The notes beneath the pieces were generated by a model that made no database searches, was not told the origin of the DNA, and saw only the letters and a program-made list of their open reading frames with translations. DNA of 60,726 nt. Source: Halorubrum lipolyticum DSM 21995. Lineage in GTDB: Archaea; Halobacteriota; Halobacteria; Halobacteriales; Haloferacaceae. Where the stretch lies: NCBI RefSeq assembly GCF_000337375.1, contig NZ_AOJG01000002.1, forward strand, positions 271-60,996, given 5' to 3'. A program made the translations under genes and the position numbers. Positions 1-60,726 of this stretch are shown here, piece by piece (the first letter of the stretch is position 1; each line of letters begins with the position of its first letter).

Positions 1-89
1 GTGTCGTGATGCCATTCCAGCACCTGCTCGGAAATGTGCGGCTCCAGCGCGTCGTACTCGTACGGTAACGGATCGAGTTCGTAGCTCAT
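1..89 (-). CDS. sod: Superoxide dismutase (Mn/Fe), N-terminal fragment
   Basis: Only the first 29 codons are inside the window; the gene runs off the left edge. The start reads MSYELDPLPYEYDALEPH and continues to EWHHDT, the conserved opening of haloarchaeal Mn/Fe superoxide dismutases, including the His that becomes the first metal ligand. The enzyme converts superoxide to oxygen and hydrogen peroxide in the cytoplasm. A TTTAAC element on the minus strand near 127-134 could be its TATA box. The family call is firm; metal specificity cannot be judged from this fragment. Confidence 0.85.
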   Translation of the reverse strand, partial: MSYELDPLPYEYDALEPHISEQVLEWHHD

Positions 90-336
90 CGTTGTATCAC
101 CTGTCAGCAACATGGCTCGGAAACCTGTTAAAGATAATGCGGCACACGATACCACGCGTCATCGGACGTGACAGATCTCGACCGCCGAGGATCGAGAGCG
201 CTGGGCTCGCGGTTCAGGCCGACGGGGGATCGCGGTGGCGAACGAGTCGTCTCGCGATCTCCCGGCGGATGTGGCTGAAAGCGGTTTCTCGACGTCGACG
301 CGAGACGCGCGCGGCGCGAAGTGCGCCGTGCGCTTA

Positions 337-420
337 CGGTGGGACTGGGATTCGAACCCAGGAAGCCGTGAGGCTACCGGTTTTCAAGACCGGCGCAATA
401 GGCCGCTCTGCCATCCCACC
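337..420 (-). tRNA. tRNA-Ser (UGA)
   Basis: Read on the minus strand the sequence folds as a class II tRNA. The acceptor stem GGTGGGA pairs with TCCCACC, the anticodon stem encloses CTTGAAA with anticodon UGA, a long variable arm is present, and the T arm is CTGGG-TTCGAAT-CCCAG. The discriminator is G, as expected for serine. The 84-base length fits tRNA-Ser. CCA is not encoded. The 247 bases between this tRNA and sod hold no convincing gene. Confidence 0.93.
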
Positions 421-446
421 CCGTCCGGACCGTTGGGAGCGTCCGA

Positions 447-977
447 CTAAGGGGTGTCGGTGTCGCTCTCGTCGTCCCCTCGAAGCCGGTAGTGGATCGC
501 GAAGACGGCGAGCGCGGCCAGGACGGGCGGCACGACGCCGGCGATCTGCGGGAGCTCGTAGAGGGCCGCGACGACGACCGACTCGGTCGGCTCGCGGAGC
601 TCCGCCGGCGCGGAGATGACCATCCCGACGTACAGCGAGCAGAGGAACAGGAACCCGCCGTACGCGAGCTTTCGGTCGTAGCCGGCTTTCACCGGGTCAC
701 CGCGGCGGTGCCGCCGGGCGACGAACAGCAGGGGCGCGAGCAGCGGCGCGACGGCGGCGAACCCGGCAACCACGTACAGCGACCGCGAGAACAGGAACGT
801 CCCGCTCTGTACCTCCGCGGTCTCGGCCATCCAGACGACGAGCGCGAGGGTGACCACCGTCGCGATCAGCCCGGCCGCGAGCGCCCCGATCACGCCGTAC
901 ACGCGCATGGTCCACGACTCCGTCTCGCGGATCGCGTAGGGGATCGCGCCGAACACCCCGCGGTAGCTGTCTGCCAT
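447..977 (-). CDS. Four-helix membrane protein, conserved haloarchaeal type
   Basis: 176 residues with four strongly hydrophobic helices, at about residues 25-50, 63-87, 104-122 and 137-160, and a short acidic C-terminal tail. No catalytic or transport motif is recognised, so the function is unknown. It begins with ATG at 977 and ends just before tRNA-Ser, both on the minus strand. The membrane topology and acidic tail support a real gene over the arginine-rich frames on the opposite strand. Confidence 0.75.
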   Translation of the reverse strand: MADSYRGVFGAIPYAIRETESWTMRVYGVIGALAAGLIATVVTLALVVWMAETAEVQSGTFLFSRSLYVVAGFAAVAPLLAPLLFVARRHRRGDPVKAGYDRKLAYGGFLFLCSLYVGMVISAPAELREPTESVVVAALYELPQIAGVVPPVLAALAVFAIHYRLRGDDESDTDTP

Positions 978-1097
978 CGACGGCGCTACGGCCGACGGCG
1001 AATTAAACCCCTCGTCGCCGCCGCGACCGAGCCGAGCGGAGGGGTCGGCGCGCTTCGCCTCGGAGCCGACCGCGGCGGCGCTCCGGGTGACGTGAAC

Positions 1098-1103
1098 TTT
1101 TAT
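1098..1103 (+). promoter_or_regulatory. TATA box of the cis-prenyltransferase homologue
   Basis: TTTATA lies about 26-29 bases before the GTG start at 1127. That spacing places transcription start on the start codon, giving a leaderless transcript, the usual haloarchaeal arrangement. Confidence 0.6.
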
Positions 1104-1126
1104 AGCCCGCGGCTGGACCTCCCCAC

Positions 1127-1825
1127 GTGGGTCTGTACGACACGTACCTCGCCGTCCGCCACCGGCTCCACGACGGGGATCCGCCCGAACACGTCGCGAT
1201 CGTCATCACCGAGCGCGACCTCCTCGTCGACGGCGCGTTCGACACGCTGTCGGCGGCGCTCGGGTGGGCCTTCGAGTACGGCGCGGCGCGCGTCACCGTC
1301 TCGGTGTCCGTGCTCGACGCCGCCGTCGTCCCGACGCTCGTCCGCGAGCTCCGACAGGTCGACGCCCCCCGGCGGCTCGTCGTACGGGGGCCGGAAAACG
1401 CGGCGATCGGCGGGGGCGAGGGCGCGGTCGATTCCGAGAGCGACGAGGAGGACGGTGACGAGAGCGCCCCCGGACGGCGAGCGCGTGACGCGGAGCCGGG
1501 CGACGCGCCGATCCGGATCACGGTCGGGCTCGGCGGGAAGGCCGAGTTCGCGACTGCGGTCCGGGAGCTCGCGGCCGACGTGGACGCGGGCGACCTCGAT
1601 CCGGAATCGATCGACGCCGCCGACGTCTCGGACCGGCTCGTGTTCCCCGAGGAGCCGGACCTCGTGATCAAGACCGGCGCCGAGCGGCTCTCCGACTTCG
1701 CCATCTGGCAGTCAGTGTACGCCGAGCTCTACTTCACCGACGTGAACTGGCGGGACTTCAGAAAGCGCGACTACCTCCGCGCAGTCCTCGACTTTCAGGA
1801 CCGACAGCGCCGGTTCGGTCGGTGA
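1127..1825 (+). CDS. Cis-prenyltransferase (UppS) homologue without the catalytic motif
   Basis: 232 residues. The C-terminal half matches undecaprenyl/dehydrodolichyl diphosphate synthases: DLVIKTGAERLSDFAIWQ, then AELYFTDVNWRDF, and it ends RQRRFGR, carrying the family's terminal RxG motif. The N-terminal segment is different. Where active enzymes have MDGNRRYA with the catalytic Asp, this protein reads HVAIVITERDLLVD, and the downstream Ser-Thr-Glu-Asn substrate motif is also missing. Heteromeric cis-prenyltransferases (NgBR with DHDDS in eukaryotes, and a reported archaeal two-subunit enzyme) use a non-catalytic partner that keeps RxG. I infer a similar accessory role in dolichol phosphate synthesis. 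The GTG start is fixed by the TATA spacing. Confidence 0.8.
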   Translation: MGLYDTYLAVRHRLHDGDPPEHVAIVITERDLLVDGAFDTLSAALGWAFEYGAARVTVSVSVLDAAVVPTLVRELRQVDAPRRLVVRGPENAAIGGGEGAVDSESDEEDGDESAPGRRARDAEPGDAPIRITVGLGGKAEFATAVRELAADVDAGDLDPESIDAADVSDRLVFPEEPDLVIKTGAERLSDFAIWQSVYAELYFTDVNWRDFRKRDYLRAVLDFQDRQRRFGR

Positions 1826-1866
1826 GCGCGGGCGTCGACGCCCTTCCGCGCTCGCGGCGACGAGCC

Positions 1867-3033
1867 TCACCAGACGAACCGGAACAGCACCGTGAACGTG
1901 ACGAGCGCGCCGATCGTCGAGAGGAGCGGGACGACGTTCTGCATCAGCACGACGCGCGCGCTCGTGGTCGGGTTGAACAGGTCCGACGCCGAGGGGATGT
2001 CAGACGGGTCGCCCTCGCCGATCGGGCCCGTCTCGTCCGCCTTCAGTGCACCGACGGAGACCTTCGGCTCCTTCTCGCCGCTGATCCCCTGCTTGACCGT
2101 CACGGTCCGGGTCGCGCGCCCCCACCCGAGGCCGACGATCGACATCGTCGCGATGATGACGAACGACGCCGGGATCCCGACGGCGGAGAGGCTGATGACG
2201 ATCCCGGAGGAGACGCAGGCGACGACGATCGCCGCGGTCAGCGGGAGGTCGGTGATGTCGTTGCCGAGCGTGTCGAGCGTCCGCCGGGCGATCGTGAACG
2301 CTCCGACGGCGACGGCGGCGCTCCCGAGGAGGATCATCGGCGTCATCTCGACGTTGTCGAGCGCGACGAGCGGCGCGATCGCGTTCGCGATGTTCGACGT
2401 GCCCGAGGAGAAGGCCATCAGACACCCGATCGCGATGACGACGAACCCGCCGACGAGCTCGCGGCGCGTCGTGTTCGGCCCCGGAACCGGCTTCGGGACG
2501 GTCCCCGACCGATCGAACACGAACAGCGCGCCGTCGGTGCTCTCGATCGCCACCCAGCTGTCGATCGCGGGGTAGAAGTACCGCCCGACGACCCCGGAGA
2601 CCCAGAAGCCGATGATCGGCGCGACGATCCACCAGATGGCGATCTCGCCCATCACGGCCCGGTCGAGGGTGCCGGTCGCCAGTCCGAGCCCGGCGATGGC
2701 GCCGACCGCCGTCATCGAGGTCGACGCGGGGACACCGGCGTAGTTCCCGACGAACAGCGCGCCGCCGATGAAAAAGAGGACCACGATGCTCGTCTCCAGC
2801 GTGAACACGTTTCCCCCGGTGACGAGGTCCTCACCGAGCGTCGTGACGACGCGCTGTCCCAGGGTCCCCGCGCCGATGAAGAAGAACACCGACATCAGCG
2901 CTGCGGCGCCCGACTTCGAGATCACGTCCGCGCCGACCGCCGGTCCGAACGCCGGGCCGGTCGTCGCGCCGCCGATGTTGTATCCGACGAACGCAGCGAC
3001 CACGAACCCGACGAGAAGCAAGACCTCAACCAT
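1867..3033 (-). CDS. PiT-family inorganic phosphate transporter
   Basis: 388 residues, almost entirely membrane-spanning, about ten helices. It shows the internal duplication of the PiT family: an N-terminal copy with GGATTGPAFGPAVGAD and a C-terminal copy with GTSNIANAIAPLVALD. The canonical GANDVANA signature is altered in the first copy. A central hydrophilic loop lies at about residues 175-200. PiT proteins import phosphate with a cation. The start MVEVLLL is preferred over one seven codons upstream because a GTTTAACC box (3059-3067, minus strand) lies about 30 bases before it. It is divergent from larC. Confidence 0.88.
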   Translation of the reverse strand: MVEVLLLVGFVVAAFVGYNIGGATTGPAFGPAVGADVISKSGAAALMSVFFFIGAGTLGQRVVTTLGEDLVTGGNVFTLETSIVVLFFIGGALFVGNYAGVPASTSMTAVGAIAGLGLATGTLDRAVMGEIAIWWIVAPIIGFWVSGVVGRYFYPAIDSWVAIESTDGALFVFDRSGTVPKPVPGPNTTRRELVGGFVVIAIGCLMAFSSGTSNIANAIAPLVALDNVEMTPMILLGSAAVAVGAFTIARRTLDTLGNDITDLPLTAAIVVACVSSGIVISLSAVGIPASFVIIATMSIVGLGWGRATRTVTVKQGISGEKEPKVSVGALKADETGPIGEGDPSDIPSASDLFNPTTSARVVLMQNVVPLLSTIGALVTFTVLFRFVW

Positions 3034-3058
3034 ATACTCTCCACAACGACACACGGCG

Positions 3059-3067
3059 GGTTAAACG
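3059..3067 (-). promoter_or_regulatory. TATA-like box of the PiT transporter gene
   Basis: On the minus strand the sequence reads GTTTAACCC about 30 bases before the ATG at 3033, a spacing expected for a leaderless haloarchaeal transcript. Confidence 0.45.
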
Positions 3068-3213
3068 AACAGGTTTCGGCGCCCCGACAGAAGCGCGACG
3101 GAGCCGTCCGATCGGCGCTGGCCGACGAATTACTTAAAAAACCGGGTCGGAGCGAGCCGCGGCTATCGGGTCGGATCCGGGAGTATTTGTCTCGCGGTGG
3201 CCTCCGATCGGTC

Positions 3214-4596
3214 ATGCGAACGCTCGTCTTCGACGGTCGGACCGGCGCCGCCGGCGACATGATCTGCGCCGCGCTGATCGCGGCCGGCGCCGACCCCGAC
3301 GCCCTCGCGCCCGTGACCGACCGGCTTCCGGTCCGGTACGAGGTGGGCGAAACGACGAAAAACGGGATCCGGGCGACGACGGTCGACGTGCTCCTCGACG
3401 GCGACGACGACAGCAGCGACGGAGTCGGCGACGACGGCGGCCACTCTCACAGCCACGCGGATTCCGACCACTCTCACAGCCACGCGGATTCCGACCACTC
3501 TCACGCCGAGGGGGCCGGCGTCCACCGCAGCTACCCCGAGGTCGTCGCGCTCGTCGAGTCGATGGGTCTCCCCGACTCGGTCGAGTCGACCGCGCTGGAC
3601 GCCTTCGAGCGCCTCGGCCGCGCGGAGGCGTCTGTCCACGGGACCGACCTCGACGAGACGCACTTCCACGAGGTCGGCGCCGACGACGCGATCGCCGACG
3701 TGGTCGGCGCGGCGCTGCTCCTCGACGACCTCGACCCCGACCGGGTCGTGACCACGCCGGTCGCGACCGGCGGCGGCGAGGTCGAGATGAGCCACGGCGT
3801 CTATCCGGTCCCGGCGCCGGCGACGACCGAGATCGCGACGGGCGCCGACTTCTCGGTGGTCGGCGGGTCGGTCGACCGCGAACTGCTCACGCCCACGGGC
3901 GCCGCGATCCTCGCGGCGGTCGCCGAGGGCGCCGACGCGATCCCCGACCTCGCGATCGACGCCGCCGGCTACGGGGCGGGCGACGCGACCTTCCCGGATC
4001 ACCCGAACGTGCTCCGGGCGCTGGTCGGTGAGGGGCGCGAGCCGGACGCCGAGGGTCACGCTCACGACCACGATCACGCGCACGGCGACGCGGCCCGCCG
4101 CACGGGCGACAGCGCCCGCGGCCTCGTCCGCGACGACATCGCGGTCCTCGAGACGAACCTCGACGACGCGGCTCCCGAGGTGCTCGGCGGGCTCCAGGAG
4201 ACGCTCAAGCGCGCCGGAGCGCGCGACGTGACGGTCGTCCCGACCACGATGAAGAAGTCGCGCCCCGGCCACCTCGTGAAGGCGATCTGCAAGCCCGAGG
4301 ACGCCGAGGCGGTCGCGGAGCGCCTCGCCCGCGAGACGGGGACGCTCGGCGTCCGTCAGTCCGGGGCGAGCCACCGGTGGATCGCCGAGCGCGACTTCGA
4401 GACGGCGGTCCTCTCGGTCGACGGCGACGACCACGAGGTGGCGGTGAAGGTCGCTTCCACCGCCGACGGCGACGCCTACGACGTGAGCGCCGAGTACGAC
4501 GACGCCGCCGCGGTCGCCGAGGCGACCGGGCTCCCGGTCCGGGACGTGCTGCGCCGGGCGGAGCGGGACGTGCGAGATCGGCTCGGCGAGGAGTAG
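3214..4596 (+). CDS. larC: LarC-family (DUF111) nickel-insertion protein
   Basis: 460 residues. The protein opens MRTLVFDGRTGAAGDMICAA and has LDETHFHEVGADDAIADVVG and LETNLDDAAPEVLGGL, all typical of LarC, the CTP-dependent cyclometallase that inserts nickel in nickel-pincer-nucleotide synthesis. A His/Asp-rich insert at about residues 76-103 contains two perfect 27-base repeats (HSHSHADSD twice), and a second His-rich stretch lies near residues 282-290. These probably bind metal. The ATG at 3214 starts the conserved domain directly. No larB or larE is in the window, so the target enzyme is unknown. Confidence 0.88.
   Translation: MRTLVFDGRTGAAGDMICAALIAAGADPDALAPVTDRLPVRYEVGETTKNGIRATTVDVLLDGDDDSSDGVGDDGGHSHSHADSDHSHSHADSDHSHAEGAGVHRSYPEVVALVESMGLPDSVESTALDAFERLGRAEASVHGTDLDETHFHEVGADDAIADVVGAALLLDDLDPDRVVTTPVATGGGEVEMSHGVYPVPAPATTEIATGADFSVVGGSVDRELLTPTGAAILAAVAEGADAIPDLAIDAAGYGAGDATFPDHPNVLRALVGEGREPDAEGHAHDHDHAHGDAARRTGDSARGLVRDDIAVLETNLDDAAPEVLGGLQETLKRAGARDVTVVPTTMKKSRPGHLVKAICKPEDAEAVAERLARETGTLGVRQSGASHRWIAERDFETAVLSVDGDDHEVAVKVASTADGDAYDVSAEYDDAAAVAEATGLPVRDVLRRAERDVRDRLGEE
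3442..3495 (+). repeat. 27-base tandem repeat encoding a His-rich linker
   Basis: Two perfect 27-base units encode HSHSHADSD twice, followed by a third partial unit, inside larC. The repeat expands a histidine cluster without breaking frame. Confidence 0.9.
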
Positions 4597-4617
4597 ACAC
4601 CGACTGAGCCCTCCCGG

Positions 4618-4929
4618 TCACCCCGGCGGTTCGACCCGTTCGACCCGCTCCGGTTCGACGCCGAACCCCTCGGCCAGCCGGTCGGCGACGCGGTCGGTGA
4701 CGCGCTCGGCGGGCCGGTCCGCGTCTCGGACCGAGAGGGTCGCGACCGCCTCGACGGTCGTGTCGTTGAGCCCGGGCTGGAGGCCGGCGATCGACAGATC
4801 CTCGACGTCGACGCCGTCGACTCGCTCCAGCTGCGCGCGGGCGCCGGCGGCGAGGTCGCCGGCGGTCGCCTGCGAGACGCGAACCGTCACGGTCGCTTCC
4901 ACGGTCTGCGAGTGGATGGCTGCTGCCAT
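4618..4929 (-). CDS. Small conserved haloarchaeal protein of unknown function
   Basis: 103 residues, strongly acidic and soluble, with alternating beta-strand-like segments (TVEATVTVRVSQAT, TTVEAVATLSV) separated by an alpha-helical ARAQLERVDGVD. The composition is typically haloarchaeal, which supports this frame. I recognise no family. It converges with larC (21-base gap), and a possible small ORF at 5124-5237 could share its transcript. Confidence 0.65.
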   Translation of the reverse strand: MAAAIHSQTVEATVTVRVSQATAGDLAAGARAQLERVDGVDVEDLSIAGLQPGLNDTTVEAVATLSVRDADRPAERVTDRVADRLAEGFGVEPERVERVEPPG

Positions 4930-5123
4930 AGCCCCCCGCCGCGAGTCGAACGCGGCGCGGACCGGTCCGCGGCCTCGAACGCGAGTCCGGCGTCGACGCC
5001 GAACCCGGCGCTCGCGAGGGGTGTACGGTCGCGCCCGGTGACCGGCGATCGGCGGGCGACACAGCGGCGGCTGGAGAAGTCGAGATGCGGTCCGTCCCGC
5101 GGGGAACTCCCCAGCCGACGCGC

Positions 5124-5237
5124 GTCACGCGGTCGGGCGGACGGACCGTGTCTCCGGAGTCCCGTAGCCGTTCCAGCCGAGGAGCGCGCCGCTGACGGGA
5201 GCGGCGGACGCCGAGGCGGTGGAACGGAAGCGGGTCA
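5124..5237 (-). CDS. Possible 37-residue leader ORF
   Basis: An ATG at 5237 opens a 37-codon frame, MTRFRSTASASAAPVSGA then LLGWNGYGTPETRS, preceded on the minus strand by an ATTTAATAAC box at about 5289-5298, some 55 bases upstream. It is not acidic and matches no family I know. It could be an unannotated small protein or a leader of the 4618-4929 gene. The rest of the 540-base stretch from 4930 to 5467 holds no other feature I can support. Confidence 0.3.
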
Positions 5238-5467
5238 TACGTGGACTCCGGCGGCGCAACGCGCCGTTACCGGTTCGGTATGTCGGATAGTTATTAAATC
5301 TATGGCGGCCGTGTGAGTTGGTAACTGTTCTCTTACACGTGGCGGTCGACCGGTCGGACCGCGGCCGCGAATCCCGCGCAGATGACCCATATCGCCCGGT
5401 TCCGGCGACGGCGAGACGACAGGCCTATGACGAACGCCCGACCAGTTGCGCGTAAGCAGCCACCGTC

Positions 5468-6772
5468 ATGATCGAGCGAATCCACACGTCGGACGTCGAA
5501 CCGGACGCGGACGAGGTCGCCATCGCCGGCCACGTCCACGAGATCCGCGACCTGGGAGGCCTCGTCTTCCTCATCGTGCGCGACCGCGAGGGGCTCATCC
5601 AGATCGTATTTAAAGAGGAGCGCGAACCGGAGCTGTTCGAGGCCGTCCAAGACGTCGGCGCCGAGGACGTGGTCCGCGTCGTCGGGAAGCCCCTCGAGAG
5701 CGACCAGGCGCCCGGCGGCGTCGAGATCGCCCCGACCGAGTACGAGGTCATCGACGAGGCCGACTCCCCGCTCCCCCTGGAGATCTCGAAGGACATCGAG
5801 GTCGACCTCTCGACCCGGCTCGACAACCGCGCCCTCGACCTCCGCAAGCCGGAGACGCTCGCGGTGTTCACCCTGCGCTCGAAGCTCATGACGGCGATGG
5901 AGGAGTGGTTCGACGGCGAGGGGTTCGTCGACATCAAGACCCCGCTCATCTCGAAGGGCGGCGCCGAGGGCGGCGCGGAGCTCTTCCCGATCCTCTACTA
6001 CAACAAGGACGCGTTCCTGTCGCAGAGCCCGCAGCTGTACAAGCAGATGCTGATGGCCTCCGGCTACGAGGCGGTCTACGAGACGGGCACCGCGTTCCGC
6101 GCCGAGGACTTCGCGACCTCGCGACACGTCTCCGAGATCGCGATGTTCGACGTGGAGCTCGCGTACATCGACGACCACGACGACGTGATGGACGTCCAGG
6201 AGCAGTCGCTGCGTCACGCGCTGCGCGCGGTCGCCGAGAACGCCGAGCGCGAACTGGACCTGCTCGACGTCGACCTCGACGTGCCAGAAGACGACTTCCC
6301 GCGTATCACCTTCGACGAGGCGCTCGACATTCTCGAGACCGAGTTCGGTCACTTCCCGGACGACCCGACCGACCTCGACACGAAGGGCGAGAAGCTGCTC
6401 GGCGAGCACTTCGAGGAGCGGGGTCACCCCGCGTTCTTCGTCGTCGGCTACCCCGACGAGAAGTTCTATTACATGCAAGACGTTGAGGGCGACGAGATCG
6501 CCTCGCGGAAGTTCGACCTCATTTATAAGGGACAGGAGCTCTCCTCGGGCGGACAGCGCGAGCACGACGTCGACCGCATGGTCGAGGTCATGGAGGAGGA
6601 GGGCGTAGAGACGGCCAACTTCGAGTTCTACATCGAGGCGCTCAGCTTCGGTACCCCGCCCCACGGCGGCTACGGGCTCGGAATCGATCGGCTCGTCCAG
6701 CAGGTCGCCGGCCTCGACAACATCAAGGAGGCGATCATGTTCCCGCGCGACCCGAACCGGCTGGAGCCCTGA
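5468..6772 (+). CDS. aspS: Aspartyl-tRNA synthetase, archaeal type
   Basis: 434 residues, the usual length of the compact archaeal/eukaryotic-type AspRS. An N-terminal OB-fold anticodon-binding domain (about 1-105; [15 protein letters not shown]) is followed by the class II catalytic core: the motif 2 region [17 protein letters not shown] and motif 3 [12 protein letters not shown] near the C-terminus. It charges tRNA-Asp in the cytoplasm. Whether it also aspartylates tRNA-Asn cannot be decided here. It stands alone; ATG 5468 directly precedes the conserved IERIHTSDV. Confidence 0.96.
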
Positions 6773-7079
6773 GCGAGTCGGAACCCTCGTCGAGTCGGAA
6801 TTCTCACCGAGTCGACCGCAACTCGAGCCCGACTCCACCCGGACAGGACTCCATCCGAATCGACCAGCTCCGTCGCGCGCGACGACCCCGACGCTGACGC
6901 GGGCCGCGGCCGCGCCGTGGATACCGATCGTTCGAGCCGTCTATTTATAAGCGACCCGTCGATCGCGATGAAACGCCGTTTTCGAGCCGCTACCGGCGGT
7001 TAAAACGGGTTAAATCGGGCGTAACTCGGCTGAACGGCTTGGGGTATTAAAGGGTACGGCGGCCCGAGCGGGAATCGTC
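6773..7079. other. Intergenic region with promoter elements
   Basis: This 307-base gap holds no gene I can support. Just after aspS there are degenerate GAGTCGGAA repeats. A CTATTTATAAG element is at about 6941-6951, and a GTATTAAAG element at about 7043-7051 is some 35 bases before the next start at 7080 and is its most likely TATA box. Confidence 0.5.
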
Positions 7080-7394
7080 ATGAACGCGATCCGAACGACG
7101 CTGATCGTGGCGCTCGCCACGGTAGTACTGATCGGGACCGGCGCGGCCGCCGGCGCCGTCGCGGCGACGCCCGGACCGGACAACGCCTCGGGCGACGCGG
7201 GGCCGCCGAGCGACCTGCCGGATCAGGTCCCGGACTTCGTCGGCGGGATCCTCGATAGCGTGAACGACTTCCTCTCCGGCGGCGTCGACGACCTCGGTGA
7301 GAACGTGAGCGACGAGGCGGGCGACGGAACCGGCGAGGGCGACGAAGGCGGTGCGGACGACGAGTCCGACGCGGGCGACGGGGAGGAGGCGTAA
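7080..7394 (+). CDS. Small secreted acidic protein
   Basis: 104 residues. A Sec-type signal peptide (MNAIRTTLIVALATVVLIG followed by small residues to about residue 29) leads to a short amphipathic segment (DQVPDFVGGILDSVNDFLSG) and a Gly/Asp/Glu-rich tail. No catalytic motif is visible. It ends one base before the GTG of the DUF4382-like lipoprotein, so the two are almost certainly cotranscribed and may act together at the cell surface; that is inference. Confidence 0.7.
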   Translation: MNAIRTTLIVALATVVLIGTGAAAGAVAATPGPDNASGDAGPPSDLPDQVPDFVGGILDSVNDFLSGGVDDLGENVSDEAGDGTGEGDEGGADDESDAGDGEEA

Positions 7395-7395
7395 C

Positions 7396-8097
7396 GTGAC
7401 GGACCGCACGCCCGACCTCGACGCGCTCGACCGGCGGACCTATCTGCAGGCGACCGGCGCCGCCGCGCTCGGCGTGTCCGGGATCGCCGGCTGCGTCGGC
7501 CGCGCGACCGGGACGCTCGCGACCGCGGTCACCGACCAGCCCGCCGACATCGCCGACTTCGAGTCGCTCGTGGTCACGATCGAGGGGATCTGGCTCGGCC
7601 CAGAGGGCGCCGAGAGCGGCGCGGCCGGGAACCAGACCGACGACGAGAACGCGACCGACGACGACGGCGGCGAGACAGACGACGAGAACGCGACCGACGA
7701 CGACGGCGGCGAGCCCTCCGGCCGCGAGTACCACGAGTTCGACGAGCCGCAGGCGGCCGACCTCGTCGAGCTACAGAACGGCGAGACGAAACTCGTCGAC
7801 GAGCGGGAGCTTTCGGTCGCCACGTACCGGTTCCTCCAGCTGGACGTCTCGGAGGTCGAGGGCACCCTGGAGGGCGGCGACGAGGCCGAGGTCGATCTCC
7901 CGGGGAACGCCCCGCTGACGTTCAACGCGGAGTTCGACGTGCGCGAGAACACCCGAACGGTGTTCACCGCCGACTTCGCTCCGGTCCGCCGCGGGAACGG
8001 GCGGTACCTCCTGCGCCCGGTTCCGAGCGGGATCGAGGTCGACTACGAGGAGACGGGTAGCGACGACAGCGACGAGAGCGGCAACGAGACGGCGTAG
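7396..8097 (+). CDS. DUF4382-like Tat lipoprotein
   Basis: 233 residues. The GTG start gives a twin-arginine leader, DRRTYLQATGAAALGVSG, ending in a lipobox IAGC near residue 34, so the protein should be exported folded and lipid-anchored. The body (DFESLVVTIEGIWLGP, then ELSVATYRFLQLDVSEVEG) resembles DUF4382 domains, of unknown role. A 39-base in-frame duplication at 7636-7713 doubles the Asp/Glu/Asn/Gly-rich linker. The longer upstream ATG start would overlap the previous gene and displace the signal peptide, so GTG 7396 is preferred. Confidence 0.82.
   Translation: MTDRTPDLDALDRRTYLQATGAAALGVSGIAGCVGRATGTLATAVTDQPADIADFESLVVTIEGIWLGPEGAESGAAGNQTDDENATDDDGGETDDENATDDDGGEPSGREYHEFDEPQAADLVELQNGETKLVDERELSVATYRFLQLDVSEVEGTLEGGDEAEVDLPGNAPLTFNAEFDVRENTRTVFTADFAPVRRGNGRYLLRPVPSGIEVDYEETGSDDSDESGNETA
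7636..7713 (+). repeat. 39-base in-frame tandem duplication
   Basis: Two 39-base units, nearly identical, encode an acidic Asp-Asp-Glu-Asn-Ala-Thr linker twice inside the DUF4382-like gene. It looks like a recent slippage or unequal-exchange event. Confidence 0.88.
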
Positions 8098-8339
8098 CCG
8101 GCAGCGCAACGCGTTCCCCTCGGTCCCCCGTTGAAGCCGCGGTCCGGTCGGCCGCGCGCTTCGGGGTCAGGGCTGGGAGCGGTCCCGGGATTCGGGGACC
8201 AGGGGAATGCACGCGCGCATCGGTCCCCCGTCGGAGGCACACGACCCGTTCGATCGTCCCGCCGCGGTTCGGCGCGTCGGGACGGTCGGGATTCGTTCGA
8301 GATGACGGCGCGAGACGACGTGCGCCGTTCCCGCACCGA

Positions 8340-9017
8340 TCACGCGGTCGACGACGCGCGACTTCTTATAAACGTCCGATACAGCGGTCCGGCGAGCAGC
8401 AGGGTTCCCAGGCCGGCCATCGCGACCAGCACGGTCGGGTCGATAGCGGCGACGCCGCCGTCCGCGAGCCGGTCGACGGAGACGCCGACGGCGACGCCGC
8501 CGACCGCCCACGGGAGCTCTCCGAGCGCCGTGCCGACGAGCAGCGGCCGGCGCCGGATCCCGGCCCCGCCGGCGGCGACCGAGACGGCGTCCGAGGGGAC
8601 CGGCAGCAGGCGAGTCGCGGCGACGGCCCTGACCCCGCCGGTGGCGTCGGCGAGCCGCTCTCCGGCGCCGCAGAGCCGGTCGGCGATCTGCGAGCCCTCG
8701 CGGGCCCGGACGCGACCGGCCCGCGCGAGCCAGTAGGGCGGGAGCGCGGTGGCGACCATCGCGGCGACGCCGACCGGGACCCCGGCCCAGCCGTATCCGA
8801 AGCCGGCCGCGACCGCGAGCAGCGTCGTCGGCCACGCGAGGAACGGCCTGATCGCCGTCAGCGCGAGCAGCGCGGCGCCGAACCTGATCGGCTCGTCGGC
8901 GAGCCACGACAGCGGCCCGAGCACGGCCTCGGGAGAGACGGCCCACGCGACCGCCGCGAGCGCCGCCAGCGCGCCGCCCGCGATCACGTACCCGACGACC
9001 CCGATTCGGCGATTCAC
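8340..9017 (-). CDS. VTT/DedA-like (TVP38/TMEM64) membrane protein
   Basis: 225 residues from a GTG start (VNRRIGVVGYVIAGG). It has five or six transmembrane helices. The central part (FLAWPTTLLAVAAGFGYGW, then ATRLLPVPSDAVSVAAGGAG and LLVGTALGELPWAVGG) follows the pattern of SNARE-associated/VTT proteins, known or proposed lipid scramblases or transporters. GTG 9017 places the first helix near the N-terminus; longer starts add arginine-rich sequence. The 242 bases downstream (8098-8339) hold nothing I can support. Confidence 0.8.
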   Translation of the reverse strand: MNRRIGVVGYVIAGGALAALAAVAWAVSPEAVLGPLSWLADEPIRFGAALLALTAIRPFLAWPTTLLAVAAGFGYGWAGVPVGVAAMVATALPPYWLARAGRVRAREGSQIADRLCGAGERLADATGGVRAVAATRLLPVPSDAVSVAAGGAGIRRRPLLVGTALGELPWAVGGVAVGVSVDRLADGGVAAIDPTVLVAMAGLGTLLLAGPLYRTFIRSRASSTA

Positions 9018-9078
9018 GAACGGTCGTGCTCTCTCGGGTGATAAACGCTTTGTGGAGCGCGCCGGTCGTTTACTGACC

Positions 9079-9606
9079 CTACTCCTCGATGAACTCCCGT
9101 CGGAACGCCGCCGAGAGGTGTTCCCGCTGCCACGCGTCGATCGCCGACTCGTCGAGCAGACTCGCCCAGAGCGCGAGCAGGCCGGCGGCGAAAGCGAGTC
9201 CGGGGAGGACCAGCGCGGCGGCGTCGACGAACAGTCCCGGTCGGAAGAGGAAGCGGGCGATCCGGTCACGGAACGCCCCCCACGCCGGTCCGAACGCGAT
9301 CCACCGGAACGCGGGCGGGACGAGCGCCACGGTCGCGACCGGGAAGACGAACGCGTCCGTCACCGGTCCGCCCCTCCCGCGCACGAACGCGGCGGCGTAG
9401 AACCCCCAACAAGCCAGCGACGCGACCGCGGACGCGACTCGCCGGGGACCGTCCGACGCGCCGTGATCGAGGGCACCGAGCCCGAACAGGAGGGCGGCGG
9501 CGCCGACGTAGCCGAGCAGGCAGGCGAGCGCGCCGCCGACGAGGACCGCGGCGTGGTCGGTCCGCGACTGGTTCGCGAACGGCGCCAGCCCGATCGGAAG
9601 CGACAT
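9079..9606 (-). CDS. Integral membrane protein, unknown function
   Basis: 175 residues. Five hydrophobic helices are predicted, at about 18-45, 55-75, 82-100 and two between 115 and 150, followed by an amphipathic C-terminus ending EFIEE. No family motif is recognised. It lies 61 bases upstream of the VTT-domain gene on the same strand, so the two may form a membrane-protein operon. Confidence 0.68.
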   Translation of the reverse strand: MSLPIGLAPFANQSRTDHAAVLVGGALACLLGYVGAAALLFGLGALDHGASDGPRRVASAVASLACWGFYAAAFVRGRGGPVTDAFVFPVATVALVPPAFRWIAFGPAWGAFRDRIARFLFRPGLFVDAAALVLPGLAFAAGLLALWASLLDESAIDAWQREHLSAAFRREFIEE

Positions 9607-9696
9607 CGACGGGAGATGCGGGCGACGAGCGGTTGAAGCTTGCGAGTCGGCGAGGGAGAACGAAAGCGGGACGTTGCCGGCCTCGCGTCGGCCCGC

Positions 9697-10524
9697 TCAC
9701 GAGAGCTTCCCGAGCGCCTCGAAGAAGTCGGAGGGCGGTCCCGCGATCCGCATCGGCGGGGCCGTTCGCTCGACGGTCACCTCGGTCGGGGCGGGGAGGC
9801 TCGTCACGTTCCGTCCGTCGCTGGCGACGACGATCTCGTTGACGCCCTCGACCGCCACGGTCACGGTCGCGTCGGCGTCGACCACGAGCGGGGGCATCCC
9901 CTCGTCGGCGGCCATCTCGTTGACGACGAGCCCCCGCACTGCGGGGTGGACGAGCGGTCCTCCCTCCGAGAGGTTGTACGCGGTCGAGCCGGTCGGCGTC
10001 GCGACGAGCACCCCGTCGGCGTGTCCGCCGGCGTACCGGCTCCCGTCCACGCGGACCTCGTAGTCGATCCCGGCGCCGGGACCGCGCCGGCCGCCTTGGA
10101 TCACGATCTCGTTGGCCGCGGGGACGGAGGTCCAATCGACGGCCCGGGCGGCGAGCCGCGGCGCCTCTCGCACGTCCATCTCGCCGCGGTCGAATGCCTC
10201 GACCTCCGAGACGACTGCCTCCGCGGCCGCTTCCGGGGAGACGGCGTTGAGGAAGCCGACCTCCCCGAGGTTGACGCCGACGATCGGGGTCTCTCCGGCG
10301 TTGCGCGCGACGAAGAGGAACGTCCCGTCGCCGCCGACCGCGACGGCGAGGTCGCAGGCCCCGAGCGCGTCGACCGCGCGACCGGCCGCCGGCTCGCCGA
10401 GCGCGTCGGCGGTCTCCGCGTCGAGCCAGACGGACGCCCCGGCGTCGACGACCGCGTCGCGCAGCTCGTCGGCGACGGCGACCGCACGATCGCTCCCCTT
10501 CCGCGCCACGATTCCGACCTCCAT
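9697..10524 (-). CDS. nadK: NAD kinase
   Basis: 275 residues. It opens MEVGIVARKG and contains the family's AVGGDGTFLFVAR (GGDGT nucleotide motif), then NLGEVGFL and GSTAYNLSEGGPLVHP, the second NAD-kinase signature. It phosphorylates NAD to NADP using ATP or polyphosphate. ATG 10524 is chosen because it begins the first beta strand; a start nine codons upstream adds unconserved residues. It is divergent from the KaiC-like gene (121 bases). Confidence 0.94.
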   Translation of the reverse strand: MEVGIVARKGSDRAVAVADELRDAVVDAGASVWLDAETADALGEPAAGRAVDALGACDLAVAVGGDGTFLFVARNAGETPIVGVNLGEVGFLNAVSPEAAAEAVVSEVEAFDRGEMDVREAPRLAARAVDWTSVPAANEIVIQGGRRGPGAGIDYEVRVDGSRYAGGHADGVLVATPTGSTAYNLSEGGPLVHPAVRGLVVNEMAADEGMPPLVVDADATVTVAVEGVNEIVVASDGRNVTSLPAPTEVTVERTAPPMRIAGPPSDFFEALGKLS

Positions 10525-10645
10525 GCGCCACCGATTCTCGCCGCCGGACAAAAGGATGCGGACATCGGGCCGCGGTTCCGGAAAGTTTCAAGCCACCTGC
10601 CCGCCTTGCCAGAATCATGTCGACCCCCCACGGCCGACTGGGACC

Positions 10646-12106
10646 ATGAGCGAGGACGACGACTGGTTCGAGCGCGCGTTGCGGGACATCGACGACGACA
10701 GCGGCGCCGACGGCGACGAGGAGAGCGACGACGCCGACGCCGTTGTCGACACCGACCCCGACGAGAAGAGCGACGACGCCGACTCCGCGAACGACGCGGA
10801 CGAGGGGGGAGCGGGACCGGTGTCCGAGTTCGAGGGTGACGACGACCGCGCGGCGGACGAACGCGAGGGCGAGCGCGGAAGCGACCCGTTCGGCGGGATC
10901 CGAGACGGCGAGCGGGATCCGTCGTCGGCTCCCGGTGACGCGCTCGATAGCGACGACGCGGACGGAGTGCGGTTCGGCGGGGATCAATCCGGGGACGGCG
11001 ACACGGATGACGACGACGTGGACGACGACGATCCGTTCGGCGCCGGATCGTTCGACGGGGACGACCCGTTCGGCGCCGGATCGTTCGGCGAGGGGGACCC
11101 GTTCGGCGACGACTCAGCGAGTGGCGACGCCCCCGGACAGAGCGGCCCGGGAGCGGAGTTCGGCGGCGGGTCGTTCGGGGACGGCGATCCCTTCGGTAGC
11201 GCCCCGGTCGGTGGCGAGTCGGCCGGCGGCGGATCGGCTGGCGGCGAGTCGGCCGGCGGCGGATCGGTCGACCCCTTCGGCGGGTACCGCGGGACCGCCG
11301 GGGGCGGCTCGGGGGACCCGAGCGAGACGGGGTTCGGCGAGTTCGGCGGCGGCGAGGGCGTCGACGCGCCGCCGGGCTTCGACGTCGACCCCGACGAGTT
11401 CGAGTCGTCGATCGAGCGCACCGACATCGGGATCGCGGGGCTCGACGAGATGATCCTCGGCGGGGTTCCGCGTCGCTCGCTGCTGTCGGTCATCGGCGGC
11501 GCCGGGACCGGGAAGACGACGTTCGCGCTCCAGTTCCTCAACGAGGCCCTCGAGTCCGACCGGAAGGGGATCTACATCACCCTCGAACAGACCCGCGAGT
11601 CGATCCTCTCGACCGCCGAGGAGAAGGGGTGGTCGTTCCGCGAGCACGCCGACGAGGACCGGCTCGCCGTGGTCGCCATCGACCCGATCGAGATGGCGAA
11701 TTCGCTGGCGTCCATCCGGAACGACCTCACCCGGCTCATCGCCGAGTTCGACGCCGACCGGCTGGTGCTCGACTCCGTCTCCTTGCTCGAGATGATGTAC
11801 GACCACCCGGCGAAGCGCCGCTCGGAGGTGTTCGGGTTCACGCGCTCGCTGAAGAACGCCGGAGTCACGACCCTGCTCACCTCGGAGGCGAGCGAGGAGA
11901 ACCCCTACGCCTCCCGCCACGGGATCGTGGAGTACCTCACCGACGCGGTGTTCGTGCTGCAGTACATCCGCGGCAGCGACTTCCGCGAGACGCAACTCGC
12001 CGTCGAGATCCAGAAGATCCGCGACGCGAACCACTCCCGGCAGTCGAAGCCGTACGAGATCACCGACACCGGCATCTCGGTGTACGGGCAGGCGAACATC
12101 TTCTGA
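10646..12106 (+). CDS. KaiC/RAD55-like RecA-superfamily ATPase with a repetitive acidic N-terminus
   Basis: 486 residues in two parts. Residues 1-250 are low complexity: runs of Asp/Ser/Glu, then repeated DPFGAGSF/GDDPFG blocks and Gly-Ser-Ala-Gly-Gly repeats. Residues 260-486 are a KaiC-like core: IGIAGLDEMILGGVPRRSL, Walker A GGAGTGKTTF, KGIYITLEQTRESI, and a Walker B region RLVLDSVSLLEMMY. Archaeal homologues are mostly uncharacterised signalling or recombination-related ATPases. The disordered, repeat-rich half suggests a partner-binding tether. It is followed immediately by the AT-rich island. Confidence 0.85.
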   Translation: MSEDDDWFERALRDIDDDSGADGDEESDDADAVVDTDPDEKSDDADSANDADEGGAGPVSEFEGDDDRAADEREGERGSDPFGGIRDGERDPSSAPGDALDSDDADGVRFGGDQSGDGDTDDDDVDDDDPFGAGSFDGDDPFGAGSFGEGDPFGDDSASGDAPGQSGPGAEFGGGSFGDGDPFGSAPVGGESAGGGSAGGESAGGGSVDPFGGYRGTAGGGSGDPSETGFGEFGGGEGVDAPPGFDVDPDEFESSIERTDIGIAGLDEMILGGVPRRSLLSVIGGAGTGKTTFALQFLNEALESDRKGIYITLEQTRESILSTAEEKGWSFREHADEDRLAVVAIDPIEMANSLASIRNDLTRLIAEFDADRLVLDSVSLLEMMYDHPAKRRSEVFGFTRSLKNAGVTTLLTSEASEENPYASRHGIVEYLTDAVFVLQYIRGSDFRETQLAVEIQKIRDANHSRQSKPYEITDTGISVYGQANIF

Positions 12107-12303
12107 CGGCCGCGAACGCGCTCGGCGAGGTGGATTTTATCGCTCTGTTGAAATCCTTAAGAACAGATAGGATCGGCGTGCGAGATACAGAGGATGGATG
12201 CAGCGCGGAATTCATCTTCATTCCGTCTTCGATCAGATGAGGTAAATATGCTACTTAGAGAGCAGGTTTACTAAATATACAGGAGATTAACCTGTCATTC
12301 GAA

Positions 12304-13116
12304 TCACTCTGGGAGACGGCATTCAACCACTCTCCCATCCCGGGGTGATTTGTCTTTTTCCCCGGTCCGCCTAATAACGTACTCCGTGACATAATATTGG
12401 GCGAAAATTTGTCCAAAATCTTCTGCAGCCCCACCGGTTTCATCTATAATGAGCAGAACTGGTGTCCCATTAACATCGATATAGACCCCCTTCTGTCGAC
12501 CATTGAGTGAGGCATTTGGAGGGAGATCTTCAATGAATTCTTCATACTGAGTTGTATGAGCGGCTCTATATTCTTTATAGCCCGAATCTGCGGCTAATTT
12601 TAATACGGCTTGTAGTGTTTGATCTTCAATCTCATCAACCGGTATGTACTCGGGGTTGTCAGGTACTTCACCCTCATCCAGATCTATTTCACGTCCATTT
12701 TTTGGGACGCCATCAGGCCCCAGTTCGAATGCCTCCACATCTAGGTAAATGTCAACGGATCCCGCTCCTCCAGATGTGACCGTCACGTGGAATCCATCGG
12801 CAAGCTTATTTGGGGTTTGATCCAGTTCTGCACTGAAACTATATGATTCGAACCGGTGGTCAGTGTTTTCTTCCACCAGATATGCCTCTTCGTAGGTCTT
12901 GACAAACTCTGCTACGGATTCGTATCGTGTAATGAACCCCTTTATCGAACGTGTGTAGATATCTCGCGGCCACGTTACATCAAGATTAGCAGATGTAGGG
13001 CACTGAGCCGGTAATTCGTCTTCACTTGGTGGGTCCGAGTCATCAGAACTTGCACAGCCAGCAAGGCCGACACTGGCGAGAGTCGCCAGTACCGCACGGC
13101 GGGGATGAGAACTCAC
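12304..13116 (-). CDS. Tat lipoprotein of unknown family, copy 1
   Basis: 270 residues. The leader RRAVLATLASVGLAGCASS is a Tat signal with lipobox LAGC, so the protein is exported and lipid-anchored. The mature part is acidic and beta-rich, with FSAELDQTPNKLADGFHVTV, GAGSVDIYLDVEAFEL and near the end YYVTEYVIRRTGE. Codon use is AT-richer than the neighbours, which suggests transfer. It is a paralogue of the gene at 13439-14293: both share EEAYLVEE, TPNKLA, GFH(V/L)TV, LPPNASL/LSPNASL, VLLIID and YYVTEYVIRRT. I recognise no domain and assign no function. Confidence 0.8.
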   Translation of the reverse strand: MSSHPRRAVLATLASVGLAGCASSDDSDPPSEDELPAQCPTSANLDVTWPRDIYTRSIKGFITRYESVAEFVKTYEEAYLVEENTDHRFESYSFSAELDQTPNKLADGFHVTVTSGGAGSVDIYLDVEAFELGPDGVPKNGREIDLDEGEVPDNPEYIPVDEIEDQTLQAVLKLAADSGYKEYRAAHTTQYEEFIEDLPPNASLNGRQKGVYIDVNGTPVLLIIDETGGAAEDFGQIFAQYYVTEYVIRRTGEKDKSPRDGRVVECRLPE

Positions 13117-13438
13117 TACCAGAAGAAGTTCGGCAATTGGTAAGTGTCTTGTCCAATTATTTCTCTTTAATTGTTCCTAATGCTGGGTGGCGTACAATCT
13201 GTACCGGCCGGTCCGTACTGTACCTGTATCGAGCAATGCGAAGAAGTTGGCTCCCTAAACCTCCTGTGTGAACTGCGCTCCCTGTATTCAGCACTCACAG
13301 ATTATCCTCTCAAGAAACCGTTAAAAAAGCGTACAGGATATTGAGGACGAAGTCAGCACAGCTGTCTCGCTTATTTCGCGTCGAATCGGATGAACCACTC
13401 GTTCGTTGACCATACGGATTTACCGCTACAATAGGGAG
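13117..13438. other. AT-rich spacer between the paired lipoprotein genes
   Basis: These 322 bases hold no convincing gene. A block around 13200-13310 (GGCCGGTCCGTACTG, then GCGCTCC and GTATTCAGCAC) is a diverged copy of the sequence upstream of the second lipoprotein gene at about 14370-14470. This suggests the upstream region was duplicated together with the gene. Confidence 0.5.
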
Positions 13439-14293
13439 TTAAATTCCGTCTGGGATGCGACATTCAACCACGGTACCATCCTCTGGTGACTCGTTTTCCT
13501 CGTCGGTTCGCCGAATAACGTACTCCGTGACATAATACTGAATAGGTCCCACATCAATCTCATCTATTGAGTTACCACCTTGCCTATCTATAATGAGCAG
13601 AACATATGTGCCGTTGACATCGAAATATGCCCCCATCCGCCGATCATTGAGTGAAGCATTCGGCGAAAGATTGTCAAGCGACTCTTCGTATTGAGGTGTA
13701 AAGGCGGTTCTGTGATTTTCATAGCCCGTATCTGCGGCTAATTGTAATACGGCGTGTAGTATTTGATCTTCAACCTCATCGATCGATATGTACTCAGGTT
13801 CCTCGGGCACTACACTCTCATCGATACGCATATTCTGTTCAGCTTCTGGGATGCCATTAGAGTCAACCTCGGATGCTTGTATATGCAGGTAGTCATCAAC
13901 GCTTCCTGCTCCAGCAGATTTAACAGTCAAGTGAAATCCACGGGCAAGCTTATTTGGAGTTTGCTCCAACTCTACGGAGAAATCAAGAGAATGGAATCGT
14001 GTGTCGGTGTATTCTTCAACCAGATACGCCTCCTCGTAGTCCATAACGAATCCACCGACCGTGTCCGTATCAAGCTCTTGCGGCCACTGTACGTCGAGCT
14101 CGAGCGACTTTGAGCACTCGTCCGGCAATCTAGCTTCAATTTCTCTCATTGTTGGTTGTCCGTCCCCACTCGGTGACTCCGAGTCACTACGATCGCCTTC
14201 ATTCGGTGACTCTGAGTCACTGCGAGTCATACAACCGGTGAGGCCTATGCCAGTAAGAGTTGCTAGCACCGTACGTCGGGAATAAGAAGACAT
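13439..14293 (-). CDS. Tat lipoprotein of unknown family, copy 2
   Basis: 284 residues, a diverged tandem paralogue of the preceding lipoprotein. The leader RRTVLATLTGIGLTGCMTR carries Tat arginines and lipobox LTGC. It is followed by a Ser/Glu/Asp-rich spacer with an internal repeat (SDSESPNEGD, SDSESPSGDG) and then the shared domain. The copies share most motifs but differ at many positions, so the duplication is not recent. Both lie inside the AT-rich island, and the pair may be a surface or defence-related cargo; this is speculation. Confidence 0.8.
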   Translation of the reverse strand: MSSYSRRTVLATLTGIGLTGCMTRSDSESPNEGDRSDSESPSGDGQPTMREIEARLPDECSKSLELDVQWPQELDTDTVGGFVMDYEEAYLVEEYTDTRFHSLDFSVELEQTPNKLARGFHLTVKSAGAGSVDDYLHIQASEVDSNGIPEAEQNMRIDESVVPEEPEYISIDEVEDQILHAVLQLAADTGYENHRTAFTPQYEESLDNLSPNASLNDRRMGAYFDVNGTYVLLIIDRQGGNSIDEIDVGPIQYYVTEYVIRRTDEENESPEDGTVVECRIPDGI

Positions 14294-14539
14294 AATGTAG
14301 GTTTAAAATCACTTCCTAAGTATCTTGTGAGGATCTTTCTGGCTCATTCCGACATCGAATGCCATACGGCCAGTACTGACTGGCCAAGGTTCTAGTATTG
14401 ACTGATCCAGATCGGCGCTCTTGTTCAAGTTCTCTGTGTAAGATACGCGCTCCGTATTCAGCACGGTTCCAAGAACACGTCAACAAGTGAGTATTTCAAC
14501 AGAGTCGGTTTTATAAGCCGCATCACGCAACGGATCTCC

Positions 14540-14959
14540 GTGTCCCCCGCGAACGAGACCCTCCTCCCTTCCCGTCGAGCGCTCGGGACCGGTCTGCTCG
14601 CCGGTCTCGCTCACCTGGCCGTCGCCGGCGCGCTCGCCGAGTGGTTCGGGTTCTCGATCGGCGTCACCCCTTTTTTGGGGTACGTCGCCCTCGGCGGCCT
14701 GTCGCTCGGAGCGGTCCCGGTCGCGGTGCTGGTCGAGACTCGGCTCGTCGCCCCGTCGATCGTCGTCGGCGTCGCGTTCGTCGCGTCGGCGTACGGGACG
14801 TGGTCCGTGTACGTCGCGCCGGTCGCGACTCCCACCCCGGTGGACCCGACGCCGTTCGGCTGGTACCTGATCGGGTGGGTCGCCGTGCTCGGGGCGGCGC
14901 TGGTCGCGGGCGGCGCGGAGTACGGCGTCCGTCGGGTGGCGAACGCGCGACGCGAGTGA
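14540..14959 (+). CDS. Small membrane protein
   Basis: 139 residues from a GTG start. There are four hydrophobic helices, at about 15-40, 42-68, 72-94 and 108-130, with a short basic C-terminus. A TTTTATAAG box at 14510-14518 lies close upstream, just outside the right inverted-repeat end of the island, so the island abuts this promoter. Function unknown. Confidence 0.65.
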   Translation: MSPANETLLPSRRALGTGLLAGLAHLAVAGALAEWFGFSIGVTPFLGYVALGGLSLGAVPVAVLVETRLVAPSIVVGVAFVASAYGTWSVYVAPVATPTPVDPTPFGWYLIGWVAVLGAALVAGGAEYGVRRVANARRE

Positions 14960-15292
14960 GCGAGCGTAGTCCACTTAAAAATAGGCCCGCGACTCGCGGT
15001 GTTGCTCCACGCAGAACCGCACCGTCCGGGACCCCCGCGAGCTTGCGAGCGGGGGTACGGAGGGTGCACGAACGAAGTGAGTTTGCCGAGCGAAGCGAGG
15101 CAAACGTCGACTGACGGAGTCAGGTAGAAAATGCACCGTCCGGGAATCGAACCGGAATCAGACGTGCTCGCTCACTGCGTTCGCTGCGCGCGACTGATAG
15201 GGTTCAATTCCGTCCGATGATTTCTCTCACTGCGTTCGAGAGTTCGCTGAACACAGTGAAGCGAACGCTACCTGACGGAGTCAGGTAGAAAA
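14960..15292. other. tRNA-adjacent region with truncated tRNA-Gly 3' ends
   Basis: This 333-base gap has no gene I can support. It contains a 13-base partial copy of the tRNA-Gly 3' end at about 15019-15031, a longer copy at 15112-15155, a G/C hairpin near 15034-15055, and the short palindrome CTGACGGAGTCAG at 15112 and again at 15272. The layout is that of repeated integration and loss of elements at the tRNA. Confidence 0.6.
15112..15155 (-). repeat. Attachment-site-like copy of the tRNA-Gly 3' end
   Basis: The about 43 bases from CTGACGGAGTCAG through the T arm of tRNA-Gly are duplicated here from 15272-15314, with one difference (GAATCGAAC against GAATTGAAC) before the copy breaks off. 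Direct repeats of a tRNA 3' end plus flank are typical of attL/attR left by tyrosine integrases. Confidence 0.7.
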
Positions 15293-15363
15293 TGCACCGT
15301 CCGGGAATTGAACCCGGGCTATTAGCTTGGGAAGCTAATGTCCTACCACTGGACCAACGGTGC
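15293..15363 (-). tRNA. tRNA-Gly (CCC)
   Basis: The minus strand folds as a 71-base tRNA. Acceptor GCACCGT pairs with ACGGTGC, the anticodon stem TTAGC/GCTAA encloses TTCCCAA with anticodon CCC, and the T arm is CCGGG-TTCAATT-CCCGG. The discriminator is A. Its 3' end faces the truncated copies at 15112-15155 and 15019, marking it as an integration target. Confidence 0.94.
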
Positions 15364-15454
15364 TCGCTCGAACGTACCGAACCGTGCCACTTGAACGTAG
15401 CGTTTCGGGTGCCGCGAGCCACACGCTTAACCCGCCGCCGACGGAGTCGTCCCC

Positions 15455-16918
15455 ATGCACTCACAGCCGAACGCGACGGACGTGACGGTCGACCCGGCGG
15501 CCGTCGAGCGCGTCCGCGAGCGACGCGCCGAGCTCGCGCCGGCGCTCGGCCGCACGTGGACCGACGGCGAACCGCGGCGCTTCCTCACCGACCTCACCGC
15601 GATCGGGAGCCGGATGGCCGGCAGCGAGGGCGAGCGTCGGGCCGCCGAGGTCGTCGCCGACGCGTTCGAGCGGGCGGGGCTCTCCGGGGTCGAGACGAGA
15701 CCGTTCGAGATGGCGGCGTGGGAGCGCGGGGACGCGACGCTCCGCCTGACCGTCCCCGGACGCGACGGCGCGGCGGCGACCCGCGAGTTCGAGGCGCTCG
15801 CGCTCCCCTACTCGCCGGCCGGGAGCGTCGCGGGCGACCTCGTCGACGTGGGGTACGGCACCCCCGCCGAGATCGACGAGCGGGAGGTCGAGGGACGGAT
15901 CGCGGTCGCGTCGACGACGACCCCGGAGGGCGGCCGGTTCGTCCACCGGATGGAGAAGTTCGGGTACGCGATCGACGCGGGCGCGGTCGGCTTCGTCTTC
16001 GTCAACCACCTCGACGGCCAGCTTCCCCCCACCGGGTCGCTGACCTTCGGCGCGGAGGCCGACGCGGTCGCGGTCGGCGTCTCGAAGGAGACCGGCGCGT
16101 GGCTCCGGGAGTACGCGGTCGGCGGGGAAAGCGAGCGCGCCGGGGCGGTCGGGCGCGGTGCGGGGGAGTCCGAGCCGACCCGAGCGACCGCCGAGCTGTC
16201 GGTCGAGGCGTCGACCGAGCCGGGCGAGAGCCGGAACGTGGTCGGTCGCGCGGGCCCGGACACCGACGAGCGGCTCCTCCTGCTCGCGCACTACGACGCG
16301 CACGACATCGCGGAGGGCGCGCTCGACAACGGCTGCGGGATCGCGACGGTCGCGACCGCCGCGGGAGTGCTGACCGAGGCCGACCTCCCGATCGGCGTCG
16401 ACGTGGTCGGGGTCGGGGCGGAGGAGGTCGGGCTCCTCGGTTCGGAGCGGTTGGCGGAGCGAGTCGACCTCGACCGGGTGAAGGGGGTCATCAACGTCGA
16501 CGGCGCGGGGCGGTTCCGCGACCTCATGGCGCTGGCGCACGCGTCCGAGACGGCGGCGTCGGTCGCCGAGGCGGTGTCGCTCGGGACCGCCCAGCCGATC
16601 GCGGTGGACGCGGAGCCGCACCCGTTCTCCGACCAGTGGCCCTTCGTCCGGCGCGGGGTGCCGGCGCTCCAGCTCCACAGCGACTCCGGCGACCGCGGGC
16701 GCGGCTGGGGCCACACCCACGCGGACACCCGCGACAAGGTCGACGACCGAAACGTCCGGGAGCACGCGATGCTCACCGCGCTGCTCGTCGCCGAGTTCGC
16801 GGCCCCCGAGCGCGAGTCCCCCCGGCTCGACCGCGACGACCTGATCGCGGCGCTCAGGGGGGCCGACTTCGAGACGGGGATGCGCGCGGCCGACCTCTGG
16901 CCGACCGGGTGGGATTAG
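15455..16918 (+). CDS. M28-family zinc aminopeptidase
   Basis: 487 residues. A PA-like domain (GYGTPAEIDEREVEGRIAV, VGFVFVNHLDG) interrupts an M28 catalytic core: LLAHYDAHDIAEGALDNGCG supplies the first zinc ligands, GAEEVGLLGSE carries the catalytic Glu pair, NVDGAGRF another ligand, and GWGHTHADTRDKVD the C-terminal His. There is no signal peptide, so a cytoplasmic peptide-trimming role is likely. It converges with nadE, overlapping by four bases. Confidence 0.9.
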   Translation: MHSQPNATDVTVDPAAVERVRERRAELAPALGRTWTDGEPRRFLTDLTAIGSRMAGSEGERRAAEVVADAFERAGLSGVETRPFEMAAWERGDATLRLTVPGRDGAAATREFEALALPYSPAGSVAGDLVDVGYGTPAEIDEREVEGRIAVASTTTPEGGRFVHRMEKFGYAIDAGAVGFVFVNHLDGQLPPTGSLTFGAEADAVAVGVSKETGAWLREYAVGGESERAGAVGRGAGESEPTRATAELSVEASTEPGESRNVVGRAGPDTDERLLLLAHYDAHDIAEGALDNGCGIATVATAAGVLTEADLPIGVDVVGVGAEEVGLLGSERLAERVDLDRVKGVINVDGAGRFRDLMALAHASETAASVAEAVSLGTAQPIAVDAEPHPFSDQWPFVRRGVPALQLHSDSGDRGRGWGHTHADTRDKVDDRNVREHAMLTALLVAEFAAPERESPRLDRDDLIAALRGADFETGMRAADLWPTGWD

Positions 16919-17832
16919 TTGCCCCTCCCCGTCGGCATCGGCGGTAGTGTGCGCTTGTGCGCCGAGGCGCGGTGGCGCGCGAGCAGGTCGGCGACCGTCT
17001 CCTCGTCCGCGCCGTCCGACACTCGCTCGGCGATCGCCTCGGCGTCGAGCGCGCGGTCGACGCCGAGCCGCAACACGGCGTCGATCACCTCGTAGGGGGC
17101 CCCGAGGTCGTCGGCGTCGCGCTGTCCGGGGAGAAAGCCCGCGGTGGGCGGCTTCTCGACGACGAACTCGGGCACGTCGAGCTCGTCGGCCAGCGCGCGG
17201 ACGTCGGTCTTGTACAGGTGGCCGAGCGGGAGCAGGTCGGCGGCGCCGTCGCCGTGTTTCGTGACGTAGCCGAGCAGGTGCTCGCTCCGGTTGGTCGTCC
17301 CGCAGACGAGCCGGTTCGTCGCGTTGGCGGCGAGGTACGCGAGCGTCATCCGGAGGCGCGCGATCGCGTTCCCGGAGCGGACCGGCTCGTCGTGGAGGTC
17401 GAACCGGTCGGGCGCGACCGCGCCGAACTGCGCGAACAGCGGCTGGAGGTGGACCGTGTCGTGCTCGATCCCGAGCGCGTCCGCGAGCGCCTCGGCGTCG
17501 CGGGCGTGTGGCGCCCCGATCTTGTTGCAGGGGAGGATCAGCCCGTACACGCGGCCTGCGCCGAGCGCCTCGACCGCCAGCGCCGCCGTCACCGTGGAGT
17601 CGAGCCCGCCGCTCATGTTGACGACCACTCCGTCCGCGTTCGCGGCCGCGACTCGGTCGTCGATGAACGCCCGGATCCGCTCGCGCTCCGCGACCGGGTC
17701 GGGGGCGTCGAACGGGCCGACGGCGTCGTCGGGGGCGTCGCGGATCGGCGGGTCCTCCTCGCTCGATGTCGAGGCCGCGGAGCGGTCTGGCGCCGTCCCC
17801 GACTCGAACGCGGTTGACCGCGGGTCACCCAT
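16915..17832 (-). CDS. nadE: NAD+ synthetase
   Basis: 305 residues. The P-loop-like NMSGGLDSTVTAAL is the ATP-pyrophosphatase motif; LPCNKIGAPHARDAEALA, CGTTNRSEHLLGYVTKHGD and DLLPLGHLYKTDVRAL are NadE signatures. It amidates nicotinate adenine dinucleotide to NAD. There is no glutaminase domain, so ammonia is probably used directly. The N-terminal 45 residues are low complexity. ATG 17832 is chosen, but a start 14 codons upstream is possible. Confidence 0.93.
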   Translation of the reverse strand: MGDPRSTAFESGTAPDRSAASTSSEEDPPIRDAPDDAVGPFDAPDPVAERERIRAFIDDRVAAANADGVVVNMSGGLDSTVTAALAVEALGAGRVYGLILPCNKIGAPHARDAEALADALGIEHDTVHLQPLFAQFGAVAPDRFDLHDEPVRSGNAIARLRMTLAYLAANATNRLVCGTTNRSEHLLGYVTKHGDGAADLLPLGHLYKTDVRALADELDVPEFVVEKPPTAGFLPGQRDADDLGAPYEVIDAVLRLGVDRALDAEAIAERVSDGADEETVADLLARHRASAHKRTLPPMPTGRGN

Positions 17833-17874
17833 CGGTGCGCCCTCGGAACGCCGGGTTCGGGACCGGTTCGTCAC

Positions 17875-18284
17875 GGGTTCGCTCGCTCGAGGCGCGCGAC
17901 CCTCGAGCGATTCGAGCGATTCGAGCGACCCTCGTGACCCCTGTGCGCCGCAGGCACGCGCGGGCGTCGGTTCGAAAGCTCATGTTCACCCATCGATTCC
18001 GAACGGACGGGTAAATACTCACGGTGGAGTTTGTTTAAGGATATACCCATATTACGCAGTGTAAGATCTATTCTACTTATTTTTCCATCAATTTTGTCAA
18101 CTGACACGCGAGATATTTGCGAAAATCAGATATTCGGTCATCGAAGGTATGGGATGAGACGAATAGCGAACGAACACGTGAAATAGTACTAGAAACCAAA
18201 TGATCTCGGGAATATAGCTAGCTAACAACAATATAAGGTGGAAATAACCGAACATTTATACATCAATATTTGTTGAATACGACC
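17875..18284. other. Long intergenic region, AT-rich in its right half
   Basis: There is no gene I can support in these 410 bases. The left part contains a short GAGCGATTC tandem run (about 17907-17930). From about 18030 the composition turns AT-rich. An ATTTATAC element at 18253-18260, about 30 bases before the ATG at 18285, is the likely TATA box of the regulator. The AT-rich stretch may hold regulator operators, but I see no clear dyad. Confidence 0.5.
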
Positions 18285-18818
18285 ATGTCGACGATACAGC
18301 TCACGAGCAGTCAGAAACGGGTGCTCACCGCGCTCGTAAACCTCGCGGAGAACGCGGATCGACCGGTGTCCGGCCGGACCATCGCCGAGTCGATCGACCG
18401 CAACCCCGGGACGGTCCGAAACCGGATGCAGAGCCTGCGCGACATCGGGTTAGTCGAGGGCGTCGCCGGACCGCAGGGCGGCTACGTCCCGACCGATGCC
18501 GCCTACGAGACGCTCGGCGTCGAGCGGATGGACGACGCCGCGAGCACGCCCGTCGAGCGCGAGGGCGACCCGGTGGAGGGCGTGAACGTCGAGGAGATCG
18601 ACCTCTCCAGCGTTACCAACCCCGAGCTGTGCCGGGCGGAGCTCGTGATCCGCGGACCGGTCGGCTCTTTCGACGCCGGCGACCGCGTGACCGTCGGTCC
18701 GACGCCGGGGGCGGGGCTCCGCCTCTCGGGCGTCGTCGACGCGACCCACGTCGACGGCAACACCCTGTTGGTCCGCGTCGAAGGGATGGAGACGCCGGGC
18801 CGGGGGTCGGCCGCGTAG
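18285..18818 (+). CDS. Winged-helix transcriptional regulator (haloarchaeal Rrf2-like)
   Basis: 177 residues. Residues 5-75 form a winged HTH: SSQKRVLTALVNLAENA, then GRTIAESIDRNPGTVRNRMQ and a wing GVAGPQGGYVPT. The C-terminal half (ELCRAELVIRGPVGSFDAGDR) resembles a ligand-binding beta domain found in many haloarchaeal paralogues. ATG 18285 begins the HTH; an upstream TTG start is less likely because of the TATA position. Targets are unknown. Confidence 0.82.
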   Translation: MSTIQLTSSQKRVLTALVNLAENADRPVSGRTIAESIDRNPGTVRNRMQSLRDIGLVEGVAGPQGGYVPTDAAYETLGVERMDDAASTPVEREGDPVEGVNVEEIDLSSVTNPELCRAELVIRGPVGSFDAGDRVTVGPTPGAGLRLSGVVDATHVDGNTLLVRVEGMETPGRGSAA

Positions 18819-18825
18819 GTCGCGG

Positions 18826-19704
18826 TCAGTCGGGTCCCGCGATCCGGTCCCGGATCGCGCCCGTCGCCGCGGCGGCGTGCCGAGCGTCGCGGTACCGCTC
18901 TCCGAAGGCCACGCGCGCGCTCTCGGCCGCCTCGGGATCGACCGCGAACGCGACATCTTCGTACGCCACGTCCCAGAGCACCAGCGGCTCCGGCGGCGCG
19001 GGACCGACGCCGAGTTCGCCGGGGACCGGCTCGAGAGCGAGCAGACGGTCGATCAGGGACGGGTCGGCCGCGCTCCGGCCGACCGCGCGGACCGCGGCCA
19101 CGAGCCGGCGCACGAGCGCTCGCGGGAACCCCCCGGCGGACACCTCGACGACGAGGAGGTCGTCCTCTCGGGTCGCGCTCGCGGTGAGGTCGCGGACGGT
19201 CCCGTGCTCGTCGCTCGTCAGGTTGTGGAAGTCGTGCTCGCCCGAGAACCGGGCGAGCGCGTCGCGGACGCGCTCGTCGTCGACGGCGTGGTCGCGGTCC
19301 GCGCCGTCCCCGCGAGCGGGCGCGTACAGGTGGTATCGGTAGGTCCGTCGGGTCGCGTCGTGGGTCGCGTGGAACCCGTCGGGCACGTCGGCGGCCGCCC
19401 ACACGCGCACCGAGCCGGGGAGGTGGCCGTTGAACGCCCGCGGGGTGAGCCAGTCGGGCGCCGCGAACGCGACCGTCTGCGCGACCGCGGAGACGCCGGC
19501 GTCGGTCCGGCCCGCGGCGGCGTATCCCGGCGGCGTCGCGTGCGTCGGCCCGTCGCCCCGGTCGAGGATCCCGTGTTCGGCGAGCGCCCGAAGGAGGGTC
19601 CCCTCGACCGTCGTCGCGTGGGGCTGGCGCTGGAAGCCGGCGTACTCGCGGCCGTCGTACGCGACCCGGAACGCGCGGGTCGCCGCCTCCGAGGCCTCGG
19701 TCAC
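18826..19704 (-). CDS. truA: tRNA pseudouridine synthase TruA
   Basis: 292 residues. It has RVAYDGREYAGFQRQP and the catalytic GRTDAGVSAVAQTV, where the Asp attacks the uridine, then RRTYRYHLYAP and GEHDFHNLTS. It isomerises uridines 38-40 of the tRNA anticodon arm. The GTG start overlaps the stop of uspA by four bases, so the two are translationally coupled. Confidence 0.94.
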   Translation of the reverse strand: MTEASEAATRAFRVAYDGREYAGFQRQPHATTVEGTLLRALAEHGILDRGDGPTHATPPGYAAAGRTDAGVSAVAQTVAFAAPDWLTPRAFNGHLPGSVRVWAAADVPDGFHATHDATRRTYRYHLYAPARGDGADRDHAVDDERVRDALARFSGEHDFHNLTSDEHGTVRDLTASATREDDLLVVEVSAGGFPRALVRRLVAAVRAVGRSAADPSLIDRLLALEPVPGELGVGPAPPEPLVLWDVAYEDVAFAVDPEAAESARVAFGERYRDARHAAAATGAIRDRIAGPD

Positions 19705-20180
19705 TCCGCGTCGGGGCCGTCGCCCGCGTCTGCGGCCTCCGCTTCCTCGTCTCGGTCGGCCATCGGCACCGTGACGACCGGAACGGCGGAGACCCGCACG
19801 ACCTTCTCGGTGACGCTCCCGAGGAGGACGCGTTGGATCCCGGAGCGGGTGTGGCTCGGCATCACGACGATGTCGGCGCCCACGTCGCCGATGGCGTTCT
19901 CGATGACGTCGACGGGCTCGCCGCGGACGACGTTGCCGACCACGTCGACGCCCGCGGACTCCAGCTCCGCCGTCACCTCCTCGACGCGTTCCTCGGCCGC
20001 GTCCTCGACGCGCTCGGCGAACGCGCCGGCCTGGGGGCCGCGAAGCGTCTGCGCGACCGTGTCGATCGCGGAGACGACGTACACGGTGGCGTCGTACCGC
20101 TCCGCGAGGCTCTTCGCGTGCGGGATCGCGTCGTTCGCCTCGCCGCCCGGCGCCACGGGGAGGAGGATCGCGTCGTACAT
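19701..20180 (-). CDS. Universal stress protein (UspA family)
   Basis: 159 residues. It begins MYDAILLPVAPGGEANDA and has the C-terminal ATP-binding pattern MPSHTRSGIQRVLLGSVTEK followed by VSAVPVVTVPM. A 20-residue acidic tail follows. These are nucleotide-binding stress proteins whose targets vary. It is upstream of truA with a GTGA overlap. ATG 20180 starts the first beta strand directly. Confidence 0.9.
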   Translation of the reverse strand: MYDAILLPVAPGGEANDAIPHAKSLAERYDATVYVVSAIDTVAQTLRGPQAGAFAERVEDAAEERVEEVTAELESAGVDVVGNVVRGEPVDVIENAIGDVGADIVVMPSHTRSGIQRVLLGSVTEKVVRVSAVPVVTVPMADRDEEAEAADAGDGPDAE

Positions 20181-20257
20181 ACCCGAGCGTCCGCCCGCCG
20201 GGTGCAAAACGGTACCGGCCGTCGCGGCGAGGACCACCGGTCTTCGGAGGGAAGTCG

Positions 20258-20458
20258 CTACAGCCCGAGCGCCTCGAGGAGGTCGAAGCCGACGCCGGCG
20301 TAGCCGACGAGCTTGAAACCGAGGTAGATCCCCACGATCGCCACCACGCCCGGCAGTTCGGGCGGAGCGGGGATCGGGACGCGGAGGAAGGCGAACAGCG
20401 CGCCGACCGTCAGGCCGACGACGAGGGCCGCGATCGTCACCACGGGCGTGGAACTCAT
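20258..20458 (-). CDS. XapX-domain membrane protein
   Basis: 66 residues with two helices, VVTIAALVVGLTVGALFAF and VVAIVGIYLGFKLVGYAG, separated by the proline-rich LRVPIPAPPELPG. This is the compact XapX arrangement, a small family of unknown function named from xanthosine-permease neighbours. It is upstream of uspA on the same strand, with a 77-base gap. Confidence 0.82.
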   Translation of the reverse strand: MSSTPVVTIAALVVGLTVGALFAFLRVPIPAPPELPGVVAIVGIYLGFKLVGYAGVGFDLLEALGL

Positions 20459-20592
20459 GTCGGCGATTCGTCGGCGTCCGTTGATAAGGGCGGCGTTCGC
20501 GGTCGGTGCCGGGAGATCGCTGTCCGGCCTACCGACTCCCGTCCGCGCCGCGGATGGGCAGGGTTTTCAGACGGGCGCTCCACCGTTGAGGC

Positions 20593-21159
20593 ATGGCACG
20601 AGAGGTTACCAACCCCGACAACCCGCAGGTGACGCTCCAGACGAACCACGGCGACGTCGTCGTCGAGCTGTTCGCCGACCGCGCGCCGAAGACGGTCGAG
20701 AACTTCCTCGGACTGGCGCGTCACGACCCCGCCGCCGACGCCGACCCCGCGCGCGACACGAACACGTGGGAGGACCCGGAGACCGGCGAAGTTCGGGGCG
20801 ACTCCCTGTACGAGGGGAACGTCTTCCACCGCGTCATCGAGGGCTTCATGATCCAAGGCGGCGACCCGCAGGAGAGCGGCCGCGGTGGCCCCGGCTACCA
20901 GTTCGACGACGAGTTCCACGACGACCTCACCCACGACGGTCCGGGCATCCTCTCGATGGCGAACTCCGGCCCGAACACGAACGGCTCGCAGTTCTTCATC
21001 ACGCTGGACGCCACGCCGCACCTCGACGGCAAGCACGCCGTCTTCGGGCAGGTCATCGACGGGATGGACGCCGTCGAGGAGATCGGCGCCCTCCCGACCG
21101 ACCGGCGCGACGAACCCCGCGACACCGTCGAGATCGAAGGCGTTACCGTCGACGAGTAA
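20593..21159 (+). CDS. Cyclophilin-type peptidyl-prolyl isomerase
   Basis: 188 residues. The cyclophilin fold is complete: [35 protein letters not shown] with the catalytic Arg, and [16 protein letters not shown] with the Gln/Phe site. There is no signal peptide, so it is a cytoplasmic folding catalyst. It has a short acidic insertion after [10 protein letters not shown]-tract terminator follows at 21184. Confidence 0.93.
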
Positions 21160-21183
21160 GACGGAGATCCGCGGCGTTATCGC

Positions 21184-21188
21184 TTTTT
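21184..21188 (+). terminator. T-tract terminator after the cyclophilin gene
   Basis: TTTTT follows a GC-rich stretch 25 bases after the stop codon, the simple U-tract termination signal common in archaea. Confidence 0.4.
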
Positions 21189-21267
21189 GGCCGGTGAGAC
21201 GTCCGAAGGAGCGTCATCCTCGGAGGCCGTTGTTCCGATCATAACGGTTGATCAAACGACAATAATT

Positions 21268-21328
21268 CAGCGATAGTATTTCCGCGTAATCGATAAGCCA
21301 GCGATACTATTTCGGAGCGGTCTATAAC
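21268..21328 (+). promoter_or_regulatory. Promoter with paired direct repeats before the ferritin-like gene
   Basis: CAGCGATAGTATTT at 21268 and CAGCGATACTATTT at 21299 are direct repeats spaced by 31 bases, three helical turns. Just downstream, TCTATAAC at 21321-21328 is a candidate TATA box about 60 bases before the ATG at 21384. Repeats on one DNA face next to a TATA box are a plausible activator or repressor site. Confidence 0.5.
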
Positions 21329-21383
21329 TATCAATCATATACTCCATTGTGGGAACGCTGGGGTTTCACCCAGTTCAACAGCT

Positions 21384-22268
21384 ATGACAGATATAGACGA
21401 CCCAGAGGCGTACGCGGAACGGATCGCGGAATCGGTGAAAGAACAGGCAGAGGACACCGGTGGTTCCCGTCGAAAGTTTTTGAGCCGCTCAGTGCTGGCC
21501 GGAGGGGCGTTACTCGCGCTCGGCGGTGGCACGGGTCTCGCGATGGGCCAGGACGAGGACAGCGCCCCGGACGAGATGATGGCGAACTTCGACGACGTGG
21601 CGGGGACCGACCTCGACGTGTTGAACTACGCGCTCACGCTGGAGAACCTCGAGAACGCGTTCTATCGCGAGGGGTTAGAGATGTTCAGCATGGAGGACTT
21701 CGCGCAGGCGGACTTCCAATGGGACTTCCAGGGTCTCAGCGGGGGGACCGCCGAAGAGCTTCAGGGAATGATGTACGACCACGTCGAGGTGATCGGCGAA
21801 CACGAGGCGGTCCACGTCGAGGTCCTCGGTGAGGCGATCACGCTGCTCGGCGGTGACCCCAACCCCGAGGCCGACTACGATTTCGGACTCGAAACGGTGG
21901 AGGGATTCCTGGCGACTGCGCAAGTGTTCGAGAACACGGGAGTCGCGGCCTACGCCGGTGCGGCACCGTTCATCGAGAGCCCGGACCTCCAGAGCGCCGC
22001 GCTGTCGATCCACAGCGTCGAGGCGCGTCACGCCGCGTTCCTCAACCACCTCAACGGCGAGTCTCCCTTCCCGAACGCGTTCGACTCGGCCCTCTCCCAG
22101 CAGGCCGTTCTCGACGCCGTCGGCCCGTTTATTGTGTCAGAGGGGGAGGGTGACGACGATGACGAGGACGACGGCGAGGATGGCGACGGCGAAGATGGCG
22201 GCAGCGACGGCGACGGCGAGGATGGCGGTAGCGACGGCGACGACGGCGGCGATGACGACGACGAGTAG
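21384..22268 (+). CDS. Tat-exported ferritin-like domain protein
   Basis: 294 residues. A twin-arginine leader (SRRKFLSRSVLAGGALLAL) is followed by a helical ferritin-like domain: LNYALTLENLENAFYREG, VEVIGEHEAVHVEVLGEA, FENTGVAAYAGA and HSVEARHAAFLNHLNG. The Glu/His spacing fits a diiron or related ferritin_2 (PCC13-62-like) fold. The C-terminal 40 residues are Asp/Glu/Gly repeats. It is likely extracellular or wall-associated, and a role in iron or oxidative stress is inference. Paired repeats upstream suggest specific regulation. Confidence 0.85.
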   Translation: MTDIDDPEAYAERIAESVKEQAEDTGGSRRKFLSRSVLAGGALLALGGGTGLAMGQDEDSAPDEMMANFDDVAGTDLDVLNYALTLENLENAFYREGLEMFSMEDFAQADFQWDFQGLSGGTAEELQGMMYDHVEVIGEHEAVHVEVLGEAITLLGGDPNPEADYDFGLETVEGFLATAQVFENTGVAAYAGAAPFIESPDLQSAALSIHSVEARHAAFLNHLNGESPFPNAFDSALSQQAVLDAVGPFIVSEGEGDDDDEDDGEDGDGEDGGSDGDGEDGGSDGDDGGDDDDE

Positions 22269-22310
22269 GAGCGACTGACAGCAATACCCTCGGCGCCTCG
22301 GGGCGTCCGC

Positions 22311-23258
22311 TCACGCGACCCGATTTTCGAGTTCCTCGCCGCCGTCGAGCCGGTCGACGTTTCTCGCGAGGATGTCGGCGACGCGCTCGTAGTAGTGCGG
22401 GGTGTGACCGGCGTTGTGCGGGGTGATCGTGACGCTGCCGAGCCCCCACAGTGGGTGGTCCTCGGGGAGCGGCTCGGGGTCGGTCACGTCCAGCGCGGCG
22501 CCGCGGATGCGGCTGTTCCGGAGCGCCGAGACGAGCGCGTCGGTGTCGACGACCGGACCGCGGGCGATATTTATCAGGATCGCGTCGGCCCGCATCGTGC
22601 GGAGCGCGTCGTCGTCGACGAGCCCGCGGGTCGCCTCCGTGAGCGGGCACGCGAGCACCACGTACTCCGCGTCCGCGACCGCGTCGTGGAACTCGTCGAA
22701 CCCGTAGACCGCGTCGGTCGGGCCGCCCTTCTCGGGCGAGTACCGGACACCGACCGTGTCCACGTCGAACGGCTCCAGGCGGTCGACGACGGCGGAGCCG
22801 ATCGCGCCGAGGCCGACGACCGCGACGGTCGACCCGTACACCTCGGTCGTCTCGTAGCTCCGCCACTCCCGACGCTCCTGCTGGCGGTGCGCGCGCGTCC
22901 ACTGGCGGGCGTGGGTGATCATCGACCCGAGGACGTGTTCGGCGATGTTCGGCTTGTGCACCCCCGAGGCGTTCGTCAGGGCGACGCCGTGGTCCGCGAG
23001 CGCCTCCCGGGGGAGATGCCCGGTACCGGCGAACACGCACGCGAACAGCTCCAGGTTCTCGGCGGCCGCCAGCAGCTCCTCGTCGATGTCGAGCCCGACC
23101 GCGATCCGCGCGGTCTCGAGCAACTCGCGCTCCTCGGCCGGCGTCCGCGCCAGCACGACGGAGCGGTCCGGGAGTCGTTCCCGGATCGCCGCGGCCAGTT
23201 CGGCCCCGTCCGAGCCGTGAATCGTCTGTCGCAACACGACGACGTCTGGGTCGCTCAT
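22311..23258 (-). CDS. D-2-hydroxyacid dehydrogenase
   Basis: 315 residues. The Rossmann signature VAVVGLGAIGSAVVDRL is preceded by the substrate domain with NASGVHKPNIAEHVLGSM. The catalytic set is visible: Arg in the ACPLTEATRGLVD region, Glu in DVTDPEPLPEDHPLW and His in ITPHNAGHTPHYYER. It reduces 2-oxoacids to D-2-hydroxyacids with NAD(P)H. Substrate is not predictable. It lies 96 bases downstream of the trans-sulfuration gene on the same strand. Confidence 0.92.
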   Translation of the reverse strand: MSDPDVVVLRQTIHGSDGAELAAAIRERLPDRSVVLARTPAEERELLETARIAVGLDIDEELLAAAENLELFACVFAGTGHLPREALADHGVALTNASGVHKPNIAEHVLGSMITHARQWTRAHRQQERREWRSYETTEVYGSTVAVVGLGAIGSAVVDRLEPFDVDTVGVRYSPEKGGPTDAVYGFDEFHDAVADAEYVVLACPLTEATRGLVDDDALRTMRADAILINIARGPVVDTDALVSALRNSRIRGAALDVTDPEPLPEDHPLWGLGSVTITPHNAGHTPHYYERVADILARNVDRLDGGEELENRVA

Positions 23259-23354
23259 GGCGGGGAGACTCGGCGCAACGGATAAAAAGGATGCCCGTCC
23301 GGCGACCGGTGCCGGATTCGACCGCCGTTCGCCGGCGTCCGTCCGTCGATTCGC

Positions 23355-24563
23355 CTACTGCAGCGCCGCGTCGAACGCCCGCCGGAAGTCGGCTTTCATG
23401 TCGTCGACGTGCTCGATCCCGACGGAGACTCGGATGAGCCCGTCGGTGAGCCCGGCCGCGAGCCGCTCCTCGCGGGGAATCGCGGCGTGGGTCATCGCCG
23501 CGGGCTGCTCGATCAGGCTCTCGACGCCGCCGAGCGACTCCGCGAGCGTGAACACCTCGGTCTCGCTGACGACCGTCGAGGCCTGATCGAGGGTGCCGTC
23601 GAACTCGAAGGAGAGCATGCCGCCGAACGCGTCCATCTGCTCGGCCGCGAGCTCGTGGTCCGGGTGGCTCTCCAGTCCGGGGTAGTAGACCCGGCTCACG
23701 TCCTCGTGGTCCGCCAGCCACTCGGCCAGTTCCATCGCGTTCTCGCAGTGGCGGTCCATCCGCACCGGGAGCGTCTTCGTCCCGCGTAACACGAGGAAGG
23801 AGTCGAACGGGCCGGGCGTCGCGCCCACCGAGTTCTGGTAGAAGCCGAGCCGCTCGTCGAGGTCGGCGTCGTCGACGATCAGCGCGCCGCCGATCGTGTC
23901 GGAGTGGCCCCCGAGGTACTTCGTCAGCGACTGGGAGACGATGTCGGCGCCGTGTTCGAGCGGGCGCTGGAGGTACGGGGTCGCGAACGTGTTGTCGACC
24001 GCGCAGAGGGCGTCGTGCTCGTGCGCGATATCCGCGATCGCGCCGATGTCGTTGACGTTCATGAGGGGGTTCGTCGGCGTCTCCACCCACACCAACTCCG
24101 TCTCCTCGCGCATCGCCGCCCGGACCGCGTCGTGGTCCGTCGTGTCGACGAAGGAGGTCTCGATGTCGTACTCGTCGTACACCTGCGTGAGGATGCGGTG
24201 GGTCCCGCCGTACACGTCGTCGCCGGCGACCACGTGGTCGCCCGCGGACAGCAGGTTCAGGACGGTGTTTATCGCGCCCATCCCGGAGGAGAAACAGCGC
24301 GCGTGGCTCCCCGACTCCAGCGAGGCGAGGTTGGCCTCGAGGTCGGTCCGGGTCGGGTTCCCGGTCCGGCTGTACTCGTACCCCCGGTGCTCGCCGGGCG
24401 CGTCCTGTTTATACGTGGAGTTCGCGTGGATCGGAGTCATCAGCGCGCCGGTCTCCGCGTCGGGCTCCTGCCCGGCGTGAATCGCGCGCGTCTCGAAGCG
24501 GCGGTCGTCGGCGTCGCCGTCGCGGGAGTCGCCGCCATCGGCGGCGTCGGATCGGTCGCTCAT
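23355..24563 (-). CDS. Cystathionine gamma-synthase/lyase (PLP trans-sulfuration enzyme)
   Basis: 402 residues. FETRAIHAGQEPDAETGA opens the Cys/Met-metabolism PLP fold; SRTGNPTRTDLEANLASLE and the PLP-lysine motif SQSLTKYLGGHSD are diagnostic. It makes or cleaves cystathionine in methionine/cysteine interconversion. Synthase and lyase activities cannot be separated from sequence alone. The first 22 residues are a Ser/Asp-rich extension. Confidence 0.92.
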   Translation of the reverse strand: MSDRSDAADGGDSRDGDADDRRFETRAIHAGQEPDAETGALMTPIHANSTYKQDAPGEHRGYEYSRTGNPTRTDLEANLASLESGSHARCFSSGMGAINTVLNLLSAGDHVVAGDDVYGGTHRILTQVYDEYDIETSFVDTTDHDAVRAAMREETELVWVETPTNPLMNVNDIGAIADIAHEHDALCAVDNTFATPYLQRPLEHGADIVSQSLTKYLGGHSDTIGGALIVDDADLDERLGFYQNSVGATPGPFDSFLVLRGTKTLPVRMDRHCENAMELAEWLADHEDVSRVYYPGLESHPDHELAAEQMDAFGGMLSFEFDGTLDQASTVVSETEVFTLAESLGGVESLIEQPAAMTHAAIPREERLAAGLTDGLIRVSVGIEHVDDMKADFRRAFDAALQ

Positions 24564-24665
24564 ACCCGACGGTCGTCGCCGAGAGAGGTGATTCTTCCCC
24601 TTCCGAGACGGCGGAGAGCGAACGGCGACAGCGACCGCTACAGCTGCGACTAGGAGTGTGAGAAG

Positions 24666-24776
24666 TGCTCGGTCAGGGATTTGAACCCTGGTCGTCGGCT
24701 GTCTTCCAAACCGGCGCGCCGTCGCGCCGCGTCTGCCGAAAGGCCAACATGATTGGCCGGACTACACCAACCGAGC
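24666..24776 (-). tRNA. tRNA-Glu (UUC) with an anticodon-loop intron
   Basis: The minus-strand precursor is 111 bases. Acceptor GCTCGGT pairs with ACCGAGC, the T arm is CAGGG-TTCAAAT-CCCTG, and the anticodon stem TTGGC pairs with GCCGA. The loop CTTTCG gives anticodon UUC. About 36 extra bases follow position 37. The intron's GGAAG can pair with CTTTC of the exon, making the bulge-helix-bulge recognised by archaeal splicing endonuclease. Discriminator A. Confidence 0.88.
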
Positions 24777-25048
24777 GCAATTCCGGGTTGTGCCGCATCC
24801 GATTTAACTCTTCTTAACTCGCGGCACCGTGGGAGCGGTCGCCAGGGTCGGGTCGCCGGATTCGTCCGACTCGCCGTCGACGACCTCGTCCCCTTCCTCG
24901 CCGCCGAGAGCGGGGATATACGAGCGGCGACGACCCTCCGGTGGCACGGTCGGCCCGTTTATAAGCGGGCGGATCGAGCGTGGCGCTTCGAGATCGGCTT
25001 CGATCACATATCCGACACGTATTTTCGACTTCGACGAGGAGAACGGCT

Positions 25049-25264
25049 ATGGACGGTCCGAGACGGACGTACAGACGCCTCGACGAGTGGGTCTCGGGGT
25101 TCTCTCGCGGCGGATACGCCCTCCTCGTCGGCGTCGCGGCCGCGCTCAGTTCGTTCGCGGTTAGCCTGGCGCTCGGTGCGCCCGACTACATTTTCGCTGT
25201 CGGCATCGGTCTGTCGCTGACCGCGTTCAACTACTGGTTCGATCCGAATCACCGAGAGGAGTGA
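25049..25264 (+). CDS. Small two-helix membrane protein
   Basis: 71 residues, with a basic N-terminus and two helices (YALLVGVAAALSSFAVSLAL and IFAVGIGLSLTAFNYWF), ending in DPNHREE. A TTTATAAG box at 24958-24965 is about 85 bases upstream. It is conserved in style with small haloarchaeal membrane proteins, but I know no function. The 272 bases before it hold no other gene I can support. Confidence 0.62.
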   Translation: MDGPRRTYRRLDEWVSGFSRGGYALLVGVAAALSSFAVSLALGAPDYIFAVGIGLSLTAFNYWFDPNHREE

Positions 25265-25510
25265 GACACCGCGTTTCCCGTGAACAGTTGTCCGTTTCGG
25301 TGGGCGCCCGGATCCGGTCGCCCTTGAACACCGGAAGCCTCGAACACCGGAAGCCCCGGCCGCGGCTAGAGAACTATATAAACCTATATATTTTGGTCGT
25401 TTCGGCAGATTCACATTGAGTTGTGGCCGCCGCCATCCGAGTGCGTATTTAAATAGAGACAATATCGCGGCGTAGAGCCCTTTTCACGCGGGTATATATT
25501 CTGGACAGCT

Positions 25511-25517
25511 TTAAGGG
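25511..25517 (+). promoter_or_regulatory. TATA box of the AbrB-PhoU gene
   Basis: CTTTAAG lies about 27 bases before the ATG at 25540, which would give a leaderless transcript. This supports ATG 25540 over the GTG at 25525. Further upstream (25372-25393) an AT-rich CTATATAAACC stretch may be an additional promoter or operator. Confidence 0.5.
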
Positions 25518-25539
25518 AGCTCGGGTGTCATACCAGAAT

Positions 25540-26538
25540 ATGGAGACGAGGAAGGTGCAAGTCACCGGCGGGTCGACGTACACGGTCTCGATTCCGAAGA
25601 CGTGGGCGACCGACAACGACGTCGAGGCGGGAACCGAGATCGAGTTCCACCCGGACGGAGATTCGCTGTTCCTCACGCCGCGCTCCGAGGAGGAGCGCAC
25701 TCGGGGGACGCTCGATATCTCGGACCTAGCGGGACAGGCGCTCACCCGCGCGGTGACGACGATGTACGTCAGCGGGTTCGACGTGATCGAACTCGAGGGC
25801 GCCGAGATCACCACCGAGCAGCGGTCGACGGTCCGCGAGGCGGTTCAGAGTCTCGTCGGGTTAGAGGTGTTAGAGGAGACCCGCGACCGGGTGGTCGTGC
25901 AGGACCTGCTCGACTCCTCGGAGCTGTCGATCCACAACGCGGTCACGCGGATGCGGCTGATCTCGCTGTCGATGCTCGAAGACGCCATCGCGGCGCTCTC
26001 CGAGCGCGACCACGACCTCGCCAGCGACGTGATCGGGAGGGACGACGACCTCGACCGGCTCTGGCTCGTCGTCTCGCGGATCTTCCGGGCGACGCTCCGG
26101 ACCCCGAAGGCGGCCGAGGAGCTCGGGCTCCCCCGCGAAGAGTGCTTCGACTACCACTCCAGCGCCCGCCAGCTGGAGCGGATCGGCGACCACGCGACGA
26201 AGATCGCCCACCTGACGCTCAACATCGACGAACCGCTCCCCGACGACGTGGTCGAGGCGGTCAACGAGCTCCACGGCGACGCGGTCGAGGTGATCGACAC
26301 CGCGATGGACGCGCTGTTCGCGGACGACAGCGAGGAGGCGACCCGCCTCGCGAACGAGGCGCGCACCGGCGTCCGAGCCATCGATGAGCGGGTGCGCGCG
26401 ATCGACGAGCTGCTCCGCGATCTGGACCCCACCCGCGCGCAGCTGCTCGGACTGGTGGTCGACTCCGTGCTCCGCTCGGCCGATTACGGCGGTAACGTCG
26501 CCGAGACGGCGCTCCAGAAGGCCGCGCCGACGCCGTGA
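25540..26538 (+). CDS. AbrB-PhoU fusion regulator
   Basis: 332 residues. METRKVQVTGGSTYTVSIPK is a SpoVT/AbrB DNA-binding beta domain (residues 1-45). Two helical PhoU repeats follow, at about 105-210 and 210-330, with DYHSSARQLERIGDHATKIA as the metal-binding PhoU signature. Such proteins regulate phosphate transport genes; the PiT gene at 1867-3033 is a possible target but not adjacent. The stop overlaps the GTG of the next gene. Confidence 0.9.
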   Translation: METRKVQVTGGSTYTVSIPKTWATDNDVEAGTEIEFHPDGDSLFLTPRSEEERTRGTLDISDLAGQALTRAVTTMYVSGFDVIELEGAEITTEQRSTVREAVQSLVGLEVLEETRDRVVVQDLLDSSELSIHNAVTRMRLISLSMLEDAIAALSERDHDLASDVIGRDDDLDRLWLVVSRIFRATLRTPKAAEELGLPREECFDYHSSARQLERIGDHATKIAHLTLNIDEPLPDDVVEAVNELHGDAVEVIDTAMDALFADDSEEATRLANEARTGVRAIDERVRAIDELLRDLDPTRAQLLGLVVDSVLRSADYGGNVAETALQKAAPTP

Positions 26539-27299
26539 CTCTCGGTCGCGAGAACGTTCCCGACCGCCGAACCGTCGGCGTCGCGCTCGCGGCGCTGCTC
26601 CTCGTTGGCGCGGTCGTCGCCGTCGGGGCGGGGGCCTACTTCGCGGTCGGGCTGGGTCCCGACGAGGCCGCCCTCGACGCGGTGGAGTCCTCGGGCGACG
26701 TGACGGTCGACCGGCTCGACGGGGCGACGGTGGTCCGGAGCGGCCCGGTGACGGCGGAGACGCGAGGGCTCGTCTACTACCCCGGCGCTCGAGTGAACGC
26801 CGAGAGCTACGTCCCGACCGCCGCGGAGGCGGTCGCGGGGAGAGACGTGGCGGTCGTGATCGTCGATATGCCGCTGAACCTAGCCGTGCTGGGACCGAAC
26901 CGCGCCGACGACGCCCGGGAGGCGCTCCCGGCGATCGAGTCGTGGGCCGTCGGCGGCCACTCGCTGGGGGGCGCGATGGCCTGTCGATACGCCGCGGACA
27001 ACGCCGACGAGTTCGACGGGCTCGTGCTCCACGCCTCGTACTGCGACCGGGACGTCTCCGAGAGCGGGCTCCGCGTCCTCTCGGTGTTGGGCGCGGCCGA
27101 CGGCGTGCTCGACGCCGAGCGCGAGCGCGAGAGCCGCGCGAACCTCCCGCCGGACGCGCGGGTCGTCGAGCTCGACGGAGTCAACCACGCCGGGTTCGGC
27201 GCGTACGGCCCGCAGCGCGGCGACGAGTCGGTTCCCACCGATCCGGCCGCGATGCGCGAGCGCGTCGGCAACGTCACCGGCGCGTGGCTGGCCGGGTGA
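26535..27299 (+). CDS. Alpha/beta hydrolase with an N-terminal membrane anchor
   Basis: 254 residues. A transmembrane segment (VGVALAALLLVGAVVAVGAG, residues 14-33) precedes a hydrolase domain with the nucleophile elbow GGHSLGGAMACRYA, an acid in SVLGAADGVLD and a His in ELDGVNHAGFGAYG. The active site should face outside the cell. It starts with GTG overlapping the PhoU stop (GTGA), so it is translationally coupled. Substrate unknown. Confidence 0.84.
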   Translation: MTLGRENVPDRRTVGVALAALLLVGAVVAVGAGAYFAVGLGPDEAALDAVESSGDVTVDRLDGATVVRSGPVTAETRGLVYYPGARVNAESYVPTAAEAVAGRDVAVVIVDMPLNLAVLGPNRADDAREALPAIESWAVGGHSLGGAMACRYAADNADEFDGLVLHASYCDRDVSESGLRVLSVLGAADGVLDAERERESRANLPPDARVVELDGVNHAGFGAYGPQRGDESVPTDPAAMRERVGNVTGAWLAG

Positions 27300-27304
27300 G
27301 CGGG

Positions 27305-27310
27305 TTTTTT
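27305..27310 (+). terminator. T-tract terminator
   Basis: TTTTTT starts six bases after the hydrolase stop and is a likely archaeal U-tract terminator for the AbrB-PhoU/hydrolase pair. Confidence 0.4.
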
Positions 27311-27335
27311 GAGCGTCGCCGGCGGACTGATCGGT

Positions 27336-27719
27336 ATGCCAGAGATCGAACTCGGCGTGCCGAGAGGGGTCGTCGAGTCGCTTCCCGAGGAGGACGGCAC
27401 CGCCGAACAGGACATGCGGCGAGCGATCGCCGGGATCCAGTCCCGGCTGAACGACGAGATCGCGGGCGCGGAGCCCGCGGAGGCGGCCGAGGTCGTCGCC
27501 GACGCGGTCGAGCGCATGGAGGCGCAGGCGAGCACGTACCACGAGTTCGTCCCGGAGCTGCGCGCGTGGGGGCAGTCGCCGATCTACGCCATCGCGTGGC
27601 GGAACCTCTACGTGGAGCTCATCGGCCAGCTGTACGAGCACGAGTGGCTCGGCGACGAGCTCGGGCGCGAGCGCAACTTCCGGCTCGTCGAGGACGGGAT
27701 CCGGCTGTCGGACTTGTAA
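27336..27719 (+). CDS. Conserved helical haloarchaeal protein
   Basis: 127 residues, acidic, all helical by pattern. MPEIELGVPRGVVESLPEED is followed by AEQDMRRAIAGIQSRLNDE, then EFVPELRAWGQSPIYAIAWR and a C-terminal LYEHEWLGDELGR. No catalytic motif is apparent and no family is recognised. It converges with the GMC oxidoreductase gene. ATG 27336 is preferred over an upstream GTG that overlaps the T-tract. Confidence 0.68.
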   Translation: MPEIELGVPRGVVESLPEEDGTAEQDMRRAIAGIQSRLNDEIAGAEPAEAAEVVADAVERMEAQASTYHEFVPELRAWGQSPIYAIAWRNLYVELIGQLYEHEWLGDELGRERNFRLVEDGIRLSDL

Positions 27720-27774
27720 ACGCCCTCACGGGCGATCGGTCGGCGCCGTATCACGGCTGACTCGGCACCGTCCG

Positions 27775-29304
27775 TCAGTCCCCGATCATCGACGCCGCCC
27801 GCTCGCCGACGGCGATCGCGGGCGCGTTGGTGTTCCCGCTCGGAATGTTCGGCATCACGGACGTGTCGGCGACCCGGACGCCGTCGACGCCGCGGACGCG
27901 GAGTCGGTCGTCGACGACCGCCGACTCGTCGTCGCCCATCCGACACGTGCCGACCGGATGGTACACGGTGTGCGCGGTCTCGCGCACGTGTTCCTCGATC
28001 TCCGCGTCGGTCTGGACGTCCTCGCCCGGCCAGACCTCCTCGCCGCGGACCGAGTCGAGCGCCTCCGACTGCGCGATCTCCCGGGCTCGCTTGATACCCT
28101 CGCGCAGGACTTCGAGGTCGGGCTCGGCCGAGAGGTACCGCGGATCGATGACGGGGTCGTCGGTCGGGTCGGCCGAGGCGAGCGCCACCCGTCCCCGGCT
28201 CTCGGGGCGGAGCTGCGTCGATCCGATCGAGAAGCCGAGGCCCTCGGGGTTGTCGAAGCCGTGGTTCATGTAGTACGTGGGACAGAAGTGGAACTGGAGG
28301 TCCGGGGCGGGCTCGCCGTCGTCGACGTAGGTGTACCCGGCGCCCTCGCCGATGTTCGACGTCGGCGCCGGCGGCTCGTCGTCCGTCCGGTCGTACACGA
28401 CGAACGCGAACAGGTGGTCCTGGAGGTTTCGGCCGACGCCCGGGGAGTCGGCGACCACGTCGATGCCGTGCTCGCGCAGGTGGTCCGCCGGGCCCACGCC
28501 GGAGCACATCAGCAGCTGGGGCGAGTCGTAGGCGCCCGCGCTGAGCACCACCTCGTCCGCGACGTCGACTCGGTGGGTTTCCCCGTCGATCTCGTAGTCG
28601 ACGCCCACGGCGCGGTTCGCGTCGTCGAACCGGATATCGGTGACGTGCGCTCGGGTCTCGACGGTCAGGCCCTCGTGGTCCAGCACCGGCTTGATGAACG
28701 CCGCGGCGCTGCTGCAGCGCTTCCCGTCGCGTTGCGTCACGTGGTACAGTCCGGCGCCGGTCTGGCTCCGTCCGTTGATATCGACGTTCCGCTCCATGCC
28801 GCACTCGACGGCGGCCTCGACGAACGCCTCGGAGGTCGGATGCGGGTCGGACAGGTCGGCCACGGTCAACGGCCCGCCCTCGCCGTGGAACTCCTCGTCG
28901 CCGGTGCCGACGAAGTCCTCGCTCCGCTTGAACGCGTCGAGCATCGCGTCGTGGTCCCACCCCTCGTTCCCCATCGCCGCCCAGTTGTCGTAGTCCCACG
29001 GGACGCCGCGGTTGTATATCATCGCGTTGAGCGAACTCGACCCGCCGAGCGTCTTCCCGCGCGGGTGGTAGAGCCGCCGGTCGTTCATCTCCGGCTGTGG
29101 CTCGGTGTAGTACTCCCAGTCGGTCTCGGTCCGGAAGAGCTCGGGGAACCGAGCCGGCGTGGAGATAACCTCTTCGTGCTCCTCGTCGGGGGCGCCCGCT
29201 TCGAGCAGGACCACGTCGGCCCCCTGTTCGACGAGGCGGCGAGCGACCACACAACCGGCCGACCCCGCGCCGACGACCGCGTAGTCGTACGTCTCTCCTG
29301 TCAT
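27775..29304 (-). CDS. GMC-family FAD oxidoreductase (choline dehydrogenase-like)
   Basis: 509 residues. The FAD-binding YDYAVVGAGSAGCVVARRL is at the N-terminus, the first GMC signature is GGSSSLNAMIYNRG, the second is SAGAYDSPQLLMCSGVGP, and the catalytic His region is HPVGTCRMGDDE. It oxidises an alcohol to an aldehyde or ketone. Choline is one candidate substrate but not proven. ATG 29304 starts five residues before the Rossmann fold; longer frames add Arg/Ser-rich sequence. Confidence 0.91.
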   Translation of the reverse strand: MTGETYDYAVVGAGSAGCVVARRLVEQGADVVLLEAGAPDEEHEEVISTPARFPELFRTETDWEYYTEPQPEMNDRRLYHPRGKTLGGSSSLNAMIYNRGVPWDYDNWAAMGNEGWDHDAMLDAFKRSEDFVGTGDEEFHGEGGPLTVADLSDPHPTSEAFVEAAVECGMERNVDINGRSQTGAGLYHVTQRDGKRCSSAAAFIKPVLDHEGLTVETRAHVTDIRFDDANRAVGVDYEIDGETHRVDVADEVVLSAGAYDSPQLLMCSGVGPADHLREHGIDVVADSPGVGRNLQDHLFAFVVYDRTDDEPPAPTSNIGEGAGYTYVDDGEPAPDLQFHFCPTYYMNHGFDNPEGLGFSIGSTQLRPESRGRVALASADPTDDPVIDPRYLSAEPDLEVLREGIKRAREIAQSEALDSVRGEEVWPGEDVQTDAEIEEHVRETAHTVYHPVGTCRMGDDESAVVDDRLRVRGVDGVRVADTSVMPNIPSGNTNAPAIAVGERAASMIGD

Positions 29305-29422
29305 TTCGATCGCCTCGACGGACCGACCCCACCTAAACGCTCTGGTACCACACCACACGGAGAGGCGGTTCCGATCCCCGCTGCGGGACCGTTTTATGTT
29401 GGTCCGGACCGATCGTGGGCAC

Positions 29423-29704
29423 ATGGAACTGGAACTGCGGTTCTTCGCGACGTTTCGCGAGGCCGCCGGCGGGAAGATCGTCGAGGCGGAGTTCGCCGAC
29501 GGATCGAGCGTCGGGGACGTGTTGCGAGAGCTGGAGACCGACTACGAGGGCATGAGCGGTCGGCTGATCGTCGACGGCGACCTCGCTCCCCAGATCAACG
29601 TGCTGAAGAACGGTCGGGAGGTGCTCCACCTCGAGGGGTTGGAGACGTCCTTGGAAGACGGCGACCGGCTCTCGGTGTTCCCGCCGGTGGCGGGCGGCAC
29701 ATGA
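29423..29704 (+). CDS. MoaD/SAMP-like ubiquitin-fold modifier ending in Gly-Gly-Thr
   Basis: 93 residues of beta-grasp sequence: LELRFFATFREAAGGKIVEA, SSVGDVLRELETDYEGM, DLAPQINVLKNGREV, and the end LSVFPPVAGGT. MoaD and the archaeal SAMP proteins end in a free diglycine that is adenylated by an E1-like enzyme. Here one Thr follows Gly-Gly, because the stop codon overlaps the ATG of the next gene. A GTTTTATG box near 29391 fits a leaderless start. It may act in molybdopterin sulfur transfer or protein conjugation. Confidence 0.87.
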   Translation: MELELRFFATFREAAGGKIVEAEFADGSSVGDVLRELETDYEGMSGRLIVDGDLAPQINVLKNGREVLHLEGLETSLEDGDRLSVFPPVAGGT

Positions 29705-30042
29705 CCGCCGACGGCGACGCGGGCGGAGGCGAGGCCGGAGTCGACCTCCCGTCCGCGGAGGAGGGGTGGGAGCGGAAGACGATCGCGTATCGCGGCATTT
29801 CGCGGCGGCTCGCGGCCCATTACCTCGTCAACCTCGGCGGCGAGCTCGTCGGCACTGACGACCCGGCGGAGGCGACCCGCGTAGACGGTGACGGGTGGCG
29901 GGTCGCGCTCAGGGCCGAGACGGTGACGGCCGCGGCCGCCATCACGCTCACCGAGGTGACCGCGGAGTTCGTCGGCGACCCGGAGGCGCTCGCGGAGCTC
30001 CTCCCGAAGTACCGGCAGAAGGCGATGCGCGCCGGCGGGTGA
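29701..30042 (+). CDS. Small protein coupled to the MoaD-like gene
   Basis: 113 residues. After an acidic tail (residues 1-25) the sequence alternates strands and helices: ERKTIAYRGISRRLAAHYLV, WRVALRAETVTAAAAITLTE, and a helix ending KYRQKAMRAGG. It has a terminal Gly-Gly. The ATGA overlap shows coupling to the MoaD-like gene. It may be a separate version of the domain fused to some MoaD-related proteins, but I am not certain. Confidence 0.68.
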   Translation: MTADGDAGGGEAGVDLPSAEEGWERKTIAYRGISRRLAAHYLVNLGGELVGTDDPAEATRVDGDGWRVALRAETVTAAAAITLTEVTAEFVGDPEALAELLPKYRQKAMRAGG

Positions 30043-30467
30043 TGGCCGGGGAGGAGGGGCCGCCGGGACCGGGGTCGGAGCCGCCCTCACCGGCCGGCGA
30101 CTACCCGATCGAGGGGACGGCGCTCGTGAAGACGGCGGCGCTCGCGAGCGTCCCCGCCGAGCGTCTCCCCGAACTGCTCGCGCGGGTGCAGGCCGACCTC
30201 GGTCCGCGGCTCGACGAGTACCGCCGGCGGTACGAGCGCATCGCGGCGGAGTCGGACCGCGAGACGTTCCTCGTCGAGACCGACCACTGGGAGGGCGTCG
30301 GGGAGCGACTCGGCCTCTCGGACCGCGAGCGCGACGCCGTCGCCCGCGCCCACGAGGCCGCCGTCGAGCGCGCCGGCGGGAGCGACCGCCGCGCGGAGTT
30401 CGAGACCGCCCTGGAGATCCGGTCGGGCGTCGTGATCGGCGTGTCCGACGACTCGAGCGCGGAGTGA
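30042..30467 (+). CDS. Conserved acidic protein, third gene of the MoaD-like operon
   Basis: 141 residues. A Pro/Gly-rich N-terminus (1-22) is followed by a helical domain: GTALVKTAALASVPAERLPE, DLGPRLDEYRRRYER, a WEGVGERLGLSDRERDAV segment, and RAEFETALEIRSGVVIG. It is read from ATG 30042, overlapping the previous stop (TGATG). No family is recognised. Its 3' end has been duplicated as 23-base repeats immediately downstream. Confidence 0.65.
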   Translation: MAGEEGPPGPGSEPPSPAGDYPIEGTALVKTAALASVPAERLPELLARVQADLGPRLDEYRRRYERIAAESDRETFLVETDHWEGVGERLGLSDRERDAVARAHEAAVERAGGSDRRAEFETALEIRSGVVIGVSDDSSAE

Positions 30468-30474
30468 CGGGGCA

Positions 30475-30543
30475 CTCCGGCGCGAAGTAACGGCCCGCTC
30501 CGGCGCGAAGTAACGGCCCGCTCCGGCGCGGAGTGACGCCCGG
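30475..30543 (+). repeat. Three 23-base tandem repeats derived from the gene's 3' end
   Basis: Units start at 30475, 30498 and 30521 (CTCCGGCGCGAAGTAACGG type); the last is diverged. A related unit at about 30451-30474 is the end of the upstream gene, including its stop codon. Every unit keeps an in-frame-type stop (TAA or TGA), so the array repeats a gene's tail outside the coding region. Confidence 0.85.
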
Positions 30544-30590
30544 TTGCGTCCACCGACGCCTTTTCGACGCCCCGCGCGGGACGTGTCGGT

Positions 30591-31310
30591 ATGCGACTCG
30601 CTCGCCTGCTCACGCCGGACGGACCGGTCTCCGGACGCTACGAAGACGGGACGATCGTCGCCGACGACGGCCGCTACGAGGTCGGCCGCGACGGTCGGCT
30701 CCTCCCGCCGTGCGACCCGAGCGCGCTCTACTGCGTCGGCCGGAACTACGCGGAGACGCTCGACCAGATGGAGTACGAGCGCCCCGAGGAGCCGGACTTC
30801 TTCATCAAACCGCCCGCGAGCCTGCTTGCGCACGGCGAGCCGATCCGGTACCCCGAGTGGACCGACGAGCTGACGTACGCCGGCGAGCTCGTCGCCGTCA
30901 TCGACGAGCGGTGCCGCGATGTCGAGCCCGCCGACGTGCCCGAGGTCGTCCGCGGCTACACCGTCATGAACGACGTGGACGCGCTCGACCAGCAGGGCCG
31001 GACCGCGCGCAAGGCGTTCGACGGCTCCGCGCCGCTCGGCCCGTGGATCGAGACCGACGTCGACCCGACGAGCCTCGACGTCTCGACGACGGTCGGCGGG
31101 GAGCAGCGGCAGGACGCCAACACCGAGCTGATGCTGTTCGGGCCCCGCGAGATCGTCTCGTACCTCTCGAAGCGGTTCACCTTCGAACCCGGCGACTGCG
31201 TCGCCTTCGGGAGCCCGGCGAACCCCGGACTCGTCGAGCCGGGCGAGCGCGTCGAGATCACCTACGAGGGCGTCGGAACGCTGTCGAACCCGGTCGTCGA
31301 CGGGGAGTAA
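30591..31310 (+). CDS. Fumarylacetoacetate hydrolase-family protein
   Basis: 239 residues. YCVGRNYAETLDQM, PDFFIKPPASLLAHGEPI, YAGELVAVIDERC (the metal-ligand Glu) and YTVMNDVDALDQQ follow the FAH fold. Ligands fit the metal-dependent FAH/MhpD-type decarboxylase or hydrolase group acting on aromatic or sugar catabolites. ATG 30591 begins the domain. A T-tract terminator lies 11 bases after the stop. Confidence 0.9.
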   Translation: MRLARLLTPDGPVSGRYEDGTIVADDGRYEVGRDGRLLPPCDPSALYCVGRNYAETLDQMEYERPEEPDFFIKPPASLLAHGEPIRYPEWTDELTYAGELVAVIDERCRDVEPADVPEVVRGYTVMNDVDALDQQGRTARKAFDGSAPLGPWIETDVDPTSLDVSTTVGGEQRQDANTELMLFGPREIVSYLSKRFTFEPGDCVAFGSPANPGLVEPGERVEITYEGVGTLSNPVVDGE

Positions 31311-31320
31311 GCGAGATCGC

Positions 31321-31326
31321 TTTTTT
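31321..31326 (+). terminator. T-tract terminator after the FAH-family gene
   Basis: TTTTTT follows GATCGC just after the stop codon and separates this gene from the convergent polysaccharide cluster. Confidence 0.45.
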
Positions 31327-31365
31327 GAACATGTGGGTTGGGCGCCGACGAGCGCCCGCCTGGTC

Positions 31366-32940
31366 TCAGGCGTCCCCCTTATAAACGAGCGCGTCGGCGA
31401 GCGAATCGAACTCGCATCCCGTGTCCGGTTCGATGCGGAGGCCGCCGTCGTCGGCACCCGTTCGGTCCCGTAGCGGCAGCAGATCGTCGAGAACCGACGC
31501 CGAGATCAGCATCGTCGAGATCGGGCGGTCCGTCGGTCCGAACCGGAGTGCGTCGCCCCGAGCGGCCGGGTCCGGAAGTCGGGCGCCCTCGTCGGACGCG
31601 TACCCGCAGAACGCGACGCCGACGTCGGGGTCCCGTTCGAGCAGCGGAACCTGCGACGAGAGCTTTTCGGGATGCAGCCGGTCGTCGTCGTCGAGCAGTT
31701 GGACGTACTTTCCGTCGGCGACCTCGATGCCGCTCGTTCGCGCCCGGTCTGCGCCGCGTCGTTCGGGATGCTCGACGTATTCCGCGTCGTATCTCTCGGC
31801 GACCGCGCGCGCGTTTCCGGTCCCGGAGTCGTCGACGACGATGATCTCGACCGGCGCGTAGCGCTGATCCAGAACGCTCTCGATGGCCGTAGCGAGCCGT
31901 TCGTTCCGGTGGTCCGTCGGGATAACGACCGACACGAGCGGTCCCGATCGGACGCGCGAGTCGGAGGGTTCCGCGTCGCCACTCCGCGGGGTCTCACGGA
32001 CGCCTCCATCGGTACCCGAAGCAGGCGCCTCCTCGGGCGGGTGCGAAGCTGATTCCCTCTCGGGCGGGTGCGGTTTCGTCCGGTCGCCGGTCACCGTCAG
32101 CCACGGGACGTTCACGAGAGCCGGCGTCCGGATCCCCGGCGGATGACCGAATAGCCTCACCGGGAACGGAGTGACGACTTCGCCGATGTGGTTCCCGTGG
32201 TCGGAGGTGACGACGATCGTCTCGTCCAACGCGTCGACGAGTTCCCGCACGTAGGGCAGCACGAGCCACAGGTTCTCCTCGTACGCCTGCCGAACGGGCT
32301 CGGCCGAGTAGGTCCCGTCGCGGAGCGCGTCCCAGATCGGTTTCTCCTCCTCGTCGGAGTTCTCGCCTTTCGCCCGTTGTTTCCCTCTCATCCGCCCGTG
32401 ATCGAGACGCTTGCCGAGCGGACCGATAAACGGGTAGTGCGGCTGCACGAAGTGCGTGATGATCCGCCGGTCGGGGTACCGATCACGCGCCGCTTCGGTC
32501 GCGGCGGCCATCGCCGCCGGTGGGAGCGTCCCGAGGTCGTCGTCCCAATCGGTCTCCCAGACGTCGATGACGTCGTGAAAGACGTCGTCGAGATCGACGG
32601 AACACCAGTCGTCGATCCGGTGCATCGGGTTCGCGGTCACGTAGACCGCGTCGTCGTAGGTCTTCCCTCCGAACGTCCGTTCCAGAAACTCCGGTGTCGC
32701 GGTCGCGACCGAAGTTCGGGCGGACAGGTCGCCGTCGATCCAGTTCTGTCGTTCGAACATATCGAACCGACAGCCGTCCAAGACGACGAGCAGGTCCCAC
32801 TCCTCGGCCATGACGTCACAGCCCGGGGGCGTTCGCCACGAAAAGTACGTCTTCATCGCCAGTTGGGTCCCGATCCCGACCGGACGGGGGAGATAGTCGA
32901 TACCGAGAGGCCGGATTCGACGGCGGGTTTTCTTGTTCAT
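31366..32940 (-). CDS. Fusion: sulfatase/alkaline phosphatase-like domain plus truncated GT2 glycosyltransferase
   Basis: 524 residues. Residues 1-290 are an alkaline-phosphatase-superfamily domain: WDLLVVLDGCRFDMF, TSVATATPEFLERTFG, HFVQPHYPFIGPLGKRL and VTSDHGNHIGE are the metal-binding and nucleophile-region motifs of haloarchaeal sulfatase-like proteins. A Ser/Pro/Glu-rich linker (about 290-330) leads to a GT2 domain with VSVVIPTDHRNERL, IIVVDDSGTG and VQLLDDDDRLHPEK. The GT2 part stops at ALVYKGDA, about where the complete paralogue at 35473-36402 continues for another 100 residues, so the acceptor half is missing. It overlaps the upstream ParB-fold gene by four bases. A fusion of unknown activity, probably in surface polysaccharide or glycan modification. 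Confidence 0.82.
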   Translation of the reverse strand: MNKKTRRRIRPLGIDYLPRPVGIGTQLAMKTYFSWRTPPGCDVMAEEWDLLVVLDGCRFDMFERQNWIDGDLSARTSVATATPEFLERTFGGKTYDDAVYVTANPMHRIDDWCSVDLDDVFHDVIDVWETDWDDDLGTLPPAAMAAATEAARDRYPDRRIITHFVQPHYPFIGPLGKRLDHGRMRGKQRAKGENSDEEEKPIWDALRDGTYSAEPVRQAYEENLWLVLPYVRELVDALDETIVVTSDHGNHIGEVVTPFPVRLFGHPPGIRTPALVNVPWLTVTGDRTKPHPPERESASHPPEEAPASGTDGGVRETPRSGDAEPSDSRVRSGPLVSVVIPTDHRNERLATAIESVLDQRYAPVEIIVVDDSGTGNARAVAERYDAEYVEHPERRGADRARTSGIEVADGKYVQLLDDDDRLHPEKLSSQVPLLERDPDVGVAFCGYASDEGARLPDPAARGDALRFGPTDRPISTMLISASVLDDLLPLRDRTGADDGGLRIEPDTGCEFDSLADALVYKGDA

Positions 32941-33830
32941 GCGATGGCTTTGTGTCGCGAAACGCCGTCTGCGGGCCGAGCAGAGATGTCTCGCAGGTCC
33001 GGGTGGTCGGTACCGGGGCGATCACCGTCGGCCACGGCGCGACGGGTCCGCATCCAATCCGCGTGGCGCACGAGGAAGGCCACGGGCACCGCGTCGAGTT
33101 CGAGCAGCTTGGCGATACAGAGCCGGTGTTTCCCGCTGGTGAGCAGCAGTTCGCCGTCTCGTCCGACGTCGACGACGATCTCGCGCTCGAGCGCGTCGAT
33201 GAAGTTCCCGTCGCGATCGCGGGGCGCGGTCCGTTCCCGATAACTCAGACAGCCGTGCCGCTTCATGCTCCGATGGATCTGCTCCAGTTTCTCACACCGG
33301 TCGAGGACGTCGGCCCGGGTCCGACAGTCGTGCCAGACGTACTCGGCACCGTCTTCGAGGCGGGAGATGACCTCTCCGATAAACCGCGTTTCGGTCCACT
33401 GTCGGCCGTCGAGAAAGCGGGCGCGAAGCGCCCGGTACAGCGGACTCTCCGCGATGGTGTCGGCGTGGAAGAGCTCCTCCGGCGGCCCGCCGTAGGTCGG
33501 TGCCGCCTCGTGCGGACGCCTGTCCCAGTCGCCGTCTCTCACGGTCCCGAACAACTGGTCCCGGTTCCTCCACGGCGGGTAACACCGCCGCGTGAACCGA
33601 CGTATCCGGGACGGAGAGGCCGAGCCGATCTTGAACGGGTCCGGCGCCGCCGCGCTCTCGTCGAAATCGGTCGGGTACTGTCGCCGGTAGTAGGACGGAG
33701 CGACAGACCAGTAGGCCGACTTCGTCAGCGGCGACGCGAGCGGACTTCGAAGGAGGACGTACTCCGATCCGAGACGAGCGGTTCCCTCGACACCCCGATC
33801 CGCGTACACGTCGGCGATCGCTCCAAGCAT
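32937..33830 (-). CDS. ParB-fold-like protein of the polysaccharide cluster
   Basis: 297 residues. The N-terminal 130 residues are helical and Arg/Tyr-rich. The C-terminal segment EIVVDVGRDGELLLTSGKHR followed by LCIAKLLELDAVPVAFLVRH has the ParB/sulfiredoxin-like pattern of proteins common in haloarchaeal glycosylation clusters. Role unknown. It precedes and overlaps the sulfatase-like/GT2 fusion, so the two are coupled. A CTAACAAT box at 33857-33864 (minus strand) lies 34 bases upstream of the start. Confidence 0.75.
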   Translation of the reverse strand: MLGAIADVYADRGVEGTARLGSEYVLLRSPLASPLTKSAYWSVAPSYYRRQYPTDFDESAAAPDPFKIGSASPSRIRRFTRRCYPPWRNRDQLFGTVRDGDWDRRPHEAAPTYGGPPEELFHADTIAESPLYRALRARFLDGRQWTETRFIGEVISRLEDGAEYVWHDCRTRADVLDRCEKLEQIHRSMKRHGCLSYRERTAPRDRDGNFIDALEREIVVDVGRDGELLLTSGKHRLCIAKLLELDAVPVAFLVRHADWMRTRRAVADGDRPGTDHPDLRDISARPADGVSRHKAIA

Positions 33831-34336
33831 CTCCCGATACGTGGCCTACGAGACGTATTGTTAGTACCCGGCTTAACGGGGGGTACAGAACTTTCGAAGA
33901 GACATCCCTGCCGTTCACGGGAGGACGAATCAGACAAACCGTACCCTAACCGCGTTGGCGGTGTTGAACGGCTGTATTTAAGTACCGAGATACGTACCAC
34001 GAGGCAACCGAGGCGGTCTGCCCGCCCGACTAATCGGACGATATCGGGGAGCCAGATTCCACGCAGAAAGCGCTCTTCTCTGTCTCGGCGTTTTGGGTGT
34101 GGGTAACGAAAACATCGCTGATACCCATCCCAAACCAGCGGTGCAGCGCCGTGGAATCCTCGCGCTTCAGCGCGGGGAGGATGTCAAATCAGCGGTGAGG
34201 CGCCGTCGAGACCGGGCGGCGTCCCCGTCGGTCGTCTCGTGTCTCTTTGGTCTCGACAGACGTCCGTCAGAGGAGGCCGGACCGCGTTCTTATTATCTTA
34301 TTAACAATATGTGACCACGGTTTCCATCCGAACGTA
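33831..34336. other. Intergenic region with a relic TnpB end
   Basis: This 506-base region between divergent genes has no intact gene I can support. It holds the upstream promoter of the ParB-fold gene, the relic IS1341-type end at 34092-34187, and a TTAACAAT box at 34301-34308. It separates the minus-strand and plus-strand halves of the surface cluster. Confidence 0.5.
34092..34187 (+). mobile_element. Relic right end of an IS200/IS605 (IS1341-type) element with a TnpB RNA-like hairpin
   Basis: GTGGAATCCTCGCGCTTCAG at 34151 and GCGGGGAGGATGTCAA at 34172 form the right-end hairpin typical of haloarchaeal TnpB elements, where the tnpB 3' end encodes the guide (omega) RNA. Upstream an imperfect inverted repeat (TTTGGGTGTGGGTA at 34092, TACCCATCCCAAA at 34122) adds a second hairpin. 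No tnpB or tnpA reading frame remains. Imperfect CAGCGGTG direct repeats flank the right-end hairpin (34135 and 34190). Confidence 0.6.
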
Positions 34337-34480
34337 ATGACTCGTCCGAGTTCGACGATCCAAGTCGATCCCGTGGAGGGGGTATCGGAGAACAGACTCT
34401 TGAAGGCGCGATCGCCCGCGCCCGAAGGTGTGTTTCGATCGCAGTCCGCTCCCGGTCGGAGAGCGGCTCGCGCGGTGTGA
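34337..34480 (+). CDS. Possible 47-residue ORF before the aldo/keto reductase
   Basis: ATG 34337 sits exactly 36 bases after a TTAACAAT box, the same spacing as the GT2 gene. The peptide MTRPSSTIQVDPVEGVSENR continues to a basic Arg/Ala end. Its composition is not haloarchaeal-acidic, so it may only be transcribed leader of the next gene. Low confidence. Confidence 0.25.
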   Translation: MTRPSSTIQVDPVEGVSENRLLKARSPAPEGVFRSQSAPGRRAARAV

Positions 34481-34486
34481 GCCGCC

Positions 34487-35407
34487 ATGGAACCGAATAT
34501 GAAAGGCGAGACGGTGGCCGAACCCGTTAACGAGTTGGACGGTAAGCTGACGGCGGTCCCGCCTATCGGACTCGGCACGTACCGAACCGGGGGGTACAAG
34601 TGTTATAACGCGGTTTCAGAGGCACTCGAGGTCGGGTACCGTCACGTCGATACCGCGATGGCGTACGAGAACGAGGCCGTCGTCGGCCGCGCGATCGAGA
34701 CCTCGCCGGTCGATCGCGAGGACGTGTTCGTCACGACGAAGGTGAAGGGATACGCGGACTTCTTGGACCGCGAGCGACTGACCGAGGCGGTCGAGGGGTC
34801 GCTCGAGCGGCTCGGAATGGACCGAATCGACCTCGTGTTGCTTCACTGGTGGAACTCCGACGGAGACATGGAGGAGGTGTTCGGCGCGTTCTCCGATCTC
34901 GCGGAGGATGGAAAGATAACCCACGTCGGGGTCAGCAACTTCTCGACCGAGCAACTCGCACGGGCGATAGACGCCTCCGAGGTCCCGATAGCGACCAACC
35001 AGGTCCAGTACAACCCGTACTTCCATCAGGACGAGATGCTCGCGTTCTGTCGGGAGCACGGCGTGCTACTGACGGCGTACAGCCCCCTCGCCGCCGGCAC
35101 CGTCGTCGGCGACGAGACGCTCTCACGGATCGGAGAGCGATACGGGAAGTCGACCGCACAGGTCGCTCTCAGGTGGCTCGTCCAGCAGGACGGCGTGGTC
35201 ACGATCCCGAAAACGACGAATTCGGACCGGCTGCGGGAGAACCTCGACCTGTTCGACTTCGAACTCACGAGCGGCGAGATGGAGCGGATCCACGACCTCG
35301 AGGGGCCGCTCTCGTTCCGGCTGACCAACGACCGGGGAGCCGTGACTCGGTTTCGGTCCGCTGTCGGCCCGTACGTGCCGAAGGCGGTCCGAGACATGAT
35401 CCCGTGA
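34487..35407 (+). CDS. Aldo/keto reductase (cluster member)
   Basis: 306 residues. PPIGLGTYRTGGYKCYNAVS, then HVDTAMAYENEAVVGRAI (catalytic Asp and Tyr), VFVTTKVKGYADF (Lys) and IDLVLLHWWNSDG (His), and a C-terminal NADPH-binding TIPKTTNSDRLRENLDLF. The tetrad is complete, so it should be active on an aldehyde or sugar substrate. It heads the plus-strand part of the surface cluster. ATG 34487 is used; another ATG four codons on is possible. Confidence 0.9.
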   Translation: MEPNMKGETVAEPVNELDGKLTAVPPIGLGTYRTGGYKCYNAVSEALEVGYRHVDTAMAYENEAVVGRAIETSPVDREDVFVTTKVKGYADFLDRERLTEAVEGSLERLGMDRIDLVLLHWWNSDGDMEEVFGAFSDLAEDGKITHVGVSNFSTEQLARAIDASEVPIATNQVQYNPYFHQDEMLAFCREHGVLLTAYSPLAAGTVVGDETLSRIGERYGKSTAQVALRWLVQQDGVVTIPKTTNSDRLRENLDLFDFELTSGEMERIHDLEGPLSFRLTNDRGAVTRFRSAVGPYVPKAVRDMIP

Positions 35408-35436
35408 GTATTTCGCGGTTCACCGTTTGTATCGTC

Positions 35437-35444
35437 TTAACAAT
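35437..35444 (+). promoter_or_regulatory. TTAACAAT box upstream of the GT2 gene
   Basis: TTAACAAT lies 36 bases before the ATG at 35473. Related boxes precede other genes of this cluster at 33857-33864 (minus), 34301, 36430 and 40719-40726 (minus) with 28-36 bases to the start. It could be a cluster-specific TATA variant. Confidence 0.5.
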
Positions 35445-35472
35445 ACGCCCGCGCGGAAAGGATCAATTGTGT

Positions 35473-36402
35473 ATGCCTCCAAAAATATCCGTCATTATTC
35501 CGACCTATTATCGGAACGACCTCCTTCCAAAGGCGATCGAGAGCGTCCTCGACCAGGAGTACGAACCGATCGAGTTGATCGTCGTCGACGACTCCGGGGA
35601 GGGACACGCGGAGCCCGTGATACGGCGGTACGATGAGGTCCGGGGCATCGTCCACGAGGAGAACCGCGACTGGAACGGGGCCTACGCGACGGGGATAGAG
35701 GCGTCGACGGGCGAGTACGTTCAGTTCCTCGACGACGACGACGAACTCCTCGCGGGCAAGTTGACGAAGACGGCCGAGGTGCTCCGGGCGAACCCTGACG
35801 TCGGGGTCTCGTACTGCGGCGTCATCAGAAACGGAGAGCGAAACCACCCGAAACCGGCGGTTTCGGGCGACTTCTTAGAGGAGGCGCTGGCCTTCCATAC
35901 CTTCCCGATGTGGACGGGATCGATGCTGATGGAGCGCGACGTCTTGCTCGACTGCCTGCCGCTCGCGGGCATGGGCGAAGACGACGACCTCGAGATCGAG
36001 TTGGGCGACACCGACCTGAAGATCGAACTGGCTCTGCGGACCGAGACCGACTACGTCGACGAGTGCCTCGCCATGTATCGGCAGGACACGAACGGGAAAT
36101 GGACCGGCCCCCGGCGGTTCCAGAAGGTGAAACAGAACGTCGAACACCGGCGCGAGCTGTACGACCAGTATCCGTCGATCCGCCGGGAGCTCCTCGCGAG
36201 TTGGCATCAGCGGCAGGCGCGATACTGGCTCGAGGAGAAGGCGTGGTCCGCCGAAGCGGTGTCTCACTTCCTGCGAGCCGCCTATTACGCGAACGGACTC
36301 GGTAGTACGTTGAAATGCGGCGCCGGAGCCGCGACGTCCCTGCTCGGGCGGCCGGGTTGGAACGTCGCCTGGGCGGTCCGGAACTCCGTCACCCACGGCT
36401 GA
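35473..36402 (+). CDS. GT2-family glycosyltransferase
   Basis: 309 residues. KISVIIPTYYRNDLLPKAIE, LIVVDDSGEG and YVQFLDDDDELLAGKL are the nucleotide-sugar and metal (DxD-like) motifs of GT2 family A enzymes. MWTGSMLMERDVL and the C-terminal helical region complete the domain. It transfers a sugar from an activated donor and is closely related to the truncated GT2 half of the 31366-32940 fusion. It is likely part of glycan assembly at the inner membrane face. Confidence 0.88.
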   Translation: MPPKISVIIPTYYRNDLLPKAIESVLDQEYEPIELIVVDDSGEGHAEPVIRRYDEVRGIVHEENRDWNGAYATGIEASTGEYVQFLDDDDELLAGKLTKTAEVLRANPDVGVSYCGVIRNGERNHPKPAVSGDFLEEALAFHTFPMWTGSMLMERDVLLDCLPLAGMGEDDDLEIELGDTDLKIELALRTETDYVDECLAMYRQDTNGKWTGPRRFQKVKQNVEHRRELYDQYPSIRRELLASWHQRQARYWLEEKAWSAEAVSHFLRAAYYANGLGSTLKCGAGAATSLLGRPGWNVAWAVRNSVTHG

Positions 36403-36429
36403 CGGCGCGGAGGAGGCGGTAACTCCGTA

Positions 36430-36437
36430 TTAACAAT
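36430..36437 (+). promoter_or_regulatory. TTAACAAT box upstream of the ABC exporter
   Basis: TTAACAAT lies 33 bases before ATG 36463 and matches the box upstream of the GT2 gene. Confidence 0.45.
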
Positions 36438-36462
36438 TACTACCCACGGAAATCAGAACACA

Positions 36463-38241
36463 ATGCCGGATATCCCTCTCCGCGAGAAGTTACACGGACT
36501 CTATCTGATCGCATCGTACAGACCACGGTTCACCGCCGCGATCGTCGCGTTCAGCGTGTTGACTGCGCTGCTCGAGGGGATCGGCGTGACGCTGATCGTC
36601 CCGCTGGTCGAGGTCGCTCAGTCGTCCGGAGCGCCGCCCGAGGGCGGTATCGCCGGCGGATTCGCACGCATCTATCAGTTCCTCGGACTCCCGTTCACGC
36701 TCGGCTCCATCGTCCTCGGCGTCGGCGTGGTGCTCACCGTGCGGTACACGTTCACGTTCCTGGCCCAGTGGGCGCGCGTATATCTGCGGACCAACTACGT
36801 CGCCGACCTCCAGTCTCGCGGGTTCGAGAACACCCTAGACGCTCGGATCGCCTACTTCGACCGCGAGGGGTCGGACGACATTCTCAACGCGATCGTCACG
36901 CAGGCACAGAAGGCCGGCGAGGCCATAGAGGCGTTCATTCGGGTGTTCCAGCGGAGCATGCTCATCCTGATGTACCTCGCGATCGCGCTGTACCTCGCCC
37001 CGGTCTTGACGGTCGTTTCGGCGGGTTTCGTCGGGGTCTTGACCTTCGGGCTGCGGAACACCGTCGAGTCCGCCTACACCATCGGCGACCGCGTCGCCGA
37101 GGCCAACGAGCAGATACAGCGGGTCGTCCAGGCCGGCACGCAGGGCATTCGCGAGGTGAAGACGCTCGGGTACGGCGCCGAGTTGCGCGACGATTTCGCC
37201 GCCGCGATGGAGCAGTACATCGGATCCTCGATCCGGGTGAAACGCAACGAGGCGCTGATCGGAAACGTGTACAACCTCTCGATCGCGTTGGTGATATTCG
37301 GACTGATCTACGCTGCGCTCACGTTCACGACCATGTCGTTCGGTGCGCTCGGGGCGTTCCTGTTCGTCATGTTCAAGCTCGGCCCGGCGGTGAGCGGCAC
37401 GAACCAGCGGTTCTACCAGCTCGAGGGGATGCTCCCGCACCTCGTCCGCACCGAGGAGTTCATCGACAACCTGCAGCGGAACCCGGAGATCGAGGGGGGC
37501 GAGGAACCGCTTCCGGACGACCCCTCTCCGATCGCGTTCGAGGACGTCTCCTTCTCGTACGACAAAAGCGAGGAGGTACTCAACGACGTCTCCTTCCGGA
37601 TGGACCACGGCGAGTTCGTCGCCTTCGTCGGCGAGTCCGGGGCGGGCAAGTCGACCATCGCGTCGCTCCTCGCGAGACTGTACACGCCGGACTCCGGGCG
37701 CATAACGGCGTCTGGACGCCCCGTCGAGGAATACGACGTCGGCGAGTGGCGCTCGCGGGTGGCGTACGTGCAACAGAACCCGTTCATCTTCAACACGACG
37801 CTCGAGGAGAACCTCCTCGTCGCGAACCAGGACGCGAGCCGGCAGGAGATAGAGCGCGTCTGTGAGATCGCTCAGGTCACCGAGTTCGTCGGCGATCTGG
37901 CAGACGGGTACGAGACGGAGCTCGGGGACGACGGGGTCCGACTCTCGGGCGGGCAACGACAGCGCGTCGCGCTCGCTCGCGCGCTCTTAGAAGACGCGGA
38001 CGTCCTCGTCCTCGACGAGGCGACGAGCGACCTGGACACGAGCATCGAGACGCAGGTCCAGGCCGGTATCGAGTCGATGGACCGCGACTTCATGATCCTC
38101 GCCATCGCGCACCGCCTCTCGACCATCAGCGACGCCGACCGGATCTACACGGTCAGCGACGGGACGATCGTCGAACGGGGCGAACACGGATCGCTCATCG
38201 AGAACGACGGCCAGTACGCGAAGCTCTACTCCGCGCAGTGA
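36463..38241 (+). CDS. ABC exporter with fused transmembrane and ATPase domains
   Basis: 592 residues. The N-terminal six-helix exporter domain (1-330; AIVAFSVLTALLEGIGVTLI) is fused to an ATPase with Walker A GESGAGKST at about 390, Q-loop QQNPFIFNTTLEEN, signature LSGGQRQRVALARALL at about 493 and Walker B DVLVLDEATSDLD. MsbA/PglK-like half-transporters flip lipid-linked sugars; the GT2 gene just upstream (60-base gap) supports a lipid-linked glycan flippase role. It would work as a dimer. Confidence 0.92.
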   Translation: MPDIPLREKLHGLYLIASYRPRFTAAIVAFSVLTALLEGIGVTLIVPLVEVAQSSGAPPEGGIAGGFARIYQFLGLPFTLGSIVLGVGVVLTVRYTFTFLAQWARVYLRTNYVADLQSRGFENTLDARIAYFDREGSDDILNAIVTQAQKAGEAIEAFIRVFQRSMLILMYLAIALYLAPVLTVVSAGFVGVLTFGLRNTVESAYTIGDRVAEANEQIQRVVQAGTQGIREVKTLGYGAELRDDFAAAMEQYIGSSIRVKRNEALIGNVYNLSIALVIFGLIYAALTFTTMSFGALGAFLFVMFKLGPAVSGTNQRFYQLEGMLPHLVRTEEFIDNLQRNPEIEGGEEPLPDDPSPIAFEDVSFSYDKSEEVLNDVSFRMDHGEFVAFVGESGAGKSTIASLLARLYTPDSGRITASGRPVEEYDVGEWRSRVAYVQQNPFIFNTTLEENLLVANQDASRQEIERVCEIAQVTEFVGDLADGYETELGDDGVRLSGGQRQRVALARALLEDADVLVLDEATSDLDTSIETQVQAGIESMDRDFMILAIAHRLSTISDADRIYTVSDGTIVERGEHGSLIENDGQYAKLYSAQ

Positions 38242-38342
38242 CGCGAATTCGGACGCTCGTGAGTCTCTCCGGGGTCAGGCCCCGAGGCGCTCGCCTCGCT
38301 CAGCGGGGGACCCCATGAACGGTCCCGGCGGGGGGACGGACG

Positions 38343-39545
38343 TCACTCCGGGTTCCGCATCGGCTGTCTCTCCCCGTACGTGAGGGTCCGCCACACCCAC
38401 TCGACGGGACCGAACCGGAAGTATCGAAGCCACAGCACCGACAGGGCGATCTGGACGGCCCAGACGGCGACGACGAACCCCAGCTGTTCGACGCGGGTGA
38501 CGGAGCCGAACAGCCCGAGCCCGTGACCGTAGAAGACGGTGGTCGCGATCACCGTCTGCAGCAGGTAGTTCGTGAACGCCGTCCGGCCGACCGCGGCGAG
38601 GCCGCGAGTCACGGGGCCGTTCGGGCGCCGGCGGGCGTACAGCATCACGAGCCCGAGGTAGCCGCCGGCGAGGGGGAAGCTGCCGAGGTAAATGAACTGT
38701 CGCCAGTAGAGCGCGGCGTCGGCGCTCCAGTCGTTGGCCTCGATGTAGACGACGCCGGCGACGGTGATCGCGAGGCCGACGACGCCGAGCGCGACCAGCC
38801 GGCGGTACAGGGCCGCCGACCGCTCGCCGGTCAGCACGCCCCAGCGGTACAGCGCCATCCCGAGGAGCATGGTGCCGCCGACCTGCCAGAACGGCCCGTT
38901 GATGTAGCCGCTCGTCTGCCGGCCGAACGAGGAGGAGACTCGGTGGTCGAGCTGTTCGAGCCAGCCGCCGCGGTACGTCGCGACCTCCTGCCGGATCGCG
39001 GCCTCCGCCGGCGCCCACTGCGCCGCGATCGCGTCGCCGCCGAGGGTGACCGCCGCGAACAGCTCGAGCGCGGGGAGTAACAGCACGAAGACCGCGCCGA
39101 CTCCGGCGAGCTGCCGGGCGTCGAAGTCGCGGAACGCGACGACGATCAGCGCGGTCACCCCGTACGCGACGAGGATGTCGCCGTACCACAGTAGGTAGGC
39201 GTGCATGAGTCCGATCGCGATGAGGATCGCGGTCCGCCGGTAGTGGAGCCGAACCGCGTCCTGCCCCTTCTCGTTCTTGCTGTCGATGAACAGCAGAACC
39301 CCCGCGCCGAACAGCGCCGAGAACAGCGTGATGAACTTGTTCTGTGCGAACACGTGGCTCACCGCCCACGCCCAGTAGTTCGCGCCCGTGAAGTCGCCGT
39401 AGATGGTCGGATTCAGGAGCGTCTGCTCGGGCATCGAGAACGACCAGACGTTGATCAGGAGAATACCGAGCAGGGCGACGCCCCTGAGCGCGTCGAGGGC
39501 GACGATTCGGTCAGAGGGCGGCGTCGGGCCGGCGTCGCGGGTCAC
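38343..39545 (-). CDS. DUF418-family membrane protein
   Basis: 400 residues with about nine transmembrane helices. RIVALDALRGVALLGILLIN is the family's N-terminal signature, and FFALFGAGVLLFID-type sequence (FSALFGAGVLLFIDS) and a C-terminal GPVEWVWRTLTYGERQPM follow the DUF418 pattern, related to acyltransferase-like membrane proteins. Function unknown. The GTG start 39545 gives the conserved N-terminus. It converges with the ABC exporter. Confidence 0.88.
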   Translation of the reverse strand: MTRDAGPTPPSDRIVALDALRGVALLGILLINVWSFSMPEQTLLNPTIYGDFTGANYWAWAVSHVFAQNKFITLFSALFGAGVLLFIDSKNEKGQDAVRLHYRRTAILIAIGLMHAYLLWYGDILVAYGVTALIVVAFRDFDARQLAGVGAVFVLLLPALELFAAVTLGGDAIAAQWAPAEAAIRQEVATYRGGWLEQLDHRVSSSFGRQTSGYINGPFWQVGGTMLLGMALYRWGVLTGERSAALYRRLVALGVVGLAITVAGVVYIEANDWSADAALYWRQFIYLGSFPLAGGYLGLVMLYARRRPNGPVTRGLAAVGRTAFTNYLLQTVIATTVFYGHGLGLFGSVTRVEQLGFVVAVWAVQIALSVLWLRYFRFGPVEWVWRTLTYGERQPMRNPE

Positions 39546-39627
39546 GAGTTGGCTCGCAAAAGGGAACGCAGGACCGAATAGGTTCGGATAGCGGCCGATC
39601 GGCGACACCGGGAGCGCCGCGGACCGA

Positions 39628-40698
39628 TCAGTCCAGCCGAACCGCCTCGCCGCGCTCCGAGGACCGGTAGATCGCGTCGATGACGCGCTGGACGGACAGC
39701 GCCTCCTCGATCGTGTTGATGTCGGGCGCCTCGCCCGCGGCGACCGCGTCGAGGAACGTCGCCTGCTCGGCGGCGTGGCTGTCGGTCTCCCGCGTCTCGA
39801 TCTCGGCGTCCGAGAAGTGGTGGTGGTCGTCGTCGAAGGCGGCCGCCTCGTGGAGCGTGAGCTCGTCGCTGCCGCGGTCGAACGTCGCGCCCGCCTCCGT
39901 CCCGCGGATAATGAACTCGTCGTTGGTCGGGCGGTTCGTCGCCCACGCGACCTCCAGCGAGACGGTGTTGCCGTCGGCGTCGCGGATGAACGCCGACGCG
40001 GAGTCCTCGACGTCGAACCCGTCGGCCCCGTTGTCCTCGCCCCACATGTGGACGAACGCGTAGTCGTCGCGGCTCCCGAACTCCGAGCGCGTCTCGCCCG
40101 ACACCTCGACGACCTCGGGGTGACCGAGGAAGTATAGCGCGAGGTCGATGGCGTGGACCCCGATGTCGATGAGCGCGCCGCCGCCGGCAACGTCGTTTGA
40201 CGTGAACCACGAACCGCGACCGGGGACGCCGCGTCGGCGGACGTAGTTGGCCTCGACGTGGGTCGTCTCGCCGAACCGGCCCTCGGCCTGATACCCTTTG
40301 AGCACCTGCACCGGCTCCGCGAAGCGGTTGTTGAATCCGACCATACAGAACCCCTCGGCGTCGCGGGCGGCCTCGGCGATGCGCTCCGCGCTCTCGACGG
40401 TGTGCGCCAGCGGCTTCTCCAAGAGCACGTCGAGCCCCGCTTCGAGCGCCGAGACGGCGTACTCCTCGTGGAACCGGTTGGGCGTTGTGATCAGGACGGC
40501 GTCGCAGTCCTCGTAGAGTTCTGACTCGTCCTCGTAGGCGTGAACGTCGAACTCCTCGTGGAATCGCCGGCGCGCGTCCGCGTCGATGTCCATCCCGCCG
40601 ACGAGGGTGGCGCCGCGGTCGACGAGCTTGCTCGCGTGGTGGTGACCGATTCCGCCGAGACCGACGATGCCGACGGCCACGTCGTTCGCGTGAGTCAT
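39628..40698 (-). CDS. Gfo/Idh/MocA-family sugar dehydrogenase
   Basis: 356 residues. The Rossmann signature VGIVGLGGIGHHHASKL is followed by the family's VLLEKPLAHTVESAERI, where Lys and Pro bind the nicotinamide ring, and GVHAIDLALYFLG with the catalytic Asp/His. It oxidises or reduces a sugar or nucleotide sugar with NAD(P). The TTAACAAC box (40719-40726, minus strand) 28 bases upstream groups it with the surface cluster. Confidence 0.92.
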   Translation of the reverse strand: MTHANDVAVGIVGLGGIGHHHASKLVDRGATLVGGMDIDADARRRFHEEFDVHAYEDESELYEDCDAVLITTPNRFHEEYAVSALEAGLDVLLEKPLAHTVESAERIAEAARDAEGFCMVGFNNRFAEPVQVLKGYQAEGRFGETTHVEANYVRRRGVPGRGSWFTSNDVAGGGALIDIGVHAIDLALYFLGHPEVVEVSGETRSEFGSRDDYAFVHMWGEDNGADGFDVEDSASAFIRDADGNTVSLEVAWATNRPTNDEFIIRGTEAGATFDRGSDELTLHEAAAFDDDHHHFSDAEIETRETDSHAAEQATFLDAVAAGEAPDINTIEEALSVQRVIDAIYRSSERGEAVRLD

Positions 40699-40718
40699 GG
40701 ACGGAATTCACAACGAAA

Positions 40719-40726
40719 GTTGTTAA
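40719..40726 (-). promoter_or_regulatory. TTAACAA-type box of the Gfo/Idh/MocA gene
   Basis: On the minus strand this reads TTAACAAC, 28 bases before the ATG at 40698, close to the cluster's other boxes. Confidence 0.4.
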
Positions 40727-40796
40727 GGTTCACGCTCCGATTCGTGAGCGCGATACCGGCGCGAATCGACGTCTCATCGCCGATTCCTTCTCGTTC

Positions 40797-42539
40797 TCAC
40801 TGATCCCGCGTCATCCACTCGCTCGCCTGGGGTTCGTCCGGGTCGGTGGCGATCTCGATCAGGGCGGGCCCGTCGTGAGCCAGCGCCGACGCGAGCGCGT
40901 CGCCGATCCCGTCCCGTTCGGTCACCCGATCGGCGCGGACGCCCATCCCCTCGGCGACGGCGACGAGGTCGATCCCGGTCTCCGCCCAGCCGTACGCGCC
41001 TCCCGGGAGGTCGTACGTCCGCGACGCCGCCTCGCTGATGATCGCGTAGTCGTCGTTGGTGAACGCGACGACGGTCACGTCGATCCCCTCCGCGGCCAGC
41101 GTGTGCAGCTCGTGGACGCACATCATGAGCCCGCCGTCGCCGGTGAGCGCCACCGCGTCGCGGTCGGGGTTCGCGAGTCGGGCGCCGATCGCCGACGGGA
41201 GCGCGGTCCCCATCGTCGCCCACGACCCGGGGTTCACGTACCGCGCGGGGCCGGCCGCGGGGAACGAGACGAGGGCCCACTGGCGGGACCCGCCCGCGTC
41301 GGCGGTGACGACGGCCTCCGACGGGAGCGCCTCGCGAACCTCTCGGAGGGCTTCGACGGAGCTGAGCGCGTCGCCGGGATCGCGCTCGGCGGCGAGCGCG
41401 GCGAATCGCTCCCGGTCCGCGGACCGAACCGCGTCGGCCCGTTCGGGGCCGGTCGAGCGAGGGGACGATTCCGACGGCTCGTCCGCCGACACCGCCTCCC
41501 CCTCGTCCCCGAGCCGGTCCCCGAGCGCGCGGAGGAACCGATCGGCGTCCGCGACGATCCCGAGGTCGGCCTCGTAGCCGAACCCGATGTCGTCGCCGTC
41601 GAGCGTGACGTGGACCAACGTCTCGGGCAGCGACACCGACCACGAGGCGGTCGCGACCGCGTCGAGGTCGGAGCCGACGACGAGACCGACCTCGGCGTCG
41701 GCGAGGAGTTCGCGGAGCTCCGCGCTCGACCCGCCACAGAGCACGCCCGCGGAGAGGGGATGCGTCTCGGGGAGCGTCCCCTTCCCCTTGTACGTCGTGA
41801 CGACCGGGGCGTCGAGGCGCTCCGCGACCGCCCGGAGCGAGTCGCTCGCGCCCGCGCGCCGGACGCCGCCGCCCGCGAGGATCACCGGCGCGTCGGCCTC
41901 GGTGAGCAGACCGGTCGCGCGGTCGATCGCCTCCGCGGGCGGAGCGGGCGGGGCCGCCGGCTCGCGCTCCCCGATCGCCGGCTGTGGCGTGCGGCTCGCG
42001 AGCACGTCCTTCGGGATCCCGACGCGGACCGGACCCTGCGGGTGCTCGCGGGCGACCCGGATCGCCTCTGCGACGGCTGGGACCGCCCCGGCCGGCGAGT
42101 CGACGAGGACGTTCTCCTTGACGACCGTGTCGTACGTCTCGGGCGGCGTCTCGTGGATGCCGTCGCCGCCGCGGACCTCCCGCTCGGTCTCGACCGCGAG
42201 GTGGAGGAGGGGGACGCAGTCGTTCAGGGCGTTTTTCAGCCCGTTCATCGCGTTCATGTCGCCGGGACCGGGGACGACGATCGACGCCGCCATCGCGCCG
42301 GGGTCGCTCGTCTCCGCGTACCCCCACGCCTGGTGGGTCACGGCCGTCTCGTGGCGCGCGACGACGAAGCGGGCGTCTCGCTCTCCGAGCGCCCGGTTCA
42401 GCGGGAGGGTCTGCTTGCCGGGAATCCCGAAGGCGACGTCGATCCCGCGGTCGAGCATGCAGTCGACGACGGCCTCGGCGACGGTCGGAGCGTCGACCGC
42501 GCCCGGATCCGTGCCGGTCGGGGACTCGTCGGTGTCCAT
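40797..42539 (-). CDS. Thiamine pyrophosphate enzyme, acetolactate synthase-like
   Basis: 580 residues with three domains: an N-terminal PYR domain carrying the catalytic Glu in VVARHETAVTHQAWGYA, a central domain with PVILAGGGVRRAG, and a C-terminal PP domain with the TPP motif ALTGDGGLMMCVHELHTL. It carries a Ser/Pro-rich insertion at about residues 342-365. Members include acetolactate synthase, benzoylformate decarboxylase and sulfoacetaldehyde acetyltransferase; the substrate cannot be assigned. ATG 42539 is chosen; it is divergent from the sugar isomerase. Confidence 0.9.
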   Translation of the reverse strand: MDTDESPTGTDPGAVDAPTVAEAVVDCMLDRGIDVAFGIPGKQTLPLNRALGERDARFVVARHETAVTHQAWGYAETSDPGAMAASIVVPGPGDMNAMNGLKNALNDCVPLLHLAVETEREVRGGDGIHETPPETYDTVVKENVLVDSPAGAVPAVAEAIRVAREHPQGPVRVGIPKDVLASRTPQPAIGEREPAAPPAPPAEAIDRATGLLTEADAPVILAGGGVRRAGASDSLRAVAERLDAPVVTTYKGKGTLPETHPLSAGVLCGGSSAELRELLADAEVGLVVGSDLDAVATASWSVSLPETLVHVTLDGDDIGFGYEADLGIVADADRFLRALGDRLGDEGEAVSADEPSESSPRSTGPERADAVRSADRERFAALAAERDPGDALSSVEALREVREALPSEAVVTADAGGSRQWALVSFPAAGPARYVNPGSWATMGTALPSAIGARLANPDRDAVALTGDGGLMMCVHELHTLAAEGIDVTVVAFTNDDYAIISEAASRTYDLPGGAYGWAETGIDLVAVAEGMGVRADRVTERDGIGDALASALAHDGPALIEIATDPDEPQASEWMTRDQ

Positions 42540-42669
42540 ACCGCGAGGTCGACGGACCGGATGTTGAAACCTTCGACGGCGCGGGATTCGGGGCGCCCTC
42601 GGAGCGGACGCCACCGTCGCGACCGCGAGACACCCGAACCGATACGTCGCTGGCCGAGAGAGACCGGAC

Positions 42670-43434
42670 ATGGTCGACATCGCGGTTCAGCTGTACACGC
42701 TACGCTCGCTCGACGCCTCGCTCCCGGAGCTCCTCGACCGCGTGGGGGAGGCCGGCTACGACGGGGTGGAGTTCGCCTATCGGGTCCGCGAGTCGCCGGT
42801 CGAGGACGTGCTCGCCGCCCTCGAGCGGAACGACCTGGACGCCGCGTCCGCGCACGTCCCGATCGAGGCGCTGGAAGACGCTCCGGCCGAGGCGTTGGAA
42901 GACGAGTTCGACGAGACCGTCGACTTCTACGACCGGCTCGGCGTCGACACGCTCGTCGTCCCGTGGCTCGACGCGGAACACTTCGAGAGCGCGGCCGCGG
43001 TCGACGCGGCCGCGGCGCGGCTCGACGACATCGCGGCCGCTCTCGACGCGGCGGGCGTCCGGCTCGCGTACCACAACCACGATCAGGAGTTCGCGACCGT
43101 CGGCGACGCGCCCGCGTTAGAGCGGCTGATCGACCGAACCGACGACCGCGTCGGGTTCGAGATCGACGCGGGGTGGGCGCTCGTCGGCGGGTCGGACCCC
43201 GCCGCGCTGATCGACCGACGCACCGACCGGGTCACGCACGTCCACGCCGCCGACGCCGACGTCGACCGCGGCGAGTCGGTCGCGCTCGGCGAGGGCGACG
43301 TGGACCTCGACGCGGTCGTCGCGAGCGCGCGGAACGCCGACTGCGAGTGGCTCGTCTACGAGCACGACGACCCCGCGGACCCGATCGCGTCGGTCGAGCA
43401 GGGGGCGAAGGTGCTGCGGGACGCGCTGGAGTGA
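42670..43434 (+). CDS. Sugar phosphate isomerase/epimerase (xylose isomerase-like TIM barrel)
   Basis: 254 residues. MVDIAVQLYTLRSLDASL and GEAGYDGVEFAYRVRE open an AP-endonuclease-2-like TIM barrel; LAYHNHDQEF and FEIDAGWALVGGSDP, with VTHVHAADADVD, place the metal-binding residues. It probably isomerises or epimerises a sugar or inositol derivative. It is divergent from the TPP enzyme over 130 bases. Confidence 0.88.
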   Translation: MVDIAVQLYTLRSLDASLPELLDRVGEAGYDGVEFAYRVRESPVEDVLAALERNDLDAASAHVPIEALEDAPAEALEDEFDETVDFYDRLGVDTLVVPWLDAEHFESAAAVDAAAARLDDIAAALDAAGVRLAYHNHDQEFATVGDAPALERLIDRTDDRVGFEIDAGWALVGGSDPAALIDRRTDRVTHVHAADADVDRGESVALGEGDVDLDAVVASARNADCEWLVYEHDDPADPIASVEQGAKVLRDALE

Positions 43435-43459
43435 TTCGGGACTGATCGTCACCTCCCCG

Positions 43460-45400
43460 CTACTCCGCGACGTTCGTCTCCCGCACCCGGATCCCCTTGC
43501 GCGCGAGGTGTCGCATCTGCCGCTGGGCGAACTCCTCCTCGCTCGACCCGCGAGTCGCGAGGACGTACACGAGCGCGGAGCCGGCCGGTCGCATGGTGCG
43601 GCCCGCGCGCTGAGACCCCTGTCTGCGCGAGCCGCCGAGCCCGCTGGCGACGATCGCGAGCTCGGCGTTGGGGAGGTCGATCCCCTCGTCGCCGACGCGA
43701 GAGACGACGAGGGTGTCGACGTCGTCGCGGTCGCGGTCGGCGGAGGGTCCGTCTCCATCCTCGCGGAACCGCCGGAAGAACTCCCTCCGATCGCGGTGCG
43801 GCGTCTCGCCGCTTATAAACGGGACGCCGAGCGCGTCGGCGATCGCCTCGCCCTGGTCGAGGTACTCGATGAACACGAGCGCCTTCTTGTCGCGGTGGGC
43901 GGCCAGCAGGTACCGGATCTCCTCGATCTTCGCGGGGTTCTCGGCCGCGAGCCGGCGCCGCTCCCGCCCGTCGGCGCTGGCGTACTCGTTGCGGGCCATC
44001 TCGTCGCGCCACGGGACGTACCGGATCTCGACTTCCGGCTCCTGGACGAAGCCGGCCTCGAAGAGGGCGTCCCAGTCCGCGCCGATCGGCCGCCCGATCA
44101 GGGTGTATATCTCCTCCTCGCTGCCGGTCTCGCGGACCGGCGTGGCCGAGAGGCCGAGGCGGTGCTTTGCTTGCAACTCTGCAGATTGTGAAAATATTGG
44201 GGCTGTGATGTGATGGGCCTCGTCGAAGCAGATCAACCCCCACTTCCGGGAGTCGAACAGGGCCCGGTGGCGGTCCATTCCGGCGATCTGGTAGGTCGCG
44301 ATCGTGACCGGCCGGATCTCCTTCTGTCCGCCGTGGTACAGCCCGATGTCGGCCGGATCGATCGTGGAGTGCTCGAGCAGCTCCTCGCGCCACTGGCCGG
44401 CGAGCTCGCGGGAGGGAACCAGAATCAGCGTCTCGCCGCCGACCGCCGCGATGGTCGCGATGGCGGCGACGGTCTTACCGGAGCCGGGCGGGCCGACGTA
44501 CACCCCGGAGCGCGCGTCGAGGAACGTCTCGACCCACGTCTCCTGATACGGCCGGAGGTCGGTCGTCAGGTCGACGTCGACCGGGTCGCCCACGTCGAGG
44601 TCGCGGTCGTCCTCGACCGGGTAGCCGGCGTCGTAGAGGGCGCGCTTGACCGCGGCGACGGCGTCCTCGTTGACCCACGCCTCGGTCTCGGAGATGGGCG
44701 CACGGAGGTGGTCGTCGTCGAGGTGCTGGTCCGCGACGTTGCCCATCAGGCTCTCGGAGGCGGCTCGGAGGACGACGTAGCCGTCCTCGTGGGTGTATAA
44801 CCGGAAGCGGTGCGCGCGGCGCCACTGGTCGCGGACCCACTCCTCGAGGTGGTCGAACCGCCGGGGGAGCACCGAGCGGAGGCTCGCGATGAGGCCGTCG
44901 GCGTCCTCGAACGGCGCGGCCCACACGTCCTCCTGTCTGATCCGGTAGAGGTACCCGCGCGTGCCGGGTTCGGTGCCGGTGGTGTCGACGAGGTGCGCGA
45001 ACTGCGAGAGCCGGGCGCGGGTGAACTGCGTCGGACGGTCGACCACGATCTCCCGGCGGTCCGGGAACGCGACGACGCGCTCGCGGGTCGCCAGCCGTCC
45101 CCAGTCGGTCGGGTAGAAGACGACGGGGTCGCTCTCCACGTCGAGCCGGTCCACGTCGCCGCGGTCGACGAGCGCGGCGAGGGCGTCGCGCGCGGCCGCC
45201 TGCGTGGACCCGAGTCGGCGCGCGACCTCGCTCGCGGTGGCGACCGGTCGCTCCTCCGCCTCTAACGCCTCGTGGAAGCGGTCGAGCGAGAGCTCTTCGC
45301 CGGCGGTGTCGTCCGGAGAATCGGGACCCCCACCGGAGTCGTCGCCGGCGGCGGGACCGGTGTCGTCGCCGCCGGGAAGGTCGCCGGAATCGTCGGTCAT
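43460..45400 (-). CDS. XPB/Rad25-like DEAH helicase
   Basis: 646 residues. An N-terminal acidic tail (1-35) and a wHTH-like region (ASEVARRLGSTQAAARDAL) precede the SF2 helicase core: YVGPPGSGKTVAAIATIAAV (motif I, about residue 303), LICFDEAHHI (motif II, DEAH) and GLSATPVRE (III), with RRQGSQRAGRTMRP (VI). It unwinds DNA or translocates on it, as in repair. The homology to XPB is clear; archaeal XPB partners such as Bax1 are not adjacent. Confidence 0.91.
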   Translation of the reverse strand: MTDDSGDLPGGDDTGPAAGDDSGGGPDSPDDTAGEELSLDRFHEALEAEERPVATASEVARRLGSTQAAARDALAALVDRGDVDRLDVESDPVVFYPTDWGRLATRERVVAFPDRREIVVDRPTQFTRARLSQFAHLVDTTGTEPGTRGYLYRIRQEDVWAAPFEDADGLIASLRSVLPRRFDHLEEWVRDQWRRAHRFRLYTHEDGYVVLRAASESLMGNVADQHLDDDHLRAPISETEAWVNEDAVAAVKRALYDAGYPVEDDRDLDVGDPVDVDLTTDLRPYQETWVETFLDARSGVYVGPPGSGKTVAAIATIAAVGGETLILVPSRELAGQWREELLEHSTIDPADIGLYHGGQKEIRPVTIATYQIAGMDRHRALFDSRKWGLICFDEAHHITAPIFSQSAELQAKHRLGLSATPVRETGSEEEIYTLIGRPIGADWDALFEAGFVQEPEVEIRYVPWRDEMARNEYASADGRERRRLAAENPAKIEEIRYLLAAHRDKKALVFIEYLDQGEAIADALGVPFISGETPHRDRREFFRRFREDGDGPSADRDRDDVDTLVVSRVGDEGIDLPNAELAIVASGLGGSRRQGSQRAGRTMRPAGSALVYVLATRGSSEEEFAQRQMRHLARKGIRVRETNVAE

Positions 45401-45461
45401 TACCTCCGATTCGGTCGCGAGGGTGAAATGGGTAGCGTCCGGACTCGCGGGTGTCGGGGCC

Positions 45462-46184
45462 TCAGCGACCGGAGCGACCGTGACAGCCGCGCCCGGTGAT
45501 CGCGTCCTTCGAGCGGAACCGGCAGCCGCAGGCCGTACAGCGGACGAACGGTTCGCCGGGCTCGGTTTCGAGCCGGTGGTCGCCGACGACGAACGGGCGC
45601 GTCACGGTTCGGGGGCGGATCCGATCGGGAATCGGCGTCGAGGCGGACTCGCTCAGCGCCGTCCGCACGGCGATGGTGTCGACGTCGACCGGGTCCCAGC
45701 GCGGGGCGTCGAGGGCCGACTCGCGGTCGGCCACCTCGGTCCACCCGGTGACGACGACCGGGGAGTTCGTCTCGGTGTCGCTCACGACGACGACGAACCG
45801 TATCCCGCCGTCGACGAGGGCGAACCGCCAGCCGTCGGTCCGGTTCCAGCGGAGCTGGCCCCGTCGAATCGCCTCGCTGACGGTCCGAGTCGAGACGTAT
45901 CGGCCGGGCTGTTCCAGCCGCTCGCGGAAGTGATCAGTGAGGGCGTAGAGCCCGGGATCGCGGACGGGGGGATCCTCGGCGGTTCGGCCGGCCGACGAGT
46001 GCTTCCCCGCCGTCGATGACCGGCCTCGGGAGGGACCGGAGTCGGGGCCGTGCGGGAGGGGATCCGATCTCGCCGACGCCCGCCGGCGAGCCCCCGCCGG
46101 GGCGGTCGTGGACGCGGTCCGACGCTCCGTCGATCCGGGGCGGGGTGACTCGGCGTCCCCCGGCCCGCCCTGTCGGGAAGCCAC
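45462..46184 (-). CDS. Conserved haloarchaeal protein with a C-terminal zinc-binding Cys cluster
   Basis: 240 residues. The first 70 are Arg/Ser/Pro-rich and disordered. Residues 75-200 are helix-strand rich: HFRERLEQPGRYVSTRTVSE, GWRFALVDGGIRFVVVVSD. The end has CTACGCRFRSKDAITGRGCH with four Cys/His ligands. No function is recognised; a nucleic-acid or zinc role is possible. ATG 46184 is the available start, but a later one may be used. Confidence 0.7.
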   Translation of the reverse strand: MASRQGGPGDAESPRPGSTERRTASTTAPAGARRRASARSDPLPHGPDSGPSRGRSSTAGKHSSAGRTAEDPPVRDPGLYALTDHFRERLEQPGRYVSTRTVSEAIRRGQLRWNRTDGWRFALVDGGIRFVVVVSDTETNSPVVVTGWTEVADRESALDAPRWDPVDVDTIAVRTALSESASTPIPDRIRPRTVTRPFVVGDHRLETEPGEPFVRCTACGCRFRSKDAITGRGCHGRSGR

Positions 46185-46284
46185 TGAGTGTGAGTATAGA
46201 GCGGGGTCTTAAGTGTGTTACGGCGACACAGGGGTGCGGTCGCGCGGTCCCGGGGGTGACTGGGCGAGTGACGGCGGTCGCGCG

Positions 46285-47253
46285 CTACTCGTGGCCGGAG
46301 ACGCGGACCGGCTCGTACGGCTCCTCTACCCACTCGACGTCGGAGTCCGAGAGGTCGACGTCGAGCGCCTCGACGGCGTCCTCGAGGTGCTCGACGCTGG
46401 AGGTGCCGACGATGGGAGCGTCGACGACCTCCTTGCCGGCCACCCATCGGAGCGCGATCTGGGCCATCTTCACGCCCTTTTCCTCGGCCAACTCCTCGAT
46501 CCGACGGTTGATCTCCTCGCCGCCCCCCTCGCGATACGGGCGTCCGAGCGCCGTCTCGTGCTCCCCGCGGGTCGTCGCGTCGTCCTGCTCGTAGGGGCGC
46601 GCGAGGTAGCCGGCGCCGACGGGACTCCACGGGACCATCCCGATCCCCTCCTTCTGACAGAGCGGGACCATCTCGCGCTCCTCCTCGCGGTACGCGAGGT
46701 TGTAGAGGTTCTGCATGGTGACGAACCGCTCGTACCCCTCTCGCTCGCTGGTGTGGAGGGCCTCGGCGAACTGGTGGGCCCACATCGAGGAGGCGCCGAG
46801 ATACCGCACCTTGCCGCGTCGCACCGCGTCGTCGAGGGCGGCCAGCGTCTCCTCGATCGGCGTGTCGTCGTCCCACCGGTGGATCTGATACAGGTCGATC
46901 GTCTCCATGCCGAGCCGGTCGAGGCTGTTCTCCAACTCCTGTTCGATCGCCTTCCGCGAGAGCCCGCCCGAGTTCGGGTTCGACTCGTCCATCTCGCCGT
47001 ACACCTTGGTGGCGACGGTGAACCGGTCGCGGTCGTACTCGCCGAGCACGTCGCCGAGGATCTCCTCGCTCTCCCCGTTCGAGTAGACGTTCGCGGTGTC
47101 GAAGAACGTGATCCCCAGATCGATGGCGCGCTCGATCAGCTCCCTGCCCTCTTCCTCGTCGAGCATCCACTCGTGTTCGCTCCCGAAGCTCATGCAGCCG
47201 AGCGCGAGCCGGCTCACCGTCGCGCCCGTGTCGCCCAGCGTCGTGTACTCCAT
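46285..47253 (-). CDS. Aldo/keto reductase
   Basis: 322 residues. MEYTTLGDTGATVSRLALGC, TFFDTANVYSNGESEEILGD (Asp/Tyr), RDRFTVATKVYGEM (Lys) and ETIDLYQIHRWDDDTPIEET (His), and the C-terminal APIVGTSSVEHLEDAVEAL for NADPH. The tetrad is complete. It is 77 bases downstream of the TrmB-type regulator gene on the same strand, which may control it. Confidence 0.92.
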   Translation of the reverse strand: MEYTTLGDTGATVSRLALGCMSFGSEHEWMLDEEEGRELIERAIDLGITFFDTANVYSNGESEEILGDVLGEYDRDRFTVATKVYGEMDESNPNSGGLSRKAIEQELENSLDRLGMETIDLYQIHRWDDDTPIEETLAALDDAVRRGKVRYLGASSMWAHQFAEALHTSEREGYERFVTMQNLYNLAYREEEREMVPLCQKEGIGMVPWSPVGAGYLARPYEQDDATTRGEHETALGRPYREGGGEEINRRIEELAEEKGVKMAQIALRWVAGKEVVDAPIVGTSSVEHLEDAVEALDVDLSDSDVEWVEEPYEPVRVSGHE

Positions 47254-47330
47254 ACGTATCGGGCGGCCTCGGGGGTTAAAAATCACGGCGCGAGCGGCTC
47301 GTCGAGAGCGACCCAAGGGGCGCGAGTCGC

Positions 47331-48383
47331 CTACAGCGCCGGCGGCTCGTCGCGGCCGATGACGATCTCCTGTCCCTCGACGTCTTCGAGGGCGGCCACG
47401 CGACCGCCGATGTCGACCCGGCCGGTCTCGGTCTCGACGGTGAGCGACGCCACCTCCTCGGTGTCCTCGAACGCGAGGTCGACGACGCGTCCCCGCACGG
47501 TCACCGCGTCGCCCGTCTCGATGTCGCGCCCCTCGACGGTCGCGTAGAACTCCTCGTCTCCGAACTCGCGGACGTCCTTGACCGCGCGGCGGATCGAGGC
47601 GTAACGGCGCGGGAACGGCCGGGCGGCCCCGTCCGCGGCGAGCGTCTCGGCGGTCGTCCACAGCACGGTGCCGAAGAAGCCGGAGACGAGGAACCCGAGC
47701 GCGGACCGGTTGAAGATGACGCCGTACCGCTCGCGGTCGTCGCGGAGCGCGTCCTGCGTGGCGTACACGGAGTACTCGCCGTCGCCGACGGCGAGGATCG
47801 GCGTGGTGATCCCCCGGCGCGCGCGGGCGATGGTCGCGACCTCCAGGTAGTCGAACTCCTCGGGATTCGGCGCCCGGGACGCCGGCGTGACGAGGAGCTC
47901 GACGCTGACGCCCTCCTGTACCTTCGCGGCGAGCTCGTCGCGGAAGCGGCGGAGCAGCCCCGGCGTGAGCGAGAGGGCCAGCTCGTACTCGGCGCCGGCG
48001 ATCACCTCCTCGAGGTACCGGAGGATCGTCGACCGCGACTTCACCAGCGACACCGCCTCGGTCTCGCGGGTGGGCGCGGTGTAGCGAGCCTCCAGCTCGT
48101 CGACCATCTCCGCGAACGACGACCGGAGGTCGCCGAACGCGTCCTCGGGGTCGACGGCGACGATCTTCATCGGTCGCGACTCGCGGAGCTCGACGAGACC
48201 CCGGTCCGAGAGGCTCCGGACCGTGTCGTACACGCGGGGCTGCGGGATGTCGGTCCGGTCGGCGATGTCGCTCGCCGTCAGCTCGCCGTGTTCCAGGACG
48301 GCCAGGTACGCGTCGATCTCGTACTCGCCGAGGTTGAATCGGTCCCCGACGCGATCGAGCGTGCCGCGGAGGTCGTCGGTCAT
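47331..48383 (-). CDS. TrmB-family transcriptional regulator
   Basis: 350 residues. The N-terminal wHTH ([38 protein letters not shown]) is followed by a linker and a C-terminal effector domain ([18 protein letters not shown]-like: [20 protein letters not shown]) as in sugar-sensing TrmB proteins. The final 60 residues form an extra beta domain ([19 protein letters not shown]). It lies upstream of the aldo/keto reductase on the same strand. It probably senses a sugar or metabolite. Confidence 0.9.
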
Positions 48384-48456
48384 GGACGTGACGAGGCGGC
48401 CCTCCGATATAGGTTTTTACTATGGGTCGAGTAGCACGCGTTTTCAGAGCCGCGTC

Positions 48457-49197
48457 CTACATGTACATCCGGTCGTAGGTCCCGTCCGGCTCGCGCTCCT
48501 CGATCCGCTCGGCGAGGTCCTCGTAGTGGCGGCGGACGTCGTCGGCGAACGAGGCGAGCGGCTCGGAGTCGACGCCCAACTCGTACGTCTCGTCGATCGT
48601 GTCCACGAGCCGCACCGCGGCGTCGGCGTCGGGCGCCTGCGCGTGGACGGGCGTGACGAACACCCCGACGCCGAGCGGCGAGTCGATCCCCCGTTCGAGC
48701 AGGGACCCGTTCGTCCCGTCGAGGAACCCCGACTCCATCGGCGGGACCCGCTCGTCGTCGAGGCGCCGCTCGTGGTAGTCCTCCGTCGCGACGTGAAAGG
48801 TCCGGTGCGCGTCCGGCCCGTGCGGAATCGGGACTCCCGAGAGGACCGCGATCTCCGAGACGCCCGCCGACTCGGTCCAGTCGAGGACCGCCGTCGCGAG
48901 TCGCTCGCCGAGGACGGGCGGGACGAACTGTTCGGCCACGAGCACGGTGACGTCGAGGTCCTCGTCCGAGTACAGGCGGATCGGGCGCCGCGGTCGCCCC
49001 TTCTCGAACGGCGTGATCGACGGGAGTCCCTCGGGCCGGACGTGCCCCGTCTGCTCGAGGTCGAGGTTCTTGACGAGGTAGTCGACCGCGGTCAGCCCGG
49101 CGAGCCCGAACGACGAGAATCCCGCAATGAGCACGTCGCTCGGGTCGGAGTCGTGTGTGACGCTGAAAGACGGGCGGTCGCGTGGGAGTTCGGGCAT
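48457..49197 (-). CDS. PAC2-family protein ending in an HbYX-like motif
   Basis: 246 residues. DVLIAGFSSFGLAGLTAVDY, LVAEQFVPPVLGERLATAVL and SEIAVLSGVPIPHG are PAC2 (proteasome assembly chaperone 2) features. The protein ends GTYDRMYM, so its last three residues Met-Tyr-Met fit the hydrophobic-Tyr-any (HbYX) motif that docks activators and chaperones on the proteasome core. No proteasome gene is in this window. It is divergent from the MscS gene. Confidence 0.88.
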   Translation of the reverse strand: MPELPRDRPSFSVTHDSDPSDVLIAGFSSFGLAGLTAVDYLVKNLDLEQTGHVRPEGLPSITPFEKGRPRRPIRLYSDEDLDVTVLVAEQFVPPVLGERLATAVLDWTESAGVSEIAVLSGVPIPHGPDAHRTFHVATEDYHERRLDDERVPPMESGFLDGTNGSLLERGIDSPLGVGVFVTPVHAQAPDADAAVRLVDTIDETYELGVDSEPLASFADDVRRHYEDLAERIEEREPDGTYDRMYM

Positions 49198-49370
49198 ACG
49201 CCCGCTTCGCCGGGACGGGTGTTAGTGGTTGCCCAAGAGGGCGGCTCGCAGCTCCGGGGATCGAATACGTCGAGAGGGGGGAAACGGCGCGCTCTCGGTC
49301 ACTTGGGACGACGGCGCGCTCTCGGCCGCCGGGAGAAACGCTTTTTCGGGTGGGCGACGGCGGGTTCGCT

Positions 49371-50492
49371 ATGGTACGGCCCGAGGTCCTCGCCTCGATC
49401 GGGGGGCGGCTCACGCGGCTCGCGGACGCGTTCGGCGCGTTCGCGGGCTCCGCCGTCGGACGGGTGCTGTTCGTGATTCTCTCGGTCGCGGCCGGCGTCC
49501 TCGCCTCGAAGTTCCTCGTGCGCCTCATCGGTCGCCCCGTCGCGCGCCGCGTGTCGAGACAGAGCGTCGCGCAGACGATCGTCAGAGGGGTCCGCGTCGG
49601 GACGGTCACGCTCTCGCTGCTCGTCGGTCTCTGGGCGACCGGATTCCGCTTTACCGACCTGCTCGTGGGGACCGCCGTCTTCTCCGCCGTGATCGGGATC
49701 ATCCTCGCGCCGCTCGTCGGGAACTTCATCAACGGCGTGTTCATCCTCGCGGACCAGCCGTTCGAGATCGGCGACATGATCGAGTTGGAGAACGGGACGA
49801 CGGGGTTCGTCGAGGACATCACGATCCGGTACACGAAGATATTCACGCTCGACAACACGTTTCTCGTCGTGCCGAACGGCGCGATGCGCGAGCGCGACGT
49901 GACCAACTACTCCGCCGAGGACGAGCGGACCCGCCGGACGATCGAGGTGCTCGTCACGTACGAGAGCGACATCTCCGAGGCGCGGCGGCTCATCGAGCGC
50001 GCGGCGCGGGACTGCGACGCGGTGATCGACGGCGGCCCGGACATCCGGGTCGGCGTCGCGCGCTACACCGCCAGCCCGGACTGCCGGCTCCACGAGTTCG
50101 GGGACGACGGCATTCTCCTCCGCCTCCGGTACTGGGTGAAGAAGCCGTATAAGCTCGCGAAGGTTCAATCCGACGTGAACACCCAGATCCGCGAGCGGCT
50201 CACGGACGCCGACGTGGAGATGGCGTACCCGCACCGCCACCTCGTCTTCGACGACACCTCCGGGATCGCGCGCGTCGGCGGTCCGGAGGACGGTCGACCC
50301 GAGGGAGAACGGGCCGGCGACAAGCCCGACCCGGAGGGGCGGGGAAGAGGCGGGGGACGAACGGACGGAAACGAGGAAAGCGAGACCGCGGACGCGACGC
50401 CGAGCGAAGCCGGCTCACCGACAGGAGCGGACGACATTGACGCCGGCGGCGCCGGTGACCCGGCCGGCACCGAGTCCGACGGCGAGCGGTGA
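49371..50492 (+). CDS. MscS-type mechanosensitive channel
   Basis: 373 residues. Three N-terminal transmembrane helices (VGRVLFVILSVAAGVLASKF, then TVTLSLLVGLWATGFRF, and LVGTAVFSAVIGIILAPLVG lining the pore) are followed by the MscS beta domain (ADQPFEIGDMIELENGTTG, LDNTFLVVPNGAMRERDVTN). The last 90 residues are Gly/Asp/Glu-rich and disordered. It releases solutes on osmotic downshock. ATG 49371 starts before the first helix. It is divergent from the PAC2 gene. Confidence 0.9.
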   Translation: MVRPEVLASIGGRLTRLADAFGAFAGSAVGRVLFVILSVAAGVLASKFLVRLIGRPVARRVSRQSVAQTIVRGVRVGTVTLSLLVGLWATGFRFTDLLVGTAVFSAVIGIILAPLVGNFINGVFILADQPFEIGDMIELENGTTGFVEDITIRYTKIFTLDNTFLVVPNGAMRERDVTNYSAEDERTRRTIEVLVTYESDISEARRLIERAARDCDAVIDGGPDIRVGVARYTASPDCRLHEFGDDGILLRLRYWVKKPYKLAKVQSDVNTQIRERLTDADVEMAYPHRHLVFDDTSGIARVGGPEDGRPEGERAGDKPDPEGRGRGGGRTDGNEESETADATPSEAGSPTGADDIDAGGAGDPAGTESDGER

Positions 50493-50572
50493 CTGTTCCA
50501 GTCTGACACGCCCTGTGGGGCGCTCCCAAGGAACCGGAAGCCTGATAGACCGAGGCGCCCGCTTATAAGTCA

Positions 50573-52291
50573 GTGAGCGACGAGCCCTCCGAAGACCCGC
50601 CGGCGTCGCCTTCGGAGTTCGGCGGCGCCGATCCCGACGACGGCGCCGGTGACGGCGATACGGGTGACGACGACACGGGTGACGACGACAGACCGATCGA
50701 CGGAACGCCCAGTAGCGACGAGGACGACGGCGCCGGCGGCGGTTCCGGCGATACCCGCAGCCGCGGTTCCGGCGATGGCTCCGACGACCGGGTCTCGGAG
50801 GAGTCGATCACCGAGGGGAGCCTGATCCGGCCGCTGTTCCACCTCGCGTGGCCGATCGTCGTCATCCAGCTGTTACAGGTGATGTACAACGTCGTCGACA
50901 CGCTGTACCTCGGGCGGCTGTCGGCCGAGGCGGTCGGCGCGATCAGCCTCGCGTTCCCCCTGATCTTCCTGCTTATCGCGGTCGCCGGCGGTTTCACGAC
51001 CGCGGGCGCTATCCTCGTGGCGCAGTACACCGGCGCCGACGGGGACCGGTCCGCGGGACTCGTCGCCGGCCAGACCATCTTCAGCGTCGCCGTGCTCTCG
51101 GTACTCATCGGGGTCGGCGGGTACTTCTACACGCGGCCGGCGCTCGAGATCCTTCCGAGCGACCCCGACACGGCAGCGACGGTGATCCCGCTGGCGGCCG
51201 ACTACATGGAGGTCATCTTCGCCGGCATCCCGCTGATGTTCGGCTTCTTCGTGTTCTCCGCGCTGATGCGCGGGTACGGCGACACCCGGACGCCGATGGC
51301 GGTGATGATCGTCTCGGTGTTCCTGAACGTGCTGCTCGACCCCTTCCTCATCTTCGGGTTCTCGGCGAATCCGCTGTTCGAGTGGCTGGCGGCGGTGCCG
51401 CTCGTCGCGGCGCTCGATCCCGTCGGGGTAGAGGCCGCGTTGCTTTCGGCCACCGGATTCACCGGCTACGGGATAGAGGGGGCCGCGATGGCGACGATCT
51501 TCTCGCGAGGGGTCGCCACCGCGATCGGACTCTGGCTGCTGTTCGCCACGGCGCTCGGTCCCGCGGTCTCGGTGAGTCACCTCGCACCGGACCTCGGGTT
51601 CATCGAGGACATCTTCCGGCTCGGGCTCCCCTCCAGCGTCGAGCAGACGACGAGCGCGCTGGCGATGATCACCCTCACCGCGATGATCGTCACGTTCTCG
51701 CCGCCGGTCGTCGCGGCCTACGGCCTCGGCAACCGGCTGATCTCGCTCGTCTTCCTCCCCGCGATGGGGCTCGGGCGCGCGATAGACACGATGGTCGGGC
51801 AGAACCTCGGGGCGAACCGGGCGGACCGCGCCGCGCGCTCGGTCAAGCTCGCGGCCTCGACCGGTGCCGGAGTGATGTTCCTCGTCGCGGTCGTCGCCGT
51901 CACGTTCACGGAGCCGATCGTCGGCGCCTTCCTCGGCGACGTGCCCGACGCGCCCGCGACCGTCGGGTACGCGGTCGAGTACGTGCGGATCCGATCCGTC
52001 GAGTTCGCGTTCATCGGGGTCTCGCAGGTCATCCTCGGCGCGTTCCGGGGGGCCGGCAACACGAAGACCGCCATGGTGATCTCGATCCTCACCCTCTGGG
52101 TCGGACGGGTCGCCAGCGTGGGCTATCTCGTCTTCATCGCCGGGTGGGGCGAGACGGGGATCTGGGTCGGGATGGCGCTCGGGAACATCCTGGGCGCGAC
52201 CGTCGCCGTCGCGTGGTTCGCGCGCGGGACGTGGACGGAGCGGTACATCGACGACCCGGCGCCGGATATCGACCCCGCGGGCGACGACTGA
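50573..52291 (+). CDS. MATE-family multidrug/solute efflux transporter
   Basis: 572 residues, twelve helices from about residue 95, with LFHLAWPIVVIQLLQVMYNV and QVMYNVVDTLYLGRLSAEAV, both MATE signatures, and an internal repeat (FRLGLPSSVEQTTSALAMIT). It exports drugs or metabolites with sodium or proton exchange. The first 80 residues are an acidic disordered tail. The GTG start at 50573 is only about 6 bases after a CTTATAAG element, so either that is not the promoter or the true start lies downstream. Confidence 0.9.
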   Translation: MSDEPSEDPPASPSEFGGADPDDGAGDGDTGDDDTGDDDRPIDGTPSSDEDDGAGGGSGDTRSRGSGDGSDDRVSEESITEGSLIRPLFHLAWPIVVIQLLQVMYNVVDTLYLGRLSAEAVGAISLAFPLIFLLIAVAGGFTTAGAILVAQYTGADGDRSAGLVAGQTIFSVAVLSVLIGVGGYFYTRPALEILPSDPDTAATVIPLAADYMEVIFAGIPLMFGFFVFSALMRGYGDTRTPMAVMIVSVFLNVLLDPFLIFGFSANPLFEWLAAVPLVAALDPVGVEAALLSATGFTGYGIEGAAMATIFSRGVATAIGLWLLFATALGPAVSVSHLAPDLGFIEDIFRLGLPSSVEQTTSALAMITLTAMIVTFSPPVVAAYGLGNRLISLVFLPAMGLGRAIDTMVGQNLGANRADRAARSVKLAASTGAGVMFLVAVVAVTFTEPIVGAFLGDVPDAPATVGYAVEYVRIRSVEFAFIGVSQVILGAFRGAGNTKTAMVISILTLWVGRVASVGYLVFIAGWGETGIWVGMALGNILGATVAVAWFARGTWTERYIDDPAPDIDPAGDD

Positions 52292-52305
52292 GGTCGGGAG
52301 CGGGA

Positions 52306-52381
52306 GTCAGGGGTCGGGAGCGGGAGGCCGTGAGTGGAATCGAGTCAGGGGTCGGGAGCGGGAGGCCGTGAGTGGAATCGG
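52306..52381 (+). repeat. 38-base tandem duplication between convergent genes
   Basis: Two nearly perfect 38-base units, 52306-52343 and 52344-52381, lie between the MATE gene and the DUF7385-like gene. They contain GTCGGGAGCGGGAGG and are probably slippage products; no reading frame spans them. Confidence 0.85.
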
Positions 52382-52398
52382 GCGAAGCGGGAGGAGAA

Positions 52399-52626
52399 TC
52401 AGTGACGGAACAGGTGGATCGCGTCCTCGTCGCGGAGGAGACAGAAGCGCGCGCCGTCGTTCTCCGGGAACGTGGCCCCCGTCTCTCGCGTGGTGAACAG
52501 CCGGTCGAACGGGGCGTCACACACCGGACAGGCGAGGTCCTTCCGGTTCTCCCAGAGGCTCGTCGCGCCCGTGTCCTTGAGCTGTTTCAGCGCGTGACGG
52601 TGGTCGTGCACGTCGAAACGCGGCAT
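52399..52626 (-). CDS. Small zinc-ribbon protein (haloarchaeal flagella-cluster type)
   Basis: 75 residues: MPRFDVHDHRHALKQLKDTG, then ACPVCDAPFDRLFTTRETG and a C-terminal FCLLRDEDAIHLFRH. One CxxC and other Cys/His residues suggest a small metal-binding domain. Proteins with this start are common in haloarchaea and sometimes named flagella-cluster proteins; the function is unproven. It is read from ATG 52626. Confidence 0.85.
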   Translation of the reverse strand: MPRFDVHDHRHALKQLKDTGATSLWENRKDLACPVCDAPFDRLFTTRETGATFPENDGARFCLLRDEDAIHLFRH

Positions 52627-52696
52627 GCGTCGAGGGTCCGCGGGTCGACAGTTGAAGGTGACCCCGCGAGTATCAGCGGTGATTCCGTCCGGGAGA

Positions 52697-53527
52697 CTAC
52701 TGCCGGTCCGGATCGTCCGCGAGCCGAGCGCGAGCGCGGTCGAGGGCGGTCTCGTCGCCGGTTCTGACGTACTCGCCGAGAGCGTCAGCGGCGTCGACGA
52801 GCGCGTCGGCGTCTTCCGGCGGCACGTCGCCCGTGAGCGCCTCGACGCGTTTCGTGCGGTCGCGGAGGCGTTCGAGGAGCGCGCGAACGGGATCGATCCG
52901 CGAGCGGGGCTCGGTACCGGCGACGGAGACGCTGCGTCCGGACGCGTCGGCGTCAACGCCCTCTTCGCCCTCGTTCGCTCCCTCAACCCCCTCCGTGCCG
53001 GCGAGCTCGTCGAGGAACGCGAGGAGGTCGGTCCGGTACTCGCCCACCGCGCGGACGGCGGCCATCCCGCGCGCCTCGCGGAGCGGATCGGGGACGGCTT
53101 CGGTCGCCGGTCGGTCGCCGTCGTCGGCGCCGGCGAGCAGCGCGAGGAGGTACTCCCGGTCGCGGTCGGTCGGGTCGCGTAATCGGTCGTAGATGTCGAC
53201 CGCCTCCAGCAGTTCGCGGGCGGCGAGGTAGGTGTCGTCCAGCGGAAGCAGTTCGCCGCCGCGAATGAACCCCCGCTTGCGGGCGTACGCGCGGAGGTCG
53301 GTCTTGAGGTCGTCGACGCCCTCCTCGGGGAGCGTCCCGCGCGCGTCGCCGAACCGGGCGCGGTGCGCGCTGAGGTCGAGGGTCGCCGGGGCGTCGGTGT
53401 GAGCGGTCCTGTCGTCGACGCCGACGCTCCTGAGGCCTCCGCAGTCGGGACACTCGACGGACCCCGTCTCGTAGTACGACCAGCGCGCGCCGCACTCCCG
53501 GCACTCCCGTTCGCCGCGGACCTTCAT
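52697..53527 (-). CDS. Zinc-ribbon helical protein (haloarchaeal TFIIB-ribbon type)
   Basis: 276 residues. The first 30 hold a zinc ribbon, ECRECGARWSYYETGSVECP with DCGGLRSVGV. The rest is an all-helical acidic domain, including DLKTDLRAYARKRGFIRGG and EYLLALLAGADDGD. A Gly/Glu-rich spacer (EGVEGANEGEEGVDAD) divides it. It is conserved in haloarchaea and may bind DNA or RNA, but the role is not known. ATG 53527 begins just before the ribbon. Confidence 0.8.
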   Translation of the reverse strand: MKVRGERECRECGARWSYYETGSVECPDCGGLRSVGVDDRTAHTDAPATLDLSAHRARFGDARGTLPEEGVDDLKTDLRAYARKRGFIRGGELLPLDDTYLAARELLEAVDIYDRLRDPTDRDREYLLALLAGADDGDRPATEAVPDPLREARGMAAVRAVGEYRTDLLAFLDELAGTEGVEGANEGEEGVDADASGRSVSVAGTEPRSRIDPVRALLERLRDRTKRVEALTGDVPPEDADALVDAADALGEYVRTGDETALDRARARLADDPDRQ

Positions 53528-53659
53528 GCGATCCACTTCGGCGCGTTCGGCGTAAAGGGCTGTGGTCGCGGCTGGCCGACCGGGCAGCCGATCCGGTCGG
53601 ACTGGGGAGGCTCTCTTGCGCCCGTCACATTATATATGCGTTCCCGGTGAATCGGGGAT

Positions 53660-54811
53660 ATGAGCTGGCACGCCGTCGAGGCCGTGGACGACGCCGTCGA
53701 GGCTACTCGCCGGTTCCTGTTCCCGTTCGGTCTCGTTCGCTGGGCGAAACTCGCTCTCCTCGTCCTCCTGATGGGCGGCGGCGCGAACGCCGGCGCCTCG
53801 GTCTCCGCGGCTCCCGACGCCCGGGTCGGCGGGGTTTCGGGATTCTCCGGAAGTTGGGGCACCGGCACGGGGACTGAATCCGTCGCCGAGGCGTCGGACG
53901 CCGTGATATCGGATCTCTCTGCTGGTGTGCCGATCGACTGGCAGGTCGCCGCCGTCGCGGTCGCCGCGATCGCCGCAGTCGTTGTGATCGTCGGGCTCTC
54001 GGTGGTCTCGCTGTCGCTTCGGTTGGTCTTTTACGACGCGCTTCGGACGAACGAGGTCCGGCTGTGGCGGCCGTTCCTTGGACGGCTCCGGCAGTCGGTC
54101 GGACTGTTCGTCGCTTCCACGGTCCTCTGGTCGTTCGCCGCCGGCCCGATCGCGTTGGCCGTGCTCGTGGCCGCCGCGGCAGAGACGCCGATCGGGTGGG
54201 AGCCGATTGACTCGTTCGCGGCGGCGGTGGGGTCGCTCTCGATCGGTCCCGCGATCGCCGTCGGCCTCCTCGGGGCCGTCGTCGTCCTGTTCGCGACGCT
54301 CGCGCTCCGGTTCACCTACGAGCTCGTCGTCCCCGCGATGGTGGTCGAGGGGACCGGCGTGCTCGCCGGCTGGCAGCGGGTCTGGCGCGCGGTACGCGGA
54401 GCGTGGCCGGAACTGGTCGTCTACCTCGCGGTTCACTTTTTCGTCGGCCTTGGAACCGCGATCGTCGAGGGGATCGCGTTCGTGCTCGTCGGCTCGGCAG
54501 TGACCGTGGTCTCCGGGAGCGTGCTTCTGCTCGCGGCCGTTGCCCTCGGCGGTCTCGGTGCGTTGGTGAGCACGACCGCCGGAGTCGCGACCGTCGCGAC
54601 CGTCGTGGTCATCGCCGTACTGGCGCTGGTGGCGCTAACGCTCCCCGTCAGCGTCGTCACGAGAACGTACCAGATCGCGTACGAGGCCGCCACGCTCGGC
54701 GGGATCGACCCGGAACTGTTGCTGTTCCATCCGGATATCGATCCGGGGTCCGCTGATCCCGATCCGGGGCCCGACGACGACGACGATCCGGCCTCCGTCG
54801 ACCGCAACTGA
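53660..54811 (+). CDS. Multi-helix membrane protein, haloarchaeal DUF7544-like
   Basis: 383 residues. The N-terminal helical segment MSWHAVEAVDDAVEATRRFL precedes about six transmembrane helices: VAAVAVAAIAAVVVIVGLSV, LFVASTVLWSFAAGPIAL, AVGLLGAVVVLFATLALRF and VTVVSGSVLLLAAVALGGL among them. The C-terminal tail is Pro/Asp-rich. I recognise no transport motif; it resembles conserved haloarchaeal membrane proteins of unknown role. Confidence 0.78.
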   Translation: MSWHAVEAVDDAVEATRRFLFPFGLVRWAKLALLVLLMGGGANAGASVSAAPDARVGGVSGFSGSWGTGTGTESVAEASDAVISDLSAGVPIDWQVAAVAVAAIAAVVVIVGLSVVSLSLRLVFYDALRTNEVRLWRPFLGRLRQSVGLFVASTVLWSFAAGPIALAVLVAAAAETPIGWEPIDSFAAAVGSLSIGPAIAVGLLGAVVVLFATLALRFTYELVVPAMVVEGTGVLAGWQRVWRAVRGAWPELVVYLAVHFFVGLGTAIVEGIAFVLVGSAVTVVSGSVLLLAAVALGGLGALVSTTAGVATVATVVVIAVLALVALTLPVSVVTRTYQIAYEAATLGGIDPELLLFHPDIDPGSADPDPGPDDDDDPASVDRN

Positions 54812-54975
54812 TTCGGTTTGGGGGGGAATCGTCGTCGAGGATCCCCATTAAGAATCGCTGCCGAGGATCGCTGCCGAGAATCGCCGCTGAGGGCCACCCT
54901 GAGGATCGTCGAATGTCGAACTATTATTCGACGGGTTCACATACCTTTTTACTCCGTTACCGAATTGGGGGAGAC

Positions 54976-57228
54976 ATGGGACTGGACGACGACGCGAGAG
55001 AGTACCACCGGCGGGAGCCGCCGGGAAAAATCGAGATCGAGACGACCAAGCCGACGAACACGCAGCGAGACCTCTCGCTCGCGTACTCCCCGGGAGTCGC
55101 GGCGCCGTGTCGAGACATCGCAGCGGATCCGGAGTCGGTGTTCGAGTACACGGCGAAGGGGAACCTCGTCGCGGTCGTCTCGAACGGCTCCGCCGTGCTC
55201 GGGCTCGGTGACATCGGCGCGTCGGCGTCGAAGCCCGTCATGGAGGGGAAAGGCGTGCTGTTCAAGCGCTTCGCCGACATCGACGTGTTTGACATCGAGC
55301 TCGACATCGACGAGGTCGACCCGTTCTGCGAGGCGGTGAAGGCGATGGAACCGACCTTCGGCGGCGTGAACCTCGAGGACATCAAGGCGCCCGAGTGTTT
55401 CAAGATCGAGGAGCGGCTCCGCGAGGAGATGGACGTCCCCGTGTTCCACGACGACCAGCACGGGACCGCGATCATCTCCGGCGCGGCGCTGATGAACGCG
55501 ACGGAGATTTCCGGGAAGGACCTCTCCGAGATCGATATCGTGTTCTCGGGGGCCGGCGCGTCCGCGATCGCCACCGCTCGATTCTACGTCGAACTCGGCG
55601 CGCGCAAGGAGAACATCACCATGTGCGATTCCTCCGGCATCATCACCGAGGATCGCGTCGCGAACGGCGACGTCAACGAGTACAAGAGTCAGTTCGCTAG
55701 CGAGGGGCCGGGCGGCGATCTCGCCGACGCGATGGAGGGCGCAGACGTGTTCGTCGGCCTCTCGGTCGGCGGAATCGTCTCGCAGGAGATGGTTCAGTCG
55801 ATGGCGGCGGACCCGATCATCTTCGCGATGGCGAACCCCGATCCGGAGATCACCTACGAGGACGCGAAGGACGCCCGCGACGACACGGTGATCATGGCGA
55901 CGGGCCGGTCCGACTACCCGAACATGGTGAACAACGTGCTCGGGTTCCCGTTCCTGTTCCGCGGTGCGCTCGACGTGCGCGCGACGGAGATCAACGAGGA
56001 GATGAAGCGGGCGGCCGCGGAGGCGCTCGCGGAGCTGGCTCGCAAGGACGTGCCGGACGCGGTGGTGAAGGCGTACGGCGACGATCCGCTTCAGTTCGGG
56101 CCCGACTACGTGATCCCGAAGCCCCTCGACCCGCGCGTGCTCTTCGAGGTCGCCCCGAGCGTCGCGAAGGCGGCGATGGAGTCGGGTTGCGCACGGACCG
56201 AGATCGATCTCGAGCAGTACCGAGAGCAGCTGGAGGCGCGGCTGGGTAAGTCCCGCGAGATGATGCGCGTCGTGTTGAACAAGGCGAAGAGCGACCCGAA
56301 GCGTATCGCGTTGGCCGAAGGGACCGACGAGAAAATGATCCGCGCGGCCTACCAGCTCTCCGAGCAGGGGATCGCGGACCCCGTGCTCCTCGGCGACGCC
56401 GACGAGATTGCTCGAACCGCCGATCGACTCGGCCTCTCCTTCCGTCCGGAAATTGTGGATCCCGACGCGCGCGACGTGTCCGCGTACGGCGATCAGCTCT
56501 ACCAGCTCCGGAAGCGAAAGGGCATCACCAGTCGCGAGGCGAACGAGCTGGTTCGCCGGGACACAAACTACCTCGGGAGCGTCATGGTGAAGTCGGGAGA
56601 CGTCGACGCGATGCTCACGGGGCTGACGCACCATTACCCGTCTGCGCTCCGGCCGCCGCTTCAGGTCATCGGTTCCGCGGCGGACACAGACACCGTCGCC
56701 GGCGTGTACATGCTCACGTTCAAAAATCGGGTCGTCTTCTGTGCAGACACAACGGTGAACCAGGACCCCGACGCGGAGACGCTCGCGGAGATCACCCGTC
56801 ACACCGCGGAACTCGCCCGCCGATTTAATGTCGAGCCTCGCGCAGCGATGCTCTCGTACTCCAACTTCGGGAGCGTCGATAATACGGGGACCCGAAAACC
56901 CCGTGAGGCGGTCGAAATACTCCACGATGACGAGGAGGTCGATTTCCCCGTGGACGGTGAGATGCAGGCCGACACGGCCGTCGTCGACGAGATCCTCAAC
57001 GACACCTACGAGTTCTCGGAGCTTGACGAGGCCGCGAACGTACTCGTGTTTCCCAATCTCGAAGCCGGGAACATCGGCTACAAGCTGCTCCAGCGGCTCG
57101 GAGGGGCGGAGGCGATCGGGCCGATGCTCGTCGGGATGGACGAGCCGGTCCACGTGATTCAGCGGGGTGACGAGGTCAAAGACATCGTCAACCTGGCCAG
57201 CGTGGCCGTTGTCGACGCGCAGAAGTAA
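54976..57228 (+). CDS. maeB: NADP-dependent malic enzyme fused to a phosphotransacetylase domain
   Basis: 750 residues. Residues 1-425 are the malic enzyme: KPTNTQRDLSLAYSPGVAAP, GLGDIGASASKPVMEGKGVL, VFHDDQHGTAIISGAAL and a Rossmann GAGASAIATARFYVELGARK. Residues 430-750 are phosphotransacetylase-like (RIALAEGTDEKMIRAAYQLS, MLTGLTHHYPSALRP), which in MaeB proteins is mainly regulatory, binding acetyl-CoA. It decarboxylates malate to pyruvate. ATG 54976 is used; TATA-like CATACCTTTTT is near 54939. Confidence 0.95.
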   Translation: MGLDDDAREYHRREPPGKIEIETTKPTNTQRDLSLAYSPGVAAPCRDIAADPESVFEYTAKGNLVAVVSNGSAVLGLGDIGASASKPVMEGKGVLFKRFADIDVFDIELDIDEVDPFCEAVKAMEPTFGGVNLEDIKAPECFKIEERLREEMDVPVFHDDQHGTAIISGAALMNATEISGKDLSEIDIVFSGAGASAIATARFYVELGARKENITMCDSSGIITEDRVANGDVNEYKSQFASEGPGGDLADAMEGADVFVGLSVGGIVSQEMVQSMAADPIIFAMANPDPEITYEDAKDARDDTVIMATGRSDYPNMVNNVLGFPFLFRGALDVRATEINEEMKRAAAEALAELARKDVPDAVVKAYGDDPLQFGPDYVIPKPLDPRVLFEVAPSVAKAAMESGCARTEIDLEQYREQLEARLGKSREMMRVVLNKAKSDPKRIALAEGTDEKMIRAAYQLSEQGIADPVLLGDADEIARTADRLGLSFRPEIVDPDARDVSAYGDQLYQLRKRKGITSREANELVRRDTNYLGSVMVKSGDVDAMLTGLTHHYPSALRPPLQVIGSAADTDTVAGVYMLTFKNRVVFCADTTVNQDPDAETLAEITRHTAELARRFNVEPRAAMLSYSNFGSVDNTGTRKPREAVEILHDDEEVDFPVDGEMQADTAVVDEILNDTYEFSELDEAANVLVFPNLEAGNIGYKLLQRLGGAEAIGPMLVGMDEPVHVIQRGDEVKDIVNLASVAVVDAQK

Positions 57229-57420
57229 ACGTAGGTGTCGTTGAGGATCGTAGCGGAGTTCGGTGCTCACGGCCCTGCAGGTACTTCGGGTTCGCGGTCG
57301 ATTTCTTGCGGTTTGTGTTCTCTCGCGGTTGCGGTTTACGTTCCTTGTGACGACGATCCTTCCTTGTGACGGCGATCAGGCGATCGATATGGTGACAAAC
57401 TGGCTCAGTAGAGGAAAGTC

Positions 57421-57470
57421 GTTTGAGAGACACACCGTGTTTCCGGTGAAATAGGGGTCGTTGGGGGTGG
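57421..57470 (+). repeat. Long ORB-like origin repeat, left copy
   Basis: GTTTGAGAGACACACCG at 57421 continues into GTTTCCGGTGAAATAGGGG and a G-tract TTGGGGGTGG. Its near-identical inverted partner is at 58011-58056. The G-tract beside a dyad core is the typical Orc1 origin-recognition-box layout. Confidence 0.75.
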
Positions 57471-57533
57471 GTGGGTAGTGGCGGGCAGTTGTGCCGGGAA
57501 ATTCGAGTCACCGAGCTCGAACGAAGTGTCTCA

Positions 57534-57575
57534 AAACGCTTTATGAAATAAAAAGAATTATAAATGTGTTTTGAG
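57534..57575. promoter_or_regulatory. AT-rich unwinding-element candidate
   Basis: About 30 bases of almost pure A/T (TTATGAAATAAAAAGAATTA near 57541, then TAAATG) are bounded by the inverted repeat CTCAAAAC/GTTTTGAG. It lies between the left and right long ORB-like repeats. Confidence 0.55.
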
Positions 57576-57627
57576 TACAATCCATCAAGCCAAGAAATAG
57601 TAGAACTGTTTGTGCCGAAGGCTACTG

Positions 57628-57665
57628 GTTTCACCGGAAATCGGAATTTCACCGGAAATCCGGTC
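57628..57665 (-). repeat. Two adjacent short ORB-like cores
   Basis: TTTCACCGGAAATCGG at 57628 and ATTTCACCGGAAATCCGG at 57646 repeat the core in the same orientation as the right long copy, without the G-tract. Confidence 0.6.
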
Positions 57666-57877
57666 TCTCGTTTCGTTCCGTAGCGTGTGTAGATCTGGAC
57701 TTACACAGGTACCTTAACCCTCTTTCTCGCCCAAACCCATTTTCTCGCCCAAACCCATCCTCTTTAGTTCGATACGTTCTTGCTTGTCCTGCCTGATCTT
57801 CCGTGTCACCCACCAGAGTTCCACCTGTGCTCTCTCGCTCCGCCTTGTTGGTGAGAATTAACCAGTTAGATAGATCG

Positions 57878-57900
57878 GTGACACCGGGTTTCCGGTGAAT
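57878..57900 (+). repeat. Short ORB-like core
   Basis: GTGACACCGGGTTTCCGGTG at 57878 is a core in the opposite orientation to its neighbours and has no G-tract beside it. Confidence 0.6.
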
Positions 57901-58010
57901 CAAACCGCTTGAATTTCATCCGACGTATACGAAGTGGCGCAGATTAGTCACCTGTTAGATACCTGTTTTATATACTCGTACCGGACCACCCACACACCCA
58001 CCGTCCCCCA

Positions 58011-58056
58011 CCCCCACCTACCCCCATTTCACCGGAAACCCGGTGTGTCTCTCAAC
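58011..58056 (-). repeat. Long ORB-like origin repeat, right copy
   Basis: On the minus strand this reads GTTGAGAGACACACCGGG, then TTTCCGGTGAAATGGGGG and a G-rich tail, an inverted near-copy of 57421-57470. The G-tracts of the pair both point into the origin. Confidence 0.75.
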
Positions 58057-58086
58057 TCCACCTTCATCACGGGCGAAGCGGAACGC

Positions 58087-58108
58087 ATTTCACCGGAAAC
58101 CCGGTGTC
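58087..58108 (-). repeat. ORB-like core next to the orc1/cdc6 start codon
   Basis: ATTTCACCGGAAACCCGGTG begins at 58087 and the dyad ends about six bases before ATG 58115. Initiator binding here could block expression and so give autoregulation; this is inference. Confidence 0.6.
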
Positions 58109-58114
58109 GATCCC

Positions 58115-59317
58115 ATGGACGCAGCGGACGACCTCTTCACTAGGGAGGACCCGATCTTCGCGAACAAGGAACTCCTCGAGATCAGCCACCTCCCCGGTGA
58201 GGGCCGGATCGTCGGCCGCGACGACGAGATCGCCGATCTCGCGACGGCGGTCAACCCGGCGATCTTCGGGCAGAGTCCGAGTAACGTGCTGATCTACGGA
58301 AAGACCGGGACCGGGAAGTCGCTCTGCGCGAAGTACGTCTCCAAGCGGCTCGTCTCGACGGCGGGTGAGGAAGGCGTCAACGCGACGTTCGCGTACGTCG
58401 ACTGCGCGCAAGACACGACAGAGACACAGGCCGTTCAGACCATCGCCGACGCGGTCAACGATCCGGACGCCACCGGGATCAACGTCCCCGATAAGGGCCT
58501 CTCGACCTCGACGTACTACAAACGGCTCTGGCGGATCCTCGATCAGCGGTACGACGTCGTCCTCATTATCCTCGACGAGATCGACAAACTCGACGACGAC
58601 GCAATTTTGATGCAGCTGTCGCGAGCCGGCGAGGCCGGCAAAATCACCGATTGCAAGCTCGGTGTTGTAGGGATCAGCAACAAGATCCAGTACAAAGACC
58701 GCATGGACGAGCGAGTCAAATCGAGCCTCTGTGAGCGTGAGTTCGTGTTTCCCCCATACGACGCCAATCAACTCCGTGAAATCATGCAAGCGCGCGCGGA
58801 CGCGTTTCACGACGAGGTCCTCGAACCGTCGACGATCCCGCGCGCCGCGGCGCTCGCCGCGCGCGAACACGGAGACGCGCGTAAAGCGATCGACATCCTC
58901 CGGTACGCGGGCGAGATTGCACAGAGTAACGGTGAGCCGACCGTTAGAGAGGAGTTCGTCACGCAGGCACGCGAGCGCGCGGAGACCGACCGATTTCGCG
59001 AACTCATCCGCGGGTCGACGCCACACTCTCGCTACGTCCTCCAGGCGCTCGCGCTGCTCTCGCTTTCGAGCGGCCGTCAGGACGGGTTCCGAACCAGCCG
59101 CGTGTACGAAATCTACGAGAACATCTGCCGGCAAGAGGGCTCCGACAGCCTCTCGCTGCGTCGGGTCCGCGATCTCCTCAAGGAACACGCCTTCCTCGAC
59201 ATTATCGAACAATCAAAACACAGCGGAGGAAGTGCAGAGGGAAGCTACACGAAACACCAGCTGTTGGAGGATCCGAGTGTCGTCAAAGAAGTGCTGACGG
59301 AAGACGCCTCACAGTAG
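58115..59317 (+). CDS. orc1/cdc6: Orc1/Cdc6 replication initiator
   Basis: 400 residues. MDAADDLFTREDPIFANKEL, REDEIADL-type RDDEIADLATAVNPAIFG, Walker A YGKTGTGKSLCAKYV at about 61, Walker B VLIILDEIDKLDDDA at about 148, and sensor regions, then a C-terminal winged helix (YVLQALALLSLSSGRQDG) that binds DNA. It binds ORB repeats upstream and loads the MCM helicase. The start is ATG 58115 because upstream codons run through the ORB core. Immediately beside TBP. Confidence 0.95.
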   Translation: MDAADDLFTREDPIFANKELLEISHLPGEGRIVGRDDEIADLATAVNPAIFGQSPSNVLIYGKTGTGKSLCAKYVSKRLVSTAGEEGVNATFAYVDCAQDTTETQAVQTIADAVNDPDATGINVPDKGLSTSTYYKRLWRILDQRYDVVLIILDEIDKLDDDAILMQLSRAGEAGKITDCKLGVVGISNKIQYKDRMDERVKSSLCEREFVFPPYDANQLREIMQARADAFHDEVLEPSTIPRAAALAAREHGDARKAIDILRYAGEIAQSNGEPTVREEFVTQARERAETDRFRELIRGSTPHSRYVLQALALLSLSSGRQDGFRTSRVYEIYENICRQEGSDSLSLRRVRDLLKEHAFLDIIEQSKHSGGSAEGSYTKHQLLEDPSVVKEVLTEDASQ

Positions 59318-59434
59318 CGCCGTAAAACAGTGCCGACGTACACCGAACACACGCGGCTCGGTTTCAGGTTCGACCGCTTGCGGTCCGTCGTCCGTCGTTT
59401 GGAAGCGATCCGATCTCGATCCGATCGTCTCCCG

Positions 59435-59995
59435 CTAGCCCAGTAGACCGAGCCCTTCGATCCGTTCGACGATCTCCTCGACGGCTTCTTCGGCGTCGTC
59501 GGTTCGTTTCCCACCGGTGATGACGATCTTCCCGCTCCCGAATAAGAGAATCACGACTTCCGGTTCGTCCATCCGGTACACGAGACCGGGGAACTGCTCC
59601 GGTTCGTACTCGACGTCTTCGAGCCCGAGACCGATCGCGAGCGCGTTGAGGTTGAGGTTGTGTCCGAGGTCGGCGCTCGAGACGATGTTCTGAACGGTTA
59701 TCTCCGGATCGTCCTCGACCGGAATTTGCAGCCCGCGGAGCTTCTCGAAGATGATCCCGAGCGCCTCGTGGACGTCATCGATACTTTTCGCACCCGTACA
59801 GACGATCTTCCCTGACCGGAAGATGAGCGCGGCCGCCTTCGGTTCTTGGGTCCGGTAAACGAGACCCGGGAAATTATCGGGGTTAAAATCTGCCCCCGGA
59901 AGGTCCTCAGCCAGCGCCTCCAAATCGAGCTCTTGGCCGATCCCCGTCGATGCAACTACGTTCTGGATCTCGATCGAATCTGCAGGGTTCGTCAT
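59435..59995 (-). CDS. tbp: TATA-binding protein
   Basis: 186 residues, two direct repeats of about 90: SIEIQNVVASTGIGQELDLE with FPGLVYRTQEPKAAALIFRS, and ITVQNIVSSADLGHNLNLNA with FPGLVYRMDEPEVVILLFGS. Each repeat ends GKIVCTGAKS or GKIVITGGKR. It binds TATA boxes with TFB to start transcription. It converges with orc1/cdc6 (117 bases). Haloarchaea often encode several TBPs. Confidence 0.96.
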   Translation of the reverse strand: MTNPADSIEIQNVVASTGIGQELDLEALAEDLPGADFNPDNFPGLVYRTQEPKAAALIFRSGKIVCTGAKSIDDVHEALGIIFEKLRGLQIPVEDDPEITVQNIVSSADLGHNLNLNALAIGLGLEDVEYEPEQFPGLVYRMDEPEVVILLFGSGKIVITGGKRTDDAEEAVEEIVERIEGLGLLG

Positions 59996-60023
59996 CGTTC
60001 GCTTTTATATGTGTCCCCCTCCC

Positions 60024-60031
60024 TTATAAAC
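60024..60031 (-). promoter_or_regulatory. TATA box of the tbp gene
   Basis: On the minus strand TTTATAAG lies about 29-36 bases before the ATG at 59995, fitting a nearly leaderless transcript. A second ATATAAAA element at about 60004-60011 lies closer to the start. Confidence 0.6.
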
Positions 60032-60330
60032 GCCTGTGGTATAAACGACCGCTCGGTCGTCGACCGCTGCGCTGCACGACAGTCACTTTACGCACGCACG
60101 TCTCTCCTGCCATCAGTGTCGTATCGCTTCGCGGTCGAGATCGATGAGGCGGCTCGGTTCCCGGCTTGACACCCGCGTCAGTATTGGCGAAAATATAACA
60201 AATATCTGGTAATTCACGGTGTTTATGGGTCGTTCGTTGAGTGGCCTGGATCGATATCTCACCCGTTTCGCACACCGGTAATTTGATCCCCTCGTGCGAA
60301 CCGATCTCAATGAAAACGCATGACGTGGCG
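60032..60330. other. Intergenic region before the rrn promoters
   Basis: Apart from the tbp promoter at its left edge, I see no gene or repeat I can support in these about 300 bases. A short AT-rich stretch (AAATATAACAAATATC near 60191) is the only notable composition feature. Confidence 0.5.
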
Positions 60331-60337
60331 CCGATGG

Positions 60338-60380
60338 TTCGACGGGGTTAAATACAACCCGGCATTCGTGTTGAATGCGA
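60338..60380 (+). promoter_or_regulatory. rRNA operon promoter, upstream copy
   Basis: TTCGACG at 60338, TTAAATA at 60348 and ATGCGAAG at 60375 follow the layout of haloarchaeal rRNA promoters (TTCGACG-type upstream box, AT box, start near TGCGA). The AT box to TGCGA spacing is 28 bases, the same as in the second promoter. A short hairpin GCATTC/GAATGC precedes the start, and a GTCCCCC/GGGGGAC hairpin follows it. Confidence 0.7.
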
Positions 60381-60433
60381 AGGTCCCCCGGCGCGGGGGA
60401 CAACGGTCGGCCGCACCGCGGCCGGTCGAAGCG

Positions 60434-60477
60434 TTCCGACGTGCTTAAGTGTATAAGCCCGTTCGGTTGAAACGCGA
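60434..60477 (+). promoter_or_regulatory. rRNA operon promoter, downstream copy
   Basis: TTCCGACG at 60434, TTAAGTGTA at 60445 and ACGCGAAG at 60472 repeat the same layout 97 bases downstream, with 28 bases between TTAA and CGCGA. Tandem promoters are usual for haloarchaeal rrn operons. Confidence 0.7.
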
Positions 60478-60726
60478 AGAACGCACCGCGGACTCGGGAC
60501 GTTCAACTCGTCCCGGTTTCGCAGAGTCGGTTTATCCGACTCATCCGAATGAGGATTTCGCCCCCTGCGCTCCGGCGTAAGAGGAAATCTGATGTGAGCC
60601 GTGGTAGTTCGGTGTCATCCAGGTCGCTGGGTGAACCGGACACCACATAGACCATGCAATGGTGTTTTGACTTATCGCAAGTCAAAACCCGCCAACACCC
60701 CTCTGAGCCGGGAATCAGGCTCAGAG
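60478..60726 (+). other. Pre-16S rRNA leader (16S gene lies beyond the edge)
   Basis: About 250 bases follow the promoters with no reading frame I can support. They hold hairpins: TTTTGACTT (60665) with AAGTCAAAA (60679), and CTCTGAGCC (60701) with GGCTCAGAG (60718). This resembles an rRNA leader and processing-stem region. A 16S start is not in the window, so the identity rests on the promoters and structure. Confidence 0.6.

Follow-up and report, generated by a model that had tools for sequence, protein, structure and literature searches.

The closest described relatives of the locus analysed here are the haloarchaeal oriC1 origins, namely the oriC1–cdc6A region of Haloarcula hispanica (PMC3936714) and the loci of a survey of 15 haloarchaea that included Halorubrum lacusprofundi (PMC3528665). 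They have the same gene context and inverted ORBs with extended G-strings, and are also alike in an inner G-rich inverted repeat, an AT-rich element and a nearby rrn operon (PMC3936714, PMC3528665). The Halorubrum oriC1 adds inner ORBs and a start-codon-proximal ORB, with no difference in kind. In H. hispanica, the G-strings are essential for autonomous replication of oriC1, and cdc6A was far harder to delete than oriC1, from which the authors inferred a vital function outside oriC1 (PMC3936714). Here we describe oriC1 of a Halorubrum chromosome together with single, conserved oriC1 ORBs located elsewhere in the genome (hereafter referred to as solitary ORBs). No published account of such sites was found in the open-access literature searched, and they suggest an undescribed layer of replication control.

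The nearest archaeal counterpart of the solitary ORBs is oriC2D of H. hispanica, also composed of non-firing initiator boxes, which is experimentally supported as an ORB region for another Cdc6, probably titrating it; titration of Cdc6E was proposed (PMC3936714). However, oriC2D comprises 11 clustered ORBs that immediately follow cdc6E, whereas the solitary ORBs are of the Orc1-1/oriC1 class and are found 31–620 kb away; being single and distant, they do not form the dense ORB cluster adjoining a cognate cdc6 that is typical of oriC2D. In E. coli, datA, DARS1 and DARS2 are likewise a few conserved non-coding initiator sites that lie off the origin; their distance from it is fairly conserved (PMC4585315, PMC5010248). 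By contrast with the solitary ORBs, which are single and belong to an unrelated initiator, datA and the DARS sites contain multiple boxes and act on the nucleotide state of DnaA. Conserved non-coding initiator boxes outside the origin are found here, but not several boxes with a site for an architectural protein, and since each locus has a single box, the solitary ORBs may work like datA/DARS without being members of that class. In Bacillus subtilis, conserved intergenic boxes for the bacterial initiator DnaA also lie off the origin, where they form clusters, some of them at promoters.

The window (the whole stretch of DNA that was analysed, 60.7 kb in length) contains an 886-bp gap between maeB and orc1/cdc6 (57229–58114), which holds five strong ORBs and one half-site (Table 1). 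This gap directly adjoins an orc1/cdc6 gene of the oriC1 class, and maeB is also followed by ORBs in the congeners G017, G028 and G030. The original prediction had placed a candidate chromosomal origin between these two genes and within 3 kb of an rrn operon, and both positions hold. No rRNA gene was detected within 50000–60726 (Rfam, gathering threshold); the contig ends in an apparent rrn leader, and the 16S gene starts about 1.5 kb past cdc6 in the closed congener G007. That 57229–58114 is the haloarchaeal oriC1 of the Halorubrum chromosome, a known kind of origin, is strongly supported by its neighbouring genes, by the inverted ORBs and their G-strings, by the AT-rich element and by conservation throughout the genus, and its features match those published for haloarchaeal oriC1 (PMC3528665, PMC3936714, PMC4010727). 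At the left border, a perfect 20-nt inverted repeat, GATCCTCAACGACACCTACG (56991–57010 and 57230–57249), joins the 3' coding part of maeB to the bases just past its stop codon; it is possibly a recombination scar or a readthrough hairpin.

Table 1 Features of the window, in window coordinates
Feature	Coordinates	Strand	Evidence or conservation
Weak solitary ORB-like site, 2 mismatches, probably chance or lineage-specific	25266..25284	+	Pattern scan
maeB (left border of origin), encoding a malic enzyme with a fused phosphotransacetylase-like domain	54913..57228	+	ORF; NCBIfam PRK12861, E 1.4e-230
Left long arm of inverted pair: outer ORB and inward G-tract	57423..57471	+	92% complementary to 58007-58055
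ORB 1, outer left, ACACCGTGTTTCCGGTGAA, then G-string AATAGGGG and GGGGGTGGG	57432..57450	+	Conserved in most congeners
AT-rich probable unwinding element, ~20% GC, between CTCAAAAC and GTTTTGAG	57530..57577	.	GC minimum at equivalent place in most congeners
Conserved box, AAAGAATTATAAA...GTTTTGAGTA...TCAAGCCAA, over right half of AT-rich element	57549..57594	+	GAGTA..CAAGC block in ~18/29 congeneric origins
Half ORB, TTTCACCGGAAA only	57629..57640	-	Repeat analysis
ORB 2, inner, AGACCGGATTTCCGGTGAA	57648..57666	-	Inner minus-strand ORB in many congeners
ORB 3, inner, perfect core, without G-string	57881..57899	+	Pattern scan
Right long arm of inverted pair: outer ORB and inward G-tract	58007..58055	-	Repeat analysis
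ORB 4, outer right, perfect core	58028..58046	-	Similar position in 25/29 congeners
ORB 5, start-codon-proximal, G-string-free	58089..58107	-	29/29 congeneric origins
orc1/cdc6-1 initiator gene, 400 aa	58115..59317	+	TIGR02928, E 1.3e-127; Pfam Cdc6_lid and Cdc6_C
TATA-binding protein gene (tbp), 3' of cdc6	59435..59995	-	NCBIfam PRK00394, E 5.2e-106
Probable rrn promoter/leader at contig end, 16S not contained	60340..60726	+	Sequence; rrn operon at equivalent place in congener G007

The ORB pattern ACACCGGGTTTCCGGTGAA, scanned at up to three mismatches, gave six matches in the 60.7-kb window and none in 100 dinucleotide shuffles used as the control. Five of these matches lie inside 57229–58114, each with 0–2 mismatches. 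Six ORB-like cores had been predicted; five are full ORBs and the sixth is the half-site only. The two longest copies are inverted with their G-tracts pointing inward, as expected, and form arms of 49 nt; at the inner ends of these arms is a perfect G-rich inverted repeat, GGGGGTGGG/CCCACCCCC (57463–57471 and 58007–58015). Only 8 nt separate the end of ORB 5 from the start codon of cdc6, which makes this ORB a promoter-proximal box and not a component of the unwinding core. Following established archaeal biology, Orc1-1 (also known as Cdc6-1) would contact both the core and the G-string of the two outer inverted ORBs; the AT-rich element that they enclose would melt, and MCM would then be loaded. 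ORB 5 would let Orc1-1 control its own gene, and probably autoregulates cdc6.

The AT-rich stretch between the outer ORBs is flanked by CTCAAAAC at 57530 and GTTTTGAG at 57568, which had been taken to bound it. Both are present, but the CTCAAAAC arm is found at that place in this genome only, whereas GTTTTGAG lies in the conserved box; the boundary is thus half chance, and we rejected the pair as a defined inverted boundary. The conserved box itself (57549–57594) is likely to be origin-specific. It can also be written ATAAAC..GTTTTGAGTA..CAAGCCAA, and many Halorubrum origins have it next to the AT-rich element, a position that suggests a comparison with the ucm element of Sulfolobus (PMC12141716).

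We compared oriC1 across 29 congeneric (Halorubrum) origins. G-strings are kept at the outer ORBs, and none is found at the inner and start-proximal ORBs; the outer right ORB and the start-codon ORB recur at similar places (Table 1). In the group formed by G010, G018, G013 and G025, the start-proximal ORB stays at cdc6 and the other oriC1 ORBs have moved off by 0.6 to ~12 kb. It had been suggested that the core may define a specificity class for this Orc1. Within its own genome it is indeed specific, but the oriC1 of other families in the order has the same core, TTCACCGGAAACNNGGTGTG, and it therefore marks the general oriC1/Orc1-1 class and not a new one.

A search of the genome for the same core at other origins, as the original prediction had proposed, gave a two-sided result: the core is absent from the other cdc6 loci, which were accordingly rejected as users of the oriC1 ORB, and exact solitary copies exist elsewhere. 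The exact sequence TTCACCGGAAACNNGGTGT occurs at three places outside oriC1, C41:251215 (locus A), C6:53932 (locus B) and C3:34874 (locus C), none of them with a cdc6 gene beside it. A second cdc6 locus (L015; G000:C28:97360-101550) has its gene flanked on both sides by inverted repeats of the ACACCCCTCTATC type, and resembles oriC2 with an oriC2D region.

The exact ORB pattern is present in 32 of 33 Halorubrum genomes, usually in 5–7 copies, for a chance expectation from composition of 0.0002 exact ORBs per genome; the reversed pattern was found 0 times in every genome searched. When 60 isolated ORBs were clustered with their 4-kb surroundings, 59 fell into three orthologous intergenic loci (21 in A, 20 in B and 18 in C), the sixtieth lying at a contig end. 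At locus A, a beta-propeller-like gene and ndk (part of an L7Ae–S28e–L24e–ndk operon) face the site with their 3' ends, and they are convergent in essentially every genome. Locus B follows the 3' end of an FAA-hydrolase gene and precedes hisC; in G019, hflX (identified from its sequence) lies between the site and hisC, and other species have a similar gap. Locus C has a 2Fe-2S ferredoxin gene on one side and a conserved hypothetical gene on the other. With up to two mismatches allowed, all three loci contain the box in each of nine congeners examined that have Orc1-1 or oriC1 remnants (27 of 27 sites), six of these sites having one mismatch (three in B, two in A and one in C). The solitary sites reach ~1.9 bits per base against 0.3–1.0 in their flanks, a value inflated inside the box because the sites were partly selected by exact match. 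They mostly lie just past stop codons, at 60–140 nt. The weak site of the window at 25266 was considered as a fourth conserved solitary ORB and rejected, since it was not seen there in 10 congeners.

Eight closed chromosomes were compared for the position of these sites. In seven of them, C is located 31–67 kb, B 183–362 kb and A 296–468 kb from oriC1, with B and C to one side of it and A to the other; the eighth, G018, is rearranged and departs from this order. The sites are mainly in the origin-proximal quarter of each chromosome arm. General synteny alone could account for part of the conserved distance from oriC1.

The only genome of the genus without an ORB is G001, which also has no close Orc1-1: maeB is followed by unrelated sequence, and the ndk/propeller neighbourhood is kept with no box between the genes. 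In a ribosomal/ndk tree, G001 branches as sister to all other members of the genus, so that loss and never having gained the boxes are inseparable there, and its assembly is in 160 contigs; we therefore take it as suggestive of co-loss and not as proof. Across the family, an Orc1-1 ortholog (at least 80% identity) is present in 12 of 12 genomes with several boxes, and none was found at E ≤ 1e-150 in 15 of 15 box-free genomes, including species pairs within one genus. At the order level, Orc1-1 is present in 6/6 genomes with a box and 0/7 without, and most of these box-free counts, in family and order, also reflect the absence of oriC1 itself. A single genome, G110, has one box match and no Orc1-1 ortholog. 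The solitary boxes are real features at orthologous places, vary as little as the boxes of the origin and are essentially restricted to genomes with Orc1-1; where Orc1-1 is gone, almost no solitary box survives.

In other genera of the family, solitary boxes are mostly found at conserved places other than A, B and C. One, near bcp downstream of cdc48, is shared by eight genera; another, between convergent gyrA and arginase-like genes, by three genera (seven genomes). A box is again near the ndk operon in one genome of genus g49, and near the EamA/Lrp-like genes of locus C in genus g47. No exact solitary ORB is present in the Haloferax genomes listed, which have origin boxes only (6–8 at oriC1). 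At the solitary boxes examined, there is no G-string, second ORB or AT-rich element, and the flanks are 50–80% GC. At cdc48/bcp, a CAACTRGTTG palindrome, or a near match to it, adjoins the solitary ORB in several genera (L173, L217, L220 and L225) and could be its partner site.

The best overall explanation, which we hold with moderate confidence, is that the chromosome carries oriC1 and three solitary Orc1-1 boxes whose likeliest role is titration or control of the initiator. Its parts differ in strength. Orc1-1 very probably binds the boxes. A, B and C would then be binding sites that, without G-string, partner or AT-rich element and located just past gene 3' ends, neither fire nor mostly act as promoters. 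They might hold or process the initiator away from oriC1, as datA/DARS or DnaA-box clusters do. The alternatives left by this anatomy are control of the availability or the nucleotide state of the initiator and a structural role. That the role is titration or control rather than some other one is a tentative proposal by analogy, favoured by the probably titrating precedent of oriC2D in H. hispanica and by the distant non-coding sites of bacteria (PMC4585315, PMC5010248). Three single boxes set against four or five at the origin would make a weak sink, and pure titration would need high affinity or polyploidy-scaled counts. The Haloferax genomes listed further indicate that such sites are not needed everywhere that Orc1-1 exists.

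Both B and C are upstream of a gene in many genomes, which makes a transcriptional role possible. Orc1-1 would in that case be a transcription factor for a few neighbours (hisC/hflX and the MQPSKERE gene), comparable to Sulfolobus Orc1-2, a known regulator (PMC9738581), or to bacterial DnaA. Locus B is 47–171 nt upstream of hisC in many genomes and ~60 nt upstream of hflX in the one checked, C is 82–169 nt upstream of its conserved hypothetical gene, and ORB 5 sits right before cdc6. However, at A, at the gyrA/arginase site and at most sites of the cdc48/bcp type, the 3' ends of the flanking genes converge on the box, and no annotated promoter would be expected there. The gene downstream of B varies (hisC in some species, hflX in the one checked), whereas the distance of the box from the 3' end of the upstream gene is fixed, and the neighbours have no common function. 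We consider this reading unlikely.

The placement just past stop codons and between convergent genes would also suit a role in chromosome organisation or at 3' ends, with Orc1-1 bridging to oriC1 or acting as a roadblock, or the box serving as a hairpin terminator. ORBs in which NN is GG can form a CACCGG/CCGGTG stem, but the stem-completing NN is found in 0/25 A, 5/25 B and 7/22 C sites; as it is not conserved, the terminator was rejected. The boxes are moreover absent without Orc1-1 though the neighbouring genes remain, where checked, and this class of explanation is improbable. There is even less to recommend the idea that the solitary ORBs are MCM loading points, as dormant or seed origins that would come into use under stress or once oriC1 is lost. 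The box is the same as at oriC1 and is intergenic, and Haloferax mediterranei has a known dormant origin (PMC4595724), but the solitary loci have a single box, without inverted partner, G-string or AT-rich element in their flanks of 50–80% GC. Origin deletion strains of H. hispanica gave no new origin, and G-strings are essential there (PMC3936714). Lastly, the sites were first found by an exact pattern search and the weak 25266 site shows that a background exists, but an ordinary oriC1 with all other matches due to chance or ascertainment is hardly credible given the minute expectation, the lack of reversed matches, the three orthologous loci and the complete recovery at relaxed stringency in nine genomes.

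If the solitary ORBs are indeed titration or control sites for Orc1-1, they bear on the poorly known means by which archaea, which are in many cases polyploid, keep initiation at oriC1 in check; the boxes provide exact 19-bp targets. The oriC1 initiator of H. hispanica is hard to lose and has no known second target (PMC3936714), and this fits a second job of Orc1-1, the link to solitary boxes being by analogy. On a wider scale, it is quite possible, if somewhat less likely than not, that Archaea have a chromosome-wide, origin-centred control by single Orc1-1 boxes in promoter-free 3'-3' intergenic spaces, conserved within genera and re-sited between them. Such control might act on the availability of the initiator, on copy number or on the arrangement of the chromosome, and would explain the reported vital role of Cdc6A beyond oriC1. 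If the boxes do control initiation, archaea and bacteria would have evolved distant single-site control of the initiator separately.

Many haloarchaeal genera apparently have no close Orc1-1 ortholog and no oriC1 ORB, 60 of 148 family genomes being box-free, in contrast to the universality of oriC1 stated in the 15-genome haloarchaeal survey (PMC3528665). Arrays of oriC1-type ORBs, with 7–10 exact copies, are also found on plasmids of Halorientalis marina (L235) and Natronorubrum bangense (L238).
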